The position numbers were made by a program, and so were the translations under genes. A DNA stretch of 64,000 bases from an uncultured Siphonobacter sp. Its GTDB lineage: Bacteria; Bacteroidota; Bacteroidia; Cytophagales; Spirosomataceae. The stretch lies in the NCBI GenBank assembly GCA_913775095.1, contig CAJYIW010000002.1:310001-374000 (forward strand). Direction: 5' to 3'. Under the pieces are notes generated by a model. It worked only from the letters and a program-made list of their open reading frames with translations. It was not told the DNA's origin and searched no databases. Below are positions 1 to 64,000 of the stretch, in pieces. How positions within the stretch are numbered: position 1 is the stretch's first letter; the number at the start of each line of letters is the position of its first letter.

Positions 1-328
1 CTATGAAACGATACTTCAAAGGAGTGAAATTCATGATTGTAGTAATCAGATGAAGGGTATGGTAATCAGACAAAATTTAACTGAAAAAGGTTTGTTTAGA
101 ACTTATCAGGTAATGTTTTAGGGATGGGGAACTTTCTCTAATAAATTATTATTCAGGAAGATAGTGATTACACGCCGGAAAATTTCTAATTTTGCGGGCA
201 TTTTCATTGACGGTTATCCGTAAACTAAAGATCTGTGATTCAAAGATTGGAATGGCAGGTGGTGCATGGCACCGATGGTACACGCTGCGGATAATTGACA
301 CAACGACATCAGAAAACTTTCTTCTCCG
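1..328. other. Non-coding region upstream of typA
   Basis: No credible gene is seen here. Reading frames on both strands are short, and the 136-residue minus-strand frame at 149-559 lies mostly antisense to typA. The only structured signal is a candidate promoter element at 187-194. Whatever gene lies to the left is outside the window. Confidence 0.5.
187..194 (+). promoter_or_regulatory. Candidate Bacteroidota -7 promoter element for typA
   Basis: TAATTTTG matches the Bacteroidota -7 consensus TAnnTTTG. No clear TTG -33 element is seen at the usual distance. If it is used, the typA leader would be about 125-130 nt long. Confidence 0.35.
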
Positions 329-2146
329 ATGCAAAGCATCCGTAACATTGCCATTATTGCCCACGTTGACCACGGCAAAACCACACTGGTGGATAAAATC
401 ATCCACTACAGCAAACTCTTCCGGGAAAACCAGGAATTCAACGACCTGATTCTCGACAACAATGATCTGGAACGCGAACGCGGAATTACGATTCTTTCCA
501 AGAACGTATCCGTTCGTTACAAAGACGTTAAAATCAACATCATCGATACTCCGGGTCACGCCGACTTCGGGGGTGAGGTAGAACGCGTACTGAAAATGGC
601 CGACGGCGTATGTTTGCTCGTCGATGCTTTTGAAGGTCCCATGCCTCAGACTCGTTTCGTATTATCGAAGGCCATCTCTTTAGGCCTGAAAGTAATCGTG
701 GTGGTGAACAAGGTAGATAAAGAAAACTGCCGTCCTGAAGAAGTTCAGGAAAACGTATTTGACCTGATGTTCAACCTGGGTGCTACGGAAGATCAGTTAG
801 ACTTCCCAACCCTGTTTGGTTCAGGTAAAGGTGGCTGGATGAGCACCGATTATCGCAACAAAACCGAAGACATCAGTCCTCTGTTAGACGCGATCATCGA
901 AAGCGTTCCTCCCGCTCCCCAGCCCGAAGGTATTCCTCAGATGCAGGTCACTTCTCTGGATTTCTCTCAATTCACGGGTCGTATCGCGATCGGTCGTGTA
1001 TTCCAGGGAACCCTGAAAGAAGGCGGTTCTATGGGCCTTTGTAAGGCAGATGGAACAGTTAAACGCGTTCGTATCAAAGAGGTTCAGGTATTCGAAGGCT
1101 TAGGCCGGGTGAAAGTTTCGGAAGTAGGTGCCGGTGATATCTGTGCCCTTACGGGTCTGGAAGATTTCGAAATTGGTGATACCGTTACTGATTACGACAA
1201 CCCTCAGCCTCTGGAGCGTATTGCCGTAGATGAGCCTACGATGAGTATGCTCTTCACGATCAATAACTCGCCTTTCTTCGGTAAAGAAGGTAAATTCGTA
1301 ACGTCTCGTCACTTACGCGATCGTCTGTACAAAGAGATCGAGAAAAACCTGGCCTTACGCGTACAACCCACCGATAGCGAAGACCGCTTCCTGGTCTTTG
1401 GTCGTGGTATCCTTCACTTGTCCGTTCTGATCGAAACGATGCGTCGGGAAGGTTACGAATTACAGGTAGGTCAGCCTCAGGTATTATACAAAGACATCGA
1501 CGGTGTTCGTCACGAGCCTATCGAGTTAATGGTTGTAGACGTTCCTGAAGAAACGGCTGGTAAAGTAATCGAATTAGCTACGCAACGTAAGGGCGAGCTG
1601 ATGATTATGGAACCTAAAGGTGACGTACAACACCTGGAATTCAACATTCCTTCACGGGGTCTGATTGGTCTGCGTTCAGACGTGTTGACAGCTACTTTCG
1701 GTGAAGCCGTAATGACGCACCGTTTCAAAGCGTATGAGCCTTTCAAAGGCCCCATCGCTGGTCGTATCAACGGTTCTATCATTTCTAAAGGAACAGGTAC
1801 GGCAACGGCTTATACTATTGATAAACTTCAGGATCGTGGCCGCTTCTTCATTGATGCGGGTGATGATATTTACGAAGGAATGGTAGTAGGGGCTCACAAC
1901 CGTAACAACGACATTGTAGTAAACTTACAGGAAGCCAAGAAATTAACGAACATGCGTGCGTCGGGTACTGACGACAGCGTTCGGATCATTCCTAAGGTTA
2001 ATTTCTCACTGGAAGATTCTATGGAATACATCCAGAAAGACGAATACCTGGAGATTACTCCAAAATCGATGCGTATGCGTAAGATTTACCTCGACGAAAA
2101 CGAGCGTAAACGTGCAGAAAGCAAAGGAGCTTTTGCTGACTTATAG
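329..2146 (+). CDS. typA: Ribosome-associated translational GTPase TypA/BipA
   Basis: This is a cytoplasmic EF-G-like GTPase that binds the ribosome and supports 50S assembly and stress or cold adaptation. At 605 residues it has the usual family length. G motifs are intact: AHVDHGKT at residues 11-18, the switch I ERGITI near 50-55, DTPGH at 73-77 and NKVD at 127-130. The elongation-factor-like C-terminal half, with SRGLIGLRSD and GTGTATAY-like segments, follows typical TypA. The ATG at 329 puts the Walker A motif at the expected place. It appears monocistronic, with a candidate promoter at 187-194 and a strong terminator right after the stop. The identification is secure. Confidence 0.97.
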   Translation: MQSIRNIAIIAHVDHGKTTLVDKIIHYSKLFRENQEFNDLILDNNDLERERGITILSKNVSVRYKDVKINIIDTPGHADFGGEVERVLKMADGVCLLVDAFEGPMPQTRFVLSKAISLGLKVIVVVNKVDKENCRPEEVQENVFDLMFNLGATEDQLDFPTLFGSGKGGWMSTDYRNKTEDISPLLDAIIESVPPAPQPEGIPQMQVTSLDFSQFTGRIAIGRVFQGTLKEGGSMGLCKADGTVKRVRIKEVQVFEGLGRVKVSEVGAGDICALTGLEDFEIGDTVTDYDNPQPLERIAVDEPTMSMLFTINNSPFFGKEGKFVTSRHLRDRLYKEIEKNLALRVQPTDSEDRFLVFGRGILHLSVLIETMRREGYELQVGQPQVLYKDIDGVRHEPIELMVVDVPEETAGKVIELATQRKGELMIMEPKGDVQHLEFNIPSRGLIGLRSDVLTATFGEAVMTHRFKAYEPFKGPIAGRINGSIISKGTGTATAYTIDKLQDRGRFFIDAGDDIYEGMVVGAHNRNNDIVVNLQEAKKLTNMRASGTDDSVRIIPKVNFSLEDSMEYIQKDEYLEITPKSMRMRKIYLDENERKRAESKGAFADL

Positions 2147-2165
2147 TAGAAGCAGGTGATACATT

Positions 2166-2201
2166 AAAAAAGGGGCTGGATGCAAATCCAGTCCCTTTTT
2201 T
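2166..2201 (+). terminator. Rho-independent terminator after typA
   Basis: A 16-bp stem (2166-2181 with 2186-2201, one G-U wobble) with a GCAA tetraloop. The stem starts with an A run and ends in six T, so it could work in both directions. It lies 20 nt after the typA stop. Confidence 0.9.
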
Positions 2202-2295
2202 AGTGGGCCATCAGAAGGATGTTTGAATTTATACCCAAAGCAACGTCCAGTTGGAAGAGATCAGTCGTACTTTTGCTCATTCGAGTATTACCCCT

Positions 2296-3738
2296 ATGCA
2301 AGAATCAGGTCAGCTTTTGAATCAGGAACCATTTATTCATCTGGATTACTTTGAGCGGATAGCCCCCGACCAGGCGGCTTACCGTCGTAAAAAGAAGTAT
2401 TACTGGGACGAGATTACCAACTATTGTAATTACTTCGCTCACGAAGATTTATCGGTACTGGAGCTGGGTTGCGGCACGGGCGAGCTGATTGGTCAGATTA
2501 GAGGAAACCGTAAAACCGGGATTGATTTCAGTGAAGGCATGATTCGCGTCGCCCGTCAGCAATTTCCTGACGTACGCTTTGAAGTAATGCCCGCCCAGCA
2601 GATAGCGTTACAGGAAACGTACGATCTGATCATTCTGTCAAACCTGATCGGGTACGTTGATGATGTACAGGCCCTGTTTGAAACCTTACGCCCGCTATGC
2701 CACGAACGGACCAAGGTGATTGTCAATTATTACAATTTCCTTTGGGAGCCCTTCCTGAAATTTGCTGAATGGATAGGAATGAAGCGTAAAGCACCTCGCC
2801 AGAACTGGCTTTCCCGCATGGACGTGGATAACCTGCTGGAATTAGCGGGGTTTGACGTCTATCGTAACAGCTTACGCATGTTATGCCCTTTCTACATTCC
2901 GTTGATTTCGACTTTTCTGAATAAGTACCTGGCTAAAATGCCCATCATCCGGCATTTGTCCATTAACCAGTACAGCTTCGCTAAACTACAGAAAGAAGTA
3001 GAAGACTGGGAGAATCGCTTTTCCACAAGTATCGTTATTCCGGCCCGGAATGAGAGTGGCAATATAGAAAATGCCCTGCTTCGGATGCCCAAATTTGGCA
3101 AGCACCAGGAAATCATTTTTGTCGAAGGAAATTCAACGGACGATACCTGGGCCACGATTCAGCGAATTGCGGAGCAATACAAAGACCAGTTTGATATCAA
3201 GATCCTGCAGCAGGATGGAAAAGGCAAAGGTAATGCCGTTCGAAATGGATTTGCTGTGGCTACGGGTGATATTCTGATGATTCTGGATGCCGACCTGACC
3301 GTTCCGCCCGAAGACTTGCCCAAATTTTACAATGCCATTGCTTCCGGCAAGGGCGATTTCGTTAATGGTTCACGACTGGTCTATCCGATGGAAAAGAAAG
3401 CCATGCGTTTTCTAAACCTTTTGGGTAATAAATTCTTTAGTCTCTTATTCTCCTGGTTACTGGAACGGCCCTTCAAGGACACCCTGTGCGGCACAAAGGT
3501 TATCTTCAGAACGGATTACTATCGATTGATTGAAAATCGGAAATTCTTCGGCGATTTTGATCCTTTTGGTGACTTTGACCTCATCTTCGGGGCGTTCAAA
3601 CTCAACCTGAAGATTGTAGAAGTACCCATTCGTTACCGCGAGCGAACCTACGGAGATACCAATATCTCCCGGTTTAAGCATGGGTTCATACTGTTACAAA
3701 TGTGTGCCTTTGCGGCCCGGAAACTTAAGTTTATTTAA
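2296..3738 (+). CDS. Fused SAM methyltransferase and family 2 glycosyltransferase
   Basis: Two domains are joined in one chain of about 480 residues. The N-terminal half is a class I SAM-dependent methyltransferase: the SAM-binding glycine motif ELGCGTGE is followed by the acidic GIDFSEGMI strand. The C-terminal half, from about residue 250, is a GT-A family 2 glycosyltransferase of the polyprenyl-phosphate mannose/glucose synthase type, with SIVIPARNESGNI, the metal-binding DADLT and an acceptor-side GDTNISRFK segment. There is no C-terminal multi-helix anchor. The frame is open upstream to a TTG at 2251, but the ATG at 2296 is the likelier start. It probably modifies or supplies a lipid-linked sugar for the downstream polysaccharide locus; the substrate is unknown. 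Confidence 0.85.
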   Translation: MQESGQLLNQEPFIHLDYFERIAPDQAAYRRKKKYYWDEITNYCNYFAHEDLSVLELGCGTGELIGQIRGNRKTGIDFSEGMIRVARQQFPDVRFEVMPAQQIALQETYDLIILSNLIGYVDDVQALFETLRPLCHERTKVIVNYYNFLWEPFLKFAEWIGMKRKAPRQNWLSRMDVDNLLELAGFDVYRNSLRMLCPFYIPLISTFLNKYLAKMPIIRHLSINQYSFAKLQKEVEDWENRFSTSIVIPARNESGNIENALLRMPKFGKHQEIIFVEGNSTDDTWATIQRIAEQYKDQFDIKILQQDGKGKGNAVRNGFAVATGDILMILDADLTVPPEDLPKFYNAIASGKGDFVNGSRLVYPMEKKAMRFLNLLGNKFFSLLFSWLLERPFKDTLCGTKVIFRTDYYRLIENRKFFGDFDPFGDFDLIFGAFKLNLKIVEVPIRYRERTYGDTNISRFKHGFILLQMCAFAARKLKFI

Positions 3739-3770
3739 GCTAGTCCAGAGACTACGAACCTTGCTTCTTT

Positions 3771-4526
3771 ATGTCGGCTCTTCCTAAAATTTCTATTATA
3801 ACGGTTGTTTACAACGGTGCGGCTACGATAGAAGATACAGTTCGCTCCGTTTTATCGCAGGATTATCCGTCCGTAGAATACATCATCATAGACGGGGCTT
3901 CCAAAGATGATACCCTGGCCCGGATCGAACCTTACAAAGACCGGATTGCTCAGGTCATAAGCGAACCCGACAAAGGCATCTGGGATGCCATGAATAAAGG
4001 TCTCAAACGGGCAACGGGGGAGGTGATTGGTATCCTGAATTCCGACGACGTATATGCCCACGGTGAAGTGTTAAGTAAAGTCATGTCAGCCTTTGCCGTT
4101 AATCCTTCGGCTGAAGCGGTGTACGGCAACCTGAAATACATGGACGTTTCCCTGACGAAAGTAATCCGGGACTGGAAGTCGAGAGCCTACGATCAGACCT
4201 TCTTCGAATACGGCGAAATGCCACCGCATCCCACCTTTTTTGCCCGTCGGTCGCTCTACGAAAAGATTGGCTACATCGATATGAACTTCCGGCTGGGAGC
4301 GGATTATGAGCTGACATTCAGAGCCATGAAGGTTCATCAATTGCCAACTTACTGGATTGATGATTGCCTGGTTCATATGCGAATCGGGGGAGAATCAAAC
4401 CGAAGTGTTAAAAATATCATTGATCAACATCGATTGAACATGAAGGCTTGGACAATTCACGGATTAAGAGTTCCTTTGTCTTTTCATTATGGCAAGTTTC
4501 TGCATCGGCTCAAACAATTTTTGTAG
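3771..4526 (+). CDS. Family 2 glycosyltransferase
   Basis: A 251-residue single-domain GT-A glycosyltransferase. It opens with KISIITVVYNGAATIEDTVRSV, has IIDGASKDDT for the nucleotide and the metal-binding NSDD near residue 90. It resembles the WcaA-like enzymes that add one sugar to a lipid-linked repeat unit on the cytoplasmic face. It lies 32 nt after the methyltransferase-glycosyltransferase fusion and is probably cotranscribed with it. Donor and acceptor sugars cannot be told from the sequence. Confidence 0.88.
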   Translation: MSALPKISIITVVYNGAATIEDTVRSVLSQDYPSVEYIIIDGASKDDTLARIEPYKDRIAQVISEPDKGIWDAMNKGLKRATGEVIGILNSDDVYAHGEVLSKVMSAFAVNPSAEAVYGNLKYMDVSLTKVIRDWKSRAYDQTFFEYGEMPPHPTFFARRSLYEKIGYIDMNFRLGADYELTFRAMKVHQLPTYWIDDCLVHMRIGGESNRSVKNIIDQHRLNMKAWTIHGLRVPLSFHYGKFLHRLKQFL

Positions 4527-4552
4527 TAGTTTCATGCAATAGGTTAACTTTG
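4519..4552 (+). promoter_or_regulatory. Candidate promoter for the polysaccharide export operon
   Basis: TTG at 4521-4523 and TAACTTTG at 4545-4552 are separated by 21 nt, matching the Bacteroidota housekeeping promoter (TTG, then TAnnTTTG). The -33 element overlaps the stop of the preceding glycosyltransferase. Transcription would start near 4559, leaving a leader of about 370 nt before the Wza-like gene. Confidence 0.5.
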
Positions 4553-4932
4553 TAGGCGTTTAGTACGTGTTTTACCAACCCGCTATAAAAATTATGCATA
4601 TTTTTACTCAATAATGAACTGACTCATTTTGAAAGTAACGTGCAGTAGGTCAATGATTTGGAAGAAGTTGTTAAGGTAGTAACAGTAAATTAACAGCAAC
4701 TTAAACTACTCAATATCTACTCATGCGAGGGTAACTGCTATCTTTAATTGTGAAGAGAACCGAATGAAGTCAGAATTTCCCTTTTGCCTCTTCCATTATT
4801 CAGGATCTCTTTTACGAACGGCGATCAATTGTCAGAGAAATTCCTGATCCAGTACACTTCCTGGGTTCCCTTGCATACTCAAGCAACCACCAGACACCAC
4901 TTAACTTACATACTTAACTGAATCATTGTAAA
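4553..4932 (+). other. Long untranslated leader before the export operon
   Basis: About 380 bases without a credible gene. I see no strong hairpin-plus-T-run terminator, no known riboswitch and no recognisable conserved polysaccharide-leader element. The region is consistent with a long 5' leader for the SLBB export gene if the promoter at 4519-4552 is used. Confidence 0.4.
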
Positions 4933-7263
4933 ATGAAGTTAAAATTACTCGTTCATTCTGTAGTATTGGCATTGATGGTACTACTGGCTAATGGGCAAAA
5001 TTCTTACGCACAGGTTGTCAATCAAGAAAACTTATCTTCCATTAAAGTAGATGCTTTATCTGACGAACAGGTTCAGGCGATCATCGATCAGATTAAAGCG
5101 GAGGGAATCGCAGAAGATCAGCTGGAGAAAGTAGTTTTGGCTCGAGGATTGCCCTCTGAAGAAGTAGCAAAACTAAAGACCAGAATTAGTTCTTTAAAAG
5201 AAAAACAAGGTCAACTGGATGTTGATAATAAGGATATTGTAAATACGGTAAAGGGTAGAAAAGAGTTTAAATTTGAACAGCCCAGATCTGTCGACAATGT
5301 CAGCCTGCCTTTGTATGGCTCTCAGATATTTGCCATGTCCAATCTGTTTGACATCAATGCAAACAGACCTACACCCAGTAATTACATCGTAGGTCCCGGA
5401 GACCAGTTACAAATCAATGTGTACGGGAAATCGCTCGTAGACTGGCGTGTATCAGTAACTCCGGAAGGTTTCGTGATGTTGCCAGGCATGGGTAAAGTGT
5501 ACGTAGGAGGCAAGCGATTGCAGCAAGCTACAAACCTCATTAAAGATCGTTTAAGAGCCAATAATTACGCCATCGGAAACGGAACCTATGTGGATGTCAG
5601 TTTAACCAATATCAGAACCATTCAGGTAACTATCATTGGTGAGGTAGAAAAGCCGGGAACTTATCCTATGACTTCCGTTCAAACCGTTCTAAATGCTCTT
5701 TATGCCTCGGGTGGGCCTACTAAAAATGGAGCGTTCCGGGAAATAGAGGTTATTCGAAACGGCCGTGTGTACAAAGTGCTGGACATCTATGATATCCTGC
5801 AGCGGGCAGATGTTGAAAATAACATATACTTACAGGACGACGACATTATCCGTATACCAGTGTATCAGGTACGTGTAGCCATCGAAGGCGAAATTAAGCG
5901 TCCTGGTATTTACGAAGTGAAAAAAGGAGAAACTTTACAGGACGTCATCACTTTCGCAGGAGGTCTTACGGACTCTGCTTATACTACTCGCATCAAGGCG
6001 GTTCAACTGACGGATACTGAAAAAAAAGTAAAAGATATTGTTAATCAGGATATCAAAACGTACATCCCTCAGAAAGGCGATAAGTACATTATCGATCAAA
6101 TTCTGGATCGATTTGAAAACCGGATCACGATTAACGGGGCCATTTATCGTCCGGGCCAATTCGAATTGAAATCAGGTCTGAAACTGTCCGAATTAATTAA
6201 ACAGGCAGATGGCTTGAAGCAGGATGCTTTCGCCGAAAGAGGTTACGTTACACGCCTGAACGAGAATAATGAAACGCAGATCATCCAGTTTCAGGTTAAA
6301 GATGCCGCTCAGGGAATTTACGATACGCTGCAGCTTAAAAGAGAAGACATTGTTACCATCCCTTCCATCTTCGATTTAAGAGAGACTTATAACGTGACCG
6401 TTAATGGAAGTGTACGTAAGGGTGGAAACTTCCCGTTTTCTGAAGGAATGACGGTAGAAGACCTTATTCTGATGGCTGGAGGGTTATCGGAAGGAGCAAA
6501 TACGCAACGGGTAGAAATTGCCCGCCGCATTAAAGACAGCGATCGTCAGGCGAAAGATGCGAAACTGGCCGAAATTATAACCTTATCGATTGACAGAAAC
6601 TTAACTCTGGAATCTTCAAAGTATAAATTGGAGCCTTTCGATATCGTTTCTGTTTTCTCTGTGTCTGGATATGAAGTTCAAAGATCGGTTCAGATTCAGG
6701 GCGAAGTAATGAATCCAGGCTATTTTACATTAAGCCGTAAAGATGAGCGTATTTCGGATCTGGTAAACCGGGCCGGTGGATTTAGTGCCTATGCTTACTT
6801 GCAGGGAGCTACCTTGCAACGTGGAAAAGAAAATGTGGGGATCAATTTACCAGAGATTATGAGATCTCCCAAAGGTATTGGAGATCTATTACTTCAAACC
6901 AGTGATATCCTCATCGTGCCGATGATCAATCAGCTGATTAAAGTAAATGGAGAAGTGCTGATGCCTAAAAGCGTCGTTTTTGATCAGCCACATTTCAAAT
7001 CTTACATTACTCATACCGGGGGCTTCTCACCGAATGCTTTAAAGCGAAAATCTTACGTAGTGTATGCTAACGGAGAAGTGAAAGCAACCAAACATTTTTT
7101 ATTCTTAAAATTCTATCCATCTATAAAACCAGGTACTCAAGTGTACGTTCCGAAAAAACGGGAAAGAAAAGAGGGAATGAGTGCCCAGTCCTGGATTGCC
7201 TTAGGAACCAGCATGGCTTCGTTAGCGGCTATTGTATTCGGAACCTTATCGCTGCGGAAATAA
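4933..7263 (+). CDS. Wza-like outer-membrane polysaccharide export protein with SLBB repeats
   Basis: A 776-residue exported protein that likely forms the outer-membrane/periplasmic channel for the exopolysaccharide. The N-terminus is a signal peptide (MKLKLLVHSVVLALMVLLA, with a QNSYA-Q type end). Residues about 150-235 form the polysaccharide export domain, starting YIVGPGDQLQINVYGKS. Several SLBB-type beta-grasp repeats follow, each with a GEVEKPGTY, GEIKRPGIYEV, GAIYRPGQFEL or GEVMNPGYF-like core. It is about twice the length of E. coli Wza, as is usual for Bacteroidota homologues. A single hydrophobic helix lies near the C-terminus (SWIALGTSMASLAAIVFG). It begins the AT-rich part of the locus. 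Confidence 0.92.
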   Translation: MKLKLLVHSVVLALMVLLANGQNSYAQVVNQENLSSIKVDALSDEQVQAIIDQIKAEGIAEDQLEKVVLARGLPSEEVAKLKTRISSLKEKQGQLDVDNKDIVNTVKGRKEFKFEQPRSVDNVSLPLYGSQIFAMSNLFDINANRPTPSNYIVGPGDQLQINVYGKSLVDWRVSVTPEGFVMLPGMGKVYVGGKRLQQATNLIKDRLRANNYAIGNGTYVDVSLTNIRTIQVTIIGEVEKPGTYPMTSVQTVLNALYASGGPTKNGAFREIEVIRNGRVYKVLDIYDILQRADVENNIYLQDDDIIRIPVYQVRVAIEGEIKRPGIYEVKKGETLQDVITFAGGLTDSAYTTRIKAVQLTDTEKKVKDIVNQDIKTYIPQKGDKYIIDQILDRFENRITINGAIYRPGQFELKSGLKLSELIKQADGLKQDAFAERGYVTRLNENNETQIIQFQVKDAAQGIYDTLQLKREDIVTIPSIFDLRETYNVTVNGSVRKGGNFPFSEGMTVEDLILMAGGLSEGANTQRVEIARRIKDSDRQAKDAKLAEIITLSIDRNLTLESSKYKLEPFDIVSVFSVSGYEVQRSVQIQGEVMNPGYFTLSRKDERISDLVNRAGGFSAYAYLQGATLQRGKENVGINLPEIMRSPKGIGDLLLQTSDILIVPMINQLIKVNGEVLMPKSVVFDQPHFKSYITHTGGFSPNALKRKSYVVYANGEVKATKHFLFLKFYPSIKPGTQVYVPKKRERKEGMSAQSWIALGTSMASLAAIVFGTLSLRK

Positions 7264-7297
7264 CAGTATCATAACCATCGAATACGCTGATTCAGGT

Positions 7298-8362
7298 ATG
7301 GAAGAAATAACCACCACAGAAAAGGATTCTTCATTTAAAGATATAATTTCAATAATTAAAGATTGGATAAAATATTTTCTTAGTAAAGCAGTCTACTTAG
7401 GCATCATGGCCTTCGTAGGGATACTAATAGGATATATTTATTATAAAACGACTCCTGCAAAATATACGGCAGAATGTACTTTTATATTAGATGAATCCAG
7501 TAGAGAAAATACCGGAAACTCATCAGCGTTAGCGGTCCTGGGCATAGGAGGAAATAGTAATAGTGAAGGTTTATATAGTAGTAGTAATTTAATATGGTTC
7601 TATTCCAGCCGTCTGATGCTTAAACGTACACTGTTGACGGAGGTTAAAAGAAATAGTAAAAATATATTATTAATTGATTGGCTACTACAAAATGAAGAGT
7701 TAGGCGATGACTTGGCAGAATTATCTAAGTCAGGGAACATCAAATTTGTTAGCTGGCAACAGGAACAAATAGACAGCTTATCGATACCACAGAATAAAGT
7801 TTTAGAAAACTGCATTGGATATATAAGGAATAATGTTCTGAAGGTAGCGGAAGCTCCTAAAACAGAAAATATGATTACTATTTCTGTGACTTCTAAAGAT
7901 GAATTGTTCTCCAAAGAATTTACTAACGCAATAGTAAAAAATGTAAATGATTACTATGTAGATAATAAAACTAAACGTAACAAAGAAGAGGTTGCAAATC
8001 TGGAAAATAAACTTAAGTCAATCAGTGCCAAACTTGGAAGTTCAATGTTTCAGGCTGCTTCTAATGTTGATGCCATTCCAAATGCAAACCCAGCCCAGCA
8101 AATCTTAAAAGTAGAACCACAACGAAAAGGAATTGATGTACAGGTAAATTCAGTACTGTATATAGAGCTTGTAAAAAACTTAGAAGCCGCCAAATTAAGC
8201 TTAATTAAACAGACACCAATCATTCAAATCATTGATGGGCCAGTCCTGCCTTTACCGATAAGTAAGTGGGGATTAGCGAAATGTATACTAATTGGTACTG
8301 GTGTAATGTTTATCCTGGGAGTACTATTTTTTGCTGGCCGGCGATTGTATAGTTTGTTATAA
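7298..8362 (+). CDS. Wzz/Wzc-type chain-length determinant membrane protein
   Basis: A protein of about 354 residues with the polysaccharide co-polymerase layout: an N-terminal helix (AVYLGIMAFVGILIGYIYY), a periplasmic domain with a coiled-coil stretch, a proline-rich segment before the second helix (GPVLPLPISKWGL) and a C-terminal helix (CILIGTGVMFILGVLFF). No tyrosine kinase domain is attached and none is encoded nearby. The frame is open from a TTG at 7232 that overlaps the upstream gene; the ATG at 7298 is preferred. It probably sets polymer length together with the Wzy-like and Wza-like proteins. Confidence 0.82.
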   Translation: MEEITTTEKDSSFKDIISIIKDWIKYFLSKAVYLGIMAFVGILIGYIYYKTTPAKYTAECTFILDESSRENTGNSSALAVLGIGGNSNSEGLYSSSNLIWFYSSRLMLKRTLLTEVKRNSKNILLIDWLLQNEELGDDLAELSKSGNIKFVSWQQEQIDSLSIPQNKVLENCIGYIRNNVLKVAEAPKTENMITISVTSKDELFSKEFTNAIVKNVNDYYVDNKTKRNKEEVANLENKLKSISAKLGSSMFQAASNVDAIPNANPAQQILKVEPQRKGIDVQVNSVLYIELVKNLEAAKLSLIKQTPIIQIIDGPVLPLPISKWGLAKCILIGTGVMFILGVLFFAGRRLYSLL

Positions 8363-8382
8363 GGGTCCTATTAAAATTTAGC

Positions 8383-9912
8383 ATGAATACCATAACCAAA
8401 ACATTGAAGCTGTTTTCACTAAGAATAGTAAAAGCCCTGGTGTTAATAGTTTCTTTATCCCTTTCGGCCAAACTTTTTGGAATAAAAATAGAAAGGGATA
8501 TTTGGATATTGGCCTACAATTGTATCTTAATAATAGACCTGGCCATCTGGGGACCGATAAATGAAACATTTAGAGCTAAGTTTATTTTCATAAAGGAAAA
8601 GGAAGGAGATGAGGTAGCGGTCAGAGGGCTTAATGATCTTCTACTGGTTACTAGTGCGGTTACTATTCTTGTATTCTTACTATTCATATTCTTTCCAGAA
8701 ATTCCGTCTCAGATACTGGCTCCTTTATATTCTGAAAATGAATTGAGAGCACTTAAGCTGATGTTGCAAATTTTGGCTCCTTCCCTATTAATAAATCAGA
8801 TTACACAACTATTGATTAGTGTGCTGAATGCGTATAATATTTTCTTCGTTCCAGAGTATGCGGGTTTTGCTTCTTCAATTGCTAATGTATTATGTCTGTA
8901 TTTTATAGCCCCATACGTAGGAATTTATTCTTTGGCTATATCATATTATTTTTCATTATTAGTGTTGTTTTTATTGCTCATTTATCAAATAAAAAAGAGT
9001 AAAATACCCGTAGGAATTAACTTTAGTGCAAATAAGATACAGGGCATAAAGCCATATGTATTATTCGCTCTACCTTTCTATGTGCCCTATATGGGAGGGC
9101 AATTAAATGCATTAATTGAGAAAAGTATAGGTAGTTTAATAGCCGTAGGAATAGTATCAAGTATAGACTATGCCAGGAAATTTATAGATATTCCATTAAG
9201 TACATTGATGAGCGTTCTTACAACTATACTAGTGCCGCTATTATCTGAAAAGTTCGTAAATAATAAAGAAAATGAATTTATACAAGAGCTTAAAAATAAT
9301 ATCCAGTTGGGTCTGATTGTGTTAGGCCTGTTAATATGTTTTATAATCGTAGGAGGAGAAGAAATTGTTAATATCCTCTATGGAGGAAATGGTAGAATAT
9401 CTAAGGATAAGGTGTTGGTTATCTATAATCTTGCCATTTGCTACAGCATAAGCTCTATCAGTATCTATATGTACACCGTATTCGGTCTGGCTCACCTTTG
9501 CATGCAAAGAGGGAAAGTGTATGCCGTCTGGGGTTTAATTGCACAAATTGCGATGATAGTATTGAATGTTACGAATTATAAAACTTTAGGAATATATATA
9601 TTTCCATTTACCCTTTTTACTGCTCATATTATAGCCGGATTGGGAATGAGGCTTAGTTTTAAAGTAACATTTAAAGATATTGATCATTCTTTGATTAAAT
9701 ATTTATTTATGATAACTATATGGGGTGTCATTGCTTATGGTATTAAATATTATTTAGACTTATCCGATGTTCATAATTCTGCTACTAGTTTATTTGTGGT
9801 TAAGAATTTATTACTAGGAATTTCATTAATAGGGTGTGCGTTTATTTTTAATATCAAGGAAAAGACGCTTTTAGTTTCGGCAATAAGAAGTAGAATTGTT
9901 AAGCAAGGATAG
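8383..9912 (+). CDS. Wzx/MurJ-like polysaccharide flippase
   Basis: A 509-residue very hydrophobic protein with about 12-14 predicted membrane segments and an MurJ/Wzx-like (MOP superfamily) pattern: WGPINETFRAKFIFIKEKEGD in the first loop and internal segments such as SSIDYARKFIDIPLSTLMSVLTTILVPLLSE, similar to the MviN hallmark. It likely flips the undecaprenyl-linked repeat unit across the inner membrane. It lies 20 nt after the chain-length gene and 3 nt before the next glycosyltransferase, so it is part of the same operon. An oligosaccharide flippase is the likeliest role; a second lipid II flippase cannot be excluded. Confidence 0.85.
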   Translation: MNTITKTLKLFSLRIVKALVLIVSLSLSAKLFGIKIERDIWILAYNCILIIDLAIWGPINETFRAKFIFIKEKEGDEVAVRGLNDLLLVTSAVTILVFLLFIFFPEIPSQILAPLYSENELRALKLMLQILAPSLLINQITQLLISVLNAYNIFFVPEYAGFASSIANVLCLYFIAPYVGIYSLAISYYFSLLVLFLLLIYQIKKSKIPVGINFSANKIQGIKPYVLFALPFYVPYMGGQLNALIEKSIGSLIAVGIVSSIDYARKFIDIPLSTLMSVLTTILVPLLSEKFVNNKENEFIQELKNNIQLGLIVLGLLICFIIVGGEEIVNILYGGNGRISKDKVLVIYNLAICYSISSISIYMYTVFGLAHLCMQRGKVYAVWGLIAQIAMIVLNVTNYKTLGIYIFPFTLFTAHIIAGLGMRLSFKVTFKDIDHSLIKYLFMITIWGVIAYGIKYYLDLSDVHNSATSLFVVKNLLLGISLIGCAFIFNIKEKTLLVSAIRSRIVKQG

Positions 9913-9915
9913 CGG

Positions 9916-11034
9916 ATGAAAAATAAAAGATTTCTAACAATATTTACTCAGCTGGAGAATATACATTTAATAAAAGATGTAGGGATGATGCCTTATATTC
10001 TTTATAAGTACTGTAACTATGATTCGACAATTGCAAGCTACAAGAATGGCGAATATCCGTACATACATACAGAAGTAAAGGGCGTAAGGCAGGTTTTTAT
10101 AAAAAGAGTATTTAACTGGCGTTTTCTGGATGTGTTCATTTTTATTTTGTTGAACTTTAATAAATTTGATGTTATTCAGTTTTACCATTTCAGTACTAAT
10201 AATTTTTTATGGTCTATTAGTTTTAAAATTTTGACCTTAGGTAAAGGTAAAACCTATTTAAAGTTAGACTCAGATGATAGAATTAAAGCCCTGTCATTTG
10301 ATAGTATTAAAATGAAAATTCTAAAAAAAATTATCGATAGAATAGATTTGATAACTATAGAAACAACTGAGCTTTCAGATTATTTAAGTCAAAAATGGGC
10401 AAGACCAGTAGAATATTTACCGAACGGATTTTACGGTACTAATCGGAATGATCGTGTGAGTTTCAAAGAGAAAGAAAATATTATACTAACCGTTGGTAGA
10501 ATAGGGGCAAAAGAGAAAGCAGTAGAGGTATTATGTGAAGCATTTCGTGTATTTACAGAAGAAGCAGGCAAAGAGACGTGGAAATTAATGTTAGTGGGTC
10601 CCGTAGATGAAGATTTTCAGCATAACTATCTGAAAGAATTTTTTGAAAGAAGTCCTGATCTTATAGATAGAGTAGTGATCACTGGGGGGATATCAGATAG
10701 GAGAATTATTGAAAAAACTTACAATAAGTCAAAAATTTTTGTTTTAACTTCTGAAAGGGAAAGTTTTGGTTTAGTATATCTTGAAGCTATGAGAGGAGGA
10801 TGCTACGTAGTTTCTACTAATTTAACGTCAGCCAGAGATGTAACAAAAAATGAAAAATATGGTAAATTATTTTCTATAGGAGACCATAAACAATTAGCAG
10901 AGATACTGAATTTTTTACATCAGAATGATAAAGTGATTGAGTCTAACAATGATCCGGTACAAGACTATGTATACTCTACTTATTATTGGCCAAATTTATG
11001 TATAAAGTTAGACACTCTTATATTTAAAAACTGA
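9916..11034 (+). CDS. Family 4 glycosyltransferase
   Basis: A 372-residue GT-B enzyme. The C-terminal half has the GT4 signature: ILTVGRIGAKEKAVEVLCEAF, then KIFVLTSERESFGLVYLEAMRGGCYVVSTN with the donor-binding EX7E-type motif. The N-terminal acceptor domain is divergent and AT-rich in coding. It probably adds one sugar to the repeat unit in the cytoplasm. Substrate unknown. Confidence 0.85.
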   Translation: MKNKRFLTIFTQLENIHLIKDVGMMPYILYKYCNYDSTIASYKNGEYPYIHTEVKGVRQVFIKRVFNWRFLDVFIFILLNFNKFDVIQFYHFSTNNFLWSISFKILTLGKGKTYLKLDSDDRIKALSFDSIKMKILKKIIDRIDLITIETTELSDYLSQKWARPVEYLPNGFYGTNRNDRVSFKEKENIILTVGRIGAKEKAVEVLCEAFRVFTEEAGKETWKLMLVGPVDEDFQHNYLKEFFERSPDLIDRVVITGGISDRRIIEKTYNKSKIFVLTSERESFGLVYLEAMRGGCYVVSTNLTSARDVTKNEKYGKLFSIGDHKQLAEILNFLHQNDKVIESNNDPVQDYVYSTYYWPNLCIKLDTLIFKN

Positions 11035-11041
11035 TTAAACT

Positions 11042-11935
11042 ATGGACGTTTCTGTAATCATTGTTAATTATCGTACTAAAGAGTTAACCATTCAAGCTAT
11101 TCAATCTATCTATACATACACAGTAGATATAAACTTTGAAATTATAGTAGTTGACAATCATTCCAAGGACGGTTCTCTGGAAAGTATAAAGTTAAAATTT
11201 CCTAATGTAATTTATATCGATAATGAGGTGAATAATGGATTTGGTAGAGCAAATAACCAGGCAGCTAAGATAGCGAAAGGAAAATATATATTTTTGTTGA
11301 ATTCCGACGCTTATATTCAGGACAATGCATTATTGACTTTCTTTAACTACATGGAGAAAGAAGAAAATAATAATGTTGCGATGTGTGGAGGAGCTCTGTA
11401 TACTGGTCAGAATTTTGAAACTATGTCATATGGAAATTTTCCGTCAGTATGGGAAGCATTTTCGTCCGTAGGTTTTTATTTATTATATAAAAATTACTAC
11501 ATGAAACACATTGCTGCTGGGGTTACGAACAAAGGTAATTCTATCAAGAGTGTTGACTATATAACCGGAGCTGATATGTTCATACGCAAAGATATATTTA
11601 ACGCTATTGGAGGTTTTGATGAAGATTTTTTTATGTATTATGAAGATACAGAAATTTGCTTTAGATTAAAGAAATACGGATACACATTAAGTATAATTCC
11701 GTCCGTAGAAATAATACATTTAGTAAGTGTATATAGAGAAAAAAATAAAGAGATAAACTACGATAAAGTAAAATTAATAGCAAAAAGCAGAAAAATGTTT
11801 TTTAAAAAATGTTACGGTAGAATGCAGGCCGAGCTTTCAAAACTGTTTTATTCACTTCAGATTGTTTTGTTAGGGTTAATTGGCAAGGATAAACAGCCTT
11901 ATTGGAAAAAGGCTTGGATTCAACTGACTGTGTAG
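11042..11935 (+). CDS. Family 2 glycosyltransferase, rhamnosyltransferase-like
   Basis: A 297-residue GT-A enzyme. It opens VSVIIVNYRTKELTIQAIQSI, has VVDNHSKDGS and the metal-binding LNSDA, then GADMFIRKDIFNAIGGFDEDFFMYYEDTEICFRLKKYGY, which is the usual signature of WbbL-type transferases. A short C-terminal tail carries a hydrophobic patch. It starts 7 nt after the GT4 gene. The rhamnosyltransferase similarity is at family level only. Confidence 0.87.
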   Translation: MDVSVIIVNYRTKELTIQAIQSIYTYTVDINFEIIVVDNHSKDGSLESIKLKFPNVIYIDNEVNNGFGRANNQAAKIAKGKYIFLLNSDAYIQDNALLTFFNYMEKEENNNVAMCGGALYTGQNFETMSYGNFPSVWEAFSSVGFYLLYKNYYMKHIAAGVTNKGNSIKSVDYITGADMFIRKDIFNAIGGFDEDFFMYYEDTEICFRLKKYGYTLSIIPSVEIIHLVSVYREKNKEINYDKVKLIAKSRKMFFKKCYGRMQAELSKLFYSLQIVLLGLIGKDKQPYWKKAWIQLTV

Positions 11936-12035
11936 TGATGAAAAAGCACAGCAAGTACAAAAGTTTGATTCTTTGAGTAGATATGTTAATCCAACGTTCT
12001 ATAGTAGGTTCTTATGAATTTTCTGGTTAATTGAA

Positions 12036-13154
12036 ATGCTATACTACTTAGTTTTTTTTATTTTATCTCTTTGCGTGATTCTTGATGCTAATAACGTATC
12101 TAAATCCCGTAAAGTGTGGCTTTATGCTTCATTCGTTATTTTCTTTATATTATTAAGTGGACTAAGATGGCGTACTGGAAGTGACTGGGATGCGTACCAT
12201 TTTTTCTATACCCAATATGATCCGAGTATACTATGGTTCAATATCGCCATGGATCCAGGATTTGGGAAAATGATACATTTTTTAAGAATTTTTTCTAAAG
12301 ATTTTACTTTCTATTTATTATTTATTGCCTGTATAACTATTAGTTTAAAAAGTATATTTTTTTATAAATATACAGATGCCCTATTCTTGGCATTAATTAT
12401 ATATTGGTCTAATTTTCTAGCAGATATTACGCCAGTCAGGCAGTCTTTAGCTATCAGTATTTGTTTTATTTCTACAACTTTTATTATCAATAAAAAGCCA
12501 TTCTATTTTATTTTATTAGTTTTTATAGCTATGCAGATGCACGTTTCTGCATTTATATATCTACTAGCTTATCCCATCTATTATCTTAAATGGAGTGTTA
12601 GATCTAAAATATTTTTTTTAGTATTATCCGTGGTTCTCGGATTAGCCGGTTCAGCTACAATTGTTTTGACCAGCTTTAGTCAATTTTTGCCAAGTGGTGC
12701 CGGTGACATTTCACTTGTCGCAGCTAAAGCTGATCATTACTTGAGGGCAGGTAGTGATAAGACTTATGGAAATGGGTTCAATAAAACGCAGCAAATTCTT
12801 GCTGGCATTGTAAAAAGGGGTGTTGTTATTCCTATTTTTCTGTATTTCCAAGATAAGATTAAATTTAGAAATAATACTTATAATGGTTTTTTAAATATTT
12901 TCGTTTTTGGAAATGTAATTTATTTCATCGTTGCTGATTTTTTAACCATTCAGAGGATGATTACTTATTTTTATCCCTTTGAGATTTTGTTAATCTGTTA
13001 TGTTTTTGAATTTTATTCTAATAAAAAAGTTTCGCTATCTCTAATTCTTTCTTATTCGCTCGTTAAGCTTGTTTATTATATTACATCCGCCTCAGACCTG
13101 CTAGTTCCATATTATTCTATATTTTCTAACACGTTCTATCGGGAAAAATTTTAG
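12036..13154 (+). CDS. EpsG/Wzy-like polysaccharide polymerase
   Basis: A 372-residue integral membrane protein with about 10 hydrophobic segments. The conserved block near the N-terminus, GLRWRTGSDWDAYHFFY, matches the EpsG family of Wzy-like polymerases, and TPVRQSLAISICF matches the second conserved block. It would join repeat units on the periplasmic side. About 100 nt of non-coding, AT-rich sequence separates it from the upstream glycosyltransferase; no terminator is visible there, so it can be the same transcript. Confidence 0.85.
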   Translation: MLYYLVFFILSLCVILDANNVSKSRKVWLYASFVIFFILLSGLRWRTGSDWDAYHFFYTQYDPSILWFNIAMDPGFGKMIHFLRIFSKDFTFYLLFIACITISLKSIFFYKYTDALFLALIIYWSNFLADITPVRQSLAISICFISTTFIINKKPFYFILLVFIAMQMHVSAFIYLLAYPIYYLKWSVRSKIFFLVLSVVLGLAGSATIVLTSFSQFLPSGAGDISLVAAKADHYLRAGSDKTYGNGFNKTQQILAGIVKRGVVIPIFLYFQDKIKFRNNTYNGFLNIFVFGNVIYFIVADFLTIQRMITYFYPFEILLICYVFEFYSNKKVSLSLILSYSLVKLVYYITSASDLLVPYYSIFSNTFYREKF

Positions 13155-13156
13155 TA

Positions 13157-14356
13157 ATGATCTATTTAGTAGATTTACTCTCTATTGGTAATTCACATCT
13201 CATGTATAACTATTCAGTTATACGGTTATTTAGATATTTATATCCCGATCAGAAGATAGTGTTTTACTCTGAAGAAACTCATCAGGATCTTGTTAGGGAA
13301 TTACTTGATACGAAGGATAATGATTATGTAATTTATAAAAAAATAAAATTATCGTTTACCGTAAAAATGAGTTTTAAAAAACTTAGAAGTTTTTTCTCTA
13401 ATCTATATCAAAACATAGGTTTGCTTAGAACTATTATATCTGAAATGAAACGTACTTCCAGTACGGAGTTGTTCATATGCACTAGTCCTATTTTATCTTT
13501 ACTAAACTTCAAATATTTTGATACTAGAAATATAAATGTACTTATTACTTTACACGGAGAAGTAGAGTATATTTTTAATCAAAAGACATTTAGAGATAAA
13601 GTTATAGGGAATCTGTATGCCAGACTTCTAAAGTCAAATAATAGTAATTTTAAGTTTTTGTTACTTACCAAAATATCTAAGAGTATTCTTTTACAGCGAT
13701 TTCACTCATTAAATAATCGATTAGTAGATATTAATCATCCTTACCATTTTTTAGAGAAGGATGATTATTCCATTAATGATACGTCTACCATCCATATTGG
13801 ACACATTGGCAGTATGGGCCTCAGGAAAAATAGTCAATACTTGTATCTACTGGCTGAAAGTATAAAAGACTATATTTTAACGAATAGTATCAGTTTATAT
13901 AGTATAGGAGCCCTGGAAAACAATATTTTGCCTTACAGGAATGACTTAGTGAATGATTTTACTTCTATTAATAAAGACCAGTACATTAGCCGCGATATTT
14001 ATTCTAAAATGATTAATAATTTAAATTATAGTATATTTTTTTTTGGTGAAGATCAATTTTTATTTAGGGCAAGTGGAGCCCTTCTCGACGCTATTCAATA
14101 CGAGAAGCCATTTATTTGCTTAAAGCATCCTTATTTTGAATATCTTTTTACCATTGGCGGAGATGTAGGTTTTATGTGCGAAACATTAGATGACATCAAA
14201 AGATTAGTGGTGGATTTAGCTAACAAGGATCAGTCCTTGTTGGACAGGTATGCTAGTCAGGTCTATAATTTACACAAATTAAAAAATCTCTTTACTATAG
14301 AAACGGTAGCATTGGATTTTATTAATCAGTATAAAAATATTTCAATTCTACAGTAA
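13157..14356 (+). CDS. Divergent glycosyltransferase-like protein of the polysaccharide locus
   Basis: A 399-residue protein that I cannot place in a named family. It lies 2 nt after the polymerase gene and 2 nt before a GT2 gene. The C-terminal half has a GT-B-like rhythm: a beta-strand with HIGHIGSMGLRKNSQYL, a later SGALLDAIQYEKPFICLKHPYF segment in the position of the donor-binding motif, then a helix. The N-terminal half begins MIYLVDLLSIGNSHLMYNYS and has no obvious signal or membrane segment. It is among the most AT-rich genes here. A cytoplasmic glycosyltransferase is the best guess from context and fold pattern. Confidence 0.6.
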   Translation: MIYLVDLLSIGNSHLMYNYSVIRLFRYLYPDQKIVFYSEETHQDLVRELLDTKDNDYVIYKKIKLSFTVKMSFKKLRSFFSNLYQNIGLLRTIISEMKRTSSTELFICTSPILSLLNFKYFDTRNINVLITLHGEVEYIFNQKTFRDKVIGNLYARLLKSNNSNFKFLLLTKISKSILLQRFHSLNNRLVDINHPYHFLEKDDYSINDTSTIHIGHIGSMGLRKNSQYLYLLAESIKDYILTNSISLYSIGALENNILPYRNDLVNDFTSINKDQYISRDIYSKMINNLNYSIFFFGEDQFLFRASGALLDAIQYEKPFICLKHPYFEYLFTIGGDVGFMCETLDDIKRLVVDLANKDQSLLDRYASQVYNLHKLKNLFTIETVALDFINQYKNISILQ

Positions 14357-14358
14357 TT

Positions 14359-15249
14359 ATGATCTCTGTATTTACGCCAGCTTATAATAGATCTACTTAT
14401 CTGGGTAGGTTATACCAAAGCTTGTTACGACAAAGCAATACCGATTTTGAATGGATCATTGTAGATGATGGAAGTACAGATGACACTCAAGAAACGGTTG
14501 CCGGGCTTATAGCTGAAAATAAAATTGCTATAAAATACTGTAAACAAATTAATTCTGGTAAACACATAGCAATTAATAAAGGTCTGTCCTTAGCCTCTGG
14601 AATTCTTTTTTTTATAGTAGATAGTGATGATTATCTTACCGATGATTCATTAGCTAAGATTTGGTTGTATTGGAATAAATTAACTTTACACCCTGATTTA
14701 AGTTCCTTTGCCGGACTATGTGGTACTAAGATATTTGAAGACGGTTCAGTTATTGGCGGAGAGAACACATATTCAGTGTTAGAGCTAACTATGTTTGATT
14801 ATCGTTATCGAAAAAATATTAAAGGTGATAAAGCTGAAGTATTTATAACTGAAGTTCTTAGAAAGTTTCCATTTCCGGTAATATCGGATGAAAGATTCTG
14901 TTCAGAAGTTTTGGTATGGAATCGATTAAGTACTTCTTATAAATTACTTTTCTTTAACGAACCTATTTACATTGCCGAATACTTAGAAGGAGGATTGACG
15001 CATAGTTCATTAAAGGTCAGGATTAAAAATCCCAAGTATACCACTTTGGTGTATAAGGAAATGGCAAATTATAGTGAATTGCCGATCTTAACCAGGATAA
15101 AATCAGTTATTAACTATTGGAGATTTAGTTTTTATATAAAGGAAACGCTATTCAAAAAAAACAATTTTTTGCAATTCAAGTTGGGAGTATTATTGTATCC
15201 ATTAGGCCTTTTAATGTACTTTAATGATCAAAGGAGAATGAGAAAATAG
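14359..15249 (+). CDS. Family 2 glycosyltransferase
   Basis: A 296-residue GT-A enzyme. It starts MISVFTPAYNRSTYLGRLYQSLLRQ, has IIVDDGSTDDTQE and the metal-binding VDSDDYL. The GKHIAINKGLSLA segment is typical of the nucleotide pocket. The C-terminal tail has aromatic and basic residues. The start codon lies 2 nt after the previous stop, so tight coupling is likely. Sugar specificity unknown. Confidence 0.88.
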   Translation: MISVFTPAYNRSTYLGRLYQSLLRQSNTDFEWIIVDDGSTDDTQETVAGLIAENKIAIKYCKQINSGKHIAINKGLSLASGILFFIVDSDDYLTDDSLAKIWLYWNKLTLHPDLSSFAGLCGTKIFEDGSVIGGENTYSVLELTMFDYRYRKNIKGDKAEVFITEVLRKFPFPVISDERFCSEVLVWNRLSTSYKLLFFNEPIYIAEYLEGGLTHSSLKVRIKNPKYTTLVYKEMANYSELPILTRIKSVINYWRFSFYIKETLFKKNNFLQFKLGVLLYPLGLLMYFNDQRRMRK

Positions 15250-15253
15250 TATC

Positions 15254-16345
15254 ATGAAAGTTCTACATATTATTAATGTTTTAGCAACTGGTGGAGCAGA
15301 GAAACTTTTGGTAGAAATGTTACCAGAGTTTGAGAAACGTGGCATAGATGTATATCTATTGATTTTTGATGGAAAAGATACAATTTTTTTGCAGATACTT
15401 AAGCACGCTGGCTTCAAAAAATACCAAAGTCTAGGAGTAGATATTAACCTATATAATCCATTGATTATTTTTAAATTAATTCCATTTTTTAAGAAATTCG
15501 ATGTTATTCATACCCATTTATTTCAACCTCAATATTTTGCATCTATTGCGAAATGGCTTTCCGGTTCGAAAACAAAATTAGTTACCACAGAACATAATAC
15601 TATCAATAGAAGGAGAGACTATACCCTTTTTAAAATTTTAGACAGGATCATCTATAGCAAATATGATAAGATCATTGCCGTAGCTGATATCACATACGCT
15701 ACTCTTAGAGATCATTTAAGGTACCCAGATTCTGATCATATAGTAATGATACCTAACGGAATTAAAGTAAATGATTTTTATGAAGTTGAACCGGCTAATA
15801 TTGAATCATTAACGGGACTTAGCAACGAAGGCTTGAAATTTATTGCCATGGTTGCCCGATTTATTCCTCCCAAAGATCAGTCTACCGTTATCAAGTCGTT
15901 GAAAAGGCTACCCGATCACTTTCATTTATTGCTTGTCGGTGAAGGTCCTGCTATGGAAGATTGTAAAAAATTAGCCCTAACCCTTGGAGTTTTTGAGCGG
16001 GTGCATTTTTTAGGACGACGGAAAGATGTTGCCCATATTCTTAAGTCGGCAGACGTCATCGTTATGTCGTCTTTTAATGAAGGTTTGTCCTTGTCATCTT
16101 TAGAAGGTCTGGCCTCTGGAAAACCGGTTTTAGCTTCTGATGTGATTGGCCTTAGAGAAGTTGTTCAGGGAGCAGGTATTTTATTTGAATATGGGAATGA
16201 TGAACAGCTTGCCAGTCAAATTTACCAGGTATGTACTGATAGTAACCTTTACGATCGTACAGTTCAGGCTTGTTTGAGTCGTGTTCAACAATATGATATT
16301 TCAATTATGGTAGACCGATACATTGATTTATATCGATCTCTCTAA
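15254..16345 (+). CDS. Family 4 glycosyltransferase
   Basis: A 363-residue GT-B enzyme of the GT4 type. The N-terminal acceptor domain has the glycine-rich NVLATGGAEKLLVEML loop and FDVIHTHLFQPQYFA; the C-terminal domain has FIAMVARFIPPKDQSTVIKSL, LLLVGEGP and the donor motif SSFNEGLSLSSLEGLASGKPVLASD. The gene starts 4 nt after the preceding one. It fits a cytoplasmic transferase acting on the lipid-linked oligosaccharide. Confidence 0.9.
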   Translation: MKVLHIINVLATGGAEKLLVEMLPEFEKRGIDVYLLIFDGKDTIFLQILKHAGFKKYQSLGVDINLYNPLIIFKLIPFFKKFDVIHTHLFQPQYFASIAKWLSGSKTKLVTTEHNTINRRRDYTLFKILDRIIYSKYDKIIAVADITYATLRDHLRYPDSDHIVMIPNGIKVNDFYEVEPANIESLTGLSNEGLKFIAMVARFIPPKDQSTVIKSLKRLPDHFHLLLVGEGPAMEDCKKLALTLGVFERVHFLGRRKDVAHILKSADVIVMSSFNEGLSLSSLEGLASGKPVLASDVIGLREVVQGAGILFEYGNDEQLASQIYQVCTDSNLYDRTVQACLSRVQQYDISIMVDRYIDLYRSL

Positions 16346-16387
16346 TCTCATTCTATTCACTTTTGATTACCTTTTATCTTCAATTAT

Positions 16388-17497
16388 ATGAAAATTGTTC
16401 AGATTATTACGTTAGGTCATGAATTGTATGGTGCCCAAAAAAACGTGCTCGATTTATGTGAACATTTTCAGAAAAAGGGTAATCAAGTAACTTTAATTGT
16501 TGGTACGAAAGGTAAACTTACAGAAGCTGCTGAAAAGTCTGGGATTAGAATCGTTCATTTGAGGAGTCTGATTCGTTCTATAAATCCAGTTACTGATTAC
16601 AAGGGTTTTCGTGATTTAATACGGATTCTAAAAGAAATTAAACCTGACATTGTCGCTTCTCATTCCAGTAAGGCTGGGATTATTGCTCGATTAGCTTGTT
16701 CTTATCTGAAAATTCCCAACGTGTTTACCGCTCATGGTTGGTCTTTTGCGAAAGGTATTCCTGAAAAGCAGCGAAAAATCTATTTGCAAATTGAAAAATG
16801 GGTTGCTAAAAGAACCGATCAGGTTATTGCTGTTTCTGAAGCGAATATGCTATTGGCAAAAGAATGCAATGTGATGAGTTTATCAAAAATCCATGTCATC
16901 CCTTATGGTGTATTACCTCAGCCAAGAACCGATAGCTATCGTTTGCCAGCGGATTCTTCTCCTTTGGTTTTAACCATGTCTGCTCGTTTTTCTCATCAGA
17001 AAGATCACCTGACTTTAATCAAAGCACTGGCAGAACTGAAGCATTACAATTGGCAGTTAAATCTTTTAGGTGACGGCGAATTACAGCCCGGTATCCAGGC
17101 TCTGGTTCAGGAATCAGGAATATCTGATCGCGTCCACTTTGCCGGTAATGTTTCTAACGTACTCGACTACCTTCAGCAAACGCATATATTCGTTTTAATC
17201 ACTAATTGGGAAGGCCTTCCCATTTCAATACTGGAGGCTTTATCCCTGTCATTACCAGTGATTGCTTCCGATGTCGATGGAATTAAAGAAGAAGTAATTG
17301 ATGAATATAATGGCTTTCTAATTAATCAGGGTGATGTAGAACAGTTGGTTAACAAATTGAGCCTTGTTTTTAATAAGCCAGAATTGTTAATAGAATTTTC
17401 TAAGCATTCACTAGAGCATTTTGAAAAGAACTTCCGCCTGGATTTGATGCTTAAGCGAACCGAGAGCCTTTATGAACAGATGATTCAAACGAACTAG
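16388..17497 (+). CDS. Family 4 glycosyltransferase
   Basis: A 369-residue GT-B enzyme with a classic GT4 plan: IITLGHELYGAQKNVLDLC at the start, KPDIVASHSSKAGIIARLA and VFTAHGWSF in the acceptor domain, then MSARFSHQKDHLTLIKAL, LLGDGEL and ITNWEGLPISILEALSLSLPVIASD in the donor domain. Base composition is closer to the genome background than the genes before it. It ends 1 nt from the end of the convergent dehydrogenase gene, with no terminator between them. Confidence 0.9.
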   Translation: MKIVQIITLGHELYGAQKNVLDLCEHFQKKGNQVTLIVGTKGKLTEAAEKSGIRIVHLRSLIRSINPVTDYKGFRDLIRILKEIKPDIVASHSSKAGIIARLACSYLKIPNVFTAHGWSFAKGIPEKQRKIYLQIEKWVAKRTDQVIAVSEANMLLAKECNVMSLSKIHVIPYGVLPQPRTDSYRLPADSSPLVLTMSARFSHQKDHLTLIKALAELKHYNWQLNLLGDGELQPGIQALVQESGISDRVHFAGNVSNVLDYLQQTHIFVLITNWEGLPISILEALSLSLPVIASDVDGIKEEVIDEYNGFLINQGDVEQLVNKLSLVFNKPELLIEFSKHSLEHFEKNFRLDLMLKRTESLYEQMIQTN

Positions 17498-17498
17498 G

Positions 17499-18803
17499 TC
17501 AGAGTCTGGCGGTTACCAAAGCCTGATCAAGTACGGACTTTACATCGTATATAATGGTGTTTTCATTTTTGATGGAGTCCCAACAGAGGCTCAGAAAGGG
17601 TTGATGGGCAACAGCCAGTATAATAGAATCATAAGTACCTGAAGGTTGTGAAATCAGACGAATGGATAGTTCCTGATAAACTGTTTCAGCCGAAGCAACC
17701 GGATCCCAGACTTCTACTTTTAGCCCAAATTCTTTTAATTCACGTATGACATCAATGACTTTGCTGTTACGGATATCCGGGCAATTTTCTTTATAAGTGA
17801 TTCCCAGAATCAATACCCGGCTTCCGTCAATTTTGTGGCCTTTGCGAATCATTAATTTTACGACCTTGTTGGCAATGTAAACGCCCATTTGGTCATTGAT
17901 TCTTCTTCCCGATAATAATACCTGCGGATGATAGCCAACGCTTTCGGCTTTGTGGAGCAAATAATACGGATCTACCCCGATGCAATGCCCGCCCACCAAG
18001 CCTGGTTTGAAGTTCAGAAAATTCCACTTTGTAGCGGCCGCTTCCAGTACATCGTGCGTATCAATGTTGAGCTTGTCGAAGAGTAAAGCCAGTTCATTCA
18101 TGAAGGAGATATTGACATCTCGCTGGGCGTTCTCTATGGCTTTGCTGGCTTCTGCTACCCGAATAGAGCTGGCTTTGAAGGTCCCTGCCGTAATAACTCT
18201 TTTGTAAAGTTGATCTATAAACTCAGCTACTTCTGGCGTAGAGCCCGAAGTTACTTTTCTGATGCTCGTGATAGGCCGGGTTGGGTCGCCCGGATTAATG
18301 CGTTCCGGTGAATAGCCACAGAAAAAATCCTGATTGAAAATCAATCCACTTTCCTTTTCCAGAATAGGAACGCATTCTTCTTCCGTACAGCCGGGATAGA
18401 CCGTAGATTCATAGATAACTATACTATTTTTTTTGAGTAGTTTTCCTATGCCCCGACTGGCATTTTGCAAAAAACTGAGGTCGGGACGTTTGGACACATC
18501 AACCGGAGTAGGTACTGCAATAATGAAAATATCTGCCCCCTGAAGCTCTTCTATTTTAGTAGTAAAGTTCAGAAAAATAGCTTCCGCTATCTGTTCATTA
18601 CTTAATTCCTGCGTATAGTCTATACCATTAAGTAGTTCTCTGATTCTTAAGTAATTAATATCATATCCTAACGTCTGAAAATGCTTACCAAAAGCGACGG
18701 ACAGGGGAAGTCCCACATAACCCAATCCAATAATGGCAATCTTTAAATCATTACGTATAGTATTTAATTTTTTTTTTTGTTCTTCTAAGTAATTGGTAAT
18801 CAT
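17499..18803 (-). CDS. UDP-N-acetylhexosamine 6-dehydrogenase (TviB/WecC family)
   Basis: A 434-residue NAD-dependent nucleotide-sugar dehydrogenase that oxidises C6 to a carboxylate, giving an acidic sugar for the polysaccharide. The N-terminal Rossmann motif GLGYVGLP is at residues 26-33. The family segment YESTVYPGCTEE is present, and the catalytic cysteine is C274 in GGHCIGVDPYYL. The C-terminal UDP-binding domain has LGITYKENCPDIRNSK. The pattern is closest to TviB-type UDP-GlcNAc dehydrogenases; WecC-type ManNAc specificity is possible. It is transcribed against the glycosyltransferases, with the intergenic region 18804-18965 shared with the divergent sugar transferase. Confidence 0.88.
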   Translation of the reverse strand: MITNYLEEQKKKLNTIRNDLKIAIIGLGYVGLPLSVAFGKHFQTLGYDINYLRIRELLNGIDYTQELSNEQIAEAIFLNFTTKIEELQGADIFIIAVPTPVDVSKRPDLSFLQNASRGIGKLLKKNSIVIYESTVYPGCTEEECVPILEKESGLIFNQDFFCGYSPERINPGDPTRPITSIRKVTSGSTPEVAEFIDQLYKRVITAGTFKASSIRVAEASKAIENAQRDVNISFMNELALLFDKLNIDTHDVLEAAATKWNFLNFKPGLVGGHCIGVDPYYLLHKAESVGYHPQVLLSGRRINDQMGVYIANKVVKLMIRKGHKIDGSRVLILGITYKENCPDIRNSKVIDVIRELKEFGLKVEVWDPVASAETVYQELSIRLISQPSGTYDSIILAVAHQPFLSLCWDSIKNENTIIYDVKSVLDQALVTARL

Positions 18804-18965
18804 AATTAATTTTTTAAGAATTGTTAAGAAACGGGTTGGAGGTATGAATGCTGTCGTTTACATTAGCGTCAATAATCCCGCATTTGTAAGTTCCCTCTGT
18901 TCAAATTTGAGCTATTATTTTGAATTGTTGACTTCCTTCTCCTTGGGGACGAAATTAATTTATCT

Positions 18966-19970
18966 ATGGCCACACGTTTATATCCGACCTATCAACAATT
19001 TATACATCATCTCAAAAGTAAACGGAGCCTGACCAGTAAGGTCATCCTGTTTACCGGATATGACTATTTTCTTCAGAAGCATGATTTGAAATGGCTGCTA
19101 TCTCAGTATAAAGAGGTAGTACTCATTCCGCGGCATGTCGATGAAAACTATCTGATGCATGAATCGATAAGGCCGCTCTTCGAAACTTATGAAGATGTAC
19201 ACCTGATCGCCAACCCGGAATATGATGAAAGGTACCGAATCATTTATGAATTTGCGGCCAACAACAACAAGAATATAAAGATTACCACGGTTTACGATTT
19301 TTGTGAAAAGTACCTGAAGAAAGTTTACATTCCCGAGTCTTATACCGAGCATAACCCCAAATTACACACCATTCAATCGAAAAACCGGTTTCAGAGCCTA
19401 TGTAAAAACTTTATTGATCTATCTGTTTCTTCTGTTTTACTGGCCATTTCCAGTCCGCTTTGGTTAATCAGCCGCTTTAAGATTGCCCGGGAATCCCCGG
19501 GGCCTATTTTCTATCGTCAGAGCCGGGTGGGTTTGAATCAGCAGGAGTTTTACTGCATTAAGTTCCGTTCCATGCGGCTTGATGCGGAAGCCGCCGGAGC
19601 TCAGTTTTCCAGCAAGAACGATAAACGGGTGTTTCGCTACGGAGCGTTTATGCGGGCTACCCGTATTGACGAATTACCGCAGTTACTGAGTGTCTTTCGG
19701 GGGGAGATTTCACTGGTGGGGCCGCGTCCTGAACGGAGGGTATTCACGGAGAGTTTTGAAGAACTGATCCCGCATTACTCCACCCGTCATCTCATTAAGC
19801 CCGGTATTACGGGTTACGCCCAGGTGATGTATCCGTACGGAGCCGGAGCGAAAGATGCCCGTCATAAACTGATGTATGATCTGTATTACATCAAAAACTG
19901 GACGGTGGGTCTGGAAATGAAAATCATCTGGAAAACGGTCGTAACGGTTTTGGATTATCGAGGCTATTAA
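18966..19970 (+). CDS. Undecaprenyl-phosphate sugar-1-phosphate transferase, initiating enzyme
   Basis: A 334-residue polyprenyl-phosphate sugar phosphotransferase that loads the first sugar on undecaprenyl phosphate. Residues 140-162 carry the single reentrant/membrane helix (FIDLSVSSVLLAISSPLWLIS). The catalytic domain has FYRQSRVGLNQQEFYCIKFRSMR, then ATRIDELPQLLSVFRGEISLVGPRPER and KPGITGYAQV, all hallmarks of the WcaJ/PglC superfamily. The N-terminal 130 residues are soluble and lack the four-helix membrane domain of WcaJ; I do not recognise this part. It is probably the starting enzyme of the locus. Confidence 0.9.
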   Translation: MATRLYPTYQQFIHHLKSKRSLTSKVILFTGYDYFLQKHDLKWLLSQYKEVVLIPRHVDENYLMHESIRPLFETYEDVHLIANPEYDERYRIIYEFAANNNKNIKITTVYDFCEKYLKKVYIPESYTEHNPKLHTIQSKNRFQSLCKNFIDLSVSSVLLAISSPLWLISRFKIARESPGPIFYRQSRVGLNQQEFYCIKFRSMRLDAEAAGAQFSSKNDKRVFRYGAFMRATRIDELPQLLSVFRGEISLVGPRPERRVFTESFEELIPHYSTRHLIKPGITGYAQVMYPYGAGAKDARHKLMYDLYYIKNWTVGLEMKIIWKTVVTVLDYRGY

Positions 19971-20015
19971 ATCATCTGAGCTATTGACGCAACTTGTACT
20001 ACTTAGCGATAAAAC

Positions 20016-20051
20016 AAAAGGGTATTGACTTTACGAGTCGATACCCTTTTT
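20016..20051. terminator. Bidirectional terminator between convergent genes
   Basis: A 15-bp stem (20016-20030 with 20036-20050, one G-U wobble) and a 5-nt loop, flanked by A and T runs. It lies between the converging ends of the sugar transferase and the HupE/UreJ-like gene and suits both. Confidence 0.88.
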
Positions 20052-20060
20052 GATGAAGCC

Positions 20061-20690
20061 TTACTGAGGCGTATTTCCCATCAGCTCCTGCCAGTAATCC
20101 GATTCCTTGATCAGGATAATGGCAATGCCCGCTACGGCACCGGAAAGAATCAACTTCCAGTCATGCCTCCTGACTCGCAACAGATCGACCAGTAGCCAGG
20201 AAATGGTCAGGATGATCAATACAATGAGTAACTGACCTAACTCCAGGCCCAGGTTAAAGGCGAGTAAGGGGTTGACAATGGAAGCCTCTTTGCCCAATAA
20301 ACTTCGGAGAAAATTCGAAAAGCCCATCCCGTGTATCAGGCCGAAGAAAAGAGCCATCAGGTAACGGGGCGTAGCATTCTGCGGGAAATCCTCCATATAA
20401 AGACTATCCGGCCGACTTTTTTGAAACATATTAGTCAGAGCCGTAATAAGAATCGTGACGGGAATAAGAAATTCAATTACCTCCGTTCGATAGTGAAGGT
20501 AATTCAGCGTCGCCAGAGCCAGCGTAATGCTATGGCCTATGGTAAAAGCAGTGACCAGAATCAATACTTTTCGCCAGTCTCTGAGCTGGTAAATGGCACA
20601 AAGGGCTACGATGAAAATGATATGGTCATATCCGTTAGGATCGGTAATGTGCTCAAAACCCAGTTGCAGGTACAAAGGAAATTCATTCAT
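20061..20690 (-). CDS. HupE/UreJ-like membrane protein
   Basis: A 209-residue membrane protein of the HupE/UreJ_2 family, with about six hydrophobic segments. The family pattern is visible: FEHITDPNGYDHIIFIVAL near the N-terminus, FTIGHSITLALA in the middle and FFGLIHGMGFSNFL with a conserved histidine. Members are thought to be metal (Ni/Co) permeases or accessory proteins, but no hydrogenase or urease gene is present here, so the role is open. It lies 80 nt after ndk on the same strand, separated by a terminator. Confidence 0.8.
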   Translation of the reverse strand: MNEFPLYLQLGFEHITDPNGYDHIIFIVALCAIYQLRDWRKVLILVTAFTIGHSITLALATLNYLHYRTEVIEFLIPVTILITALTNMFQKSRPDSLYMEDFPQNATPRYLMALFFGLIHGMGFSNFLRSLLGKEASIVNPLLAFNLGLELGQLLIVLIILTISWLLVDLLRVRRHDWKLILSGAVAGIAIILIKESDYWQELMGNTPQ

Positions 20691-20721
20691 AAGAGCTACT
20701 TAGGTAAGGTCAGAAAAAATA

Positions 20722-20753
20722 AACGAGGTTTGAAAGACCTTTCAAACCTCGTT
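20722..20753 (-). terminator. Rho-independent terminator after ndk
   Basis: A perfect inverted repeat of 15 bp (20722-20736 and 20739-20753) followed, on the minus strand, by TTATTTTTT. It lies 17 nt after the ndk stop. Confidence 0.88.
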
Positions 20754-20770
20754 CAAAACCGGGAAAATTA

Positions 20771-21190
20771 TTAATACTGCTCCGTCTGAGCGAAAAAGAA
20801 ATTCGATTCGATAGCCGCGTTTTCGTCTGAATCCGAACCGTGAATGGCATTTGCTTCCATCGACTTGGCGAATAACTTACGAATGGTTCCTTCTTCCGCA
20901 TTGGCTGGATTCGTAGCTCCGATGAGTTTACGGAAATCAGCAACGGCGTTATCTTTTTCCAGAATGATCGGAACGATGGGGCCGGAGGACATGTACGAGC
21001 ACAAGTCGTTATAGAAAGGACGTTCGGCGTGAACGGCGTAGAATTTGCCCGCCTGCTCTTTCGTCAGCCAGGTTTTCTTCAAAGCAACGATACGGAATCC
21101 AGCTTCTTCGATTATTTTGATGATTGCTCCCGTGTGGCCGTCCGCAGTAGCGTCGGGCTTGATCATCGTAAATGTGCGGTTCTCTGCCAT
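20771..21190 (-). CDS. ndk: Nucleoside diphosphate kinase
   Basis: A 139-residue cytoplasmic enzyme that moves the gamma phosphate between nucleoside triphosphates and diphosphates through a phosphohistidine. The start [10 protein letters not shown] and the active-site NAIHGSDS with catalytic H117 are intact, and the length is typical. It has its own terminator. It sits divergently from nrnA with 347 bp between. Confidence 0.97.
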
Positions 21191-21537
21191 ACTATGTAAA
21201 AGGGTTAAGAATTCAATTTAAAGTGATGATGAAAGGATACTCGATTTCAGGGCCACTCAGAGCACTGAATAGATACTATTAGCACCGCAATTTAGGGATA
21301 CATTTTTACCAGAAGGTTAAGGCCGATAGAAATGCAAAGGTTTTTGAACTGTTTTTCAATAACTTTGCCCGCCCAATACACCTGATACCTGGAAAAATAC
21401 GTTTGGTAAGGGTTTGATTTACAGAAATTTGATGAGTCAAATCGCTGCTTTCCCAGGGCATGGGGATTCGCCACTAGTAATCTTTATTAGCTGAAGGCCG
21501 CCGAATCGACGGTTTCGGGAAAGACCAGGACTAAAAA
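21191..21537. other. Divergent intergenic region between ndk and nrnA
   Basis: There is no convincing gene; a 60-residue minus-strand frame at 21292-21474 has no recognisable features. The region must hold promoters for both flanking genes. On the plus strand TAACTTTG at 21360-21367 fits the -7 consensus, with a TTG at 21344-21346 that is closer than usual (13 nt). Confidence 0.5.
21360..21367 (+). promoter_or_regulatory. Candidate -7 element for nrnA
   Basis: TAACTTTG matches TAnnTTTG. The nearest upstream TTG is 13 nt away instead of the usual 17-23, so the call is tentative. The leader would be about 165 nt. Confidence 0.35.
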
Positions 21538-22575
21538 ATGAACGAATTGAGTATGAATCAAGATGCGTTGCAGGCCTTAAAGACGCTGGTCGATACGCCA
21601 CAACGGGTAGTCATTACCACGCACTATAATCCTGATGCTGACGCCCTGGGATCTTCACTGGGCTGGGCTGGATATCTCCGGAAAAAAGGCCATACGGTGA
21701 AGGTGATTACGCCTTCGGAGTCACCCCGGTTTTTATCCTGGATGTCGGGCAATGAAGACGTGATTGAGTTTAGTTCGCGAAATGCGGCTTTGGCGGCTCA
21801 GACGGTGTCAGGAGCGGATGTCATCTTCTGCCTTGATTTTAACGCTCTGGCCCGCTTACACGATCTGGAACCCATCATCCGTAATTCTCCGGTACCGAAA
21901 GTAATGATCGACCATCATTATCACCCGGAGGATTTTGCCACCATTGCTATTTCCGAACCCACTGCAGCGGCAACGGCTCAGATGATTTATCAGATTATTG
22001 GAGAACTGGATGGAAAAGATTTACTGGACGTAAGCATCGGTGAGTGTCTGTATGCGGGATTAATGACCGATACGGGTTCGTTTCGGCATCCCAGCACCAA
22101 TCCAGCCGTCCACCGGATGGCCGCGGAGTTGATTGAACTGGGCGTTAATACAAACCGGATTCACCGCCTGATTTTCGACAATAACTCTCTGACCCGAATG
22201 CAGTTTCTGGGCTACGTGCTGTCCCAGAAGCTGAAAGTACTGCCCGAATACAAAGCAGCTTACGTGGCCCTGACGAATGAGGAACTGAAGCGGTTTAATT
22301 CTCAAACGGGCGATACCGAAGGCGTCGTGAACTACATTCTCTCGATTGAAAACGTAGTCATGGCCGTATTGCTCATCGAACGGGACCGGGAAGTGAAGTT
22401 GTCCTTCCGTTCGGTAGGGAATGTTTTTGTGAATGAATTTGCCCGGAATCATTTTAACGGCGGCGGGCATCGCAATGCGGCGGGCGGTCGTAGCCAGGAA
22501 CCACTCCATGAAACGGTTCAGCGACTGATTTCCTTATTACCTGAAATTAAAGACCAGCTGGACCGCGAGGTGTAG
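21538..22575 (+). CDS. nrnA: DHH/DHHA1 phosphoesterase, NrnA-like nanoRNase / pAp phosphatase
   Basis: A 345-residue cytoplasmic Mn-dependent phosphoesterase that degrades short oligoribonucleotides and may dephosphorylate 3'-phosphoadenosine 5'-phosphate. The DHH domain has VVITTHYNPDADALGSSLG, CLDFNALARL and MIDHHYHP; the C-terminal DHHA1 domain has NHFNGGGHRNAAGG. All metal-ligand motifs look intact. Close starts at 21538 and 21550 (MNELSM) cannot be separated; the first is used. Confidence 0.9.
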   Translation: MNELSMNQDALQALKTLVDTPQRVVITTHYNPDADALGSSLGWAGYLRKKGHTVKVITPSESPRFLSWMSGNEDVIEFSSRNAALAAQTVSGADVIFCLDFNALARLHDLEPIIRNSPVPKVMIDHHYHPEDFATIAISEPTAAATAQMIYQIIGELDGKDLLDVSIGECLYAGLMTDTGSFRHPSTNPAVHRMAAELIELGVNTNRIHRLIFDNNSLTRMQFLGYVLSQKLKVLPEYKAAYVALTNEELKRFNSQTGDTEGVVNYILSIENVVMAVLLIERDREVKLSFRSVGNVFVNEFARNHFNGGGHRNAAGGRSQEPLHETVQRLISLLPEIKDQLDREV

Positions 22576-22628
22576 CCCTTTATATCCTTCGGAATTGATG
22601 CTTTTTTTCTCCATTGGGTTCAATTCCG

Positions 22629-22636
22629 TATTTTTG
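22629..22636 (+). promoter_or_regulatory. Candidate -7 element for the FKBP lipoprotein gene
   Basis: TATTTTTG matches the Bacteroidota -7 consensus and lies 30 nt before the start codon. A TTG at 22614-22616 is nearer than normal. Confidence 0.4.
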
Positions 22637-22665
22637 TTTTAAACTCTGTAATAGAATTAATTCTC

Positions 22666-23538
22666 ATGCAAAAAAAACTCTGGATGCTGCCGGTTTTGGC
22701 TGCTACCACCCTGTGGTCCTGTAACCAATTCAAGGTTAGCGTCGCTGAAAATGGAGTAAAATACCAATTTCACGAACACGATGAAAAAGGAAAAGTCGCG
22801 AAAGATGGTGAAGTGATGACGTTCAACATGGTCGTGAAAACGGCGGGTGACTCGGTTCTCCGGGATTCCCAAAAAGAAGGTCAGCCGCTGGTGATGCTTG
22901 CTCAGAAAGGTCCTTATAAAGGAAGCTTCGAAGATGGTATGAAAATGCTGGCTGCCGGCGATAGTGCTACGTTCTATATCAGTGTCGATTCTCTGTTCCG
23001 TGGCCCTGCCATGCAGGCTCCCCCTCCATTTGCCAAACCGGGCACTGATTTCAAATTCCAGGTTAAACTGTTGAGAATTGAAACGCAGGAAGCTTTCCAG
23101 AAACGGGCGGAAGCAGAGCGTACGGCTCGTCCGAAGAAAGAAGAAGCGGATATTGCGGCTTATTTAGCCAAAAACAACCTGAAGAATGTGGTGAAGTTAC
23201 CTTCAGGCGTTCAGTACGCAGTAACTACCCCCGGAACGGGCGTGGCTCCTGCCAAGGGTGACACCGTGAAAGTATTCTACGCCGGTAAGTTACTGAGTGG
23301 TAAAATCTTTGATGAAAACCACAAAGAAGGTTTAACCTTCCCCGTAGGTGTAGGTCAGATGATTCCCGGTTTTGATGAAGCCGTTCAAACCATGAAAAAA
23401 GGCGAAAAAGGTACCATCCTGATTCCTTCAGCCTTAGGCTATGGCGAGCAGGGTTCTCCCGGAGCCATTCCTCCCAATTCCATTCTTGTTTTTGACGTAG
23501 AGCTGATTGATATCAAAAAAGGTAAAATGCCCGTTTAG
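22666..23538 (+). CDS. FKBP-type peptidyl-prolyl isomerase lipoprotein
   Basis: A 290-residue exported lipoprotein that likely assists protein folding in the periplasm or at the outer membrane. The signal peptide ends in a lipobox-like TLWSC with the lipidated cysteine near residue 19. Residues 35-140 form a degenerate FKBP-like domain. From about residue 180 an intact FKBP domain follows, with GDTVKVFYAGKLLSGKIFDE, FPVGVGQMIPGFDEAVQTMKKGEKGTILIPSALGYGEQG and PPNSILVFDVELI. A second gene of the same plan follows after a hairpin, so these are tandem paralogues. Confidence 0.92.
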   Translation: MQKKLWMLPVLAATTLWSCNQFKVSVAENGVKYQFHEHDEKGKVAKDGEVMTFNMVVKTAGDSVLRDSQKEGQPLVMLAQKGPYKGSFEDGMKMLAAGDSATFYISVDSLFRGPAMQAPPPFAKPGTDFKFQVKLLRIETQEAFQKRAEAERTARPKKEEADIAAYLAKNNLKNVVKLPSGVQYAVTTPGTGVAPAKGDTVKVFYAGKLLSGKIFDENHKEGLTFPVGVGQMIPGFDEAVQTMKKGEKGTILIPSALGYGEQGSPGAIPPNSILVFDVELIDIKKGKMPV

Positions 23539-23587
23539 TCACGGAATTTCGATCTTTTGACGAAACTTTTCAGGAATCTTCCAACCG

Positions 23588-23610
23588 AAAGACACCGCTT
23601 TGGTGTCTTT
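23588..23610 (+). terminator. Hairpin between the two FKBP genes
   Basis: A 9-bp stem (AAAGACACC with GGTGTCTTT) and a 5-nt loop, about 50 nt after the first FKBP gene. The T run is short, so termination may be partial. Confidence 0.6.
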
Positions 23611-23639
23611 CATCGTTTACTAACAAAAATTTTGTCGCA

Positions 23640-24509
23640 ATGAAATTCTATCTCCCTTTAGTACTGGCAGGAGCAAGTTTATTAGCAGGTTGCAAAGGTC
23701 TTAATAATGAAGCTCTCGAAAAGCTTGATGAAAACGATAAACAAATTCAGGCTTACATCACTACTAATAACTTAAAGCCAACGAAATCGCCATCGGGCCT
23801 GTATTATCAGATTACGGGTACAAACCCAGCTGGCCGGGCTCCCAAAGCAGGAGAAGTAGTTACGTATCAGGTTGCAGTTTCTACGTTAGACAACCAGAAA
23901 ATTCCTCTGGGCGATTCGCTGGTTAGCACTCGCCATCAGGCGTTTGGTTATAGTATTTTCACGGAGGCTATAAGCGAGGGTGTGGCGTATTTGAAAGAAG
24001 GTGAAAGCAGTATCCTGTTAGCACCTTATTCAATGGCGTTTGGATCAGCCTCTATCAATATAGATTCGGCGGGTACTAAAGTATTGCCCGCTTATTCTCC
24101 GATGCGTTTTGATGTGAAACTGATCAAAACCAGAAATGAAAGTGAGCAAATTCAGGAGTATATCGTAGACAACAAACTGAATGTTACCGAAACTACTTCA
24201 GAAGGCCTCAGATACGTTCGGCTCAGCGAAGGTACTGGCGACCTCATTGCTAAAGGTAAAGGGGTAGTGCTTAACTACGTCTTGAAGTCCAGTTATGGTC
24301 AGGTCATTCAGCGTGGAGATAAGTATACGATGACTACGGGCGTAGGAGGGGTAATTCCAGGTTTTGACCAGGGAATTCAGAAAATGAAGGTTGGTGAAAA
24401 GGCCGTTTTAATTATTCCATCAGCTTTAGGATACGGGCAGCAGGGTAATTCTAATTTCTATCCTAACACACCGCTGGTGTATGAGATCCAGATTCTTTCT
24501 GCGAATTAA
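23640..24509 (+). CDS. FKBP-type peptidyl-prolyl isomerase lipoprotein, second copy
   Basis: A 289-residue lipoprotein with lipobox LLAGC (cysteine near residue 18). Residues 45-165 look like a decayed FKBP domain and residues 180-289 an FKBP domain with VLNYVLKSSYGQVIQRGD, GVIPGFDQGIQKMKVGEKAVLIIPSALGYGQQG and PLVYEIQIL. It is a diverged paralogue of the gene just upstream. Some core aromatic positions differ from the standard FKBP pocket, so isomerase activity is likely but not certain. Confidence 0.88.
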   Translation: MKFYLPLVLAGASLLAGCKGLNNEALEKLDENDKQIQAYITTNNLKPTKSPSGLYYQITGTNPAGRAPKAGEVVTYQVAVSTLDNQKIPLGDSLVSTRHQAFGYSIFTEAISEGVAYLKEGESSILLAPYSMAFGSASINIDSAGTKVLPAYSPMRFDVKLIKTRNESEQIQEYIVDNKLNVTETTSEGLRYVRLSEGTGDLIAKGKGVVLNYVLKSSYGQVIQRGDKYTMTTGVGGVIPGFDQGIQKMKVGEKAVLIIPSALGYGQQGNSNFYPNTPLVYEIQILSAN

Positions 24510-24532
24510 AAGGAGTAGTATCAATGAATTAA

Positions 24533-24570
24533 AAATAAAAACCCGACCTGAGAAGGCCGGGTTTTTATTT
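24533..24570. terminator. Bidirectional terminator between convergent genes
   Basis: A 16-bp stem (24533-24548 with 24555-24570, one wobble) rich in A on one side and T on the other, with a GC core. It lies between the FKBP gene and the converging hypothetical gene and touches the latter's stop codon. Confidence 0.9.
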
Positions 24571-25772
24571 TATCCGTTGAATCGTCTTCTGACAATTTCG
24601 TAGAAATCATCCGCTTCGTCGGCTACGTCCCTCCATTTGTATTGGGAAGCGTAGACTCGATTCATTAAATCCTTGGCCTGATCGAAGCTGGGAGCTTTTT
24701 CCAGTTCCTCAATCGCCTGATGATAGGCCGTGGCATCGCCCTTGAAGAGCTGATTGATAAAGATGAATTTATGATTCAGCGAAATAAAGCTGTGAATGCT
24801 GGAAATCGGTTTATGCTGATACTGACTGCCAATCGTTTCGGCGGGCTTTTCTTCCCGGAGCTTCTCATTCAGCACGGTCGGTTGCATGGAGAATGGATCG
24901 TTCACGCTGGCCGTTACATCTTCGGCAGGGGTAATGGCTGGAGCCGTCGGGATCGTGGCATAATCGGGAGCGGGCAAAGCGGTCTCCGCCGCAGAAGTCG
25001 TCGAGATGCTGGAGGCAATGTATTCGGGACTGGATTCTGTGCGGGTAAGGCCCGAAGTAGCCACGTAATTTTCATCCCTGGATGGCGAAGATCCGGCCTG
25101 GGTGACCTCCACCTGATCAAAAAAGCTCTGATCCGATTCGGTACTGATTTCTTTCTCGTAAAGGGATTGCTCATCCACGGGTAGCGTAGCAGCAAACAGA
25201 TCGAGCGTTTCAGCTACGGAATCCCGTCGGTTTTCATCGCTTGCCAGTTCCTCCAGCCACTCGAGGGCTCGGGTAGTGTAAACAGCAGGCTCATTCCCAA
25301 GTCGTTCGCTCAATCCCTGAATGATTCCTTTGTGAAGGCGATTGTATTTCTGGAAAGTCCGGAGGTTTTCAGCCGTTAATCTAAAATCCGGTAACTCCTT
25401 AATCCAGCCTTCCAGGTATTCTCTGGGGGCCAGCAATAATTCCAGACTTTCGTGCGTAGCCTTGGCTACGAGAGGCTCTAGATCTTTCTGTTCAACAGAA
25501 ATCTGCTTGGATACGGTATTGAGAAAACTTTGCAGTGCCTTTTTTACCTCTTCGCTTTCAAAATTGAAATAAGGACTACGGAAAGCCGTTGCCGTTTCTT
25601 TCCAGACGTCGTATAAATCCCGAACGACAAACAGATTAACTTGAGAAACCGGGCTTAACCGCAGGAGCGTATCTCCGTCAACCCGATTTCGCTGAGCATA
25701 TTGCTCTCTACAAAGCTGTGCCGCGTACGCTTTGGCGTAGGTTTCAATAGCGGCGACGTCTAACTTCGGCAT
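24570..25772 (-). CDS. Conserved-looking protein of unknown function
   Basis: A 400-residue soluble protein that I do not recognise. There is no signal peptide and no membrane segment. The N-terminal 210 residues look alpha-helical, with repeated acidic and basic patches. Residues 210-300 form a low-complexity linker rich in Ser, Thr, Ala and Pro. The C-terminal 100 residues are helical again, with PISSIHSFISLNHKFIFINQLF and many aromatics. This head-linker-tail plan suggests a cytoplasmic scaffold or adaptor. It lies between two terminators and is probably transcribed alone. Confidence 0.75.
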   Translation of the reverse strand: MPKLDVAAIETYAKAYAAQLCREQYAQRNRVDGDTLLRLSPVSQVNLFVVRDLYDVWKETATAFRSPYFNFESEEVKKALQSFLNTVSKQISVEQKDLEPLVAKATHESLELLLAPREYLEGWIKELPDFRLTAENLRTFQKYNRLHKGIIQGLSERLGNEPAVYTTRALEWLEELASDENRRDSVAETLDLFAATLPVDEQSLYEKEISTESDQSFFDQVEVTQAGSSPSRDENYVATSGLTRTESSPEYIASSISTTSAAETALPAPDYATIPTAPAITPAEDVTASVNDPFSMQPTVLNEKLREEKPAETIGSQYQHKPISSIHSFISLNHKFIFINQLFKGDATAYHQAIEELEKAPSFDQAKDLMNRVYASQYKWRDVADEADDFYEIVRRRFNG

Positions 25773-25879
25773 AAGGCGTTTACTGTTTTCTCTATGTGGT
25801 AAAAGGAAGCCTCAGAGTTAATATACGTATGAAACGTAACTTTGAGCATTGAAAGTAAGGGTTTGAATGCATTAGAAAC

Positions 25880-25912
25880 AAAAAATCCCCGTCAAATGAC
25901 GAGGATTTTTTT
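25880..25912 (-). terminator. Rho-independent terminator after the DegQ-like protease gene
   Basis: A stem of 13 pairs with one mismatch (25881-25893 with 25898-25910), with A runs and T runs on the sides. It ends 17 nt before the protease stop codon and is in the right place on the minus strand. Confidence 0.85.
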
Positions 25913-25928
25913 CTTTTTAGCTCATTGA

Positions 25929-27452
25929 TTAGCGTAAAGTGCCATCAATGCGATATTGCTGTCCGCTGGAAGGGTCGATACCGATGATGCGTACGCGACC
26001 TTTACGGTTCGCCAGCAGTTCTCCGGCCTGTTTCGCATCCTTCACGGCCGTATCATCGATTTTCGTGATGATGAAACCAACGGGAACTTCCTGGTATTCC
26101 ATCCAGCCATCAGGCAGAACTTCTACGATTTTGGCACCTCCGTTGATCCGGAATTTTGCTTTTTCGTTCGAATTGACGTTATCCAGTTTTGCACCGATGG
26201 ATTCTACCTGTACCAGAGAAGTAACGGGAGATTTGACAATACCGGTGTTACCCTCCATATTTTTCAGCGTAACGTTGAAGTCTTTCAGCTGACCGTCACG
26301 GTTGACCGTTACTACTACGACATCACCGGGTTTGTGCTGAGCACCCACCAGTTCTACCAGACGAGGCAGGTCACGCACTTCTTTACCGTCGATTTTTACG
26401 ATCACGTCACCAATTTTCAGCCCTGCAGCTTTGGCAGCACTGGCGTTGGCGTTTTCACCGAAGCTACCGAAGTAGATACCGGACGTTGCTTTCAGGTCTT
26501 TCTGAGCGGCAAATTTCTCATCTACGGGCTGCATCTGAGAGATACCCAGGAAGCCCCGCTGAACATTACCGTATTTCAGCAGATCGCTGGCGACCCGTTT
26601 CACCAGATTGGAAGGAACAGCAAAAGAGTAACCTACGTACGTTCCAGACTGACCACCGGCAATAGCCGTGTTAATTCCAATCAGATCACCTTTCGAGTTC
26701 ACCAGAGCTCCACCGGAGTTACCGGGGTTTACCGCAGCATCCGTTTGAATAAAAGCTTCAATCGGGCTTTGTGCTTTATCACGGTCACCAATGATACCAA
26801 TCGAACGACCTTTCGCACTAACGATACCCGCCGTTACGGTTGATTCCAGATCGAAGGGGTTCCCTACAGCCAGTACCCATTCGCCTACTTTAATATCGTC
26901 GGAGTTGGCAAAAGGCAGGTAAGGCAGATTGTTGGGAATTTTATCGCCCTGCAACTGAATAACGGCGATGTCCGTGTTAGGGTCCGTGCCAATCAGTTTG
27001 GCTTTATAGGTACGTTTGTCGCTCAACACCACTTCCAGTTCGGAAGCATCGGCTACAACGTGGTTGTTCGTAACAATGTATCCGTCAGGGCTGATGATGA
27101 CACCAGAACCGGAAGAAATACCTTCCTGACGCTGCGGACGACGGCCGCCTCCACCGAAATCTTCGTCACCAAAGAAATCGAAGAAGCTCGGCATCTGCCG
27201 CTGGCTTACCTGACGAACAACTTTCGATTTAATATGCACTACGGCGGGCGTTGACTTATCCGCCGCAGAAACGAAATCGCCGGGAATACCCGCCATATTC
27301 GTTGTGAACTTCGCATTTGATCCGGAAGAATTCGCTTCAGCAAAAATCACATCGCGGTTCGATCCTAATCCTAATAAGTGGGCTCCCCCAAGGGTAAGGC
27401 CACTACTCAAAACCCCAACCAGGGCCAGAGATTTCCAATTGCTGTTATTCAT
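25929..27452 (-). CDS. DegQ/HtrA-type periplasmic serine protease (Do family)
   Basis: A 507-residue envelope quality-control protease and chaperone. The N-terminus has a hydrophobic signal or anchor (LALVGVLSSGLTLGGAHLLGLG). The trypsin-like domain shows the full triad: H131 in TNNHVVAD, D161 in TDIAVIQ and S246 in NPGNSGGAL. Two PDZ domains follow, one with GFLGISQMQPV and GLKIGDVIVKIDGKEV, the second more diverged near the C-terminus. A glycine-rich insertion with a FFDFFGDEDFGGGG segment lies before the catalytic His. A strong terminator follows, and hsp20 lies upstream on the same strand. Confidence 0.93.
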   Translation of the reverse strand: MNNSNWKSLALVGVLSSGLTLGGAHLLGLGSNRDVIFAEANSSGSNAKFTTNMAGIPGDFVSAADKSTPAVVHIKSKVVRQVSQRQMPSFFDFFGDEDFGGGGRRPQRQEGISSGSGVIISPDGYIVTNNHVVADASELEVVLSDKRTYKAKLIGTDPNTDIAVIQLQGDKIPNNLPYLPFANSDDIKVGEWVLAVGNPFDLESTVTAGIVSAKGRSIGIIGDRDKAQSPIEAFIQTDAAVNPGNSGGALVNSKGDLIGINTAIAGGQSGTYVGYSFAVPSNLVKRVASDLLKYGNVQRGFLGISQMQPVDEKFAAQKDLKATSGIYFGSFGENANASAAKAAGLKIGDVIVKIDGKEVRDLPRLVELVGAQHKPGDVVVVTVNRDGQLKDFNVTLKNMEGNTGIVKSPVTSLVQVESIGAKLDNVNSNEKAKFRINGGAKIVEVLPDGWMEYQEVPVGFIITKIDDTAVKDAKQAGELLANRKGRVRIIGIDPSSGQQYRIDGTLR

Positions 27453-27667
27453 AGCTGTTAAACGTTGTTTGGAGAGGGAAATTCAATAAAGTAAGTTGAG
27501 TAACAGTGCTCCAAATCAATTCAACAAAAGTTTATACCAAAGTTTTGTAAGTACTTAGACTTGCTAACCTTAACGCAGTTTAGAGAAAATCTGTTGCGAA
27601 ATTAAAGGCTTTAAGCTTTTTTAACAACAGAATGTGATGATAGGGGCATTACAGGGCTGAAAGTTAA

Positions 27668-27703
27668 AAAAGCAGAGAGAATTAAAAAACTCCCTCTGCT
27701 TTT
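27668..27703 (-). terminator. Terminator after hsp20
   Basis: A 10-bp perfect stem (AAAAGCAGAG with CTCTGCTTTT) around a 16-nt A/T-rich loop, 30 nt after the hsp20 stop on the minus strand, ending in a T-rich stretch. Confidence 0.8.
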
Positions 27704-27732
27704 CCGCACAATCCAACGGCACGCTTTAAAGG

Positions 27733-28170
27733 TTAGGCAATGGAAATTTCACGGGGCTGAATTTTCGCTTCTTCTTTTTTAGGAAGCGTAATGTTCAGAA
27801 TTCCATCCGTATAAGCTGCTTCAATTTTTTCGCCGTCTACCGTTTTCGGTAACATGAACGAACGCTGGAAGCTGCTATAACTGAATTCCTTCCGGCTGTA
27901 TTTTTCGGCAGTTTCTTCGTTAGAACTTTCTTTTTTCACGGAAATAGACAGGCGATTTTCGTGAACGCTGATTTTGAAATCTTCTTTCTTCAGACCAGGA
28001 GCCGCCAGTTCAATCTGGAAAGCACCTTCTACTTCTTTGACGTTGACGGCGGGTAACGAATGAAATTCATCCTTCGTTGCTACTCCATTATAGGTTTTGA
28101 AAAAGTCGTCGTTGAAGAAACGATTCACTAACGAAGGAAAAGCAGGTTGATTGAATTTAACGAGTGTCAT
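27733..28170 (-). CDS. Small heat shock protein, Hsp20 family
   Basis: A 145-residue ATP-independent chaperone that holds unfolding proteins. The alpha-crystallin domain spans about residues 38-135, with PAVNVKEVEGAFQIELAAPGLKKEDFKISVHENRLSISV and the C-terminal GILNITLPKKEE; a short tail follows with an IQPREISIA IxI-like motif. It is separately transcribed. Two identical palindromic elements lie just upstream at 28273-28290 and 28315-28332 and probably control it. Confidence 0.95.
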   Translation of the reverse strand: MTLVKFNQPAFPSLVNRFFNDDFFKTYNGVATKDEFHSLPAVNVKEVEGAFQIELAAPGLKKEDFKISVHENRLSISVKKESSNEETAEKYSRKEFSYSSFQRSFMLPKTVDGEKIEAAYTDGILNITLPKKEEAKIQPREISIA

Positions 28171-28272
28171 GGCTATAAGGCGTTTGTATTGTTTTCGATG
28201 TAAACCGACTGTAGTAACGTCGGACGATCTATATATTTAAACACTTATGCCGAACCCGAAAAATTTGAATTT

Positions 28273-28332
28273 AATGACAAAATGTCTTAAAATTAAATAA
28301 CCTAAAATTTATACAATGACAAAATGTCTTAA
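28273..28332 (-). promoter_or_regulatory. Tandem palindromic operator-like elements upstream of hsp20
   Basis: The 18-mer AATGACAAAATGTCTTAA occurs twice, at 28273-28290 and 28315-28332, exactly 42 bp apart (four helical turns). Each holds the dyad GACA-AAA-TGTC. A third half site TGTCATT in opposite orientation lies at 28346-28352. The position, 100-160 bp upstream of the hsp20 start codon, fits a binding site for a dimeric stress regulator. Confidence 0.55.
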
Positions 28333-28352
28333 TATTCATTAAAAATGTCATT

Positions 28353-29078
28353 TTATTGCAGAATTGCCCGAACTACCTCCCGCTTATAGCCCGGCCCGGG
28401 GTGCTTCTCAATACGAAAACCAGCGGCTTTTAACGCCCGGCGGACCTCTCCTTTGGAACAATAGGTCGTTAATACGCTTCCTGGATGCAAGGTTTTAGCC
28501 AGACCCGTAAAAATTTCCGGGGTCCAGAGCTCCGGCTGTGAGCTGGGAGCAAAGGCGTCGTAGTAGACCAGATCATACGATTCTCCGGCGAAATCCTGCT
28601 GAATGAAATCCTGAATAGTCGTCTGGATTTTTTCAAGTATGAAATCCGGATGAATCACGACTGCTTCATTCCACGAAGCCTGATGCAGGCTTTGTAAAAT
28701 GGTTGAATGCATCAGGGCATCATAATTCAGCTTTTCGTAGGCTTCTGCCGCAACCGGGTACGCTTCCAGACTGGTATAATGCACAGGAATCTGCTCTTCC
28801 TGACTTTTAACAAACGTAAGTAAGGCATTGGATCCTGTTCCGAATCCCATCTCCAGAATGCGAAGCGGTTTTGGGGCGGACTCTTTTACATAATCGAAAC
28901 CTAACTCCAGAAAAATGCGGCGGGACTCCTGGAAAGCTCCCGACAGGGAGTGATACCACTGATTGAATCGGGCCGAATACAAGGTATGGCTACCATCCTT
29001 GGTGACGACCAATTCATTCGAAACGGCTGGATTTTCCTTAGCCGACTCTTCATTCTTCCAAGTTCCTTCGTTCATCAT
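28353..29078 (-). CDS. mnmD: MnmD-like tRNA 5-aminomethyl-2-thiouridine methyltransferase
   Basis: A stand-alone methyltransferase corresponding to the N-terminal domain of E. coli MnmC, which methylates nm5s2U34 in tRNA anticodons. SAM-binding motif ILEMGFGTGSNAL, then YTSLEAYPV, and the family signature LVYYDAFAPSSQPELWTPEIF; near the C-terminus TYCSKGEVRRALKAAGF and GYKREVVRA are also characteristic. The frame extends upstream to a GTG at 29129, but the ATG at 29078 gives a better size (241 residues). The oxidase domain of MnmC is absent, as is usual for this family in Bacteroidota. Divergent from uxaB. Confidence 0.87.
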   Translation of the reverse strand: MMNEGTWKNEESAKENPAVSNELVVTKDGSHTLYSARFNQWYHSLSGAFQESRRIFLELGFDYVKESAPKPLRILEMGFGTGSNALLTFVKSQEEQIPVHYTSLEAYPVAAEAYEKLNYDALMHSTILQSLHQASWNEAVVIHPDFILEKIQTTIQDFIQQDFAGESYDLVYYDAFAPSSQPELWTPEIFTGLAKTLHPGSVLTTYCSKGEVRRALKAAGFRIEKHPGPGYKREVVRAILQ

Positions 29079-29236
29079 TTCTTTTTCTTCAGGGTGTTCT
29101 ACAGTTTCGCCCGTCCTTTTGTTAATCACAGCTACTTTTTGAATGGGTTAAAAGTAGGACCGTCGAGCAGAATGGGTTCTCTCAACCTGATTTATCGTCC
29201 AACTTCGCATCCAAAACTTATCATAACTACTCAGTC

Positions 29237-30751
29237 ATGTTACTCTCCCGCGAAAATTTATCACAAATTTCGGCATCCGTGCCGGTTCAATTACCAGATC
29301 CCGCCGTTTTTGAATTACCCGAACGCATTTTACAATTTGGTACCGGCGTTTTATTACGCGGCTTATGCGATTATTTCGTGGACAAAGCCAACCGTCAGGG
29401 TGTATTTAACGGTCGGATTGTCGTGGTCAAATCGACCGGAACGAATACGTCCGAATTTGATCAGCAGGATCAGTTATTCACGCAGGCCATTAGAGGATTA
29501 GACGAAAAGGGTCAGCCCATTGAAGAGTACATCGTTAATGCCAGCATTTCCCGAACGCTGGCCGCCCCCAGCCAGTGGGATGCGATTGTCGCCTGTGCAT
29601 CCAATCCGGATATGCAGATTGTGATTTCCAATACCACGGAAATTGGTATTCAGCTCGACGAGAACGAAAACCTTCAGGCTACGCCGCCGCAATCCTTTCC
29701 CGGTAAATTAACGGCCTTTTTATACGCCCGCTGGAAAGCCTTCGCAGGAGCCGCCGACAAAGGAATGGTGATCGTTCCGACGGAACTGGTCCCTGATAAC
29801 GGCACGAGCCTTCGTAAAATCGTGCTCGAGCTTGCGAAACGTGGTCAGTTGGAAGCAGAATTCATCCAGTGGCTGGAAACAGCGAACTCGTTCTGTAATT
29901 CGCTGGTGGACCGCATCGTTCCCGGTAAGCCTAACGCGGCCGATCAGGCCGATTACGAGCAGAAACTGGGTTATCAGGATGGTTTACTTTGTGTATCAGA
30001 AGTATACCGTCTCTGGGCCATTGAAGGCGATGAAAAGGTAAAAAGTGTACTGAGCTTTGATCAGGCCGATTGTGATGAAAGCAGTGCTCTGGGTGTAATT
30101 ATTAAACCAGATATTGATCGGTACCGGGAATTAAAACTTCGCTTACTGAACGGTTCACATTCGCTAACCTGCGGTCTGAACTTCCTGGCGGGAAAAAACG
30201 CCGTTCGCGAAAGCATGGCAGATCCCCTTTCGGCTCGTTACGTAAAAGAACTGATGTTCGAGGAACTGGCTCCCGCCATTCCGTATGACATTGATCTGGA
30301 GACCGCCCGTACCTACGGAGCCAGCTTGTTAAATCGCTTCGCCAATCCATTTCTGGAGCATAAGTTGCTTAGCATTACCCTGTACTATACCTCCAAAATG
30401 AAAACGCGTAACGTGCCTCTGTTGCTGAAACATTACCAGCAGGCAGGCACCGCTCCCGAGCGTTTTGCTCTGGGTTTTGCGGCGTACGTGTTATTCATGA
30501 AGGCCGTGAAAGAAGAAAACGGTAAGTATTACGGCGAACGCCATGGCGAGTCGTACCTCATTCAGGACGAGCCCGCGGGCTGGTATTACGAGTGGTGGGG
30601 CCGCAACGGCGATCTGTCGGAAGTATTGAGTAATCAGGATTTCTGGGGCACGGACCTGAACGCCTTACCCGGTTTTAACGAACGCGTTTCGTATTACATC
30701 GGCAAGCTTCAGGAAAGTCCTGAAGCAGCCTTCGAAGAGGCTCTGTCGTAG
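29237..30751 (+). CDS. uxaB: Tagaturonate reductase (altronate oxidoreductase)
   Basis: A 504-residue NAD-dependent enzyme of the mannitol dehydrogenase superfamily that reduces D-tagaturonate to D-altronate in galacturonate breakdown. The N-terminus has FELPERILQFGTGVLLRGLCDYFVDKAN for nucleotide binding and VVKSTGTNTSEF; the C-terminal helical domain has LKLRLLNGSHSLTCG, a superfamily catalytic signature. It starts a catabolic block: uxaA follows 86 nt later and uxuA after a further 222 nt. The upstream isomerase UxaC is not in this window. Confidence 0.93.
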   Translation: MLLSRENLSQISASVPVQLPDPAVFELPERILQFGTGVLLRGLCDYFVDKANRQGVFNGRIVVVKSTGTNTSEFDQQDQLFTQAIRGLDEKGQPIEEYIVNASISRTLAAPSQWDAIVACASNPDMQIVISNTTEIGIQLDENENLQATPPQSFPGKLTAFLYARWKAFAGAADKGMVIVPTELVPDNGTSLRKIVLELAKRGQLEAEFIQWLETANSFCNSLVDRIVPGKPNAADQADYEQKLGYQDGLLCVSEVYRLWAIEGDEKVKSVLSFDQADCDESSALGVIIKPDIDRYRELKLRLLNGSHSLTCGLNFLAGKNAVRESMADPLSARYVKELMFEELAPAIPYDIDLETARTYGASLLNRFANPFLEHKLLSITLYYTSKMKTRNVPLLLKHYQQAGTAPERFALGFAAYVLFMKAVKEENGKYYGERHGESYLIQDEPAGWYYEWWGRNGDLSEVLSNQDFWGTDLNALPGFNERVSYYIGKLQESPEAAFEEALS

Positions 30752-30837
30752 TTGATAAACTATCCGTTCTTTTTTAGATAATTTAGGGTAGCAATTCCTG
30801 AAATTTTTCTCTTGAAGGAAAGAATCATTTTACCTCC

Positions 30838-32490
30838 ATGCAGCAACGAGTATTAAAAGTCCACCCCGCAGATAACGTTATTGTAGCCCTCACTGATTTA
30901 AAGAAGGGCGAAGTCATTACGTTCGAAGGCGTTGAGTATGAGCTGGTCGATGATATCGCGGCCAAACATAAATTTCTTACGGAAGACCGGGCCGTAGATG
31001 AAGAGATTACCATGTACGGCGTACTGGTGGGTAAAGCCAAACAGTTTATTCCCCGGGGCGGTTTGATGCACACGTTCAACACCCGTCACGCCTCGGAAGA
31101 CTTCGGTCTGGGCTCACGGAAGCTGGACTGGCAGCAGCCGGATACGTCTAAATTCAAACAGCGGACCTTTATGGGTTACCCACGTCAGGACGGTAGCGTC
31201 GGGACGGGTAACTACTGGATTGTGCTGCCCATGGTTTTCTGCGAAACGCGGAACCTGGAAGTCATGCGGGAAGCCCTCGTGGATTCACTGGGTTACGGGA
31301 AAAACCAGACCTGGAAAGATCAGACCGAGCAGTTAATCAGTCTCTACCGCTCGGGTAAGTCAGTAGCCGAAATTCTGGAAGCGGATTTAGCCATTGAAGA
31401 GGAAGTAGGCACTCCCGCTCGTTTGTTTCCGAACGTAGACGGCGTGAAATTCCTAAACCACGAAATGGGTTGCGGCGGCACGCGTTCCGATGCTCAGGCT
31501 CTGTGTGGATTGCTGGCAGGTTATGCCACGCACCCGAACGTAGCCGGAGTGACGGTACTGAGTCTGGGTTGCCAGAATGCTCAGGTATCCATTCTGAAGG
31601 AAGAAATCGCCAAACGCGATCCCAATTTTGCCAAGCCGCTTTATGTATTTGAGCAGCAGGAAATTGGTTCCGAAGAAAAACTCGTGGCCGGAGCCATCAA
31701 GCAGACCTTCGCGGGTTTGATTGAAGCCAATAAAATTGAACGTCAGCCCACGCCACTATCTAAACTGGTCATCGGACTGGAATGCGGTGGCTCGGATGGG
31801 TTCTCGGGTATTTCAGCGAATCCCGCCATCGGTCATACGTCGGATATTCTGGTATCACTGGGCGGAACGGTTATTCTGGCGGAATTCCCCGAGTTATGCG
31901 GCGTAGAGCAGGAGTTATCCGATCGTTGCGTAGACGAAGAAATTGCGAAGCGTTTCAATTCGCTGATGAAAACCTATAACTCCCGGGCTGAAGCCGTGGG
32001 TTCCGGTTTTTACATGAACCCTTCACCGGGTAACATCAAAGACGGATTGATCACGGATGCCATCAAGTCAGCCGGAGCGGCGAAAAAAGGTGGAAATTCT
32101 CCCGTAGTGGACGTACTGGATTACCCCGAAAAAGTAACCAAACCCGGTCTGAATCTGGTTTGTACGCCGGGTAACGACGTAGAAAGCACCACGGCCGAAG
32201 TCGCTTCGGGGGCAACGGTGGTATTGTTTACGACGGGATTAGGTACGCCCACGGGTAACCCGATTACTCCCGTTATCAAGCTGTCGACCAATACGAAGTT
32301 GTACAACAAAATGAACGACATCATCGACATTAACTGTGGTACGATCATCGACGGCGAAGAGGGGATTGAAGAAGCGGGCGAACGCATTCTGGATTATGTC
32401 ATTCAGGTAGCGAGCGGAACCGTTACGCCTCATTCAGTGCGTCTGGGTCAGGATGATTTCATCCCCTGGAAACGCGGCGTTTCGTTATAA
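30838..32490 (+). CDS. uxaA: Altronate dehydratase
   Basis: A 550-residue iron-dependent dehydratase that turns D-altronate into 2-keto-3-deoxy-D-gluconate. The first 90 residues form the SAF domain (VHPADNVIVALTDLKKGEVI). The large catalytic part has MGYPRQDGSVGTGNYWIVLPMVFC, MGCGGTRSDAQALCGLLAGYATHPNVAG, and LECGGSDGFSGISANPAIGH with conserved cysteines. Length and motifs are full. It is followed by a terminator-like hairpin before uxuA. Confidence 0.95.
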   Translation: MQQRVLKVHPADNVIVALTDLKKGEVITFEGVEYELVDDIAAKHKFLTEDRAVDEEITMYGVLVGKAKQFIPRGGLMHTFNTRHASEDFGLGSRKLDWQQPDTSKFKQRTFMGYPRQDGSVGTGNYWIVLPMVFCETRNLEVMREALVDSLGYGKNQTWKDQTEQLISLYRSGKSVAEILEADLAIEEEVGTPARLFPNVDGVKFLNHEMGCGGTRSDAQALCGLLAGYATHPNVAGVTVLSLGCQNAQVSILKEEIAKRDPNFAKPLYVFEQQEIGSEEKLVAGAIKQTFAGLIEANKIERQPTPLSKLVIGLECGGSDGFSGISANPAIGHTSDILVSLGGTVILAEFPELCGVEQELSDRCVDEEIAKRFNSLMKTYNSRAEAVGSGFYMNPSPGNIKDGLITDAIKSAGAAKKGGNSPVVDVLDYPEKVTKPGLNLVCTPGNDVESTTAEVASGATVVLFTTGLGTPTGNPITPVIKLSTNTKLYNKMNDIIDINCGTIIDGEEGIEEAGERILDYVIQVASGTVTPHSVRLGQDDFIPWKRGVSL

Positions 32491-32512
32491 TTACTTTTCT
32501 GAATTAGTATAG

Positions 32513-32579
32513 ATTCCTAAAGGATGACTGTTTCACCGACCTGTTTCGACGTAAGCGGTACGCATCATTCTTTAGGAAT
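32513..32579 (+). terminator. Long-loop terminator after uxaA
   Basis: A 15-bp stem (32513-32527 with 32565-32579, one wobble) closes a 37-nt loop and is followed by a run of six T. It lies 22 nt after the uxaA stop. Confidence 0.7.
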
Positions 32580-32712
32580 TTTTTTAAGTTAAGGGGGTTG
32601 ATTCCGAACCTATTGGTAGGTTTGGCCCCCGAATAGACTCCTATCCTTACTTCAAATCGTTTAGCAATGCATTCATAACTCAAAACGCTAAACCGAAAAC
32701 GCTAAACACCTT

Positions 32713-33909
32713 ATGCCTTTATTACAATCGTTCCGCTGGTTTGGACCGAAAGATCCGGTGAAGCTGTCGGACATCCGGCAGGCCGGAGCCACCGGAATTG
32801 TATCCGCTTTACACGACGTTCCCAACGGTAAAGTCTGGACTTCGGAAGCCATTGAATCCCGCAAAACCATCATTGAAGCCGCTGGATTAACCTGGGCTGT
32901 GGTGGAAAGTGTTCCTGTTCACGAGCACATCAAACGCGGCATGCCCGACCGCGACCAACTCATTGCCAATTACCAGCAAACGCTGCGGAACCTGGCTGAG
33001 CATGGGATTAAAACGGTTTGTTACAACTTCATGCCGGTGCTGGACTGGACCCGTACCGATCTGGCTTACGTCGTAGAAGACGGCTCCGAAGCCCTGCGTT
33101 TTGATGCCGTGGCCTTTGCGGCTTTTGAGTTATTCATCCTGAAACGTCAGGCCGCCCAAGCGGAATACTCGGAGTCATTTCAGGCCAGGGCAAAAGCCTA
33201 TTATCAGGCCATGAGCGAGAGTGAGAAGGAAAAGCTGATTCGCAATATCATTGCCGGATTGCCCGGTTCGGAAGAAAGCTTTACCGTCGAGCAATTCCAG
33301 AAAGTGCTGGATTATTACGCCGAAGTCGGGGATTTCGAGTTACGTCAAAATCTGTATTACTTCCTGCGGGCGGTGGTGCCGGTGGCGGAAGAAGTAGGGA
33401 TTAGTCTCTGCATTCACCCCGATGATCCTCCACGGCCTATTCTGGGCTTACCCCGGGTAGTGAGCACGGCGGAAGACATCCGGGAAATGTTCGCTGCGGT
33501 GGATTCTCCGGCCAATGGATTAACGTTCTGCACGGGCAGTTTCGGCGTTCGGGCGGATAACGATATGCCCGCCATGCTCCGGGAATTTGGTCCCCGGATT
33601 CACTTCTTTCATTTCAGAAGTGTGCACCGCGAAATTGATGAAGTGCCCGAAACGTTCCACGAAGCGAATCACCTGGAAGGCCATGCCGATATGTATGAGG
33701 TAATGAAGGCGGCGGTGGAAGAAATGCAACGCCGGGAAAAAGAAGGACGAACGGACGTCAATATCCCCATGCGTCCCGACCACGGTCACCGGATGCTGGA
33801 TGATCTGAATCCTGAAAAACGTACCAATCCGGGCTATACCGCCATTGGCCGTTTAAGGGGCCTGGCCGAATTACGCGGGCTGGAACTGGGCATCCGTCAA
33901 AGTCTTTGA
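32713..33909 (+). CDS. uxuA: Mannonate dehydratase
   Basis: A 398-residue TIM-barrel dehydratase that turns D-mannonate into 2-keto-3-deoxy-D-gluconate in the glucuronate branch. Visible family segments: [80 protein letters not shown] with metal-ligand His, [14 protein letters not shown] and [13 protein letters not shown]. Together with uxaA and uxaB it makes a hexuronate pathway that converges on KDG; a KDG kinase and aldolase are not seen here. Confidence 0.95.
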
Positions 33910-34003
33910 GTTTTCAGTTGTCCGTTTGCGGTTTCCAGTTAGGAACTTCCTGGTTTGGTGTTAGTAAGTCGCCCTTCGCCGCTGCCAGCGACCCCTTGAT
34001 ATA

Positions 34004-34039
34004 ACAAAAGCCGCTCTGACTAATCAGGGCGGCTTTTGT
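34004..34039. terminator. Bidirectional terminator between uxuA and a small antisense gene
   Basis: A 16-bp stem (34004-34019 with 34024-34039, one wobble) with a CTAA loop and T-rich flanks on both sides. It separates uxuA from the converging 49-residue gene. Confidence 0.85.
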
Positions 34040-34085
34040 GACTTATCCAGTTCAAAACTAACAACTGAAAACACAAAACTGACAA

Positions 34086-34235
34086 CTAGTTACTGGCCTT
34101 GGGCTTATGCAGTTTTACGTCTTTCTCGTTATTGGAATTGTTATTGCGTTCTTCCTTTACCCGGCTGTCCAGATTGTCTTTATTCTCGGGTTTATTAACG
34201 TGGCTTTGGCCTTTGGGTGCTGTGTTCGTTTTCAT
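34086..34235 (-). CDS. Small hydrophilic protein of unknown function
   Basis: A 49-residue frame with an ATG at 34235 and a TAG at 34088-34086. The product is very polar: Lys and Asn make up over a third, with Glu, Asp and Ser, and no hydrophobic segment, as in intrinsically disordered stress or nucleic-acid-associated small proteins. It is antisense to a 64-residue plus-strand frame that is probably a shadow. It ends close to a bidirectional terminator, which supports it being a real transcript. I do not recognise a family. Confidence 0.55.
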   Translation of the reverse strand: MKTNTAPKGQSHVNKPENKDNLDSRVKEERNNNSNNEKDVKLHKPKASN

Positions 34236-34342
34236 AGAATTACTTGGGTTGATTTAAGATCTATGTCAAAAACAGCGTACCAAAGCGGAACATCTTTCTA
34301 AGTTTTAACGATTTCTGGTCCAGCGATACGAAAAGAAAATCC

Positions 34343-34384
34343 AAAAATCAGCATACGGATTGAAAGGTATTCGCTCTGATTTTT
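34343..34384. terminator. Hairpin in the region upstream of gcvH
   Basis: AAAAATCAG at 34343-34351 pairs with CTGATTTTT at 34376-34384 around a 24-nt loop. The role is unclear; it could end a transcript from either side. Confidence 0.4.
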
Positions 34385-34513
34385 CTAAGGCCGAGCCCCA
34401 ACCCTGCACTCAAAACGGCTTAAAGTTTAAAAAAACTCAAAACCCAGAACTCAAAACCCTAAACTCTTTGACTAACTTGCGTTCCATTTAGCACCGATTG
34501 GCATCACAAACAC

Positions 34514-34894
34514 ATGAACTTTCCCGCAGAACTCCGCTATACCGCTGAACACGAATGGATTAAGCTCGTAGACGGTAACGTAGCATTGATTGGTATCACC
34601 GATTATGCTCAGGATCAATTGGGCGACGTAGTTTTCGTTGAGGTGAATTCACTGAACGAAGAACTGGCCGCTAACGAAGTATTTGGCTCCGTGGAAGCCG
34701 TAAAAACGGTTTCTGATCTGTTCTTGCCCGTAGCTGGTAAAGTTCTGGAAGTGAATGAATCCCTGAACGATAATCCGGATACGCTGAACTCTGATCCTTA
34801 CGGAGAAGGATGGATCATCAAGCTGGAAGTTAGCAATCCTGCTGATCTGGACGATCTGATGGATGCCGCAGCGTATCAGCAGTCTGTACAGTAA
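34514..34894 (+). CDS. gcvH: Glycine cleavage system H protein
   Basis: A 126-residue lipoyl carrier that shuttles the aminomethyl group between the P, T and L proteins of glycine cleavage. The lipoylation site is K64 in FGSVEAVKTVSDLF, and the YTAEHEWI and NDNPDTLNSDPYGEGWIIKL segments are typical. Other gcv genes are not adjacent, which is common. Two stable hairpins follow at 34908-34934 and 34962-35005. Confidence 0.96.
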   Translation: MNFPAELRYTAEHEWIKLVDGNVALIGITDYAQDQLGDVVFVEVNSLNEELAANEVFGSVEAVKTVSDLFLPVAGKVLEVNESLNDNPDTLNSDPYGEGWIIKLEVSNPADLDDLMDAAAYQQSVQ

Positions 34895-34907
34895 AAGAAA
34901 CGAAAAG

Positions 34908-34934
34908 GGAATGAACGGTTTCCGTTTTCATTCC
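34908..34934 (+). terminator. Hairpin just after gcvH
   Basis: An interrupted stem of GGAATGA with TCATTCC, plus inner CGG/CCG pairs, starts 13 nt after the stop. There is no clear T run, so it may stabilise the mRNA end as much as terminate. Confidence 0.45.
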
Positions 34935-34961
34935 TACGTATTCTCCCTTAAAGATCCTGAG

Positions 34962-35005
34962 CAAGGAACAAAGTGAATCGAGCCTTCGGTCTGCTTTGTT
35001 CCTTG
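34962..35005 (+). other. Stable hairpin before the dihydroorotase-like gene
   Basis: A perfect 12-bp stem (CAAGGAACAAAG with CTTTGTTCCTTG) closes a 20-nt loop, 22 nt upstream of the ATG at 35028. It has no T run. It could be a weak terminator for gcvH or a leader structure of the next gene. Confidence 0.5.
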
Positions 35006-35027
35006 TTCAACATACGACCCTTCAGAA

Positions 35028-36332
35028 ATGAATCTTCTCTTTCGTTCCGCCCGAATTCTTGATCCTCATTCGCCGCTGCATGGTCAACTGGCCGACGTAT
35101 GGATTGAAGATGGGGTCATTCGTAAAATTGGTCAAAATCTTTCGGCTGCCTCCGTGGGGCAGGAAATCAACATCCCCGGCCTGTGTCTTTCTCCCGGCTG
35201 GTGCGACTTACGCGTGCACGCCAAAGATCCCGGGTATGAATCTAAAGAAGATTTATACAGCCTGAAACGGGCCGCTGCTGCGGGTGGATTCACCGAAATC
35301 GTTTTACTGCCGAATACCAAGCCCGTTATTCAGAGTAAGGAAAGTCTGAATTACATCCGTCGCTTTTCGGAGCAGCAGGCGGTACAATTCCTGCCGACGG
35401 CGGCCTTAACGCTGGGTTGTGACGGGAAGGACTTTACCGAAATGCTGGATCTCCACCACGCGGGTGCCGTAGCCTATACCGATGGCGAACACCCCATCTG
35501 GAATCCGGATATTCTGCTCAAATCCCTTCAGTATCTGGCTCAGGTCAATGGACTGTTGATTCAGCGTCCGGAAGAGCCTTCGTTAACCGTTCACGGTCAA
35601 ATGCACGAAGGGAACGTGAGTACGCTGTTAGGCATGCGGGGCATTCCGACCATGGCGGAGGAACTGATGATCCAGCGGGATCTGCGTTTGCTGGAATATG
35701 CCGTGGAAACCTTCGACTTACGCCCCCGATTACACTTTTCACTGGTATCAACCGCTCGCTCAGTGGAGTTAATCCGTCAGGCGAAGGCTCAGGGATTACC
35801 CGTGACCTGTGATACCGCAGCTCATTACCTGGCCTTTACCGATGCTGATCTGATGAGCTTCGACACGAACCTGAAAGTAATGCCCCCCTTCCGGCCAGCG
35901 GAAGAAGTGGCGGCTCTGAAAGCGGGTTTGGCCGATGGAACCATTGACGCACTGGTCTCGGATCATTACCCGCAGGATGCGGAATCCAAAAATCTGGAGT
36001 TTGACCTGGCGGATTTTGGAATCAGTAGTCTGGAAACGGCCTTTGCGACGGCCCTTACTTACGGAGATCTGGAGCTGAATCAGGTATTAGCCTTATTTAC
36101 CTCTCACCCCCGTTCCATTCTGAAGCGTAGCCTGGTTATGATTGCCGAAGGACAGGTGGCTCAGTTAACGGCTTTTAATCCCGACGAAGAATGGACGGTA
36201 TCGGCGGCCGAGTGGAAATCCAAAGGAAAGAATACGCCTTTCCTGGGAAAAACGCTACGCGGAAAAGTATATGGTATTGTCAACCAGGGAAAAAGTACAT
36301 TTCATAGTCAATCCCTGAGTTTTAAAGTATAA
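35028..36332 (+). CDS. Dihydroorotase-like protein, probably catalytically inactive
   Basis: A 434-residue protein of the type I dihydroorotase fold (amidohydrolase superfamily). Overall architecture is kept: small beta domain, then D60-L-R-V-H64 in place of the usual DxHVH, PNTKP, T151-D152-G, and S311-D312-H at the C-terminal end of the barrel. However, three histidines that bind metal in active type I enzymes are replaced: R62, R180 (the HAED-like motif reads QRPEE) and L239 (HVST-like motif reads LVST). D152, H64 and D312 remain. Bacterial PyrC'-type pseudo-subunits of aspartate transcarbamoylase show the same kind of loss. A role as a non-catalytic subunit is likely; a new activity is possible. 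Confidence 0.85.
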   Translation: MNLLFRSARILDPHSPLHGQLADVWIEDGVIRKIGQNLSAASVGQEINIPGLCLSPGWCDLRVHAKDPGYESKEDLYSLKRAAAAGGFTEIVLLPNTKPVIQSKESLNYIRRFSEQQAVQFLPTAALTLGCDGKDFTEMLDLHHAGAVAYTDGEHPIWNPDILLKSLQYLAQVNGLLIQRPEEPSLTVHGQMHEGNVSTLLGMRGIPTMAEELMIQRDLRLLEYAVETFDLRPRLHFSLVSTARSVELIRQAKAQGLPVTCDTAAHYLAFTDADLMSFDTNLKVMPPFRPAEEVAALKAGLADGTIDALVSDHYPQDAESKNLEFDLADFGISSLETAFATALTYGDLELNQVLALFTSHPRSILKRSLVMIAEGQVAQLTAFNPDEEWTVSAAEWKSKGKNTPFLGKTLRGKVYGIVNQGKSTFHSQSLSFKV

Positions 36333-36338
36333 TTCTGA

Positions 36339-36368
36339 CGGCTGGTTTCCGCCAACGGAAACCAGCCG
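36339..36368 (+). terminator. Hairpin after the dihydroorotase-like gene
   Basis: A perfect 12-bp stem (36339-36350 with 36357-36368) and a 6-nt loop. No T run follows, so it may act as an mRNA 3' barrier or weak terminator ahead of the DUF4199 genes. Confidence 0.5.
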
Positions 36369-36380
36369 CTTCCCCCTGCC

Positions 36381-36932
36381 ATGAATAGTAACGTCTTCCT
36401 ACGATTGTCAGTCATTTTTGGCGTTCTGGCCGGACTGGCGTGTTTTATCTTTTTTTATATCCTGAAAGTCAGCGATGCCATGCCGCTGGGGACCCGCCGA
36501 AACATCGGAATGGTCTTCATGTGGATCGCCATGGCTGCCGGATCGTATCGCTATTGGAAAACGGTCAACCGGACGGTTAACTTTCTGGAAATTTTTGGCT
36601 TCTGCCTGGTGGTGGTACTGCTGGCCAGTGCTGTAGATGGCGGCCTGGTGGCTTATTATACTTCCTCGGTGAACCCTTCGCTGATTCCTGAATTCATTGT
36701 AGAGCTTAAAAAACTGGCTTTACAGGATCAGGCCTCCATGCAGGAGCAATTTGGCGGAGACAAGGATGGCGGACCAATCGATTTTCAGACCTTTCTTCAG
36801 CAGATTGAGCAGATTTCACCAAGTTCGATTTTCTGGAGTAACTTCGGTGTGTTGCGGATGATGTTCCATTTTCTGTATGCGGCCCTGGTTGCTATTTACT
36901 TTCGCAAAACCAGCCTCAGTAGTTCTTATTAA
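36381..36932 (+). CDS. DUF4199 membrane protein
   Basis: A 183-residue inner-membrane protein of the DUF4199 family, common in Bacteroidota and of unknown function. Four hydrophobic segments are visible: residues about 7-28, 42-57, 70-92 and 148-170, with a polar loop of about 50 residues between segments 3 and 4. It starts 48 nt after the dihydroorotase-like gene. A second DUF4199 protein follows, so the two may pair. Confidence 0.82.
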   Translation: MNSNVFLRLSVIFGVLAGLACFIFFYILKVSDAMPLGTRRNIGMVFMWIAMAAGSYRYWKTVNRTVNFLEIFGFCLVVVLLASAVDGGLVAYYTSSVNPSLIPEFIVELKKLALQDQASMQEQFGGDKDGGPIDFQTFLQQIEQISPSSIFWSNFGVLRMMFHFLYAALVAIYFRKTSLSSSY

Positions 36933-36979
36933 TCTATACCTAACTGAAAAACAGTACACTCTAAACGGAAAACCTAGGA

Positions 36980-37525
36980 ATGGAACCAACACCTTCAACT
37001 GCCCGGATTGCGTTAAAATGGGGAATTATTTCTGGTATCGTCACTGGAATTATTTCCATTGGCTATCAGACTCTGAACCTGATGCCGGATGATCCCATGA
37101 AGGCCAATATGGGCATGGGCTTACTGGCGAACTTCCTGCAAATTGGGTTTACGGTGTTAATTCTGGTGCTGGCCACCCGGGAGTTCCGTACGCTGAATGA
37201 AGGCTTCATTACGTACGGGCAGGGCGTAGGCGTAGCGGCGTTAACGGGTGCCGTCTGGGGCGTTACTTCAGCGGGTATTATTCTGATTTACACCCAGTTT
37301 ATTGATAACTCCGCTCAGGAAAAAACCCTGCGTGCCCTGCGAAATGCATACGAGGAACGGGGGATGAGCGATGAGCAGATTGACACCGCCATGCGTTTTG
37401 TGACGATGATGACCAACCCCGGTTTTAGCTTCGTAATGACCATATTTACGGGAGTTGTGGTAGGTACAGTCCTGGGGTTGATCGTGGCGGCAGTGGTAAA
37501 AAAAGACCGTCCGGTATTTAGTTAA
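36980..37525 (+). CDS. DUF4199 membrane protein, second copy
   Basis: A 181-residue four-helix membrane protein of the same family and plan as the gene before it, with segments near residues 10-28, 44-61, 77-102 and 152-175 and a polar helix between the last two. Sequence identity to its neighbour is low by eye, so the duplication is old. It lies 47 nt after its paralogue and 52 nt before the permease gene. Confidence 0.82.
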   Translation: MEPTPSTARIALKWGIISGIVTGIISIGYQTLNLMPDDPMKANMGMGLLANFLQIGFTVLILVLATREFRTLNEGFITYGQGVGVAALTGAVWGVTSAGIILIYTQFIDNSAQEKTLRALRNAYEERGMSDEQIDTAMRFVTMMTNPGFSFVMTIFTGVVVGTVLGLIVAAVVKKDRPVFS

Positions 37526-37577
37526 TATCAATTTCCGAGTTCCTTACGTTACTTCTACGAGTATCTCTCTGTTACCC

Positions 37578-38303
37578 ATGTTTACCATTTTCAAGAAAGA
37601 AGTCCATTCCTTTTTAAGCTCGCTAGTTGGTTATGTGGTCATGGCTGTGTTTCTGACGGCCATGGGCTTACTGGTCTGGGTCTTTCCTGATACGAGTGTG
37701 CTGGAGGGCGGCTATGCCGATATGGCTTCGTTTTTTAATCTGGCTCCTTATGTTTTTCTGTTTCTGATTCCGGCCATTACCATGCGATCCATCGCCGAAG
37801 AACGTAAAATCGGTACGCTGGAATTACTACTGGCAAAGCCCCTCACGGAATGGCAGGTTGTAGGGGGGAAGTTTCTGGCCGCCTGCTTTCTGCTGTTGTT
37901 AACGCTGCTTCCCACGCTGCTGTATTATTTCTCGGTGTATCAGTTGGGTAACCCCGCCGGGAACATTGACACCGCCAGTGTGCAGGGTTCTTATCTGGGA
38001 CTTTTTCTGCTGGGTTGTGTCTTTGCCGCCATTGGTTTATTTACCTCTTCGTTAACGGATAACCAAATCGTGGCTTTCCTGCTGGGCGTATTCATCAGTT
38101 TTATTCTTTACGTGGGTCTCAGCTCGATTGCCGGGCTGGAACTCTGGAATGGAGCTGCCTACTGGCTCGGCTGGCTCGGACTGGATACGCAGTATAATGC
38201 TTTGGGACGTGGCCTGATCGATTCCCGCAATATTGTATATTTTCTTTCCTTACTAATTCTGGCTCTATCAGCCACGCGTTGGAAACTAACCCAACGGAAT
38301 TAA
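37578..38303 (+). CDS. gldF: GldF-like ABC transporter permease
   Basis: A 241-residue ABC-2 type permease with six membrane segments, matching the GldF subunit linked to gliding motility in Bacteroidota. The start MFTIFKKEVHSFLSSLVGYVVMAVFL and the RSIAEERKIGTLELLLAKPLTEWQVVGGKF segment are characteristic. The usual partner gldG does not follow; the next gene is on the other strand. No gldA ATPase is next to it, although a small ABC ATPase lies at 42455-43072. The family assignment is good; a gliding role is inferred. Confidence 0.82.
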   Translation: MFTIFKKEVHSFLSSLVGYVVMAVFLTAMGLLVWVFPDTSVLEGGYADMASFFNLAPYVFLFLIPAITMRSIAEERKIGTLELLLAKPLTEWQVVGGKFLAACFLLLLTLLPTLLYYFSVYQLGNPAGNIDTASVQGSYLGLFLLGCVFAAIGLFTSSLTDNQIVAFLLGVFISFILYVGLSSIAGLELWNGAAYWLGWLGLDTQYNALGRGLIDSRNIVYFLSLLILALSATRWKLTQRN

Positions 38304-38307
38304 TATC

Positions 38308-38411
38308 TACTACGTAGAGACGCCGATTGATCGCTTCTGGGTAGAGGCAGTTTCAGATGTCTTTCAATGATTTTCATTTCCGACAGAGACGCCATGAATG
38401 GACGTCTCTAC
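38308..38411. repeat. Paired GTAGAGACG palindromic repeats
   Basis: Two imperfect palindromes built on GTAGAGACG/CGTCTCTAC arms lie in this 104-bp stretch: a decayed copy near 38314-38338 and a better one at 38385-38410, where AGAGACGCCAT pairs with ATGGACGTCTCT apart from one extra A. Repeats with these arms occur between genes in several bacterial groups. No coding potential. Confidence 0.5.
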
Positions 38412-38415
38412 AGAA

Positions 38416-38447
38416 AAGGGCGGATCAGAATTCTCTGATTCGCCCTT
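38416..38447 (-). terminator. Terminator after the DUF4920 gene
   Basis: A 14-bp stem (38416-38429 with 38434-38447, one wobble) with a 4-nt loop; on the minus strand it ends in TTTTC. It lies 21 nt beyond the stop of the DUF4920 gene and may also serve the converging gldF gene. Confidence 0.85.
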
Positions 38448-38468
38448 CGTATGGGTTTCTTACTCAAC

Positions 38469-38918
38469 TTATTGCTTCACAATCACGCCGTCGGCCACAA
38501 AAACCAGGGCCTTCTCAGGCTCGGTGATTTTGGCTACTTCTTCTTTGGATTTACCCGCATCTTCGGCGTAATGCTTCAGTTCTTTAACGGGAGTTACGCG
38601 GGAAAAGGCCTTACCTTCGAACACCACGGTTTTTCCTTCAATGTCTTTAGGGACGAAGAAATCGTAGTCTTTGAAGCTTACCCGCATGGTTTTTCCTTCG
38701 GGTAACTTTACTTTCATCCAGCAGCCTTTCATCTTGCAGACCGACTCTACCGTTCCGGTTACTTTCGTGTCCAGCGTGTCAGTCGTGTTCATTTTCTTAA
38801 CGAGCTGGGTCGTTGAAAGAGCCTGATCCGCCGTGATTTTTGCTCCGTGATACGTATCCTGGGCCTGAGCGGTGGCGATGGAAAGGCCTACCGCCAGAAA
38901 AAAGACAAGTGCTTTCAT
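38469..38918 (-). CDS. Secreted DUF4920 protein
   Basis: A protein of about 149 residues with a signal peptide (MKALVFFLAVGLSIATAQAQ) and a small beta-barrel-like DUF4920 domain. The segment TGTVESVCKMKGCWMKVKLPEGKTMRVSFKDYDFFVPKD is the family core and holds a CKMKGCW cysteine pair that could bind metal or form a disulfide. Function is not known. The ATG at 38918 follows an in-frame start at 38945, but the later one gives a proper signal peptide. Confidence 0.85.
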   Translation of the reverse strand: MKALVFFLAVGLSIATAQAQDTYHGAKITADQALSTTQLVKKMNTTDTLDTKVTGTVESVCKMKGCWMKVKLPEGKTMRVSFKDYDFFVPKDIEGKTVVFEGKAFSRVTPVKELKHYAEDAGKSKEEVAKITEPEKALVFVADGVIVKQ

Positions 38919-38990
38919 AAGGATTTCAATGATGGTATGAAACAAAGATAACAGATCGATTCCAAACTCACTCAGATCGCTGATGGATCG

Positions 38991-41900
38991 TTAGTTAACA
39001 ATCTGAACCCAGCTTTTACACTGCTTCCCATCCGGGAAAGTAATGAGGTAGTAATACGTTCCGGCGGCCAGTGACGGACTCCAGTCATTCTGATAACTTA
39101 CATTCTGAAAAACGGCCTTACCCCAGCGGTTAAAGACATCCAGTTTCAGCCCGTTCGCACCGATGACAAAACGATCATTCTTACCGTCTCCATTGGGGGT
39201 AATGACGTTGGGCACTTCCAGCGGAGGATCAATGGTAATAGGAGCGACCGCCGACAAGGTACAGGAACCTCGTTTGGCCGAACCCGTAATCTGGTACGTT
39301 CCGGGCGTAGGATAGGTGTAAGGATCAGGTTTCTGGATACTTAAGGAATCCCCATTACCCATATTCCAGGAATACTGTTCACCGCCGGAATTGGCAAGAC
39401 TGATTCGAACCTGGGTGGGGCGGGTACAGTCAAAGATGCGATCAACAGTAAACTCCGGGCGAAACGATTCATCAATCGTTACCGTAGCCGTGGCCTGCCC
39501 GCGACAACCTTTGGCATCGCGTACGGTCACGGTATAGGTGGTGGTTTGCGTAGGGGATACTTTAATGCTGGGCTGGCTGACATTTGTCACTCCATCGCCG
39601 CTCCATTGGTAACTTGAACCCCCGCTGGCACTGACTTGAACGGCTTGCCCTTTGCAGATGGTTGGCTCCGAAATCCGGACGGTTACGGGTAAAGGCTGAA
39701 TGGTAATGGTAACGGATTTTTCGCCCCGGCAACCCCTGGCATCCGTAGCTTTTACGGTGTACGTCGTGGTCTGATTCGGTGTGGCTGTAGGGCTGGCCTG
39801 AGTGGTGCTGGAGAGGCTTGGATCGGCATTCCACTGGTAGTTGGTTCCACCCGTAACCGAAAGCTGAACGGTACCGCCCAGGCACATCGTCGTATCCTTG
39901 CTGATTTGAAAAGTGGGCTCGGAAATACGAATGGTTCGCTTATAAACGGCTTCTTTTTTGCAGCTCAGGGGATTCCGGCCCATCAGGGAAATGACATAGA
40001 CACCCGGCTTGGTGAAGGTATATTCCATCATTAATGGGTTCGTAGAACGATCCAGGTTTCCAATGGTCCATTCGTAATTTTTACCCCCCGTGCTGGTATT
40101 GACAAACTGAAGTTTTAGGGGAGCACAGGCGTCCACGGTATCCTGTTTTTTGCCATCCAGCATGATATCAAACTTCACGTCCAGATTATCAATGTCGAAT
40201 TTGAAAACGGCATTGTTGCAATTCGAAGACCGGTTGGTGCTGGACCAGGCCCCGGGAGTAGTGGGGAAGGAAGACGGCTGGCAGGAACACACGGCCTGAT
40301 AGACATACCCGCGTTTGTCAAACCGGGAAGTGCCTCCGTCCACGTGGTCCCCCCGAATCTGAGCCGACGTGGCTGTATTACCGAAGTAAGTAGCGTATAA
40401 AAGAGATTTCGCTCCGCTTTCCAGCAAGGCCAGGTAGAAGTTGTTGCCATCGGTAGCTTTTTGAAAAGCATCGCTGGTAATGGGCAAATTACGGGTACTA
40501 CTGGCCAGGGCAATGGGAGTATTCAGGGTATGATTTACCGCTCCGCCCCAACCCGCAACGTAGATATTACCGCATTCATTGACTAAAAAGGCCGTAGGAG
40601 CAATATCGGGCTTACCCCGTCCGCTACCGATGACCGTTGAAAACAGCGTACGATCCAGGGTTTGGTCAAAGGCGTGAATAAACTGCCCGCTGGAACGATT
40701 GGAGTAGGTGCCGGAAGTAACCGGGTACTGACCCCCATCGCTTAATCCCAGAATGTACACATTTTCGGCCTGATCCAGATCCAGCAACATGGCTACATCT
40801 GCATTGTTGGTACCCACCCGTTTGGTCTTTAATACACTGCCATTGCGGTCCAGTTTGACGATCCAGCCGTCTTCCGGCGTCTGAAGGTTATCCCGAACCG
40901 CTCCGCACACGTAAATGTTACCCGATGCCGCCGAACGAAGACTATACGCCCCGCTAAAGCCCCCCATTAATCGGGGTTTTTCCCAGATTAACGTTGATAA
41001 ATCAGGCGAAAATTTGAGAACAGTAGCCGCCAGCCGGTCGGGACGGGTTAAGGGGATTTCGGAGGGCGTGGTGGTGGCAATGATGACATTATCCTGAGTA
41101 TCCGTCACGATTTCTCCGCGGTAAGAATCGCCATAATACCGAATATTGAGAATCGTGTTGAGGTTTAATCCATCGTTAGCCGCTGTTCCGTAGTAAGTGG
41201 CTCCCAGCAGGTTCTTTCCATCGGCACTCAGTTTGGCAACGAAGATATCACTGCCGAAGTTGTAATCCATCCCACTCAGGGGAGCATTGTTATTCGTCAG
41301 GGCTGTACCTCCCGCGAAGGTCCGCTTGTGAGCCTGAGCGTGCGTAGGAAAGTTTTGGGAAGAAGTCGTTCCGAAGATCAGTAACTCCCCCTTACTGTTC
41401 ACGATCAGGCTGTGGGGAATATCGGTTTGCGTGCCGCCGATATAGGTAGCATAGAGCAGGCGGGTTCCGGTGGGGTTATATTTCAAAATGGCCACATCCC
41501 AAACCGTTCCTCCGGCGTTTCCGGAATAGTTGACCTGGTAAGCTCCGGCAGTGACGGGAAACCCCGATGCATTGGCCGAGCCGCCCGAGATCAGGTTGCC
41601 TTCAGCATCGTACGTAGCGGTGTGCCCCCAGTTATCCGCGTAAGAACCGGAGAAAGTAGCAAAGATTAATTCAGGATCAATGACCAGGGCGTGTCTGGGG
41701 TCGTAGCCGTCGGGTAACTTGAAGGTAACGGTATTGGTATTCTGAAGGGAAAAATGCCCTTTTACTTCTTTCGTTTTTCCGCCAATTTCCTGATAATTAT
41801 ACGGATTGAGTTCCCGAAACCAACCCACGGAAGTCTTCACTTCCAGGTTGCCATGTTCTGAAATGGACATTTGTTCCGACCCCTCGTATCGCATCTTGAT

Positions 41901-42383
41901 CTGCTCCGGCTTGGCTCCACTGTGAACGATGAATTCATATTTGATCGTCGCGTGATGAGCGTAAAGCCGAAGGTCAATGCCGGGATACAATTCTTTATAA
42001 ATCACCTCGCCGAACCCCGTTACGCCCCTTGCCCAGCGGCTCGGATCATTGCCCAGAAAATAATTGCGGGGAATGCCGTCGGAAAGATCGCTTTGCAACG
42101 TAGAAGCGGGGTTGGAGCCTTCGAAGTAAATCCGAACGCCGTGCAGGCGTAAGGGAGTATCCGCTTCCAGTTGCTGATCGTGTAATTTCCGGAAGTAATC
42201 CGTGTCGTAAAAGACGTAATCCATACCGTCCCGGCGAAGGTCCATCTGGCCTCCCGGAATCTGGACCCGATACAGTACGCGGGCATCCCACTGTCCCTGG
42301 TTCGGAACAAAGTTAACTGGCTGATTTTCTGCCAGAACGCAGGTGGAGAGGAAAAGAAAAAGGCAGGTAAAAAGGTTTCGCAT
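38991..42383 (-). CDS. Large secreted protein with SBBP, PKD and gliding-type C-terminal domains
   Basis: An 1130-residue exported protein. Signal peptide MRNLFTCLFLFLSTCVLA; residues 20-230 form the N-terminal beta domain often found with SBBP repeats. Residues 240-720 contain beta-propeller-like SBBP repeats, such as WGHTATYDAEGNLISGGSAN and ILKYNPTGTRLLYATYIGG. A PKD domain follows near 790-840 (EYTFTKPGVYVISL), then two related Ig-like domains with TTTYTVKATDARGCRG and TTTYTVTVRDAKGCRG, another PKD, and a C-terminal sorting domain near 1055-1130 starting NVITPNGDGKNDRF, ending in a KxWVQIV tail. This is the type B signal for the type IX secretion system. The protein is probably a cell-surface adhesin or released protein. 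Confidence 0.9.
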   Translation of the reverse strand: MRNLFTCLFLFLSTCVLAENQPVNFVPNQGQWDARVLYRVQIPGGQMDLRRDGMDYVFYDTDYFRKLHDQQLEADTPLRLHGVRIYFEGSNPASTLQSDLSDGIPRNYFLGNDPSRWARGVTGFGEVIYKELYPGIDLRLYAHHATIKYEFIVHSGAKPEQIKMRYEGSEQMSISEHGNLEVKTSVGWFRELNPYNYQEIGGKTKEVKGHFSLQNTNTVTFKLPDGYDPRHALVIDPELIFATFSGSYADNWGHTATYDAEGNLISGGSANASGFPVTAGAYQVNYSGNAGGTVWDVAILKYNPTGTRLLYATYIGGTQTDIPHSLIVNSKGELLIFGTTSSQNFPTHAQAHKRTFAGGTALTNNNAPLSGMDYNFGSDIFVAKLSADGKNLLGATYYGTAANDGLNLNTILNIRYYGDSYRGEIVTDTQDNVIIATTTPSEIPLTRPDRLAATVLKFSPDLSTLIWEKPRLMGGFSGAYSLRSAASGNIYVCGAVRDNLQTPEDGWIVKLDRNGSVLKTKRVGTNNADVAMLLDLDQAENVYILGLSDGGQYPVTSGTYSNRSSGQFIHAFDQTLDRTLFSTVIGSGRGKPDIAPTAFLVNECGNIYVAGWGGAVNHTLNTPIALASSTRNLPITSDAFQKATDGNNFYLALLESGAKSLLYATYFGNTATSAQIRGDHVDGGTSRFDKRGYVYQAVCSCQPSSFPTTPGAWSSTNRSSNCNNAVFKFDIDNLDVKFDIMLDGKKQDTVDACAPLKLQFVNTSTGGKNYEWTIGNLDRSTNPLMMEYTFTKPGVYVISLMGRNPLSCKKEAVYKRTIRISEPTFQISKDTTMCLGGTVQLSVTGGTNYQWNADPSLSSTTQASPTATPNQTTTYTVKATDARGCRGEKSVTITIQPLPVTVRISEPTICKGQAVQVSASGGSSYQWSGDGVTNVSQPSIKVSPTQTTTYTVTVRDAKGCRGQATATVTIDESFRPEFTVDRIFDCTRPTQVRISLANSGGEQYSWNMGNGDSLSIQKPDPYTYPTPGTYQITGSAKRGSCTLSAVAPITIDPPLEVPNVITPNGDGKNDRFVIGANGLKLDVFNRWGKAVFQNVSYQNDWSPSLAAGTYYYLITFPDGKQCKSWVQIVN

Positions 42384-42454
42384 ATCTTCATGGGAGGTTA
42401 GAAAACGAAGATACTACGAATGCCAGTAACCCTGATTAATCAGGTGCCTGAAAA

Positions 42455-43072
42455 TTATTTATACGCCTGAATATCAATGGTTTTTTCGCAAAAGCTATAC
42501 TCTGCCGGAACGTTTGATCCAATGATAACCAGCTGGGAATCATCGAGTTGCTGCACTTCCCGATAGTACCATTCGCTGTTACGGGCGTCAAGGTTGGACG
42601 TAGGTTCATCCAGAATGACGACCGATACCTGGCTGTGAAAAGCCAGACCCAGCTTCAGTCGCTGTTTCATTCCCGAGGAGAAATTACGAATGAACTTATC
42701 ACCGGAAGCCTTCAGGTCCAGTCGTTCGATGAATTCTGCCGTCTGAAGGTTATTCTTGAAGGGTTTAAACTTCTGGTGAAAATCAACCAGTTCCGTCAGG
42801 GTAAACTCTTCGATTAACTCCAGGTAAGGAGCGGCAATGGCCACTTGCCGGAATACATCATCTGCCGGAATATCCTGGTTGTCCTTGCGGTAGAGGAGGG
42901 TCCCTTCGCTGGCGGCCAGAGCCCCCGCGATGACCTGAAGAAGCGTGGATTTACCCGATCCGTTGGGTCCGGTAATGGCCACTCGCTGGCCGGAAGAGAG
43001 TTCGAGGGATAATCGGCGGAAAATCCATTCCCGAATAAACCGTTTACCCAGCTGTTCGAGAATTAATTGCAT
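42455..43072 (-). CDS. ABC transporter ATP-binding protein
   Basis: A 205-residue nucleotide-binding subunit. Walker A GPNGSGKST at 35-43, signature FSSGMKQRLKLG, Walker B VVILDEPTSNLD. It is shorter than average and resembles export-type (CcmA/ABC-2) ATPases. No permease is next to it. It lies downstream of the lpx operon on the same strand, but the strong terminator at 43089-43125 separates them. The partner could be the GldF-like permease 4 kb away, but this is only a guess. Confidence 0.85.
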   Translation of the reverse strand: MQLILEQLGKRFIREWIFRRLSLELSSGQRVAITGPNGSGKSTLLQVIAGALAASEGTLLYRKDNQDIPADDVFRQVAIAAPYLELIEEFTLTELVDFHQKFKPFKNNLQTAEFIERLDLKASGDKFIRNFSSGMKQRLKLGLAFHSQVSVVILDEPTSNLDARNSEWYYREVQQLDDSQLVIIGSNVPAEYSFCEKTIDIQAYK

Positions 43073-43088
43073 GGGAATCAGAAGAATG

Positions 43089-43125
43089 AAAAAGGTCAGG
43101 AATCGTCATCATTCCTGACCTTTTT
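43089..43125 (-). terminator. Terminator of the lpx operon
   Basis: A perfect 15-bp stem (43089-43103 with 43111-43125) with a 7-nt loop. On the minus strand it lies just after the lpxA stop codon and ends in TTTTT. Confidence 0.92.
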
Positions 43126-43127
43126 AG

Positions 43128-43922
43128 TTATTCAGCAGAAGAACCTTTATTAGGTCCTTTCATAATACCTCTTTCGGAAGAGCGAATGAAGTGAAGAATT
43201 TCATCCCGCTCGGCTGAGGCAGGTAACTCAATTTCGATGCGATGCAGAGCTTCGGCGTTATTATATCCTTTCTGGAAGACATAGCGGTAGATTTCCTGGA
43301 TCTCAGCAATTTTTTCGTTACTGAAACCCCGACGACGCAGTCCAATCGAGTTCAGCCCTACGTAAGCGATGGGTTCACGCCCGGCTTTTGTGTACGGAGG
43401 AATGTCCTTTAATACGTGAGAACCCCCACCGATCATGCTGTGAGCCCCGATTCTGGAAAACTGGTGAATGGCAGTAGTACCTCCCACAAACGCCCAGTCG
43501 CCTAATTCTACGTGACCCGCCATCTGAACGCCATTGGCCATGATACAGTTGTCGCCAATCAGGCAATCATGAGCAATGTGCGAGTAAGCCATGATCAGGC
43601 AGTTCTTGCCCACTACGGTTTTCCCGGCGGCTTTGGTACCTTTATTGATCGTCACGCATTCCCGAATGGTGGTGTTATCACCTATAACGGTTAACGTTTC
43701 TTCCCCTTCAAATTTCAAATCCTGAGGAACGGCTGAGATACTGGCAGACGGAAAAATCTGAACATTTTTGCCGATGCGGGCACCTTCAAAAATGGTAACG
43801 TTAGAGCCAATCCAGCTTCCTTCGCCAATTTCAACGTTTTTATGAATAACCGCAAAGGGTTCGATAACCACATTGGGGGCGATTTTGGCGTCAGGGTGAA
43901 CGTATGCTAAGGGCTGTATCAT
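43128..43922 (-). CDS. lpxA: Acyl-ACP:UDP-N-acetylglucosamine O-acyltransferase
   Basis: A 264-residue cytoplasmic enzyme that puts a hydroxyacyl chain on UDP-GlcNAc, the first step of lipid A synthesis. The left-handed beta-helix is seen as hexapeptide repeats from IHPDAKIAPNVVIEPFAVIHKNV onward. The catalytic histidine segment LIMAYSHIAHDCLIGDNCIMANGVQMAGHVELGD is present, followed by the helical C-terminal domain with GLNSIGLRRRGFS. Third gene of the lpxD-lpxC/fabZ-lpxA operon. Confidence 0.95.
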   Translation of the reverse strand: MIQPLAYVHPDAKIAPNVVIEPFAVIHKNVEIGEGSWIGSNVTIFEGARIGKNVQIFPSASISAVPQDLKFEGEETLTVIGDNTTIRECVTINKGTKAAGKTVVGKNCLIMAYSHIAHDCLIGDNCIMANGVQMAGHVELGDWAFVGGTTAIHQFSRIGAHSMIGGGSHVLKDIPPYTKAGREPIAYVGLNSIGLRRRGFSNEKIAEIQEIYRYVFQKGYNNAEALHRIEIELPASAERDEILHFIRSSERGIMKGPNKGSSAE

Positions 43923-43979
43923 TCTTTCATTTACGGATTACGGCGGAGGATGGGAAGCGGTCTGCCGTAATGTTCTGGC

Positions 43980-45374
43980 TTATTTTTTACGAACTAAACT
44001 CGCAGTCATGTCACTTTCCATGACCAGCTGACCGGCTACCCAGGCCTGTCCGTGCATTTTGGCAATACCGCGTTTCATGGGAGCCATGAATTCGCATTTG
44101 AAAATCACCGTGTCCCCGGGAACGACGTTCCGGCGGAACCGGCAGTTTTCAATAGCCGCCAGATACGCCCAGTAGTTTTCTGGATCAGGTACCGTGCTCA
44201 TTACCAGAATGCCACCCGTCTGGGCCATGGCTTCAATCTGTAACACACCGGGCATGACGGGATTTTCAGGGAAGTGTCCCGTAAAAAACGGTTCATTGAT
44301 GGTTACATTTTTAACACCTACTACGCTGGATTCATCCATGTAGATGATTTTATCAATCATCTGGAAGGGGTAGCGGTGTGCCAGCAGATTAGAAATCTGC
44401 TTAATATCCATCACCGGAGCGACCTTAGGGTCATATACGGGTATACTGGGTTTTTGCGTTTCCCGCATCAGTTTTTTAATTTTTTTCGCCATTTCAACGT
44501 TAGCCGCGTGGCCCGGGCGAGCCGCCAGAATCTGAGCTTTCAGCGGACGTCCTACCAGAGCCAAGTCTCCTACAACATCGAGGAGTTTGTGGCGGGCCGG
44601 TTCGTTGGCGTAGTGTAGATCAATATTATTAAGAATTCCTTTTCCGGGGACCACACTTACTTTAGGCTTACCTAAAAGTGAAGAAAGATGGTCAAGTTCG
44701 CCATCTTCAAACTCACGATCAACAATGACAATGGCGTTCGAAAGGTCTCCACCCTTGATCAGGTTTGCTTTGAACAGGGCTTCGAGCTCGTGTAAGAAAC
44801 AGAAAGTCCGGCTCCTGGCAATTTCCTGTTTGAAAAGTGTAATATCGTTCAGGGAGGCGTGCTGGCTGCTCAGGACCTTGGAGTTGTAATCCACCATTAC
44901 CGTTACCCGGTAATCGTCAAGGGGCAGGGCGGCGATTTCAACGTCGCGGTCTTTATCGCGGAAACGGACTTCCGAAGGAACTTCAAAGTAATTACGCAGG
45001 GCATTCTGCTCTTCAATTCCGGCGTCATCCAGGGCGTCAATAAATTTGATGGAAGAACCGTCCATGATGGGAGGCTCCGGACCATCGAGCTGAATGAGGC
45101 AGTTGTCGATCTGAAGACCAACCAGAGCCGCCAGCGTATGTTCGACGGTATGAACGCGGGCACCGCTCTGCTCGAGCGTGGTACCACGGGAAACATCCAC
45201 TACGTTGTCTACATCAGCATCAATAATGGGTTGGCCGGGTAAGTCAATCCGTTGAAACTTGTAACCGTGGTTCGCTGGAGCCGGAAGAAACGTCATGGAG
45301 GCGACGACCCCGGTATGTAACCCAACACCAGATACGGTGACAGGTTTTTGAATAGTATGCTGTTTAAGATTCAT
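43980..45374 (-). CDS. lpxC: Fused LpxC deacetylase and FabZ dehydratase
   Basis: A 464-residue bifunctional protein. Residues 1-300 are the LpxC zinc deacetylase for lipid A, with H79 in HTVEHTLAAL, HKLLDVVGDLAL carrying the other two metal ligands and GHAANVEMAKKI with the catalytic histidine. Residues 315-464 are FabZ, the hydroxyacyl-ACP dehydratase, with LAHRYPFQMIDKI and GHFPENPVMPGVLQIEAMAQ. This fusion is a hallmark of Bacteroidota. It lies between lpxD and lpxA on the minus strand and joins lipid A and fatty-acid synthesis at the branch point. Confidence 0.97.
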   Translation of the reverse strand: MNLKQHTIQKPVTVSGVGLHTGVVASMTFLPAPANHGYKFQRIDLPGQPIIDADVDNVVDVSRGTTLEQSGARVHTVEHTLAALVGLQIDNCLIQLDGPEPPIMDGSSIKFIDALDDAGIEEQNALRNYFEVPSEVRFRDKDRDVEIAALPLDDYRVTVMVDYNSKVLSSQHASLNDITLFKQEIARSRTFCFLHELEALFKANLIKGGDLSNAIVIVDREFEDGELDHLSSLLGKPKVSVVPGKGILNNIDLHYANEPARHKLLDVVGDLALVGRPLKAQILAARPGHAANVEMAKKIKKLMRETQKPSIPVYDPKVAPVMDIKQISNLLAHRYPFQMIDKIIYMDESSVVGVKNVTINEPFFTGHFPENPVMPGVLQIEAMAQTGGILVMSTVPDPENYWAYLAAIENCRFRRNVVPGDTVIFKCEFMAPMKRGIAKMHGQAWVAGQLVMESDMTASLVRKK

Positions 45375-45430
45375 TTTAGACGAATGGGCAGCTATCGACT
45401 AGTAGCTTTCCGATGAGCTTTATACACAAA

Positions 45431-45452
45431 AGGCCTCTTGAGAAAGAAGCCT
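45431..45452 (-). terminator. Weak hairpin between lpxD and lpxC/fabZ
   Basis: AGGCCTCTT at 45431-45439 pairs with AAGAAGCCT at 45444-45452 with one mismatch; on the minus strand it is followed by TTTTGTG. It is probably attenuating rather than fully terminating, because the three lpx genes usually form one operon. Confidence 0.5.
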
Positions 45453-45482
45453 CCTGCCAGCTTTGATCGACTCGCTGCTAAA

Positions 45483-46544
45483 CTACTGGGTGCTATTAGC
45501 CGGCAAAGATAACTCTTTCAGGAGTTTTTCTAGTTCCCGAACACGCTTTTCCAGTTCGGGAAGTCGACGAAACACGGCCTGAGATTTGAGGTTCTCCCGG
45601 TTTTCGTAGGCCGGTGACCCGGTTAAAACGACTCCTTCTTTAGTGATTGTTTTCGAAATACCCGACTGAGCCGTGATAATGGTACGATTGGGTAACTGCA
45701 GGTGACCGGAAATACCCACCTGACCACCAATCATACAATGATCACCGATTTTAACGGAACCCGAAACGCCGCTTTGGGCAGCCATGACCGTATGCCGGCC
45801 AATTTCGACGTTATGAGCGATCTGAATCAGGTTATCCAGTTTGGCCCCTTCACGAATAAGGGTAGAAGCCTCGGGCATGGTGGCACAGTCAATCGTGGTA
45901 TTCGAACCGATGGAGACGTTATCTTCCAGAACGACATTTCCCAATTGAGGGATGCTCTTGTAGGAACCATCTTCCTGGGGAGCAAAACCAAAACCATCTG
46001 CTCCAATAACGGCATTCGCGTGGATGGTGCAATTGGCTCCAATTTTACAGTTATCGTAAATTTTGGCTCCGGCATAGATAATGGTGTTATCGCCAATCGT
46101 TACCTGATCGCCTACATAGGCCTGCGGATAAATTTTGACGTTTTTACCAATCCGGCAGTTCTCTCCAACGTAGGAAAATGCTCCCTGATAAAACCCCTCA
46201 CCAATTTCCGTGTTTTTGCCGCGGGCACTGGGTTCTTCCACGCCGGACTTACGGAATGTAATGGCATTATGATACACCTCCAGCAACTTTGTGAAGGCAG
46301 TATAAGCGTTATCAACCAGAATTAAAGTGGGCGTATAAGCCTTTTTAGGCTCAAAACTTTTATCTACGATTACCGCCGAAGCAGCAGTCGTATACAGAAA
46401 ATGTTCGTATTTAAGGTTGGAAAGAAAACTGATAGCTCCTTCCGTTCCTTCTTCGATCTTGGCCAAACGACTTACCTTCTGTTCGGCTTGACCTTTAACT
46501 TCACCGCCCAGTAACTGGGCCACCTGTGCAATAGTAAACTCCAT
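45483..46544 (-). CDS. lpxD: UDP-3-O-(3-hydroxyacyl)glucosamine N-acyltransferase
   Basis: A 353-residue enzyme that adds the second hydroxyacyl chain in lipid A synthesis. The N-terminal uridine-binding domain ends near residue 100; hexapeptide repeats follow (IGENCRIGKNVKIYPQAYVGDQVTIGDN) with the catalytic histidine region LDNLIQIAHNVEIGRHTVMAAQSGVSGSVKIGDHCMIGG. The C-terminal 40 residues form a coiled-coil-like helix. First gene of the operon; a TATCTTTG promoter element lies about 110 nt upstream. Confidence 0.95.
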   Translation of the reverse strand: MEFTIAQVAQLLGGEVKGQAEQKVSRLAKIEEGTEGAISFLSNLKYEHFLYTTAASAVIVDKSFEPKKAYTPTLILVDNAYTAFTKLLEVYHNAITFRKSGVEEPSARGKNTEIGEGFYQGAFSYVGENCRIGKNVKIYPQAYVGDQVTIGDNTIIYAGAKIYDNCKIGANCTIHANAVIGADGFGFAPQEDGSYKSIPQLGNVVLEDNVSIGSNTTIDCATMPEASTLIREGAKLDNLIQIAHNVEIGRHTVMAAQSGVSGSVKIGDHCMIGGQVGISGHLQLPNRTIITAQSGISKTITKEGVVLTGSPAYENRENLKSQAVFRRLPELEKRVRELEKLLKELSLPANSTQ

Positions 46545-46653
46545 GGAGAATATAGAAAACGGCGGTTGGGAATGCGTCTCTCGGTAGCTCGCTTACTAAG
46601 CCTCAGACTTAGTAAAATACAATAAAATTGCCTATAAACCGGGCTTTTTGTGG

Positions 46654-46661
46654 CAAAGATA
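46654..46661 (-). promoter_or_regulatory. Candidate -7 element for the lpx operon
   Basis: On the minus strand the bases read TATCTTTG, a perfect TAnnTTTG match. No TTG stands out at the -33 position. Expected leader about 100 nt. Confidence 0.5.
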
Positions 46662-46859
46662 CAAGACTTTTGAAATGAAAAAGTCCGCAGAACTTTTCGC
46701 TGGAAAAAAATGAATGTTTTTTAGTAACACTGGTGTTTTCAGAGGGTTAGGTTTTAAAGTCTTTTAGAAGTAGACTTTTCTGCGAAGTATGATCCGTAAT
46801 TCATGGAAAAACGCTGAGTAGCAATAACTTGTTTTGACATTTCATAGATTCTATAAAAA

Positions 46860-46893
46860 AAACCTTCGTTCCGAGACCACAGAACGAAGGTTT
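46860..46893 (-). terminator. Terminator after the TspO-like gene
   Basis: A perfect 12-bp stem (46860-46871 with 46882-46893) around a 10-nt loop; on the minus strand it ends in eight T. It lies 25 nt after the stop codon. Confidence 0.92.
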
Positions 46894-46918
46894 GACGCTA
46901 CTCAGATAATCGTCAGAC

Positions 46919-47779
46919 TTACACCCGGGGTTGAGTCCAGTTTAGTAAAGGACGACGACGAATGGGAATAACCAGATTGGTAAAAGCAATCAGCACCACG
47001 GAAATGGTGAGAATGAGGATGCAGATTTCACTGACGTAGACAATGGTCATGTTGGGAGTTACGTCCTGGTAACGCTTCAGAATGATTCCTATCAGTGCCC
47101 AGATCACGACTAACCCATAGGCTACACTGCGATACGTGAAAAGTACAATCTGGGCCAGAATCATCCCGGTAATGATCATAACAATCGTCCAGATTTCCTG
47201 GGAAATTCCTAACTGGTTCCAGTTCATATCTACCAGCCAGGCGGTAATGTTAGTGATGGTGGCAATGGAAATCCAGCCCGCATAGAGACCAAAGGGCGTA
47301 CGAACGACAAAACGCTGCCACCAGGTGGTATCGACCGAGGAAACAGCATACATCTTGGCCAGTAACACCAGCAGACTCACTAGTAAACCCAGCATAATTA
47401 CTACTGAAAGACTTACGTATTCGTAATGCCAGGCAATGATCCAGCTGGCGTTGAGTAAATTAACGGCAATGATCCAGCCTTTGGCCCGAGCTACTACCTG
47501 CTGTACGTATTCGTGAGGATCACGACTGAAAAGGCCTTTGAGCTGATAAATAATAAAAATCCCCAGACTCAGGTAAATCACACTCCAGACCGAAAAGGTT
47601 AATCCGGCCGGAGTGAACAGATTAGGGTACTGATCGGAGAGTTGCCCGGTAGATTTTCCGTTGAGTGGCAGGCTAACGGCTGCCCAGTTAGCCGCAAGGG
47701 TGATCAGAAAAGTCAGCAGATTCAGGATCTGAAGAATTTTGATGGTGAACGAGTTGGGTTTTGCATAAGGCGTGTTCAT
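46919..47779 (-). CDS. Tryptophan-rich TspO/MBR-like membrane protein
   Basis: A 286-residue membrane protein with about eight to nine hydrophobic segments. The N-terminal part has the TspO/MBR-like pattern PNLFTPAGLTFSVWSVIYL, and the protein is rich in Trp. Distant eukaryotic and bacterial homologues are called tryptophan-rich sensory proteins; ligand unknown. The ATG at 47779 is preferred over a TTG at 47791. It lies 29 nt after the YihY gene on the same strand and is probably cotranscribed. Confidence 0.75.
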   Translation of the reverse strand: MNTPYAKPNSFTIKILQILNLLTFLITLAANWAAVSLPLNGKSTGQLSDQYPNLFTPAGLTFSVWSVIYLSLGIFIIYQLKGLFSRDPHEYVQQVVARAKGWIIAVNLLNASWIIAWHYEYVSLSVVIMLGLLVSLLVLLAKMYAVSSVDTTWWQRFVVRTPFGLYAGWISIATITNITAWLVDMNWNQLGISQEIWTIVMIITGMILAQIVLFTYRSVAYGLVVIWALIGIILKRYQDVTPNMTIVYVSEICILILTISVVLIAFTNLVIPIRRRPLLNWTQPRV

Positions 47780-47808
47780 GGTAATAATCAATTAATGGTG
47801 GGTAAAAA

Positions 47809-48777
47809 TCATCTTTTTCCGTAATAACCCCGGAGGCTCTCTACATTTACATGGCCGAGCTGACCTTCCTGTAACTGCTGCGGTTCTATTTCCTGTTCGT
47901 AGACAATTACTGTTTCATTTTTGGGAACGATACCCCGGCCGTATCGCTTGACGTACACCTTTGTAAACTCGGCCCCGAAATAGAGAATCGCCGCCGAATA
48001 GTTCACCCAAAGCAGCACCACCACAATGGAACCCGCTGAACCATAGGTAGAGCCTACATTGGATTTGCTGAGATACAAGCCAATCAGAAACTTTCCAATC
48101 ATGAACAAAATGGCGGTAAAGCCTGCTCCTACGAATGAATCTTTCCAGTATAGCTTTCCATCGGGTAGCACATTAAAAACTAGTGCAAACAACAGGGTGA
48201 TGACCAGAAAGATGACGATCAGATTCACTACATAGAAAACGATGACCAGATCATCATTGAAAATGCGTTCGAGCTGGGCACTGAATACGTCTACCAGTGA
48301 GTTAAGCACCAGGGAAACCAGCAAGACAAAGCCCATACTGATGATCATGGAAAAAGAAAGCAGGCGGTTAATCAGTAATTTAAGCCAGCCCTTTTTAGGC
48401 TTGGCCCGCAGGGACCAGATCCGGTTGATGGAATCCTGCATTTCTCCAAATACCCCCGTTGCCCCAATAATCAGGGTAACAATTCCTACTGTTAAGGCCA
48501 GTGGAGAGCGGTTGGATAGTTCTGCCTTTTTGATCAGATCCTGAATCTGGGCGGCCGCTTCTTTGCCAACCAGCCCCTGAATCTGTCCGAAGACTTCGCC
48601 CTGAACGGCGTCCTGCCCGTAGAAAATTCCCAGTAAAGAGATAATGACGAGTAACATGGGAGCCATCGAAAAGATGGTATAATACGAAAGTGACGCACTC
48701 ATCTTTAAAGCGTTGTCACTTGAGAATTCGTTGTAAACTTCCAGAAAAAAGTTACCAATAGATTTAAGACGATTCAT
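47809..48777 (-). CDS. YihY/BrkB-family membrane protein
   Basis: A 322-residue inner-membrane protein of the YihY family (once wrongly called RNase BN). Six hydrophobic segments, with the family start NALKMSASLSYYTIFSMAPMLLVIIS, the GATGVFGEMQDSINRIW segment and the later GSTYGSAGSIVVVLLWVNYSAAILYFGAEFTKVY. Function not settled; a transporter-like role is suspected. First gene of a two-gene unit with the TspO-like gene; divergent from the small membrane protein genes. Confidence 0.9.
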   Translation of the reverse strand: MNRLKSIGNFFLEVYNEFSSDNALKMSASLSYYTIFSMAPMLLVIISLLGIFYGQDAVQGEVFGQIQGLVGKEAAAQIQDLIKKAELSNRSPLALTVGIVTLIIGATGVFGEMQDSINRIWSLRAKPKKGWLKLLINRLLSFSMIISMGFVLLVSLVLNSLVDVFSAQLERIFNDDLVIVFYVVNLIVIFLVITLLFALVFNVLPDGKLYWKDSFVGAGFTAILFMIGKFLIGLYLSKSNVGSTYGSAGSIVVVLLWVNYSAAILYFGAEFTKVYVKRYGRGIVPKNETVIVYEQEIEPQQLQEGQLGHVNVESLRGYYGKR

Positions 48778-48858
48778 AGAACTGAAGGGCCGATAAAGAG
48801 TGTAAAATAGCTTTTACCATTATAATGCCACTTCTCTTCCCCGTTGTACCTCAGGGGT

Positions 48859-48879
48859 ATTTCCCCGCGGTGGGGAAAT
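48859..48879. promoter_or_regulatory. Palindrome in the divergent region upstream of yihY-like gene
   Basis: ATTTCCCC and GGGGAAAT arms around GCGGT make a perfect 8-bp dyad, with no T run. It lies 80 nt upstream of the yihY-like start and 120 nt upstream of the small membrane protein gene, so an operator role is plausible. Confidence 0.4.
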
Positions 48880-48999
48880 TCGTTCTCGTTTTCCTCTGGT
48901 TTTAACGTATAGCCCTATTTCAGCGGGTTTTAATGCATCTGGCAAACTGTTTTTATCTTACTGGTCAACATCCAATTCACAAAAAAAACCTTAACTATC

Positions 49000-49152
49000 A
49001 TGAGAAGTCTATTGTATATCATCGCCGTAATCTTAATCATTGGCTGGCTTATCGGAGTCGTAGGATACAGTGCCGGAGGTCTTATCCACATTCTTCTAGT
49101 AATCGCAGTCGTTTCATTCCTGCTGACCTTTATTCGTAGAGGTACCGTATAG
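49000..49152 (+). CDS. Small membrane protein, lmo0937/DUF5670-like
   Basis: A 50-residue protein with two hydrophobic helices (residues 3-22 and 27-44) joined by a GYSAGGLIH turn, and a basic end FIRRGTV. The pattern LYIIAVILIIGWLIGV...AGGLIHILLVIAVV matches the lmo0937/DUF5670 family of short stress-related membrane proteins. The ATG at 49000 follows an A-rich upstream stretch. A second small gene follows 36 nt later. Confidence 0.8.
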   Translation: MRSLLYIIAVILIIGWLIGVVGYSAGGLIHILLVIAVVSFLLTFIRRGTV

Positions 49153-49188
49153 GAAAAGAGCCTGTTAAAAAATTAAGACCATTAGTAT

Positions 49189-49365
49189 ATGTCTTTAGCT
49201 CTGATCATGTTGTTAACCCTGGGAGTAGGGGCCGCAATAGCTGCATTACTGGACGCTTTTGGATCAAAAAAGGACCTGGGGTATTACCGTCCACAAAACA
49301 GATTAGAGCGTACTGAGTTTAATAACTTCATGCGAAACATCCGAAGTAAATCGGCTCGCGTGTAA
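49189..49365 (+). CDS. Small single-helix membrane protein of unknown function
   Basis: A 58-residue frame: one membrane helix (ALIMLLTLGVGAAIAALL), then a polar, basic tail with FGSKKDLGYYRPQNRLERTEFNNFMRNIRSK. It lies 36 nt after the DUF5670-like gene and before a clear terminator, so the two make a small operon. I do not recognise a named family. Confidence 0.65.
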   Translation: MSLALIMLLTLGVGAAIAALLDAFGSKKDLGYYRPQNRLERTEFNNFMRNIRSKSARV

Positions 49366-49424
49366 TTATAAAGAGTCTTACCCGAAAGGGTTTGTTAGGT
49401 TAGGTAAAACAATGGGGGAAAAGG

Positions 49425-49456
49425 AAAGTCCAGAAGTCGTTCTTCTGGACTTTTTT
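49425..49456 (+). terminator. Terminator after the small membrane protein genes
   Basis: GTCCAGAAG pairs with CTTCTGGAC around a 5-nt loop, with A and T extensions and a TTTTTT tail. It lies 60 nt after the second stop. Confidence 0.9.
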
Positions 49457-49466
49457 GTGTTCTGAC

Positions 49467-49600
49467 GAGTTTAGAGTTTTGCGTTTAGAGTTTATGAATT
49501 TCTGTGCATCAGTATAATATCAGTTAAGCACATAAACTTTTAATAGGGCTCTGAACTCAAAACCCCAAACTCAAAACCCATAAACTCATTTTTCGCCGTT
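49467..49600. repeat. A-rich interspersed motif with inverted copies
   Basis: Short units of the type AACTCAAAACCC and its complement appear in opposite orientation at about 49467-49497 and 49551-49588. Related units occur between other genes at 32670-32712, 34047-34090, 34405-34470 and 55635-55662. The 300-base gap 49366-49665 holds nothing else apart from the terminator. Confidence 0.45.
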
Positions 49601-49665
49601 TATCCTAAAACTATTCGTCACTCTGGCTGGGCTTGTGTATCATTGATGAACAATAGTTTGGAAAG

Positions 49666-51108
49666 ATGACGACAAGCCTCAAAGTCTGGTTTCTTGGCCT
49701 GAGTCTGGCGGTGGCTTCACCCGCCCTGGGGCAAACCGTTGCTCCGAAGAAATCACTTCAGGAGTGCGTAGACATTGCCTGGAAAAATAACCTTCAGGTT
49801 AAGCAAAGTGAAGTTCAGGTGGAAGTGAACCGGAATACTTTCGAGCAGTCTAAATACAACCGATTGCCTACCCTGAACAGTGCCGTTACCCAGGGCCTTA
49901 ACCTGGGACGCAACATTGACCCCTTCACCAATTCTTACGTTACGCAGACGCTGAACTACAATAATCTTAATCTGACCTCTTCGGAGATTATTTATAACGG
50001 CGGAATCGTTACCAATACTATCAAGCAGAACAAACAATTGCTGGACGCCAGCAAGCTGGATGTACAGGCTACCCGCGATCAGGTAGCTCTGAATGTAGTA
50101 TTGGCTTATTTGCAGGTGTTGAATAACGAAGATGTCCTATCGGTCTCTCAGACTCAGGTAGATATTACAGGACAGCAGGTGAGTCGTACGGAAAAGCTGG
50201 TGAATGCCGGGGCCTTACCTCAGGCTAACCTGCTGGATTTACAGGCTCAGTTGGCTAACGATGAATTATCGGTAGTAACGGCTGAGAATAACCTGGTGCT
50301 TTCTAAGTTGCAGTTGCTGCAATTAATGAATAATCCGGAAATTCAGGAAATCGCACTGGATCGGATCAGCGTTAATACTCCGGACGATACGTATAACACG
50401 CCCATTCAGCAGATTTATGCTTCAGCCCTGAAAACCCAGGCGGCTGTGCAGGCCGCTGATCTCCGTACGCTGAGTGCCCGCACAGGTGTAGATATTGCCC
50501 GTGGCTCATACTTTCCTTCACTGGCGTTTAACCTCAGCGTTGGCAGTAACTACTCGAGTGCTGCCCGCCGCTCATTGGCGGGCACGCCTACCACGATAAC
50601 CAACACGGCTTATGTCGATTTTGAAGGTCAGCAGGTTCCCATTACCTTCACAACGACTCAGCCGGGTTACAGTACTCAGAATATTCCCTGGAGCGAACAG
50701 CTAACCAATAACCTGAACGGCGGAATTGGCCTGAGTCTGCGGATCCCCATTTTCAATGCTTTTCAGGTTCGCTACCGAACGGCTACTGCTTCGCTCAATG
50801 TAAAAAATCAGGAATACCAGGCCGCTAATGTTCGTTTACAGTTACGACAGAATATTGAACAGGCTTACGTTAATATGACCGCCGCCGCCAAGCGTTATGC
50901 TTCCTTAAGCCGCCAGGTAGAAGCTCTGGAGCTGGCATTCAAAGCCTCTGAAAGTCGATTCAACGCCGGGGCCATTAACTCAGTGGATTATAATCTGGCC
51001 AAGTCCAATCTGGACCGTTCCCGAATCAATCAGATTCAGGCTAAGTATGATTATGTCCTGAGAATAAAGGTATTAGATTATTACCAGAATAAACCTCTGT
51101 CATTTTAG
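49666..51108 (+). CDS. TolC-family outer-membrane efflux protein
   Basis: A 480-residue outer-membrane channel subunit. The signal peptide is MTTSLKVWFLGLSLAVASPALGQ. Two outer-membrane efflux (OEP) repeats form long helices; segments SLQECVDIAWKNNLQVKQSEVQVEVNRNTFEQ and LQLRQNIEQAYVNMTAAAKRYASL mark the first and second half. Beta-strand regions with NIDPFTNSYVTQTLNYNNLNLTSSEIIYNGG and later SLRIPIFNAFQVRYR span the membrane. It is followed 49 nt later by an adaptor gene, so the two form an exporter pair; no pump gene follows. Confidence 0.92.
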   Translation: MTTSLKVWFLGLSLAVASPALGQTVAPKKSLQECVDIAWKNNLQVKQSEVQVEVNRNTFEQSKYNRLPTLNSAVTQGLNLGRNIDPFTNSYVTQTLNYNNLNLTSSEIIYNGGIVTNTIKQNKQLLDASKLDVQATRDQVALNVVLAYLQVLNNEDVLSVSQTQVDITGQQVSRTEKLVNAGALPQANLLDLQAQLANDELSVVTAENNLVLSKLQLLQLMNNPEIQEIALDRISVNTPDDTYNTPIQQIYASALKTQAAVQAADLRTLSARTGVDIARGSYFPSLAFNLSVGSNYSSAARRSLAGTPTTITNTAYVDFEGQQVPITFTTTQPGYSTQNIPWSEQLTNNLNGGIGLSLRIPIFNAFQVRYRTATASLNVKNQEYQAANVRLQLRQNIEQAYVNMTAAAKRYASLSRQVEALELAFKASESRFNAGAINSVDYNLAKSNLDRSRINQIQAKYDYVLRIKVLDYYQNKPLSF

Positions 51109-51157
51109 AGTTTAGAAATGAGAGACCACACTATTATTTAAATAAAGGCTAAAAGCC

Positions 51158-52531
51158 ATGGCAACACGTTCTTCAAATCGAATCTGGTGGATTCTCGGTG
51201 GGATTGTACTCATAGTGGTAGCGGGCCTTTTTGTGGCAAAGGCCGCCGGTTGGATCGGCCAGGAAAAAGCCGAGGAAGCTACCTTCAGCACCGTAAAAAC
51301 AGCCGATATTGTCGAAAGAGTCAGTGCTTCGGGAAAGATTCAGCCCGAAGTAGAGGTGAAAATCAGTCCAGACGTATCGGGAGAGATCATCGAATTGAAA
51401 ATTCACGAGGGGGATTCGGTCGTCAAAGGCCAGTTATTGCTACGCATCCGTCCCGATAACTATGAGTCACTGGTGGCCCGTGCGAAAGCGACCGTGAATC
51501 AGGCTAAAGCCAGTTACGAGCAAAGCAAAGCCAGTCTGGGGCAGGTGGAAGCTCAGTTGATGCGGGCTCAGGCGGATTACAACCGAAACAAGAAACTCTA
51601 CGGGGACAAGGTTATATCAGATGCAGATTTTGAGACCGTTGAAGCGAACTTCAAGGTGGCTCGTCAGAACGTAGAATCGACCAAAGCGAATATTGAGGCC
51701 TCTCGATACGCCGTTGAAAGTGCCGATGCCGGCTTGCGTGATGCTATGGAAACGTTACGAAAAACGACGATTTATGCTCCCTCTAATGGAATCATTTCCA
51801 AGCTGGATGTGGAGCTGGGCGAGCGGGTGGTAGGAACGTCTCAAATGGCCGGAACGGAGTTACTAAGAATCGCAAACCTGAACAATATGGAAGTTCGGGT
51901 GAACGTAAATGAGAACGATATTGTGCGGGTAAATGTCGGCGATTCCGTTATTATTGACGTCGATGCCTACAGTTATTCAAGTCGTAAATTCAAAGGTTTG
52001 GTAACGTCCATTGCCAATACGGCTAATGGTTCAGGAAGCTCACTTTCTGCTGCTGCGGGTTCGACGGATGCCGTTACTGAATTTGAAGTAAAAATGCGGA
52101 TTTTACCGGAATCCTATCGGGATTTAGTAGATCGTAAGAAGAAAAGAAGTTTTCCTTTCCGACCCGGCATGACGGCTTCGGTGGAAGTGATTACTGATCG
52201 TAAAAATGGAGTATTAAGTGTTCCTATCTCCGCCGTGACTACCCGTTCCACTGAAAAAGAAAAGGAGGATGAGGGTTCTAAAAATCAGACGGTTACAAAC
52301 GCAGCACAGGCACGGGCTGAAGTTAAACCAGAAGAAGTTGTTTTTATCAATAAAAACGGAGTAGTGGAACAGCGAACCGTTAAAACGGGCATTAGTGATT
52401 TCGAAAATATTGAAATTCTGTCAGGGTTAAAGGCCGGAGAAGAAGTCGTATCAGGGCCGTTCCTGTTAGTTTCCAAGAATTTAAAAGCGGGAGATAAAGT
52501 GATGAAAAAAGTAGAACAAGTGAAAAAATAA
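51158..52531 (+). CDS. Periplasmic adaptor subunit of an efflux system
   Basis: A 457-residue HlyD/MacA-like membrane fusion protein. It has one N-terminal membrane helix (IWWILGGIVLIVVAGLFVA), a lipoyl half with GKIQPEVEVKISPDVSGEIIELKIHEGDSV, a long coiled-coil hairpin from about 100 to 200, the second lipoyl half with TIYAPSNGIISKLDVELGERV, and beta-barrel and membrane-proximal domains. The C-terminal 70 residues are charged. The pump partner, often a MacB-like ABC transporter, is not adjacent, so it is probably encoded elsewhere. Confidence 0.9.
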   Translation: MATRSSNRIWWILGGIVLIVVAGLFVAKAAGWIGQEKAEEATFSTVKTADIVERVSASGKIQPEVEVKISPDVSGEIIELKIHEGDSVVKGQLLLRIRPDNYESLVARAKATVNQAKASYEQSKASLGQVEAQLMRAQADYNRNKKLYGDKVISDADFETVEANFKVARQNVESTKANIEASRYAVESADAGLRDAMETLRKTTIYAPSNGIISKLDVELGERVVGTSQMAGTELLRIANLNNMEVRVNVNENDIVRVNVGDSVIIDVDAYSYSSRKFKGLVTSIANTANGSGSSLSAAAGSTDAVTEFEVKMRILPESYRDLVDRKKKRSFPFRPGMTASVEVITDRKNGVLSVPISAVTTRSTEKEKEDEGSKNQTVTNAAQARAEVKPEEVVFINKNGVVEQRTVKTGISDFENIEILSGLKAGEEVVSGPFLLVSKNLKAGDKVMKKVEQVKK

Positions 52532-52557
52532 ATAATTAGTTTGTTGGTCGTAGTACG

Positions 52558-52592
52558 AAAAATCTTCACTTCCATAAGTGGAGATTTTTTTG
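52558..52592 (+). terminator. Terminator after the efflux adaptor gene
   Basis: A 14-bp stem (52558-52571 with 52576-52589) with a 4-nt loop and one wobble, followed by a T run. It lies about 27 nt after the stop codon. Confidence 0.88.
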
Positions 52593-52605
52593 TTTTCAGG
52601 ACCGT

Positions 52606-52685
52606 GACGGATTGCAAATCCTTTGCCAGGTGCTTTCGGATTACAAATCCGAAAGAGCAGCGTTATAAATCCGAAAGAGCAACTA
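52606..52685. repeat. ATTACAAATCC-type intergenic repeats
   Basis: Three related units (GGATTGCAAATCC, GGATTACAAATCC, ATAAATCCGAAAGAGCA) occur in 80 bases. The middle one is a perfect palindrome with 10-bp arms CTTTCGGATT and AATCCGAAAG at 52633-52655. No coding potential. Confidence 0.6.
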
Positions 52686-52717
52686 GTTCTTTGCTGATAA
52701 CTAATAACCAGCAACCA

Positions 52718-53923
52718 TCAAGTCGTTCGGATCAGATTTGCCGTAATTCCCGAGGCTTCCAGAAGAGACTGGGTTCGTTCGGGGCGGGCGTCCGTTAGAA
52801 ACACCTGCCCGAACGTTCCGTCCTTCATCAGGTGGATGAGTCTGGCAATGCGACGATCGTCCAGTTTGTCAAAAATATCGTCGAGTAACAAAATGGGCTG
52901 ATGGCCTTTTTCCTGAGTCAGGAGGTGAAACTGGGCCAGTTTCAAGGCAACGACAAAGGATTTCTGCTGGCCCTGAGAGCCGAATTTTTTTAAAGGGTAA
53001 GAATCAATTTCAAACGCATAGTCGTCCCGGTGAATACCCAGAGTAGTCCGCTGGGCAGCTACGTCCCGGTGTCGGTTAAGCCAGAACTGCTTTCGAAAAT
53101 CATCGGTATCCACTTCCGATTCGTAGCGGATGTCCACCGTCTCCCGGCTTTCACTCAACTGGGCGTAATGCTCCTGAAAAACCGGCAGAAATTCCTGCAA
53201 AAAGCTTTTTCGGGTGGCATGCAGGCGAAGGGCTACATCTACCAGCGGCTGAGAATAGGCTTCCAGTAGGTCTTCGTCGGTATAATGTCGTTCGTGGAAT
53301 TGTTTCAGCAACGTATTTCGCTGATCCAGAATACGATTATACTGAAGCAGGTCGCTCAGGTAATCCGGACGTTGCTGGGACAAGACGCCATCAAAGAACT
53401 TCCGGCGTTCGTCCGAGCCTTCGCGAATCAGGTCCGTATCATCGGGTGCAATCAGAACAACGGGAAATTTTCCGATGTGATCCGCCAGCCGTTCGTAGGT
53501 CTTCCGGTCGTTCATCACGACTTTTCGCTGACCCCGGGGTAAGGAAATGGTAATCTGCGACGAACGAAGGGACGCGGGTCCGGCGGAAGGTTCCGCATGG
53601 ACGGTCGCCTCAGAAATCGAATCGGAGAGCTGGCTTTCCTCCGAATCATTCGTTATTTTCGCCTGGTTAACGGCCGGCTCAGCAGCCTCGTAACGGGAGA
53701 ACACCCCGTCTATCAGCATGAAATCCGCTCCGTGCTGAATCGCCAGGGCATCCTGGCTGGTAAGGGCACTTTTCGTCAGCGACAAAAAATAAATGGCATC
53801 GAGCAGGTTGGTTTTGCCACTGCCATTTTCGCCGACAATGGCATTTACCCGCTCGGAAAAGAGAAAGGCTCCCGTTTCGTAGGACTTATAATGAGTTAAA
53901 TGAAGCCGTTCTAGAAAAAGCAT
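52718..53923 (-). CDS. recF: DNA replication and repair protein RecF
   Basis: A 401-residue SMC-like ATPase that helps load RecA at gapped DNA. Walker A GENGSGKTN near 31-39; Walker B ILLLDDIFDKLDD; the LGSQGQQKSFVVALKLAQ-like signature is visible as FGSQGQQKS. It is longer than usual RecF (about 360) because of a 40-residue polar insertion at about residues 79-121, rich in Ser, Glu and Ala. The ATG at 53923 puts LERLHLTHYKSY at the start; the longer frame to 54076 would overlap the divergent pdhA. Good identification. Confidence 0.93.
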   Translation of the reverse strand: MLFLERLHLTHYKSYETGAFLFSERVNAIVGENGSGKTNLLDAIYFLSLTKSALTSQDALAIQHGADFMLIDGVFSRYEAAEPAVNQAKITNDSEESQLSDSISEATVHAEPSAGPASLRSSQITISLPRGQRKVVMNDRKTYERLADHIGKFPVVLIAPDDTDLIREGSDERRKFFDGVLSQQRPDYLSDLLQYNRILDQRNTLLKQFHERHYTDEDLLEAYSQPLVDVALRLHATRKSFLQEFLPVFQEHYAQLSESRETVDIRYESEVDTDDFRKQFWLNRHRDVAAQRTTLGIHRDDYAFEIDSYPLKKFGSQGQQKSFVVALKLAQFHLLTQEKGHQPILLLDDIFDKLDDRRIARLIHLMKDGTFGQVFLTDARPERTQSLLEASGITANLIRTT

Positions 53924-54053
53924 CTTTGTGTTTTGACGATTGCAGGCTAATTTCGCCGAAAGTTTTGTACCAGGTTTTCCAGATTCGTGCCTTTGGCCGG
54001 AGAAAAAGTTCGGAAAATCAGACGTTATTTCCACTCTTCTAATCCCGCGTGTA

Positions 54054-55070
54054 ATGGCCACAAAAGAAAAAGCCAAAGCGAAGGTAAAATACCCGAAAGA
54101 AACCTACCTCTATTGGTTTGAAAATATGATGCTCCAACGGCGTTTTGAAGAAAAAGCCGGTCAGCTCTATGGACAACAAAAAATCCGTGGTTTTTGCCAC
54201 TTGTACATTGGTCAGGAAGCCTGTTCCGTAGGTTCAGTATCGGCTCTGACGAAAGATGACAAATGGATTACTGCCTACCGTGACCACGGTTTTCCTTTGG
54301 CTTTAGGAACGAGCCCCAATGCGATCATGGCCGAATTGTACGGCAAAGCTACGGGTACGACTAAAGGAAAAGGCGGTTCCATGCACATTTTTGACAAAGA
54401 AGTAAACTTTGTTGGCGGTCACGGAATCGTAGGTGCTCAGATTCCTCTGGGTGCTGGTATTGCCTTTGCTGAGAAATACCTGAAAACGAAAAACCTGTGC
54501 ATCTGCTTCTTCGGAGATGGTGCCGTTCGTCAGGGTGCCCTGCACGAAGCCTTTAACATGGCCATGACCTGGAAACTGCCCGTTATCTTCGTGGTAGAAA
54601 ACAATGGTTACGCCATGGGTACTTCAGTAGCCCGTACTTCCAACGTAACGGAACTGTACACGATTGGTGAAGCGTACGACATGCCTTCAGAGCCCGTCGA
54701 TGGAATGAGCGTTGAAGCCGTTCACGAAGCCGTTAGCCGTGCTGCCGAGCGTGCTCGGGCCGGTGAAGGTCCTACTTTCCTGGAATTCAAGACGTATCGC
54801 TACCGGGGTCACTCGATGTCCGATCCTCAGAAATACCGGACGAAGGAAGAAGTAGAAGAGTACAAACGCCGTGATCCGATTGAATGGGTTCGGGCAACGA
54901 TTCTTGAGAACGGTCTGGCAACGGAAGAAGATCTGACCGCGATTGAGGATAAAGTAAAAGAGCAGGTAGCAGAATCCGTAAAATTTGCGGAAGAATCTCC
55001 TTATCCAGATCCAAGCGAAGCGTACAAAGACGTGTACGTTCAGGAAGATTATCCGTTCATTCAGGAATAG
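54054..55070 (+). CDS. pdhA: Pyruvate dehydrogenase E1 component alpha subunit
   Basis: A 338-residue thiamine diphosphate enzyme subunit that decarboxylates pyruvate. TPP-binding motif GDGAVRQGALHEAFNMAMTWKLPVIFVVENN is intact, with the substrate-channel segment YRDHGFPLALG and the regulatory-loop-like TYRYRGHSMSDPQKYRTKEEV. The ATG at 54054 is preferred because the longer frame to 53940 adds a tail unlike the family. No pdhB or E2 gene follows, so the complex genes are split. It is divergent from recF with 130 bp between. Confidence 0.93.
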   Translation: MATKEKAKAKVKYPKETYLYWFENMMLQRRFEEKAGQLYGQQKIRGFCHLYIGQEACSVGSVSALTKDDKWITAYRDHGFPLALGTSPNAIMAELYGKATGTTKGKGGSMHIFDKEVNFVGGHGIVGAQIPLGAGIAFAEKYLKTKNLCICFFGDGAVRQGALHEAFNMAMTWKLPVIFVVENNGYAMGTSVARTSNVTELYTIGEAYDMPSEPVDGMSVEAVHEAVSRAAERARAGEGPTFLEFKTYRYRGHSMSDPQKYRTKEEVEEYKRRDPIEWVRATILENGLATEEDLTAIEDKVKEQVAESVKFAEESPYPDPSEAYKDVYVQEDYPFIQE

Positions 55071-55129
55071 TGATTCGTTGTTGGTTGAGGGTTATGCGTA
55101 ATGACCTGTAGTCAACCAACTAATACAGA

Positions 55130-55180
55130 AAGCGGGGTAATGATTATCAATTTTGATAGTCGTTACCCCGCTTCTTTATT
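55130..55180 (+). terminator. Terminator after pdhA
   Basis: A 21-bp stem (55130-55150 with 55153-55173, two wobbles), followed by CTTTATT. It lies 60 nt after the pdhA stop. Next to it a smaller 9-bp hairpin (GTTGGTTGA with TCAACCAAC) spans 55080-55120. Confidence 0.85.
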
Positions 55181-55662
55181 AGTAATCAAAGTTCTATTGG
55201 ATGGGCATCTTTCGCTTTTCTAAGTCTCATTCATATCACCGAAGCAAACGAATCAGGAATCCGATGATGCTACTTCATTAGATATTTCTATAGTCAGAAG
55301 AATTTGTCCAAGCTGTTTTTCTGATTAACAAAGAAAAATAGCCGATCACTACAGGAGCCAGACCATAAATGAGAAGATTCATAAGGCATGAGATAACTAT
55401 GCTTACGAAAGTATACAGTGACTCCAGGCTACTTTGCTTTATTCGATGTTTGGTAAATTCTTATTTTAATATAGGTATTGACTTCAGGCTTAATGACAAA
55501 AGAGTTAATCTTTTTGCTTTAACGGTCGCATAACCAGTATATTAATAATTGAAAATATAGAGTTGTCTTCGAAGTTAATCAGATGCTGGCAGCGGCAACA
55601 GATACCCATTGCTCCACTTTTTTGTACTAACCACTAGTCATCATCAACCAACAACTCAAAAC
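55181..55662. other. Non-coding stretch between pdhA and glpK
   Basis: About 480 bases with no clear gene. The only notable frame is a 34-residue minus-strand one (55278-55382, ATG to TAA) with a hydrophobic helix MNLLIYGLAPVVIGYFSLLI; the same frame is open further upstream without a start codon. This could be a tiny membrane protein or the remains of a longer one. At 55635-55662 an A-rich interspersed motif unit is seen. Confidence 0.45.
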
Positions 55663-57153
55663 TCACTCCTCCCAGCCAAAGGAGCGTCGCACGGCTTTTC
55701 GCCAGCTTCGGTACATCGAGTTACGTTTGGCTCGGGGCATTTGGGGTTTCCAGGTTTTTTCGATGCCCCAGTTTTGCCGTAAATCGTCCAGATCTTTCCA
55801 GTACCCCACCGCCAGTCCGGCCGCGTAGGCGGCCCCCAAAGCCGTGGTTTCAATCATTTTGGGACGTACCACGGGTACATTTAACAGGTCTGACTGAAAC
55901 TGCATGAGTAACTCATTGACCGTCATGCCGCCGTCGGCCCGTAATTCAGATAGCCGGATTCCGGCATCTTTTTCCATCGCTTCCAGAATTTCCAGCGTTT
56001 GAAAAGCCGTAGCTTCCAGGGCCGCCCGACCTAAATGCCCTTTCGTCACAAAGCGGGTTAAGCCCGCCACTACGCCCCGGGCATCGCTTCGCCAGTAAGG
56101 AGCGTACATGCCCGAAAAAGCCGGGACGAAGTAACAGCCGCCGTTATCCTCCACGGTTCGGGCCAGAGCTTCGATGTCCGAGCTTTTCTCAATGAGGCCC
56201 AGATTATCCCGTAACCATTGCACCAGAGCTCCGGCAATGGCTACGGAGCCTTCCAGAGCGTATTGAACGGGCTGCTTGCCTAATTGATACGCAACGGTAG
56301 TAATCAGTCCGTGCGTGGATTGAGTTAAGGAATCCCCCGTGTTAAGTAACATGAAACAGCCGGTACCATAGGTATTCTTCGCTTCACCCGGACGGAAACA
56401 GGTTTGACCCACTAAAGCGGCCTGCTGATCGCCCAGAATTCCGGCGATGGGAACGCCTTCCAGCACGCCTTTCGCTTTGGCATAGACCTCCGATGATGAC
56501 CGGATTTCCGGTAATATCTTGCGGGGAATACCGAAGATTTCTAAAAGTGAATCATCCCATTTCAGGGTTTGTAAGTCCATCAGCTGCGTACGGCTGGCGT
56601 TGGTGACGTCGGTAATGTGTTTGGCATTTTTGTTACCTCCCGTCAGCTGCCAGAGCACATAAGTATCCATGGTTCCGAAAAGGACTTCGCCCTTCATCGC
56701 GTCTTTTTCAAGAGTAGCTACATTTTTCAGTAACCATTTGATTTTCAGGCTACTGAAATAAGTAGCCAGGGGTAATCCTGTCTTTTCCCGAAAACGATCC
56801 GGTCCACCATCAGCAGAGAGTTCGTTGACCAGTGAGCTGGTGCGGGTATCCTGCCAGACAATAGCATTATAATAGGGTTTTCCGGTAAATTTATTCCAGA
56901 CGACGGTGGTTTCCCGTTGATTGGTAATACCTACTGCCAGCAGATCCTTAGGTGTCAGCTGAGCTTGGGTTAAGGCCTGGCGGATGACTTCCTGCGTGTT
57001 AACCCAGATTTCGTCGGGGTTATGTTCCACCCAGCCGGGCTGTGGGTAATACTGCGTATGTTCTTTCTGGGCAATGGAAATAATCTCTCCCTTTTTATCA
57101 AAAATGATGAAACGGGTACTGGTTGTTCCCTGATCTATGGAGCCAATGTACAT
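55663..57153 (-). CDS. glpK: Glycerol kinase
   Basis: A 496-residue FGGY-family kinase that makes glycerol 3-phosphate. Start [17 protein letters not shown], the [20 protein letters not shown] segment, [34 protein letters not shown] and the FGGY signature region [25 protein letters not shown] are complete. It follows the glycerol facilitator gene (54 nt apart) in an operon on the minus strand. Confidence 0.97.
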
Positions 57154-57207
57154 GTGGAGTTTGCAGTTTTCGGTTGACTGTTTTCAGTGGGATCTTTAGG
57201 ACACCTG

Positions 57208-57927
57208 CTATGAATGGAAAGCCATGAATAGTAAGCTGCCGGCTACGCCGCCCAGTAAAGGAGCCACAACGGGAATCCAGGCGTAAGACCAGTCGGAAGA
57301 GCCCTTGCCGGGAATGGGTAACAAGGCGTGAGCAATTCGAGGAGCCAGATCACGGGCCGGACTCATGGCATAGCCCGTGGGACCACCAAGCGATAAGCCA
57401 ATACTCCATACCAGCAAACCCACCAGATAAGGTCCCAGGCCGATGGCCAGCTCACCCGCCCCGGAAATGGAACTGACACCCAGGATCAATAAAGCCGTAG
57501 CAATGAACTCTGAAATGAAATTACCCGCTGGTTTGCGAACGGCCGGGGCAGTAGCAAAAACGGCCAGTTTAAGATTCGGATCGCCGGTTTCAGACCAGTG
57601 CGGAAGATAATGCAACCAGACCAGAACGGCTCCCAGAAAAGCCCCGATCATCTGAGCGGACCAGTAAGAAAGCACGTTAGAATAATCCTGATTGGAAACG
57701 GCGAAAGCCAGCGTGACGGCCGGATTCAGGTGGGCATCGGCACTGCCAAAGGCTTTGGCTACGAAAATGCCCAGCATGACCGCAAAGCCCCAGCCTGCGG
57801 TGATCACAATCCAGCCACTGTTTTCGCCTTTGGAGTGTTTCAAGAGAACGTTTGCCACCACACCGTCACCTAATAAAATTAATACGAGTGTGCCTACTAA
57901 TTCACCCCAGAACGGAGAAGGTTGCAT
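57208..57927 (-). CDS. glpF: Glycerol facilitator / aquaporin (MIP family)
   Basis: A 239-residue six-helix channel that lets glycerol or small solutes cross the inner membrane. The first NPA motif is intact at 68-70 (HLNPAVTLAF). The second is changed: residues 189-191 read S-P-A in GYAMSPARDLAPR, whereas most family members have N-P-A; the adjacent Arg192-Asp193 of the selectivity filter remain. Context with glpK supports glycerol uptake. The ATG at 57927 is preferred to the TTG at 57984, which adds a polar extension not seen in the family. Confidence 0.92.
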   Translation of the reverse strand: MQPSPFWGELVGTLVLILLGDGVVANVLLKHSKGENSGWIVITAGWGFAVMLGIFVAKAFGSADAHLNPAVTLAFAVSNQDYSNVLSYWSAQMIGAFLGAVLVWLHYLPHWSETGDPNLKLAVFATAPAVRKPAGNFISEFIATALLILGVSSISGAGELAIGLGPYLVGLLVWSIGLSLGGPTGYAMSPARDLAPRIAHALLPIPGKGSSDWSYAWIPVVAPLLGGVAGSLLFMAFHS

Positions 57928-58042
57928 AAGAAATCGAGAGTAATTATTTGAATATTTTCTTGTACAAATAAAAGTATTTGCCAAGATCAGGCAAGAAATA
58001 TTCTAACAAATAACTCCGCATTCCTTCTTCTGCTCCTGAAAA

Positions 58043-59203
58043 TTAATCCTTCTTCTTTTTCTTCTTTTCTTTCTTATCCTTCTTACTGCCAAAGACTTTT
58101 TCGAGGAATGTTTTCTTTTCCTCTTTTTTAGTGCCGACAGTTCCCAGGCTGACTTCATGATCCAGCGAAGGCTGAATGGCTTGGATAAAGGCGTTTTGCA
58201 GCAGATTGCCAATCACAAACCAGACATTCGTTTCCGGTTCTTTGATATCCCCTTCGAAGGGAATCTTAGTGGCCAGCTGATCCTTTCGCTGATTTTTGAA
58301 CAGTTGAGCAACGCCGCCGACTACTCCTTCCCACAGCTTTTGCAGCACCGTGTCATGACGGTCTTCGGGACCCAGCACTTTGAGATTGGTGATGAGAGGT
58401 TTCACATACCCGTCAAAACGCCCGTTTTTAGCGGCCGCTTCGGAGTATAATCCGAAACTTCCCCGGTTGATGTCTACGCTGGCGTAGGCCTTAAAGAAGT
58501 CGTTAAGCTTAACCAGATTGGTGTTCTTCACTTCAGCATTGACATCGAAAGTTGGCCGGGGAGCGAGGGGATTAAGTCGGGCATTAATCGCGAGCGTTCC
58601 TCCATGAACGTCCCCATGGGCCGTAACGGTAGCGGGCAATACACTGGTAGAATCATAACTATTACGAAGATTCAGAGCCAGTAAATGAGCGTTGGTCAGG
58701 GCAATGTCCACTTTGGGCCGGGAGTGTTCATCCAGGTAAGAAATTTGACCGTTATTGATTTCTACGCGGTTCACGTCCAGCGGCATGAAGTTATTCAGCA
58801 GGGTTCGGAAATCGCTGGAATCTTTCTGCACCTGGTTGGGCTCCACTTTATCTTTCGTGAAACGCAGAGACGGTGAGTCAAACACCAGTTCTCCCACGAT
58901 TCCCCCTTTGAAAAGAGCTTTCCATTCTACCGAGAGATCAATCATTTTGGCCCCGAAAAAAGGCGTCTGCCGTTGAGAAGCCGAATCATACTTATTTAGA
59001 TATACGCTGTCAATTTTATAGGCTCCGCGAAGCAGGGCAAGGTCAATGTCCTTGATGTGACCACGGTACCCATTCATGGTTGCCAGGGTTTTATTGGCGT
59101 AGTGAAGAATGACGAAGGGCAAAGCCAGCCGAATAACGACAAGCAAAGCCAGTATGGCGAGAACAATCCGCCAGGTTTTCTTTTTCCGGGAAGTGGTTTT
59201 CAT
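58043..59203 (-). CDS. AsmA/DUF748-like envelope protein
   Basis: A 386-residue protein with one N-terminal helix (IVLAILALLVVIRLALPFVILHYA) and a beta-rich periplasmic body of the DUF748/AsmA type, with repeated short strands like LVFDSPSLRFTKD and VEINNGQISYLDEHS. These proteins relate to bridge-like lipid transfer across the envelope. The C-terminus is an unusually Lys-rich tail (about 40 residues, ending in a run of Lys). It lies 115 nt upstream of glpF on the same strand; no terminator is clear between them. Confidence 0.8.
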   Translation of the reverse strand: MKTTSRKKKTWRIVLAILALLVVIRLALPFVILHYANKTLATMNGYRGHIKDIDLALLRGAYKIDSVYLNKYDSASQRQTPFFGAKMIDLSVEWKALFKGGIVGELVFDSPSLRFTKDKVEPNQVQKDSSDFRTLLNNFMPLDVNRVEINNGQISYLDEHSRPKVDIALTNAHLLALNLRNSYDSTSVLPATVTAHGDVHGGTLAINARLNPLAPRPTFDVNAEVKNTNLVKLNDFFKAYASVDINRGSFGLYSEAAAKNGRFDGYVKPLITNLKVLGPEDRHDTVLQKLWEGVVGGVAQLFKNQRKDQLATKIPFEGDIKEPETNVWFVIGNLLQNAFIQAIQPSLDHEVSLGTVGTKKEEKKTFLEKVFGSKKDKKEKKKKKKD

Positions 59204-59330
59204 ATCGCTTAGGTTGCTGGAAGCTTTAACTCAGGAAAAATCAGTGCCACTCGGGAATCGGCGAGGGGCGGGTAGACTTTTCGGATCCTAGTAAGGAACA
59301 AATGCCGTTTGAATTTTGTAAGTTTGTTCT

Positions 59331-60233
59331 ATGGAAAAGACGGAAAGCATTCAGGATTTTTATTACCATAAATTCAATCAGCTCCCTGAACATTTTCAGA
59401 CGGCTTCGGGTCATTTCAATGTCTTTCGACTGGAAGACTGTTTCCAGCCCGGAAGTCAGCCCATTCATTACAGTCGGCGGGAGTTTTATAAAATCAGCCT
59501 CATTCGCGGAAAGAATCTGTATCACTACGCTGATAAAAGTATTGAAATCTCCGGCACCACGCTGATGTTCTTTAACCCGATGGTTCCTTATACCTGGGAG
59601 CCGCTCTCGGAAGAGCGAACGGGGTTCTTCTGCATTTTTACGGATTCCTTCTATACCGAGCGGTACCGCGGGAATCTGGCTGAAATGCCCATGTTTGTGC
59701 CTGGAGGAAAGCCGGCCTATGTACTGACGGAAGCTCAGGATCGGCAAATCTCCGGTTTATTCGAAAAAATGCTGGACGAGATGTCGAGTGATTATCAGTA
59801 TAAATATGATCTCTTGCAGAGTTACACGCTGGAACTGATTCATACGGCTCTGAAAATGCAGCCTTCCCAGACGCTTTACAAACACCCCGATGCCAACACT
59901 CGCATTACCACGGTTTTTACGGAGCTGCTGGAGCGACAGTTTCCCATTGAATCACCCGTACAGCGATTCACCATGCGGTCAGCCAGCGACTTTGCCGACC
60001 AGCTTTCCCTGCACGTCAATCACCTCAACCGGGCCGTTCGGCAAACCACAGGCATGACCACTTCCTCGATGATAGCCCAACGGGTACTGGGCGAAGCCAA
60101 AGCTTTGCTGAAGCATACGGACTGGAATATTTCCGAAATCAGTTACAGTCTGGGGTTTGAGGAAGCGACCCACTTCAATAATTTTTTCAAGAAACATACC
60201 CAGCAAAGTCCGACTAACTTCCGGATTGTTTGA
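59331..60233 (+). CDS. AraC-family transcriptional regulator
   Basis: A 300-residue regulator with an N-terminal cupin-like sensor domain (about 20-160) and a C-terminal AraC/XylS DNA-binding domain with two helix-turn-helix motifs: SDFADQLSLHVNHLNRAVRQTTGMTTSSMIAQRVLGEAKALLKHTDWNISEISYSLGFEEATHFNNFFKKHTQQSP. It lies directly upstream of two SDR genes on the same strand and is probably their activator. A GAACAAA/TTTGTTC inverted pair lies at its own start (59296-59329). Confidence 0.92.
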   Translation: MEKTESIQDFYYHKFNQLPEHFQTASGHFNVFRLEDCFQPGSQPIHYSRREFYKISLIRGKNLYHYADKSIEISGTTLMFFNPMVPYTWEPLSEERTGFFCIFTDSFYTERYRGNLAEMPMFVPGGKPAYVLTEAQDRQISGLFEKMLDEMSSDYQYKYDLLQSYTLELIHTALKMQPSQTLYKHPDANTRITTVFTELLERQFPIESPVQRFTMRSASDFADQLSLHVNHLNRAVRQTTGMTTSSMIAQRVLGEAKALLKHTDWNISEISYSLGFEEATHFNNFFKKHTQQSPTNFRIV

Positions 60234-60280
60234 TTTTTGTAAGGATTGGTTTGTTCTGCGTAAAGTACAACCCTGAGCTC

Positions 60281-60314
60281 TGTTCTACCTTTGCCTCACC
60301 AAAAAGGTAGAACA
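60281..60314 (+). promoter_or_regulatory. Perfect inverted repeat before the first SDR gene
   Basis: TGTTCTACCTTT at 60281-60292 and AAAGGTAGAACA at 60303-60314 form a perfect 12-bp dyad with a 10-nt spacer, ending 4 nt before the ATG at 60319. It contains TACCTTTG (60286-60293), which fits the promoter -7 consensus. It could be an operator for the neighbouring AraC regulator or, as RNA, a hairpin that hides the ribosome binding site. Confidence 0.6.
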
Positions 60315-60318
60315 AGCT

Positions 60319-61149
60319 ATGAAAAAAGTATGGTTTATTACCGGAGCCTCTAAAGGACTGGGCCTGGCTCTGGTTAAAAAATTACTGGCGGAAGGCCACC
60401 TGGTCGCCGCGACCTCTCGCTCTCGTAGCAGTCTGATTCAGGCCGTAGGAGCATCTTCGTCCCAATTCCTACCCCTTGAGGTGGACCTGACCAGCGAAAG
60501 TTCGGTACAGCAGGCCATTAGGCAAACCCATCAGACTTTCGGAAAACTCGACGTGATCCTGAACAATGCGGGTTACGGGATTGGCGGGAGCATCGAAGAA
60601 CTCAGCGATGCCGAGACACGGACGAGTTTTGATGTCAACGTTTTTGCCACCCTCAACGTCATTCGGAAGGCCATGCCTATTCTGCGTGAGCAACATTCGG
60701 GTCACATCATCAACATTGCTTCCATCGCGGGCTTTGCGGCCAACACCGGCTGGGCTATTTACGCGGCCAGCAAGTTTGCGGTAGTGGGTCTTTCGGAAGT
60801 ATTAGCCGAAGACGTGCGGGACCTTGGGATCAAAGTTACCGTGCTGGAGCCCGGAGCCTTTCGGACGAGTTTCCTGACGGAAGAATCCCTGGTGTTCGCC
60901 CAGGAGCAAATTTCCGACTATCAGTCCATTCGCGATTCTCACGAGAAATACCGACACATGGATGGTACCCAGATCGGTGACCCTGATCGGGCGGCGGACG
61001 TCATTCTTTCGCTGACGGACCTGGAGAATCCGCCCCTTCGTCTGTTCATGGGAAGTGATGCCCACAAGCGGGCTACGCAAAAGGTAGGTCTGCTGCAACA
61101 GGACCTGGACGACTTTAAATCTATTTCTTACTCCACTGATTTTCAATAA
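60319..61149 (+). CDS. Short-chain dehydrogenase/reductase
   Basis: A 276-residue classical SDR. NAD(P)-binding TGASKGLG at 8-15, NNAG at 82-85, catalytic Ser135 region NIASIAG, and Y148/K152 in YAASK. Arg34/Arg36 after the second strand suggests NADP preference. The substrate is unknown; it belongs to the ketoreductase-like branch often placed beside AraC or TetR regulators. It is followed 5 nt later by a close paralogue. Confidence 0.92.
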   Translation: MKKVWFITGASKGLGLALVKKLLAEGHLVAATSRSRSSLIQAVGASSSQFLPLEVDLTSESSVQQAIRQTHQTFGKLDVILNNAGYGIGGSIEELSDAETRTSFDVNVFATLNVIRKAMPILREQHSGHIINIASIAGFAANTGWAIYAASKFAVVGLSEVLAEDVRDLGIKVTVLEPGAFRTSFLTEESLVFAQEQISDYQSIRDSHEKYRHMDGTQIGDPDRAADVILSLTDLENPPLRLFMGSDAHKRATQKVGLLQQDLDDFKSISYSTDFQ

Positions 61150-61154
61150 ATAAG

Positions 61155-61985
61155 ATGAAAAATATATGGTTTGTAACGGGAGCTTCCAAAGGCCTGGGAC
61201 TCTCGCTGGTTAAAAAATTACTGGATCAGGGCTATGGCGTAGCGGCGACTTCACGCACGAAAAAATCATTGCAGGAAGCCGTGGGTGAAAACGATCAGTT
61301 TCTGGCTCTGGAGATGGATCTTTCCAGCGAGGCCTCCGTGCAGCAGGCCGTCAGTCAGACCCTGGAGAAATTTGGCCGCCTTGATGTCGTCGTTAATAAC
61401 GCCGGTTACGGACAGATTGGGAGTCTGGAGGAATTAAGTGATGCTGAATCGAGAGCTAACTTTGAGGTAAATGTGTTTGGGATGCTAAATGTCATTCGGG
61501 CGACCATGCCACACCTGCGGGCTCAGCAATCCGGACGGTATTACAATATCTCTTCCATTGGGGGGTTCTCCGGGGCTTTTCCGGGCTGGGGAATTTACTG
61601 TGCTACTAAATTTGCGGTGGAAGGCCTTTCCGAATCTTTTGCCGAAGAATCAAAAGCATTTGGAGTAAAAGTCACCATCGTCAGTCCGGGATACTTCCGC
61701 ACCGACTTCCTGACCGATAGTTCGCTGGGCTTACCCAACCAACCCATCGACGCCTATCAGGCTGTTCGGGATTCGCAACAAATGCACCGCGAACAAATCA
61801 ACCAGAATCAGCCCGGCGATCCGGAAAAAGCCGTTCAGGTATTAATTGATCTGGCTAAAGAAGAAAATCCGCCCCTGCATTTATTCCTGGGAGCGGACGC
61901 TTACGAAACTGCCGATGCGAAGATAAAGTCCGTTCAGAAAGACATGAACGACTGGAAAAATCTGGCTACTTCGACGGGGTTTTAA
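61155..61985 (+). CDS. Short-chain dehydrogenase/reductase, tandem paralogue
   Basis: A 276-residue SDR with the same length and plan as its neighbour: TGASKGLG at 8-15, NNAG at 81-84, NISSIGG and Y148/K152 in YCATK. The two share long near-identical runs at the N-terminus and diverge in the substrate loop, which points to a recent tandem duplication with shift in specificity. It ends the small operon and a terminator follows. Confidence 0.92.
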   Translation: MKNIWFVTGASKGLGLSLVKKLLDQGYGVAATSRTKKSLQEAVGENDQFLALEMDLSSEASVQQAVSQTLEKFGRLDVVVNNAGYGQIGSLEELSDAESRANFEVNVFGMLNVIRATMPHLRAQQSGRYYNISSIGGFSGAFPGWGIYCATKFAVEGLSESFAEESKAFGVKVTIVSPGYFRTDFLTDSSLGLPNQPIDAYQAVRDSQQMHREQINQNQPGDPEKAVQVLIDLAKEENPPLHLFLGADAYETADAKIKSVQKDMNDWKNLATSTGF

Positions 61986-62017
61986 TTCACTATAAATCAA
62001 TTAATAATCTGTTTTGG

Positions 62018-62054
62018 GCCTCTTCTCCATTCTTCTGGAGGGGAGGCTTTTTTA
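62018..62054 (+). terminator. Terminator after the SDR operon
   Basis: A 12-bp GC-rich stem (62018-62029 with 62036-62047, with wobble pairs) and a 6-nt loop, followed by seven T. It lies 33 nt after the second SDR stop. Confidence 0.9.
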
Positions 62055-62181
62055 TGCAAGGAATAGATAAGATATGTTAACCTTCACTATTTAGTAATTG
62101 ATCTTGAATAATAGTAGTTATAATTAGATAATATGCTAACATTTGCTAGTAAATTAAGCCTGAAATTTATTCTATGTTACT

Positions 62182-62915
62182 ATGAAAAAAACAATTACTT
62201 CTTTATTAGTATTATCGGTTGCTCTGTTACTAAATAGCAACAAATCTGTAGCCCAGGTCGGCATCGGCACTACCACTCCGCACAGTTCAGCTGCCCTGGA
62301 GATTAACTCTGCCAACAAAGGTCTTTTAGTACCACGCATGAGCGAGGCTAATCGTCCTGCTTCACCAGCCCAGGGTTTACTGATTTACCAGACGGATAAC
62401 AATCCTGGCTTTTATGTCTATACGGCTCGGCATGGACGGCAGTTAGCAGCTTGTCGGTCACTCCCAGCGTATATGTCACCCGGGCTAATTCTACCTATGC
62501 CAATGGCAATCCAGCTCTGGGGCCTTATTTTTTCAACCCTATAGCTGCTCAGTCTTCAGAAGCTAATCTCATTGTCACTAATACTGCCGCTGCGTCTTCC
62601 AGTGGTACCTCTGCAAAGACCGGCTTTATTGTACCTGCTAGCGGCACTTTTACCAAGTTAAAACTGGCCGCTCGTGTAATTTCCGGAGGTGGATCGACAG
62701 GAAATTCCAATACCACGACCATTACGTTATTTAAGAATGGCCAGGCTACGAGCTTGTCTGTACAGGTAACGGTTCCGGTTGCCGTAGGATCTTCCGGAGG
62801 GGCCGTTGCTACCGGTTCAATTGCAGTGAATGCAGGAGATGTAATTTCTTATCAATACACCCAAACGAATCAGGAGCCCAATACGATATTTACCGTTGTT
62901 TTAGAAGGACAGTAA
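62182..62915 (+). pseudogene. Secreted repeat-anchored protein gene with a one-base frameshift
   Basis: Two overlapping frames (62182-62544 and 62451-62915) read as one gene if one base is restored near 62421/62422: the bases TATACGGC would be TATGACGGC, giving FYVYDGSAWTAVSSLSVTPSVYV. The restored protein has about 244 residues: signal peptide MKKTITSLLVLSVALLLNSNKSVAQ, then VGIGTTTPHSSAALEINSANKGLLVPRMSEANRPASPAQGLLIYQTDNNPGFYVY, a module very common in exported Bacteroidota proteins, then a beta-rich C-terminal domain. Either the gene is broken in this strain or a base was lost in sequencing. Function unknown. Confidence 0.75.
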
Positions 62916-62936
62916 TTATTCTGTAAACCTCATAAT

Positions 62937-62970
62937 GAACAGACCCGCTCATTGCTGAGCGGGTCTGTTC
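62937..62970. terminator. Outer copy of the tRNA-Pro terminator
   Basis: A perfect 15-bp stem (62937-62951 with 62956-62970) with a 4-nt loop. It is nearly identical to the hairpin at 63081-63114 (three differences in 34 bases), which lies behind the tRNA-Pro remnant. It can also end the frameshifted gene to its left. Confidence 0.8.
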
Positions 62971-62983
62971 GTGTTAAATCAAA

Positions 62984-63045
62984 ATGGCGGGATTAGAATG
63001 CCGACGGCCAGTTGCGGACGGCCAGTTCCACGACCCCTTGCACCC
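62984..63045 (-). pseudogene. Decayed tRNA-Pro 3' half, outer copy
   Basis: On the minus strand this reads the 3' part of a tRNA-Pro (GGGTGCAAGGGGTCGTGG, then AATCCCGCCAT), but 33 bases replace 5 at the T loop (62995-63027), including a tandem GACGGCCAGTT. Its homology to the inner copy stops at the anticodon loop. It lies 144 bp from the inner copy. Confidence 0.65.
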
Positions 63046-63080
63046 TATATCAGCCATCTAACCAAACTACCCCCAAAAGC

Positions 63081-63114
63081 AAACAGACCCGCTCATTGCT
63101 GAGCAGGTCTGTTT
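63081..63114. terminator. Terminator behind the tRNA-Pro remnant
   Basis: A 15-bp stem with one mismatch-like wobble (63081-63095 with 63100-63114), 4-nt loop and a T run on one side. On the minus strand it lies 8 nt after the tRNA 3' end and would have ended the original tRNA transcript. Confidence 0.8.
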
Positions 63115-63121
63115 TTGTCAA

Positions 63122-63168
63122 GTCGGGATGGCGGGATTCGAACCCACGACCCCTTGCACCCCATGCAA
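63122..63168 (-). tRNA. tRNA-Pro(GGG) 3' half, probable attachment site
   Basis: On the minus strand the last 47 nt of a tRNA-Pro are intact: TTGC-ATGGGGT-GCAA (anticodon stem-loop, anticodon GGG), variable loop, T arm GTGGG-TTCGAAT-CCCGC and the acceptor 3' strand ATCCCGA with discriminator base. CCA is not encoded. The 5' acceptor strand and the D arm are missing; homology stops within the anticodon stem. This is the typical scar left by a tyrosine recombinase inserting at a tRNA 3' end. The intact tRNA is expected at the far side of the element. Confidence 0.75.
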
Positions 63169-63170
63169 TT

Positions 63171-63317
63171 GAAACTGTGATTTTTGATAAATATTTTACA
63201 TAGAATTATTTACAAGTATTTAAAATACAGGTATTTGTGTAATATTGCATAGAGTCCATTTAGGAAATTTAGTCGCAATATGTTCGACTAATGTTCGACC
63301 TAAAACTATGTATAACT
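63171..63317. other. AT-rich region between the attachment site and the integrase
   Basis: No gene. The 9-mer ATGTTCGAC is repeated at 63280-63288 and 63291-63299, and AACTATGTATAACTATG repeats a short unit just before the start codon. These could be arm-type binding sites for the integrase or its excision factor. Confidence 0.45.
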
Positions 63318-64000
63318 ATGTCATTATCAGCTAAGTTTATTGTCAAAGTTAAGAATTCTTCTTATGATTCTGAGCACCCCATACATCTTCAGATTATTAT
63401 TAATCGAAAGAATAAGCTCGTTAGTACTAAAAAGCACACTTCTCTTAAAGATTGGGATAGTAAGACTCAGAGAGTAAAAAAAGGGCATCCACAAGCTCAA
63501 GCAATCAATGCCTTATTAATAAGTATCCGATCAGAAATCGATTATTTCATACTTTCCGCAGGCAGGCAAAACCAAGCAATTTCGTTTGATGATCTTAAAG
63601 CAATTGTTCGAAGGCTAACGGGAGTACAGGAAAAGAAACCAGTTCAAAAGCTATTTGGGTATTTTCAACAACAAGTCGAAGGCTTGAAGGAGAAGGGACG
63701 GTTAGGATATGCCGAAACCTTCATACACACTCATAATAGTCTAAAAGCATTTTTGAATGGAAAAGATATCGATCTGGCTTCAATAAACTTAGAATTCATT
63801 AAACGATATGAGGAGTATTTAATTAAAAGAAATTGTGCTGTAACTACTAGAAGTGTTTATCTGCGAACGTTTAGAACTTTATGGAGAAATGCCATAAAAG
63901 ATGGGGTTTGCTTAGAAACCCATTATCCCTTTAAAGATTTTGAGTTTGGTAAGTATAATAATCCAAGAACCAAAAAGCGTGCGATATCAAAGGAGCAAAT
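63318..64000 (+). CDS. Tyrosine recombinase (integrase), 5' part
   Basis: An open frame from the ATG at 63318 runs off the window after 227 codons. The product starts MSLSAKFIVKVKNSSYDSEHPIHLQIII, an arm DNA-binding (AP2-like) domain seen in Bacteroidota integrases, with WDSKTQRVKKGHPQAQAIN; from about residue 105 the SAM-like core-binding domain follows with KLFGYFQQQVEGLKEKGRLGYAETFIHTHNSLKAFL and VTTRSVYLRTFRTLWRNAIKDG. The catalytic RHRY domain lies beyond the edge. Its position beside a tRNA-Pro half identifies it as the integrase of a genomic island or integrative element. The composition is AT-rich. Confidence 0.9.
   Translation, partial: MSLSAKFIVKVKNSSYDSEHPIHLQIIINRKNKLVSTKKHTSLKDWDSKTQRVKKGHPQAQAINALLISIRSEIDYFILSAGRQNQAISFDDLKAIVRRLTGVQEKKPVQKLFGYFQQQVEGLKEKGRLGYAETFIHTHNSLKAFLNGKDIDLASINLEFIKRYEEYLIKRNCAVTTRSVYLRTFRTLWRNAIKDGVCLETHYPFKDFEFGKYNNPRTKKRAISKEQ

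Follow-up and report, generated by a model that had tools for sequence, protein, structure and literature searches.

A probable 24.1-kb integrative mobilizable element in a tRNA-Pro(GGG) gene of an uncultured Siphonobacter, with a divergent RADAR system and paired 11-bp repeats

Tn6031, NBU1 and NBU2 are mobilizable elements of Bacteroidetes that encode a tyrosine integrase and occupy the 3' end of a tRNA gene, and the element described here shares these traits. Tn6031 of Sphingobacterium is outlined as a 13.0-kb integrative mobilizable element (IME) at the 3' end of tRNA-Pro with tetracycline and streptomycin resistance genes, and NBU1 and NBU2 as elements at tRNA-Leu and tRNA-Ser, respectively, which carry a relaxase and need a conjugative helper (PMC5704250). 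In comparison to Tn6031, by description only, the present element is 24 kb long, bears RADAR, OLD-family and restriction genes and has its own coupling protein. The layout of an intact tRNA, a displaced 3' fragment and an integrase between them is shared with the tRNA islands of Islander, whose class of anticodon-centred attachment sites fits this element, whereas its paired twin repeats are absent from the Islander description in the text available (PMC4383910). As judged by Pfam domains only, the integrase may belong to the IntCTnDOT subgroup, whose Bacteroidetes members combine an arm-binding, a core-binding and a catalytic domain (PMC8138268). The E. coli RADAR system (8fnt and 8fnv; PMC9994260) and the cargo found here both have adjacent RdrA and RdrB with conserved Walker, sensor and deaminase residues, although the pair found here is divergent and far below the NCBIfam cut-offs. 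Elements of this kind are already known; what is worth keeping here is the divergent RADAR cargo together with the paired twin repeats.

The window, a stretch of 64,000 nucleotides, corresponds to positions 310001-374000 of contig C2 in the source genome (G000); coordinates with the prefix C2 refer to the contig and all others to the window. The original prediction had placed a 47-nt 3' half of tRNA-Pro with a terminator behind it close to the window end, and called for an intact minus-strand tRNA-Pro(GGG) gene further to the right. Such a gene was found at C2:397235-397309 on the minus strand, right of the window, and in sequence comparison positions 63122-63168 (47 nt) are identical to its 3' part. 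The identity extends to an end repeat of 51 bp, exact and with zero mismatches, whose left copy occupies 63118-63168 on the minus strand and includes the tRNA part, and whose right copy lies beyond the window end at C2:397231-397281; the copies start at C2:373118 and 397231, with a spacing of 24,113 bp. A 51-bp exact match in the orientation predicted is far beyond what chance would give, and this comparison identifies 63122-63168 as the end that an integrated element has displaced. Searching G000 for the tRNA gave three matches, namely the intact gene, the fragment and 22 nt within a tRNA-Val, and ARAGORN detected no complete tRNA in the whole window, as expected if 63122-63168 is a fragment. 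Behind the fragment, a terminator-like hairpin at 63082-63113 (minus strand) resembles the one behind the intact tRNA in the same-genus genome G002, whose site is empty, and probably terminated the tRNA transcript until the element integrated. A different hairpin, located inside the element, stands behind the rebuilt tRNA at the right edge. The last part of the window very probably holds the left edge of a 24.1-kb IME, inserted in the anticodon region of tRNA-Pro(GGG) by its own arm-binding tyrosine integrase. On integration, the 3' half that the tRNA had before would have been pushed out to the left edge together with its terminator, and the element's copy of the 3' half, with a terminator of its own, would have rebuilt the tRNA at the right edge.

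The site is undivided in two relatives of the same genus, G002 and G003. In G002, the counterpart of window positions 62938-63168 (83%) continues directly into an undivided tRNA and from there into the M1-peptidase-like gene (89%) that in G000 lies beyond the right end of the element. The left-flank match in G002 reaches only 62938 (about 230 bp), and none of 9 window proteins tested matched in its 12.9 kb further left. The G003 match covers about 63014-63168 plus the right flank (84%) and its site is unoccupied; further left, the order of the window proteins at 53940, 55663, 57208, 58043 and 60319 is conserved, with identities of 93, 91, 88, 81 and 74%, respectively. The same order of these five left-flank proteins is present in G001. 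There, a hairpin resembling the element's own stands after the tRNA while the stretch retrieved contained no integrase homologue, a combination that may represent a scar.

The integrase gene predicted 150 bp beyond the fragment and open to the window end was confirmed with an ATG at 63318, 150 bp beyond the repeat. It covers 63318-64000 on the plus strand and continues outside the window, the whole gene being C2:373318-374556 with no internal stop, and its product carries arm-binding (Arm-DNA-bind_5), core-binding (Phage_int_SAM_5) and catalytic (Phage_integrase) Pfam domains, all three above cut-off. The matching repeat, the unbroken integrase and the unoccupied relatives agree with the original view that the window ends just inside an integrative element. 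An integrase search of the genome contigs gave one locus, on a Siphonobacter MAG contig. In the search of the family at E 1e-45, 59/222 genomes matched, with at most 8 candidates per genome scored, and the 30 loci listed, one per genome, were analyzed; one of them (L087) was left out of the upstream comparison because of too little sequence upstream. A tRNA 3' half was present upstream of the integrase on the opposite strand in 29/29 evaluable loci, recognized by a T-arm pattern in 21 and by BLAST to tRNA-Pro in 8, while in the control the T-arm pattern occurred downstream of the integrase in 1/30. In a separate scan, a T-arm pattern proved a poor test and missed intact tRNAs that ARAGORN detected. 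No complete tRNA was detected by ARAGORN in the 30 loci, which places the integrase at the fragment end. The targets, with anticodons read by hand, were Pro (16), Ala (5), Asp (5), Val (2) and Asn (1). On the integrase tree the target tRNA requires 5 changes, the minimum possible being 4, and with midpoint rooting Pro and Ala are present on both sides.

A mere partial tandem duplication of tRNA and terminator, without integration, would account for a terminator and a tRNA 3' half that stand twice in tandem, 144 bp apart, at this edge; but the intact tRNA lies 24 kb away with an exact repeat, the site is unoccupied in relatives and the same layout recurs with other tRNAs at every evaluable integrase locus, which makes this origin of the inner fragment exceedingly improbable. 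As a separate observation, one locus (L079, G169:C8:93579-97784) carries three consecutive tRNA 3' pieces ahead of an integrase, which may be a record of repeated integrations.

The original prediction expected defence, metabolism or transfer cargo to the right, and defence and mobilization genes indeed lie between the repeat copies. The integrase is followed by a 569-aa protein (C2:374561-376270, minus strand), a 376-aa protein (C2:376393-377523), an HTH_17 protein (C2:377606-377884) that is a probable excisionase, a DUF5906 helicase (C2:377961-379163), a CHC2/TOPRIM primase (C2:379364-380224), a 133-aa protein (C2:380237-380638), a BfmA-type protein (C2:380849-381229), a DUF5712/MobB-type relaxase (C2:381244-382098), and a MobC/VirD4-type coupling protein (C2:382131-383867). 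The relaxase scores above the Pfam cut-off for DUF5712 and reaches 185 bits for NCBIfam MobB, under the cut-off of 200; the coupling protein reaches 330 bits in NCBIfam, under the cut-off of 900. No component of a mating-pair apparatus was found among 18 element proteins with Pfam or 17 with NCBIfam, and a coupling protein does not belong to the transfer channel. The 569-aa, 376-aa and 212-aa proteins had zero matches in Pfam, NCBIfam, PADLOC and PHROG, and the 133-aa protein had zero matches in Pfam, NCBIfam and PHROG. For the 376-aa protein, the structure predicted from an alignment of 9 sequences had a mean pLDDT of 42. The gene content reads as that of an IME with its own integrase and relaxase and no transfer channel. 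In the life cycle proposed from this one assembly, the HTH_17 protein would switch the reaction toward excision, BfmA and MobB would nick the circle and pilot it, and the MobC/VirD4-type protein would deliver it to the transfer channel that a conjugative element in the same cell provides. On contig C26 of the same genome there is a conjugation operon with TraG (764 bits), TraJ (363), TraK (196) and MobC (960) above cut-off, TraM, TraN and MobB under cut-off and 3/10 proteins without a match; we infer that it could serve as helper of the tRNA-Pro element. This operon (L063, G000:C26:20001-40000) belongs to the Bacteroidetes type, encodes a MobB and a MobC itself and represents a candidate helper element.

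P4-like satellites have an integrase at a tRNA, an HTH_17-like protein and a primase-helicase that resemble the set found in this element. A phage satellite or defective prophage, moved by a helper phage rather than by a conjugative element, would be in keeping with the HTH_17 protein, the CHC2/TOPRIM primase and the DUF5906 helicase with its sub-cutoff match to a P4-family primase, with the phage DNA primases that helicase and primase match in PHROG, and with the integrase homologues, all below 60% identity, that 76 out of 50,697 phage records contain. Such an origin is nevertheless very unlikely, as BfmA, relaxase and coupling protein are present, virion, packaging or capsid-altering families number zero among the 18 proteins with Pfam and zero among the 9/18 covered by PHROG, and the helicase had no match in the phage records. 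A mobilizable element remains the preferred reading.

The right part of the element encodes an OLD-family ATPase/TOPRIM protein (C2:384777-386720), the 212-aa protein (C2:386997-387635, minus strand), a HEPN protein (C2:387613-388659, minus strand), an XRE-type protein (C2:388774-389223), RdrA (C2:389307-391991) and the adjoining RdrB (C2:391992-394370), a C5-methyltransferase (C2:394449-395789, minus strand) and an HNH endonuclease (C2:395920-396678, minus strand). RdrB residues 159-791 align with E. coli RdrB (8fnv) at E 1.2e-75, and in the alignment H152, H154, H498, E501 and H530 of the E. coli protein correspond to H164, H166, H491, E494 and H523. Only residues 58-377 of RdrA align with the solved chain 8fnt (E 4e-34), and these keep Walker A G69-K70-T71, Walker B D215-D216 and the sensors D247 and R367; the roles of the catalytic, Walker and sensor residues are those given for E. 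coli RdrA and RdrB (PMC9994260). NCBIfam scores were 134 bits against a cut-off of 600 for RdrA and 148 against 800 for RdrB, with strong E-values. The pair appears to be a divergent RADAR with catalytic residues kept and a presumed anti-phage role by ATP-to-ITP conversion upon infection, and together with the OLD-family protein and restriction-modification it would shield the carrier from phages. GC content was 0.49 from the helicase through the coupling protein, 0.28 in RADAR and 0.32 in the restriction genes, with flanks of 0.47 and 0.48; it gives no clean split between backbone and cargo, since the integrase is also low (0.35) and the HEPN stretch high (0.53). RdrB was found at E 1e-6 in 3/222 family genomes, namely G000, G155 (54%) and G118 (32%), and in G155 its neighbour is an RdrA with 49% identity to that of the element; given this rarity, the element shows one route by which RADAR could spread in the family. 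For what is probably a mobile carrier of a divergent RADAR, exact ends, unoccupied sites and a cargo list are now available. Homologues of the XRE-type protein with 67% and 57% identity were also seen in G004 (L044, 17222-17665) and G021 (L042, 1808-2200), in both cases next to the tRNA-Pro(GGG) gene on the side where the element would lie, and no integrase homologue was found there.

Between the fragment and the integrase, a twin 11-bp direct repeat (TGTTCGACTAA / TGTTCGACCTA) is located at 63281-63302 on the plus strand, and a right twin repeat at C2:397168-397185 and beyond. By their position, their pairing and the arm-binding domain of the integrase, the twin repeats are probably integrase arm sites; holding those that flank the core, the integrase would recombine at the anticodon. 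In 24/29 loci, many of which are closely related and hence not independent, a direct repeat of 9-11 identical nt with a period of 11 was present between fragment and integrase, starting 109-112 nt from the fragment toward the integrase, and mononucleotide shuffles equalled its score in at most 6%. The test failed in L077, L081, L084, L089 and L091, in the last of which another repeat outscored the twin and the motif was found by a later pattern search. The motif classes include TGTTCGAC, TGTTTAAAC, TGTTTTAGT and TGTTTACAC.

Two motif patterns run over 15 whole genomes, selected for carrying such an integrase, gave 33 places, and reversed control patterns gave 0. Of these, 23 made up 11 elements whose left and right ends share a contig, one of the ends being triple; these elements were found via the twin repeat itself. 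All 11 had no complete tRNA near the integrase end and an intact tRNA at the other end (Pro 7, Ala 2, Asp 1, Asn 1), with exact end repeats of 43-52 bp. The distance from the left motif start to the end repeat was 111-119 bp, and that from the right motif start to the repeat end was 109-114 bp in 9 elements and 138-139 bp in 2 (Asp and Asn). The other 10 places were unpaired, being contig-broken or single motifs, and the three of them in G006 had no tRNA within 1.5 kb. A more distant tRNA-Pro element in G007 has its own twin motif at both ends, seen by eye; its end repeat was missing in one comparison, where the cut-out had long flanks, and evident in others. A longer motif matched 7 of 291 genomes of the order. 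Twin motifs were additionally noted at L149, L156 and L159 (G125) and L151 (G136), in genomes not among the listed integrase matches; three of the four lie near an intact tRNA-Pro or tRNA-Ala, and they are possible scars of lost elements.

In the literature searched on mobilizable elements, Bacteroidetes, defence, tRNA sites, arm sites and islands of Cytophagales, no title or abstract start describes twin repeats, and this element is likewise undescribed there, which is weak evidence of absence since most subscription papers lie outside the coverage. There is an even chance that this is one of a so far undescribed group of mobilizable elements of Cytophagales type, in which the integrase recognizes a modular address, with twin 11-bp repeats on both sides of the core at a near-constant distance, the repeats staying with the integrase and the core being exchanged between tRNA genes (Pro, Ala, Asp, Asn and Val). 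If so, twin repeats alone would delimit elements and their scars across a genome. The paired repeats provide a sequence rule by which the two ends of a related element can be located, and allow a test of how integrases of one family came to use different tRNA genes.

Homologues of the 376-aa protein, helicase and primase were present behind the integrase in 7/7 TGTTCGAC-type elements (one other genus) and in 0/3 TGTTTAAAC-type elements. A relaxase domain was found in 2/2 candidates tested from related elements and a NikA/MobC domain in 1/1. The cargo in G007 includes a SIR2-like protein in addition to type I restriction. Among 10 hand-picked large proteins from six other elements, PADLOC matched two at E 1e-8, IetA and IetS, both from G121; with 8/10 unmatched, the idea that related elements always carry defence genes was rejected. 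A sister element in another species (G005) shares the integrase (96%), helicase (98.5%), primase (97%) and 376-aa protein (86%), and between its integrase and 376-aa protein the 569-aa gene is replaced by TonB-receptor, DUF4249 and other genes. The G005 contig stops within BfmA, and for the coupling protein only a 41% match and broken pieces were found elsewhere in that genome. Decay does occur in the family, the integrase of the homologous element in G146 being split in two pieces, and the element could be an island integrated long ago that lost excision and transfer and was retained for its defence genes; this is rather unlikely, at perhaps one chance in a few, in view of the intact integrase frame, the mismatch-free 51-bp repeat, the presence of both arm motifs and the 96% sister in another species with different genes beside the integrase. 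A mobilizable element that may still be active is favored.

Outside the element, a second hairpin at 62938-62969 (minus strand) and a decayed tRNA-Pro 3' half at about 62984-63048 (minus strand) with a 29-nt insert form the outer of the two tandem copies. In hand-chosen stretches of G000, G002, G003 and G005, the decayed piece compared with the tRNA 3' half beat 300/300 mononucleotide shuffles in 4/4 same-genus genomes, and compared with the 5' half it did not stand out, 83-258 of 300 shuffles doing equally well. Positions 62938-63081 probably mark where an older element, since lost, had its edge. The outer copy may instead stem from a partial tandem duplication, with which the duplicated hairpins would agree. 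The decayed copy bears a 14-bp unit, once or twice, as a T-arm insert. Further left, overlapping frames of 120 aa and 154 aa at 62182-62915, with no Pfam match, look like one frameshift-broken secreted protein. At 60319-61985 there are two adjoining short-chain-dehydrogenase-like genes of 276 aa each, a likely tandem duplication; in this place a single match was seen in G001 and likewise in G003.
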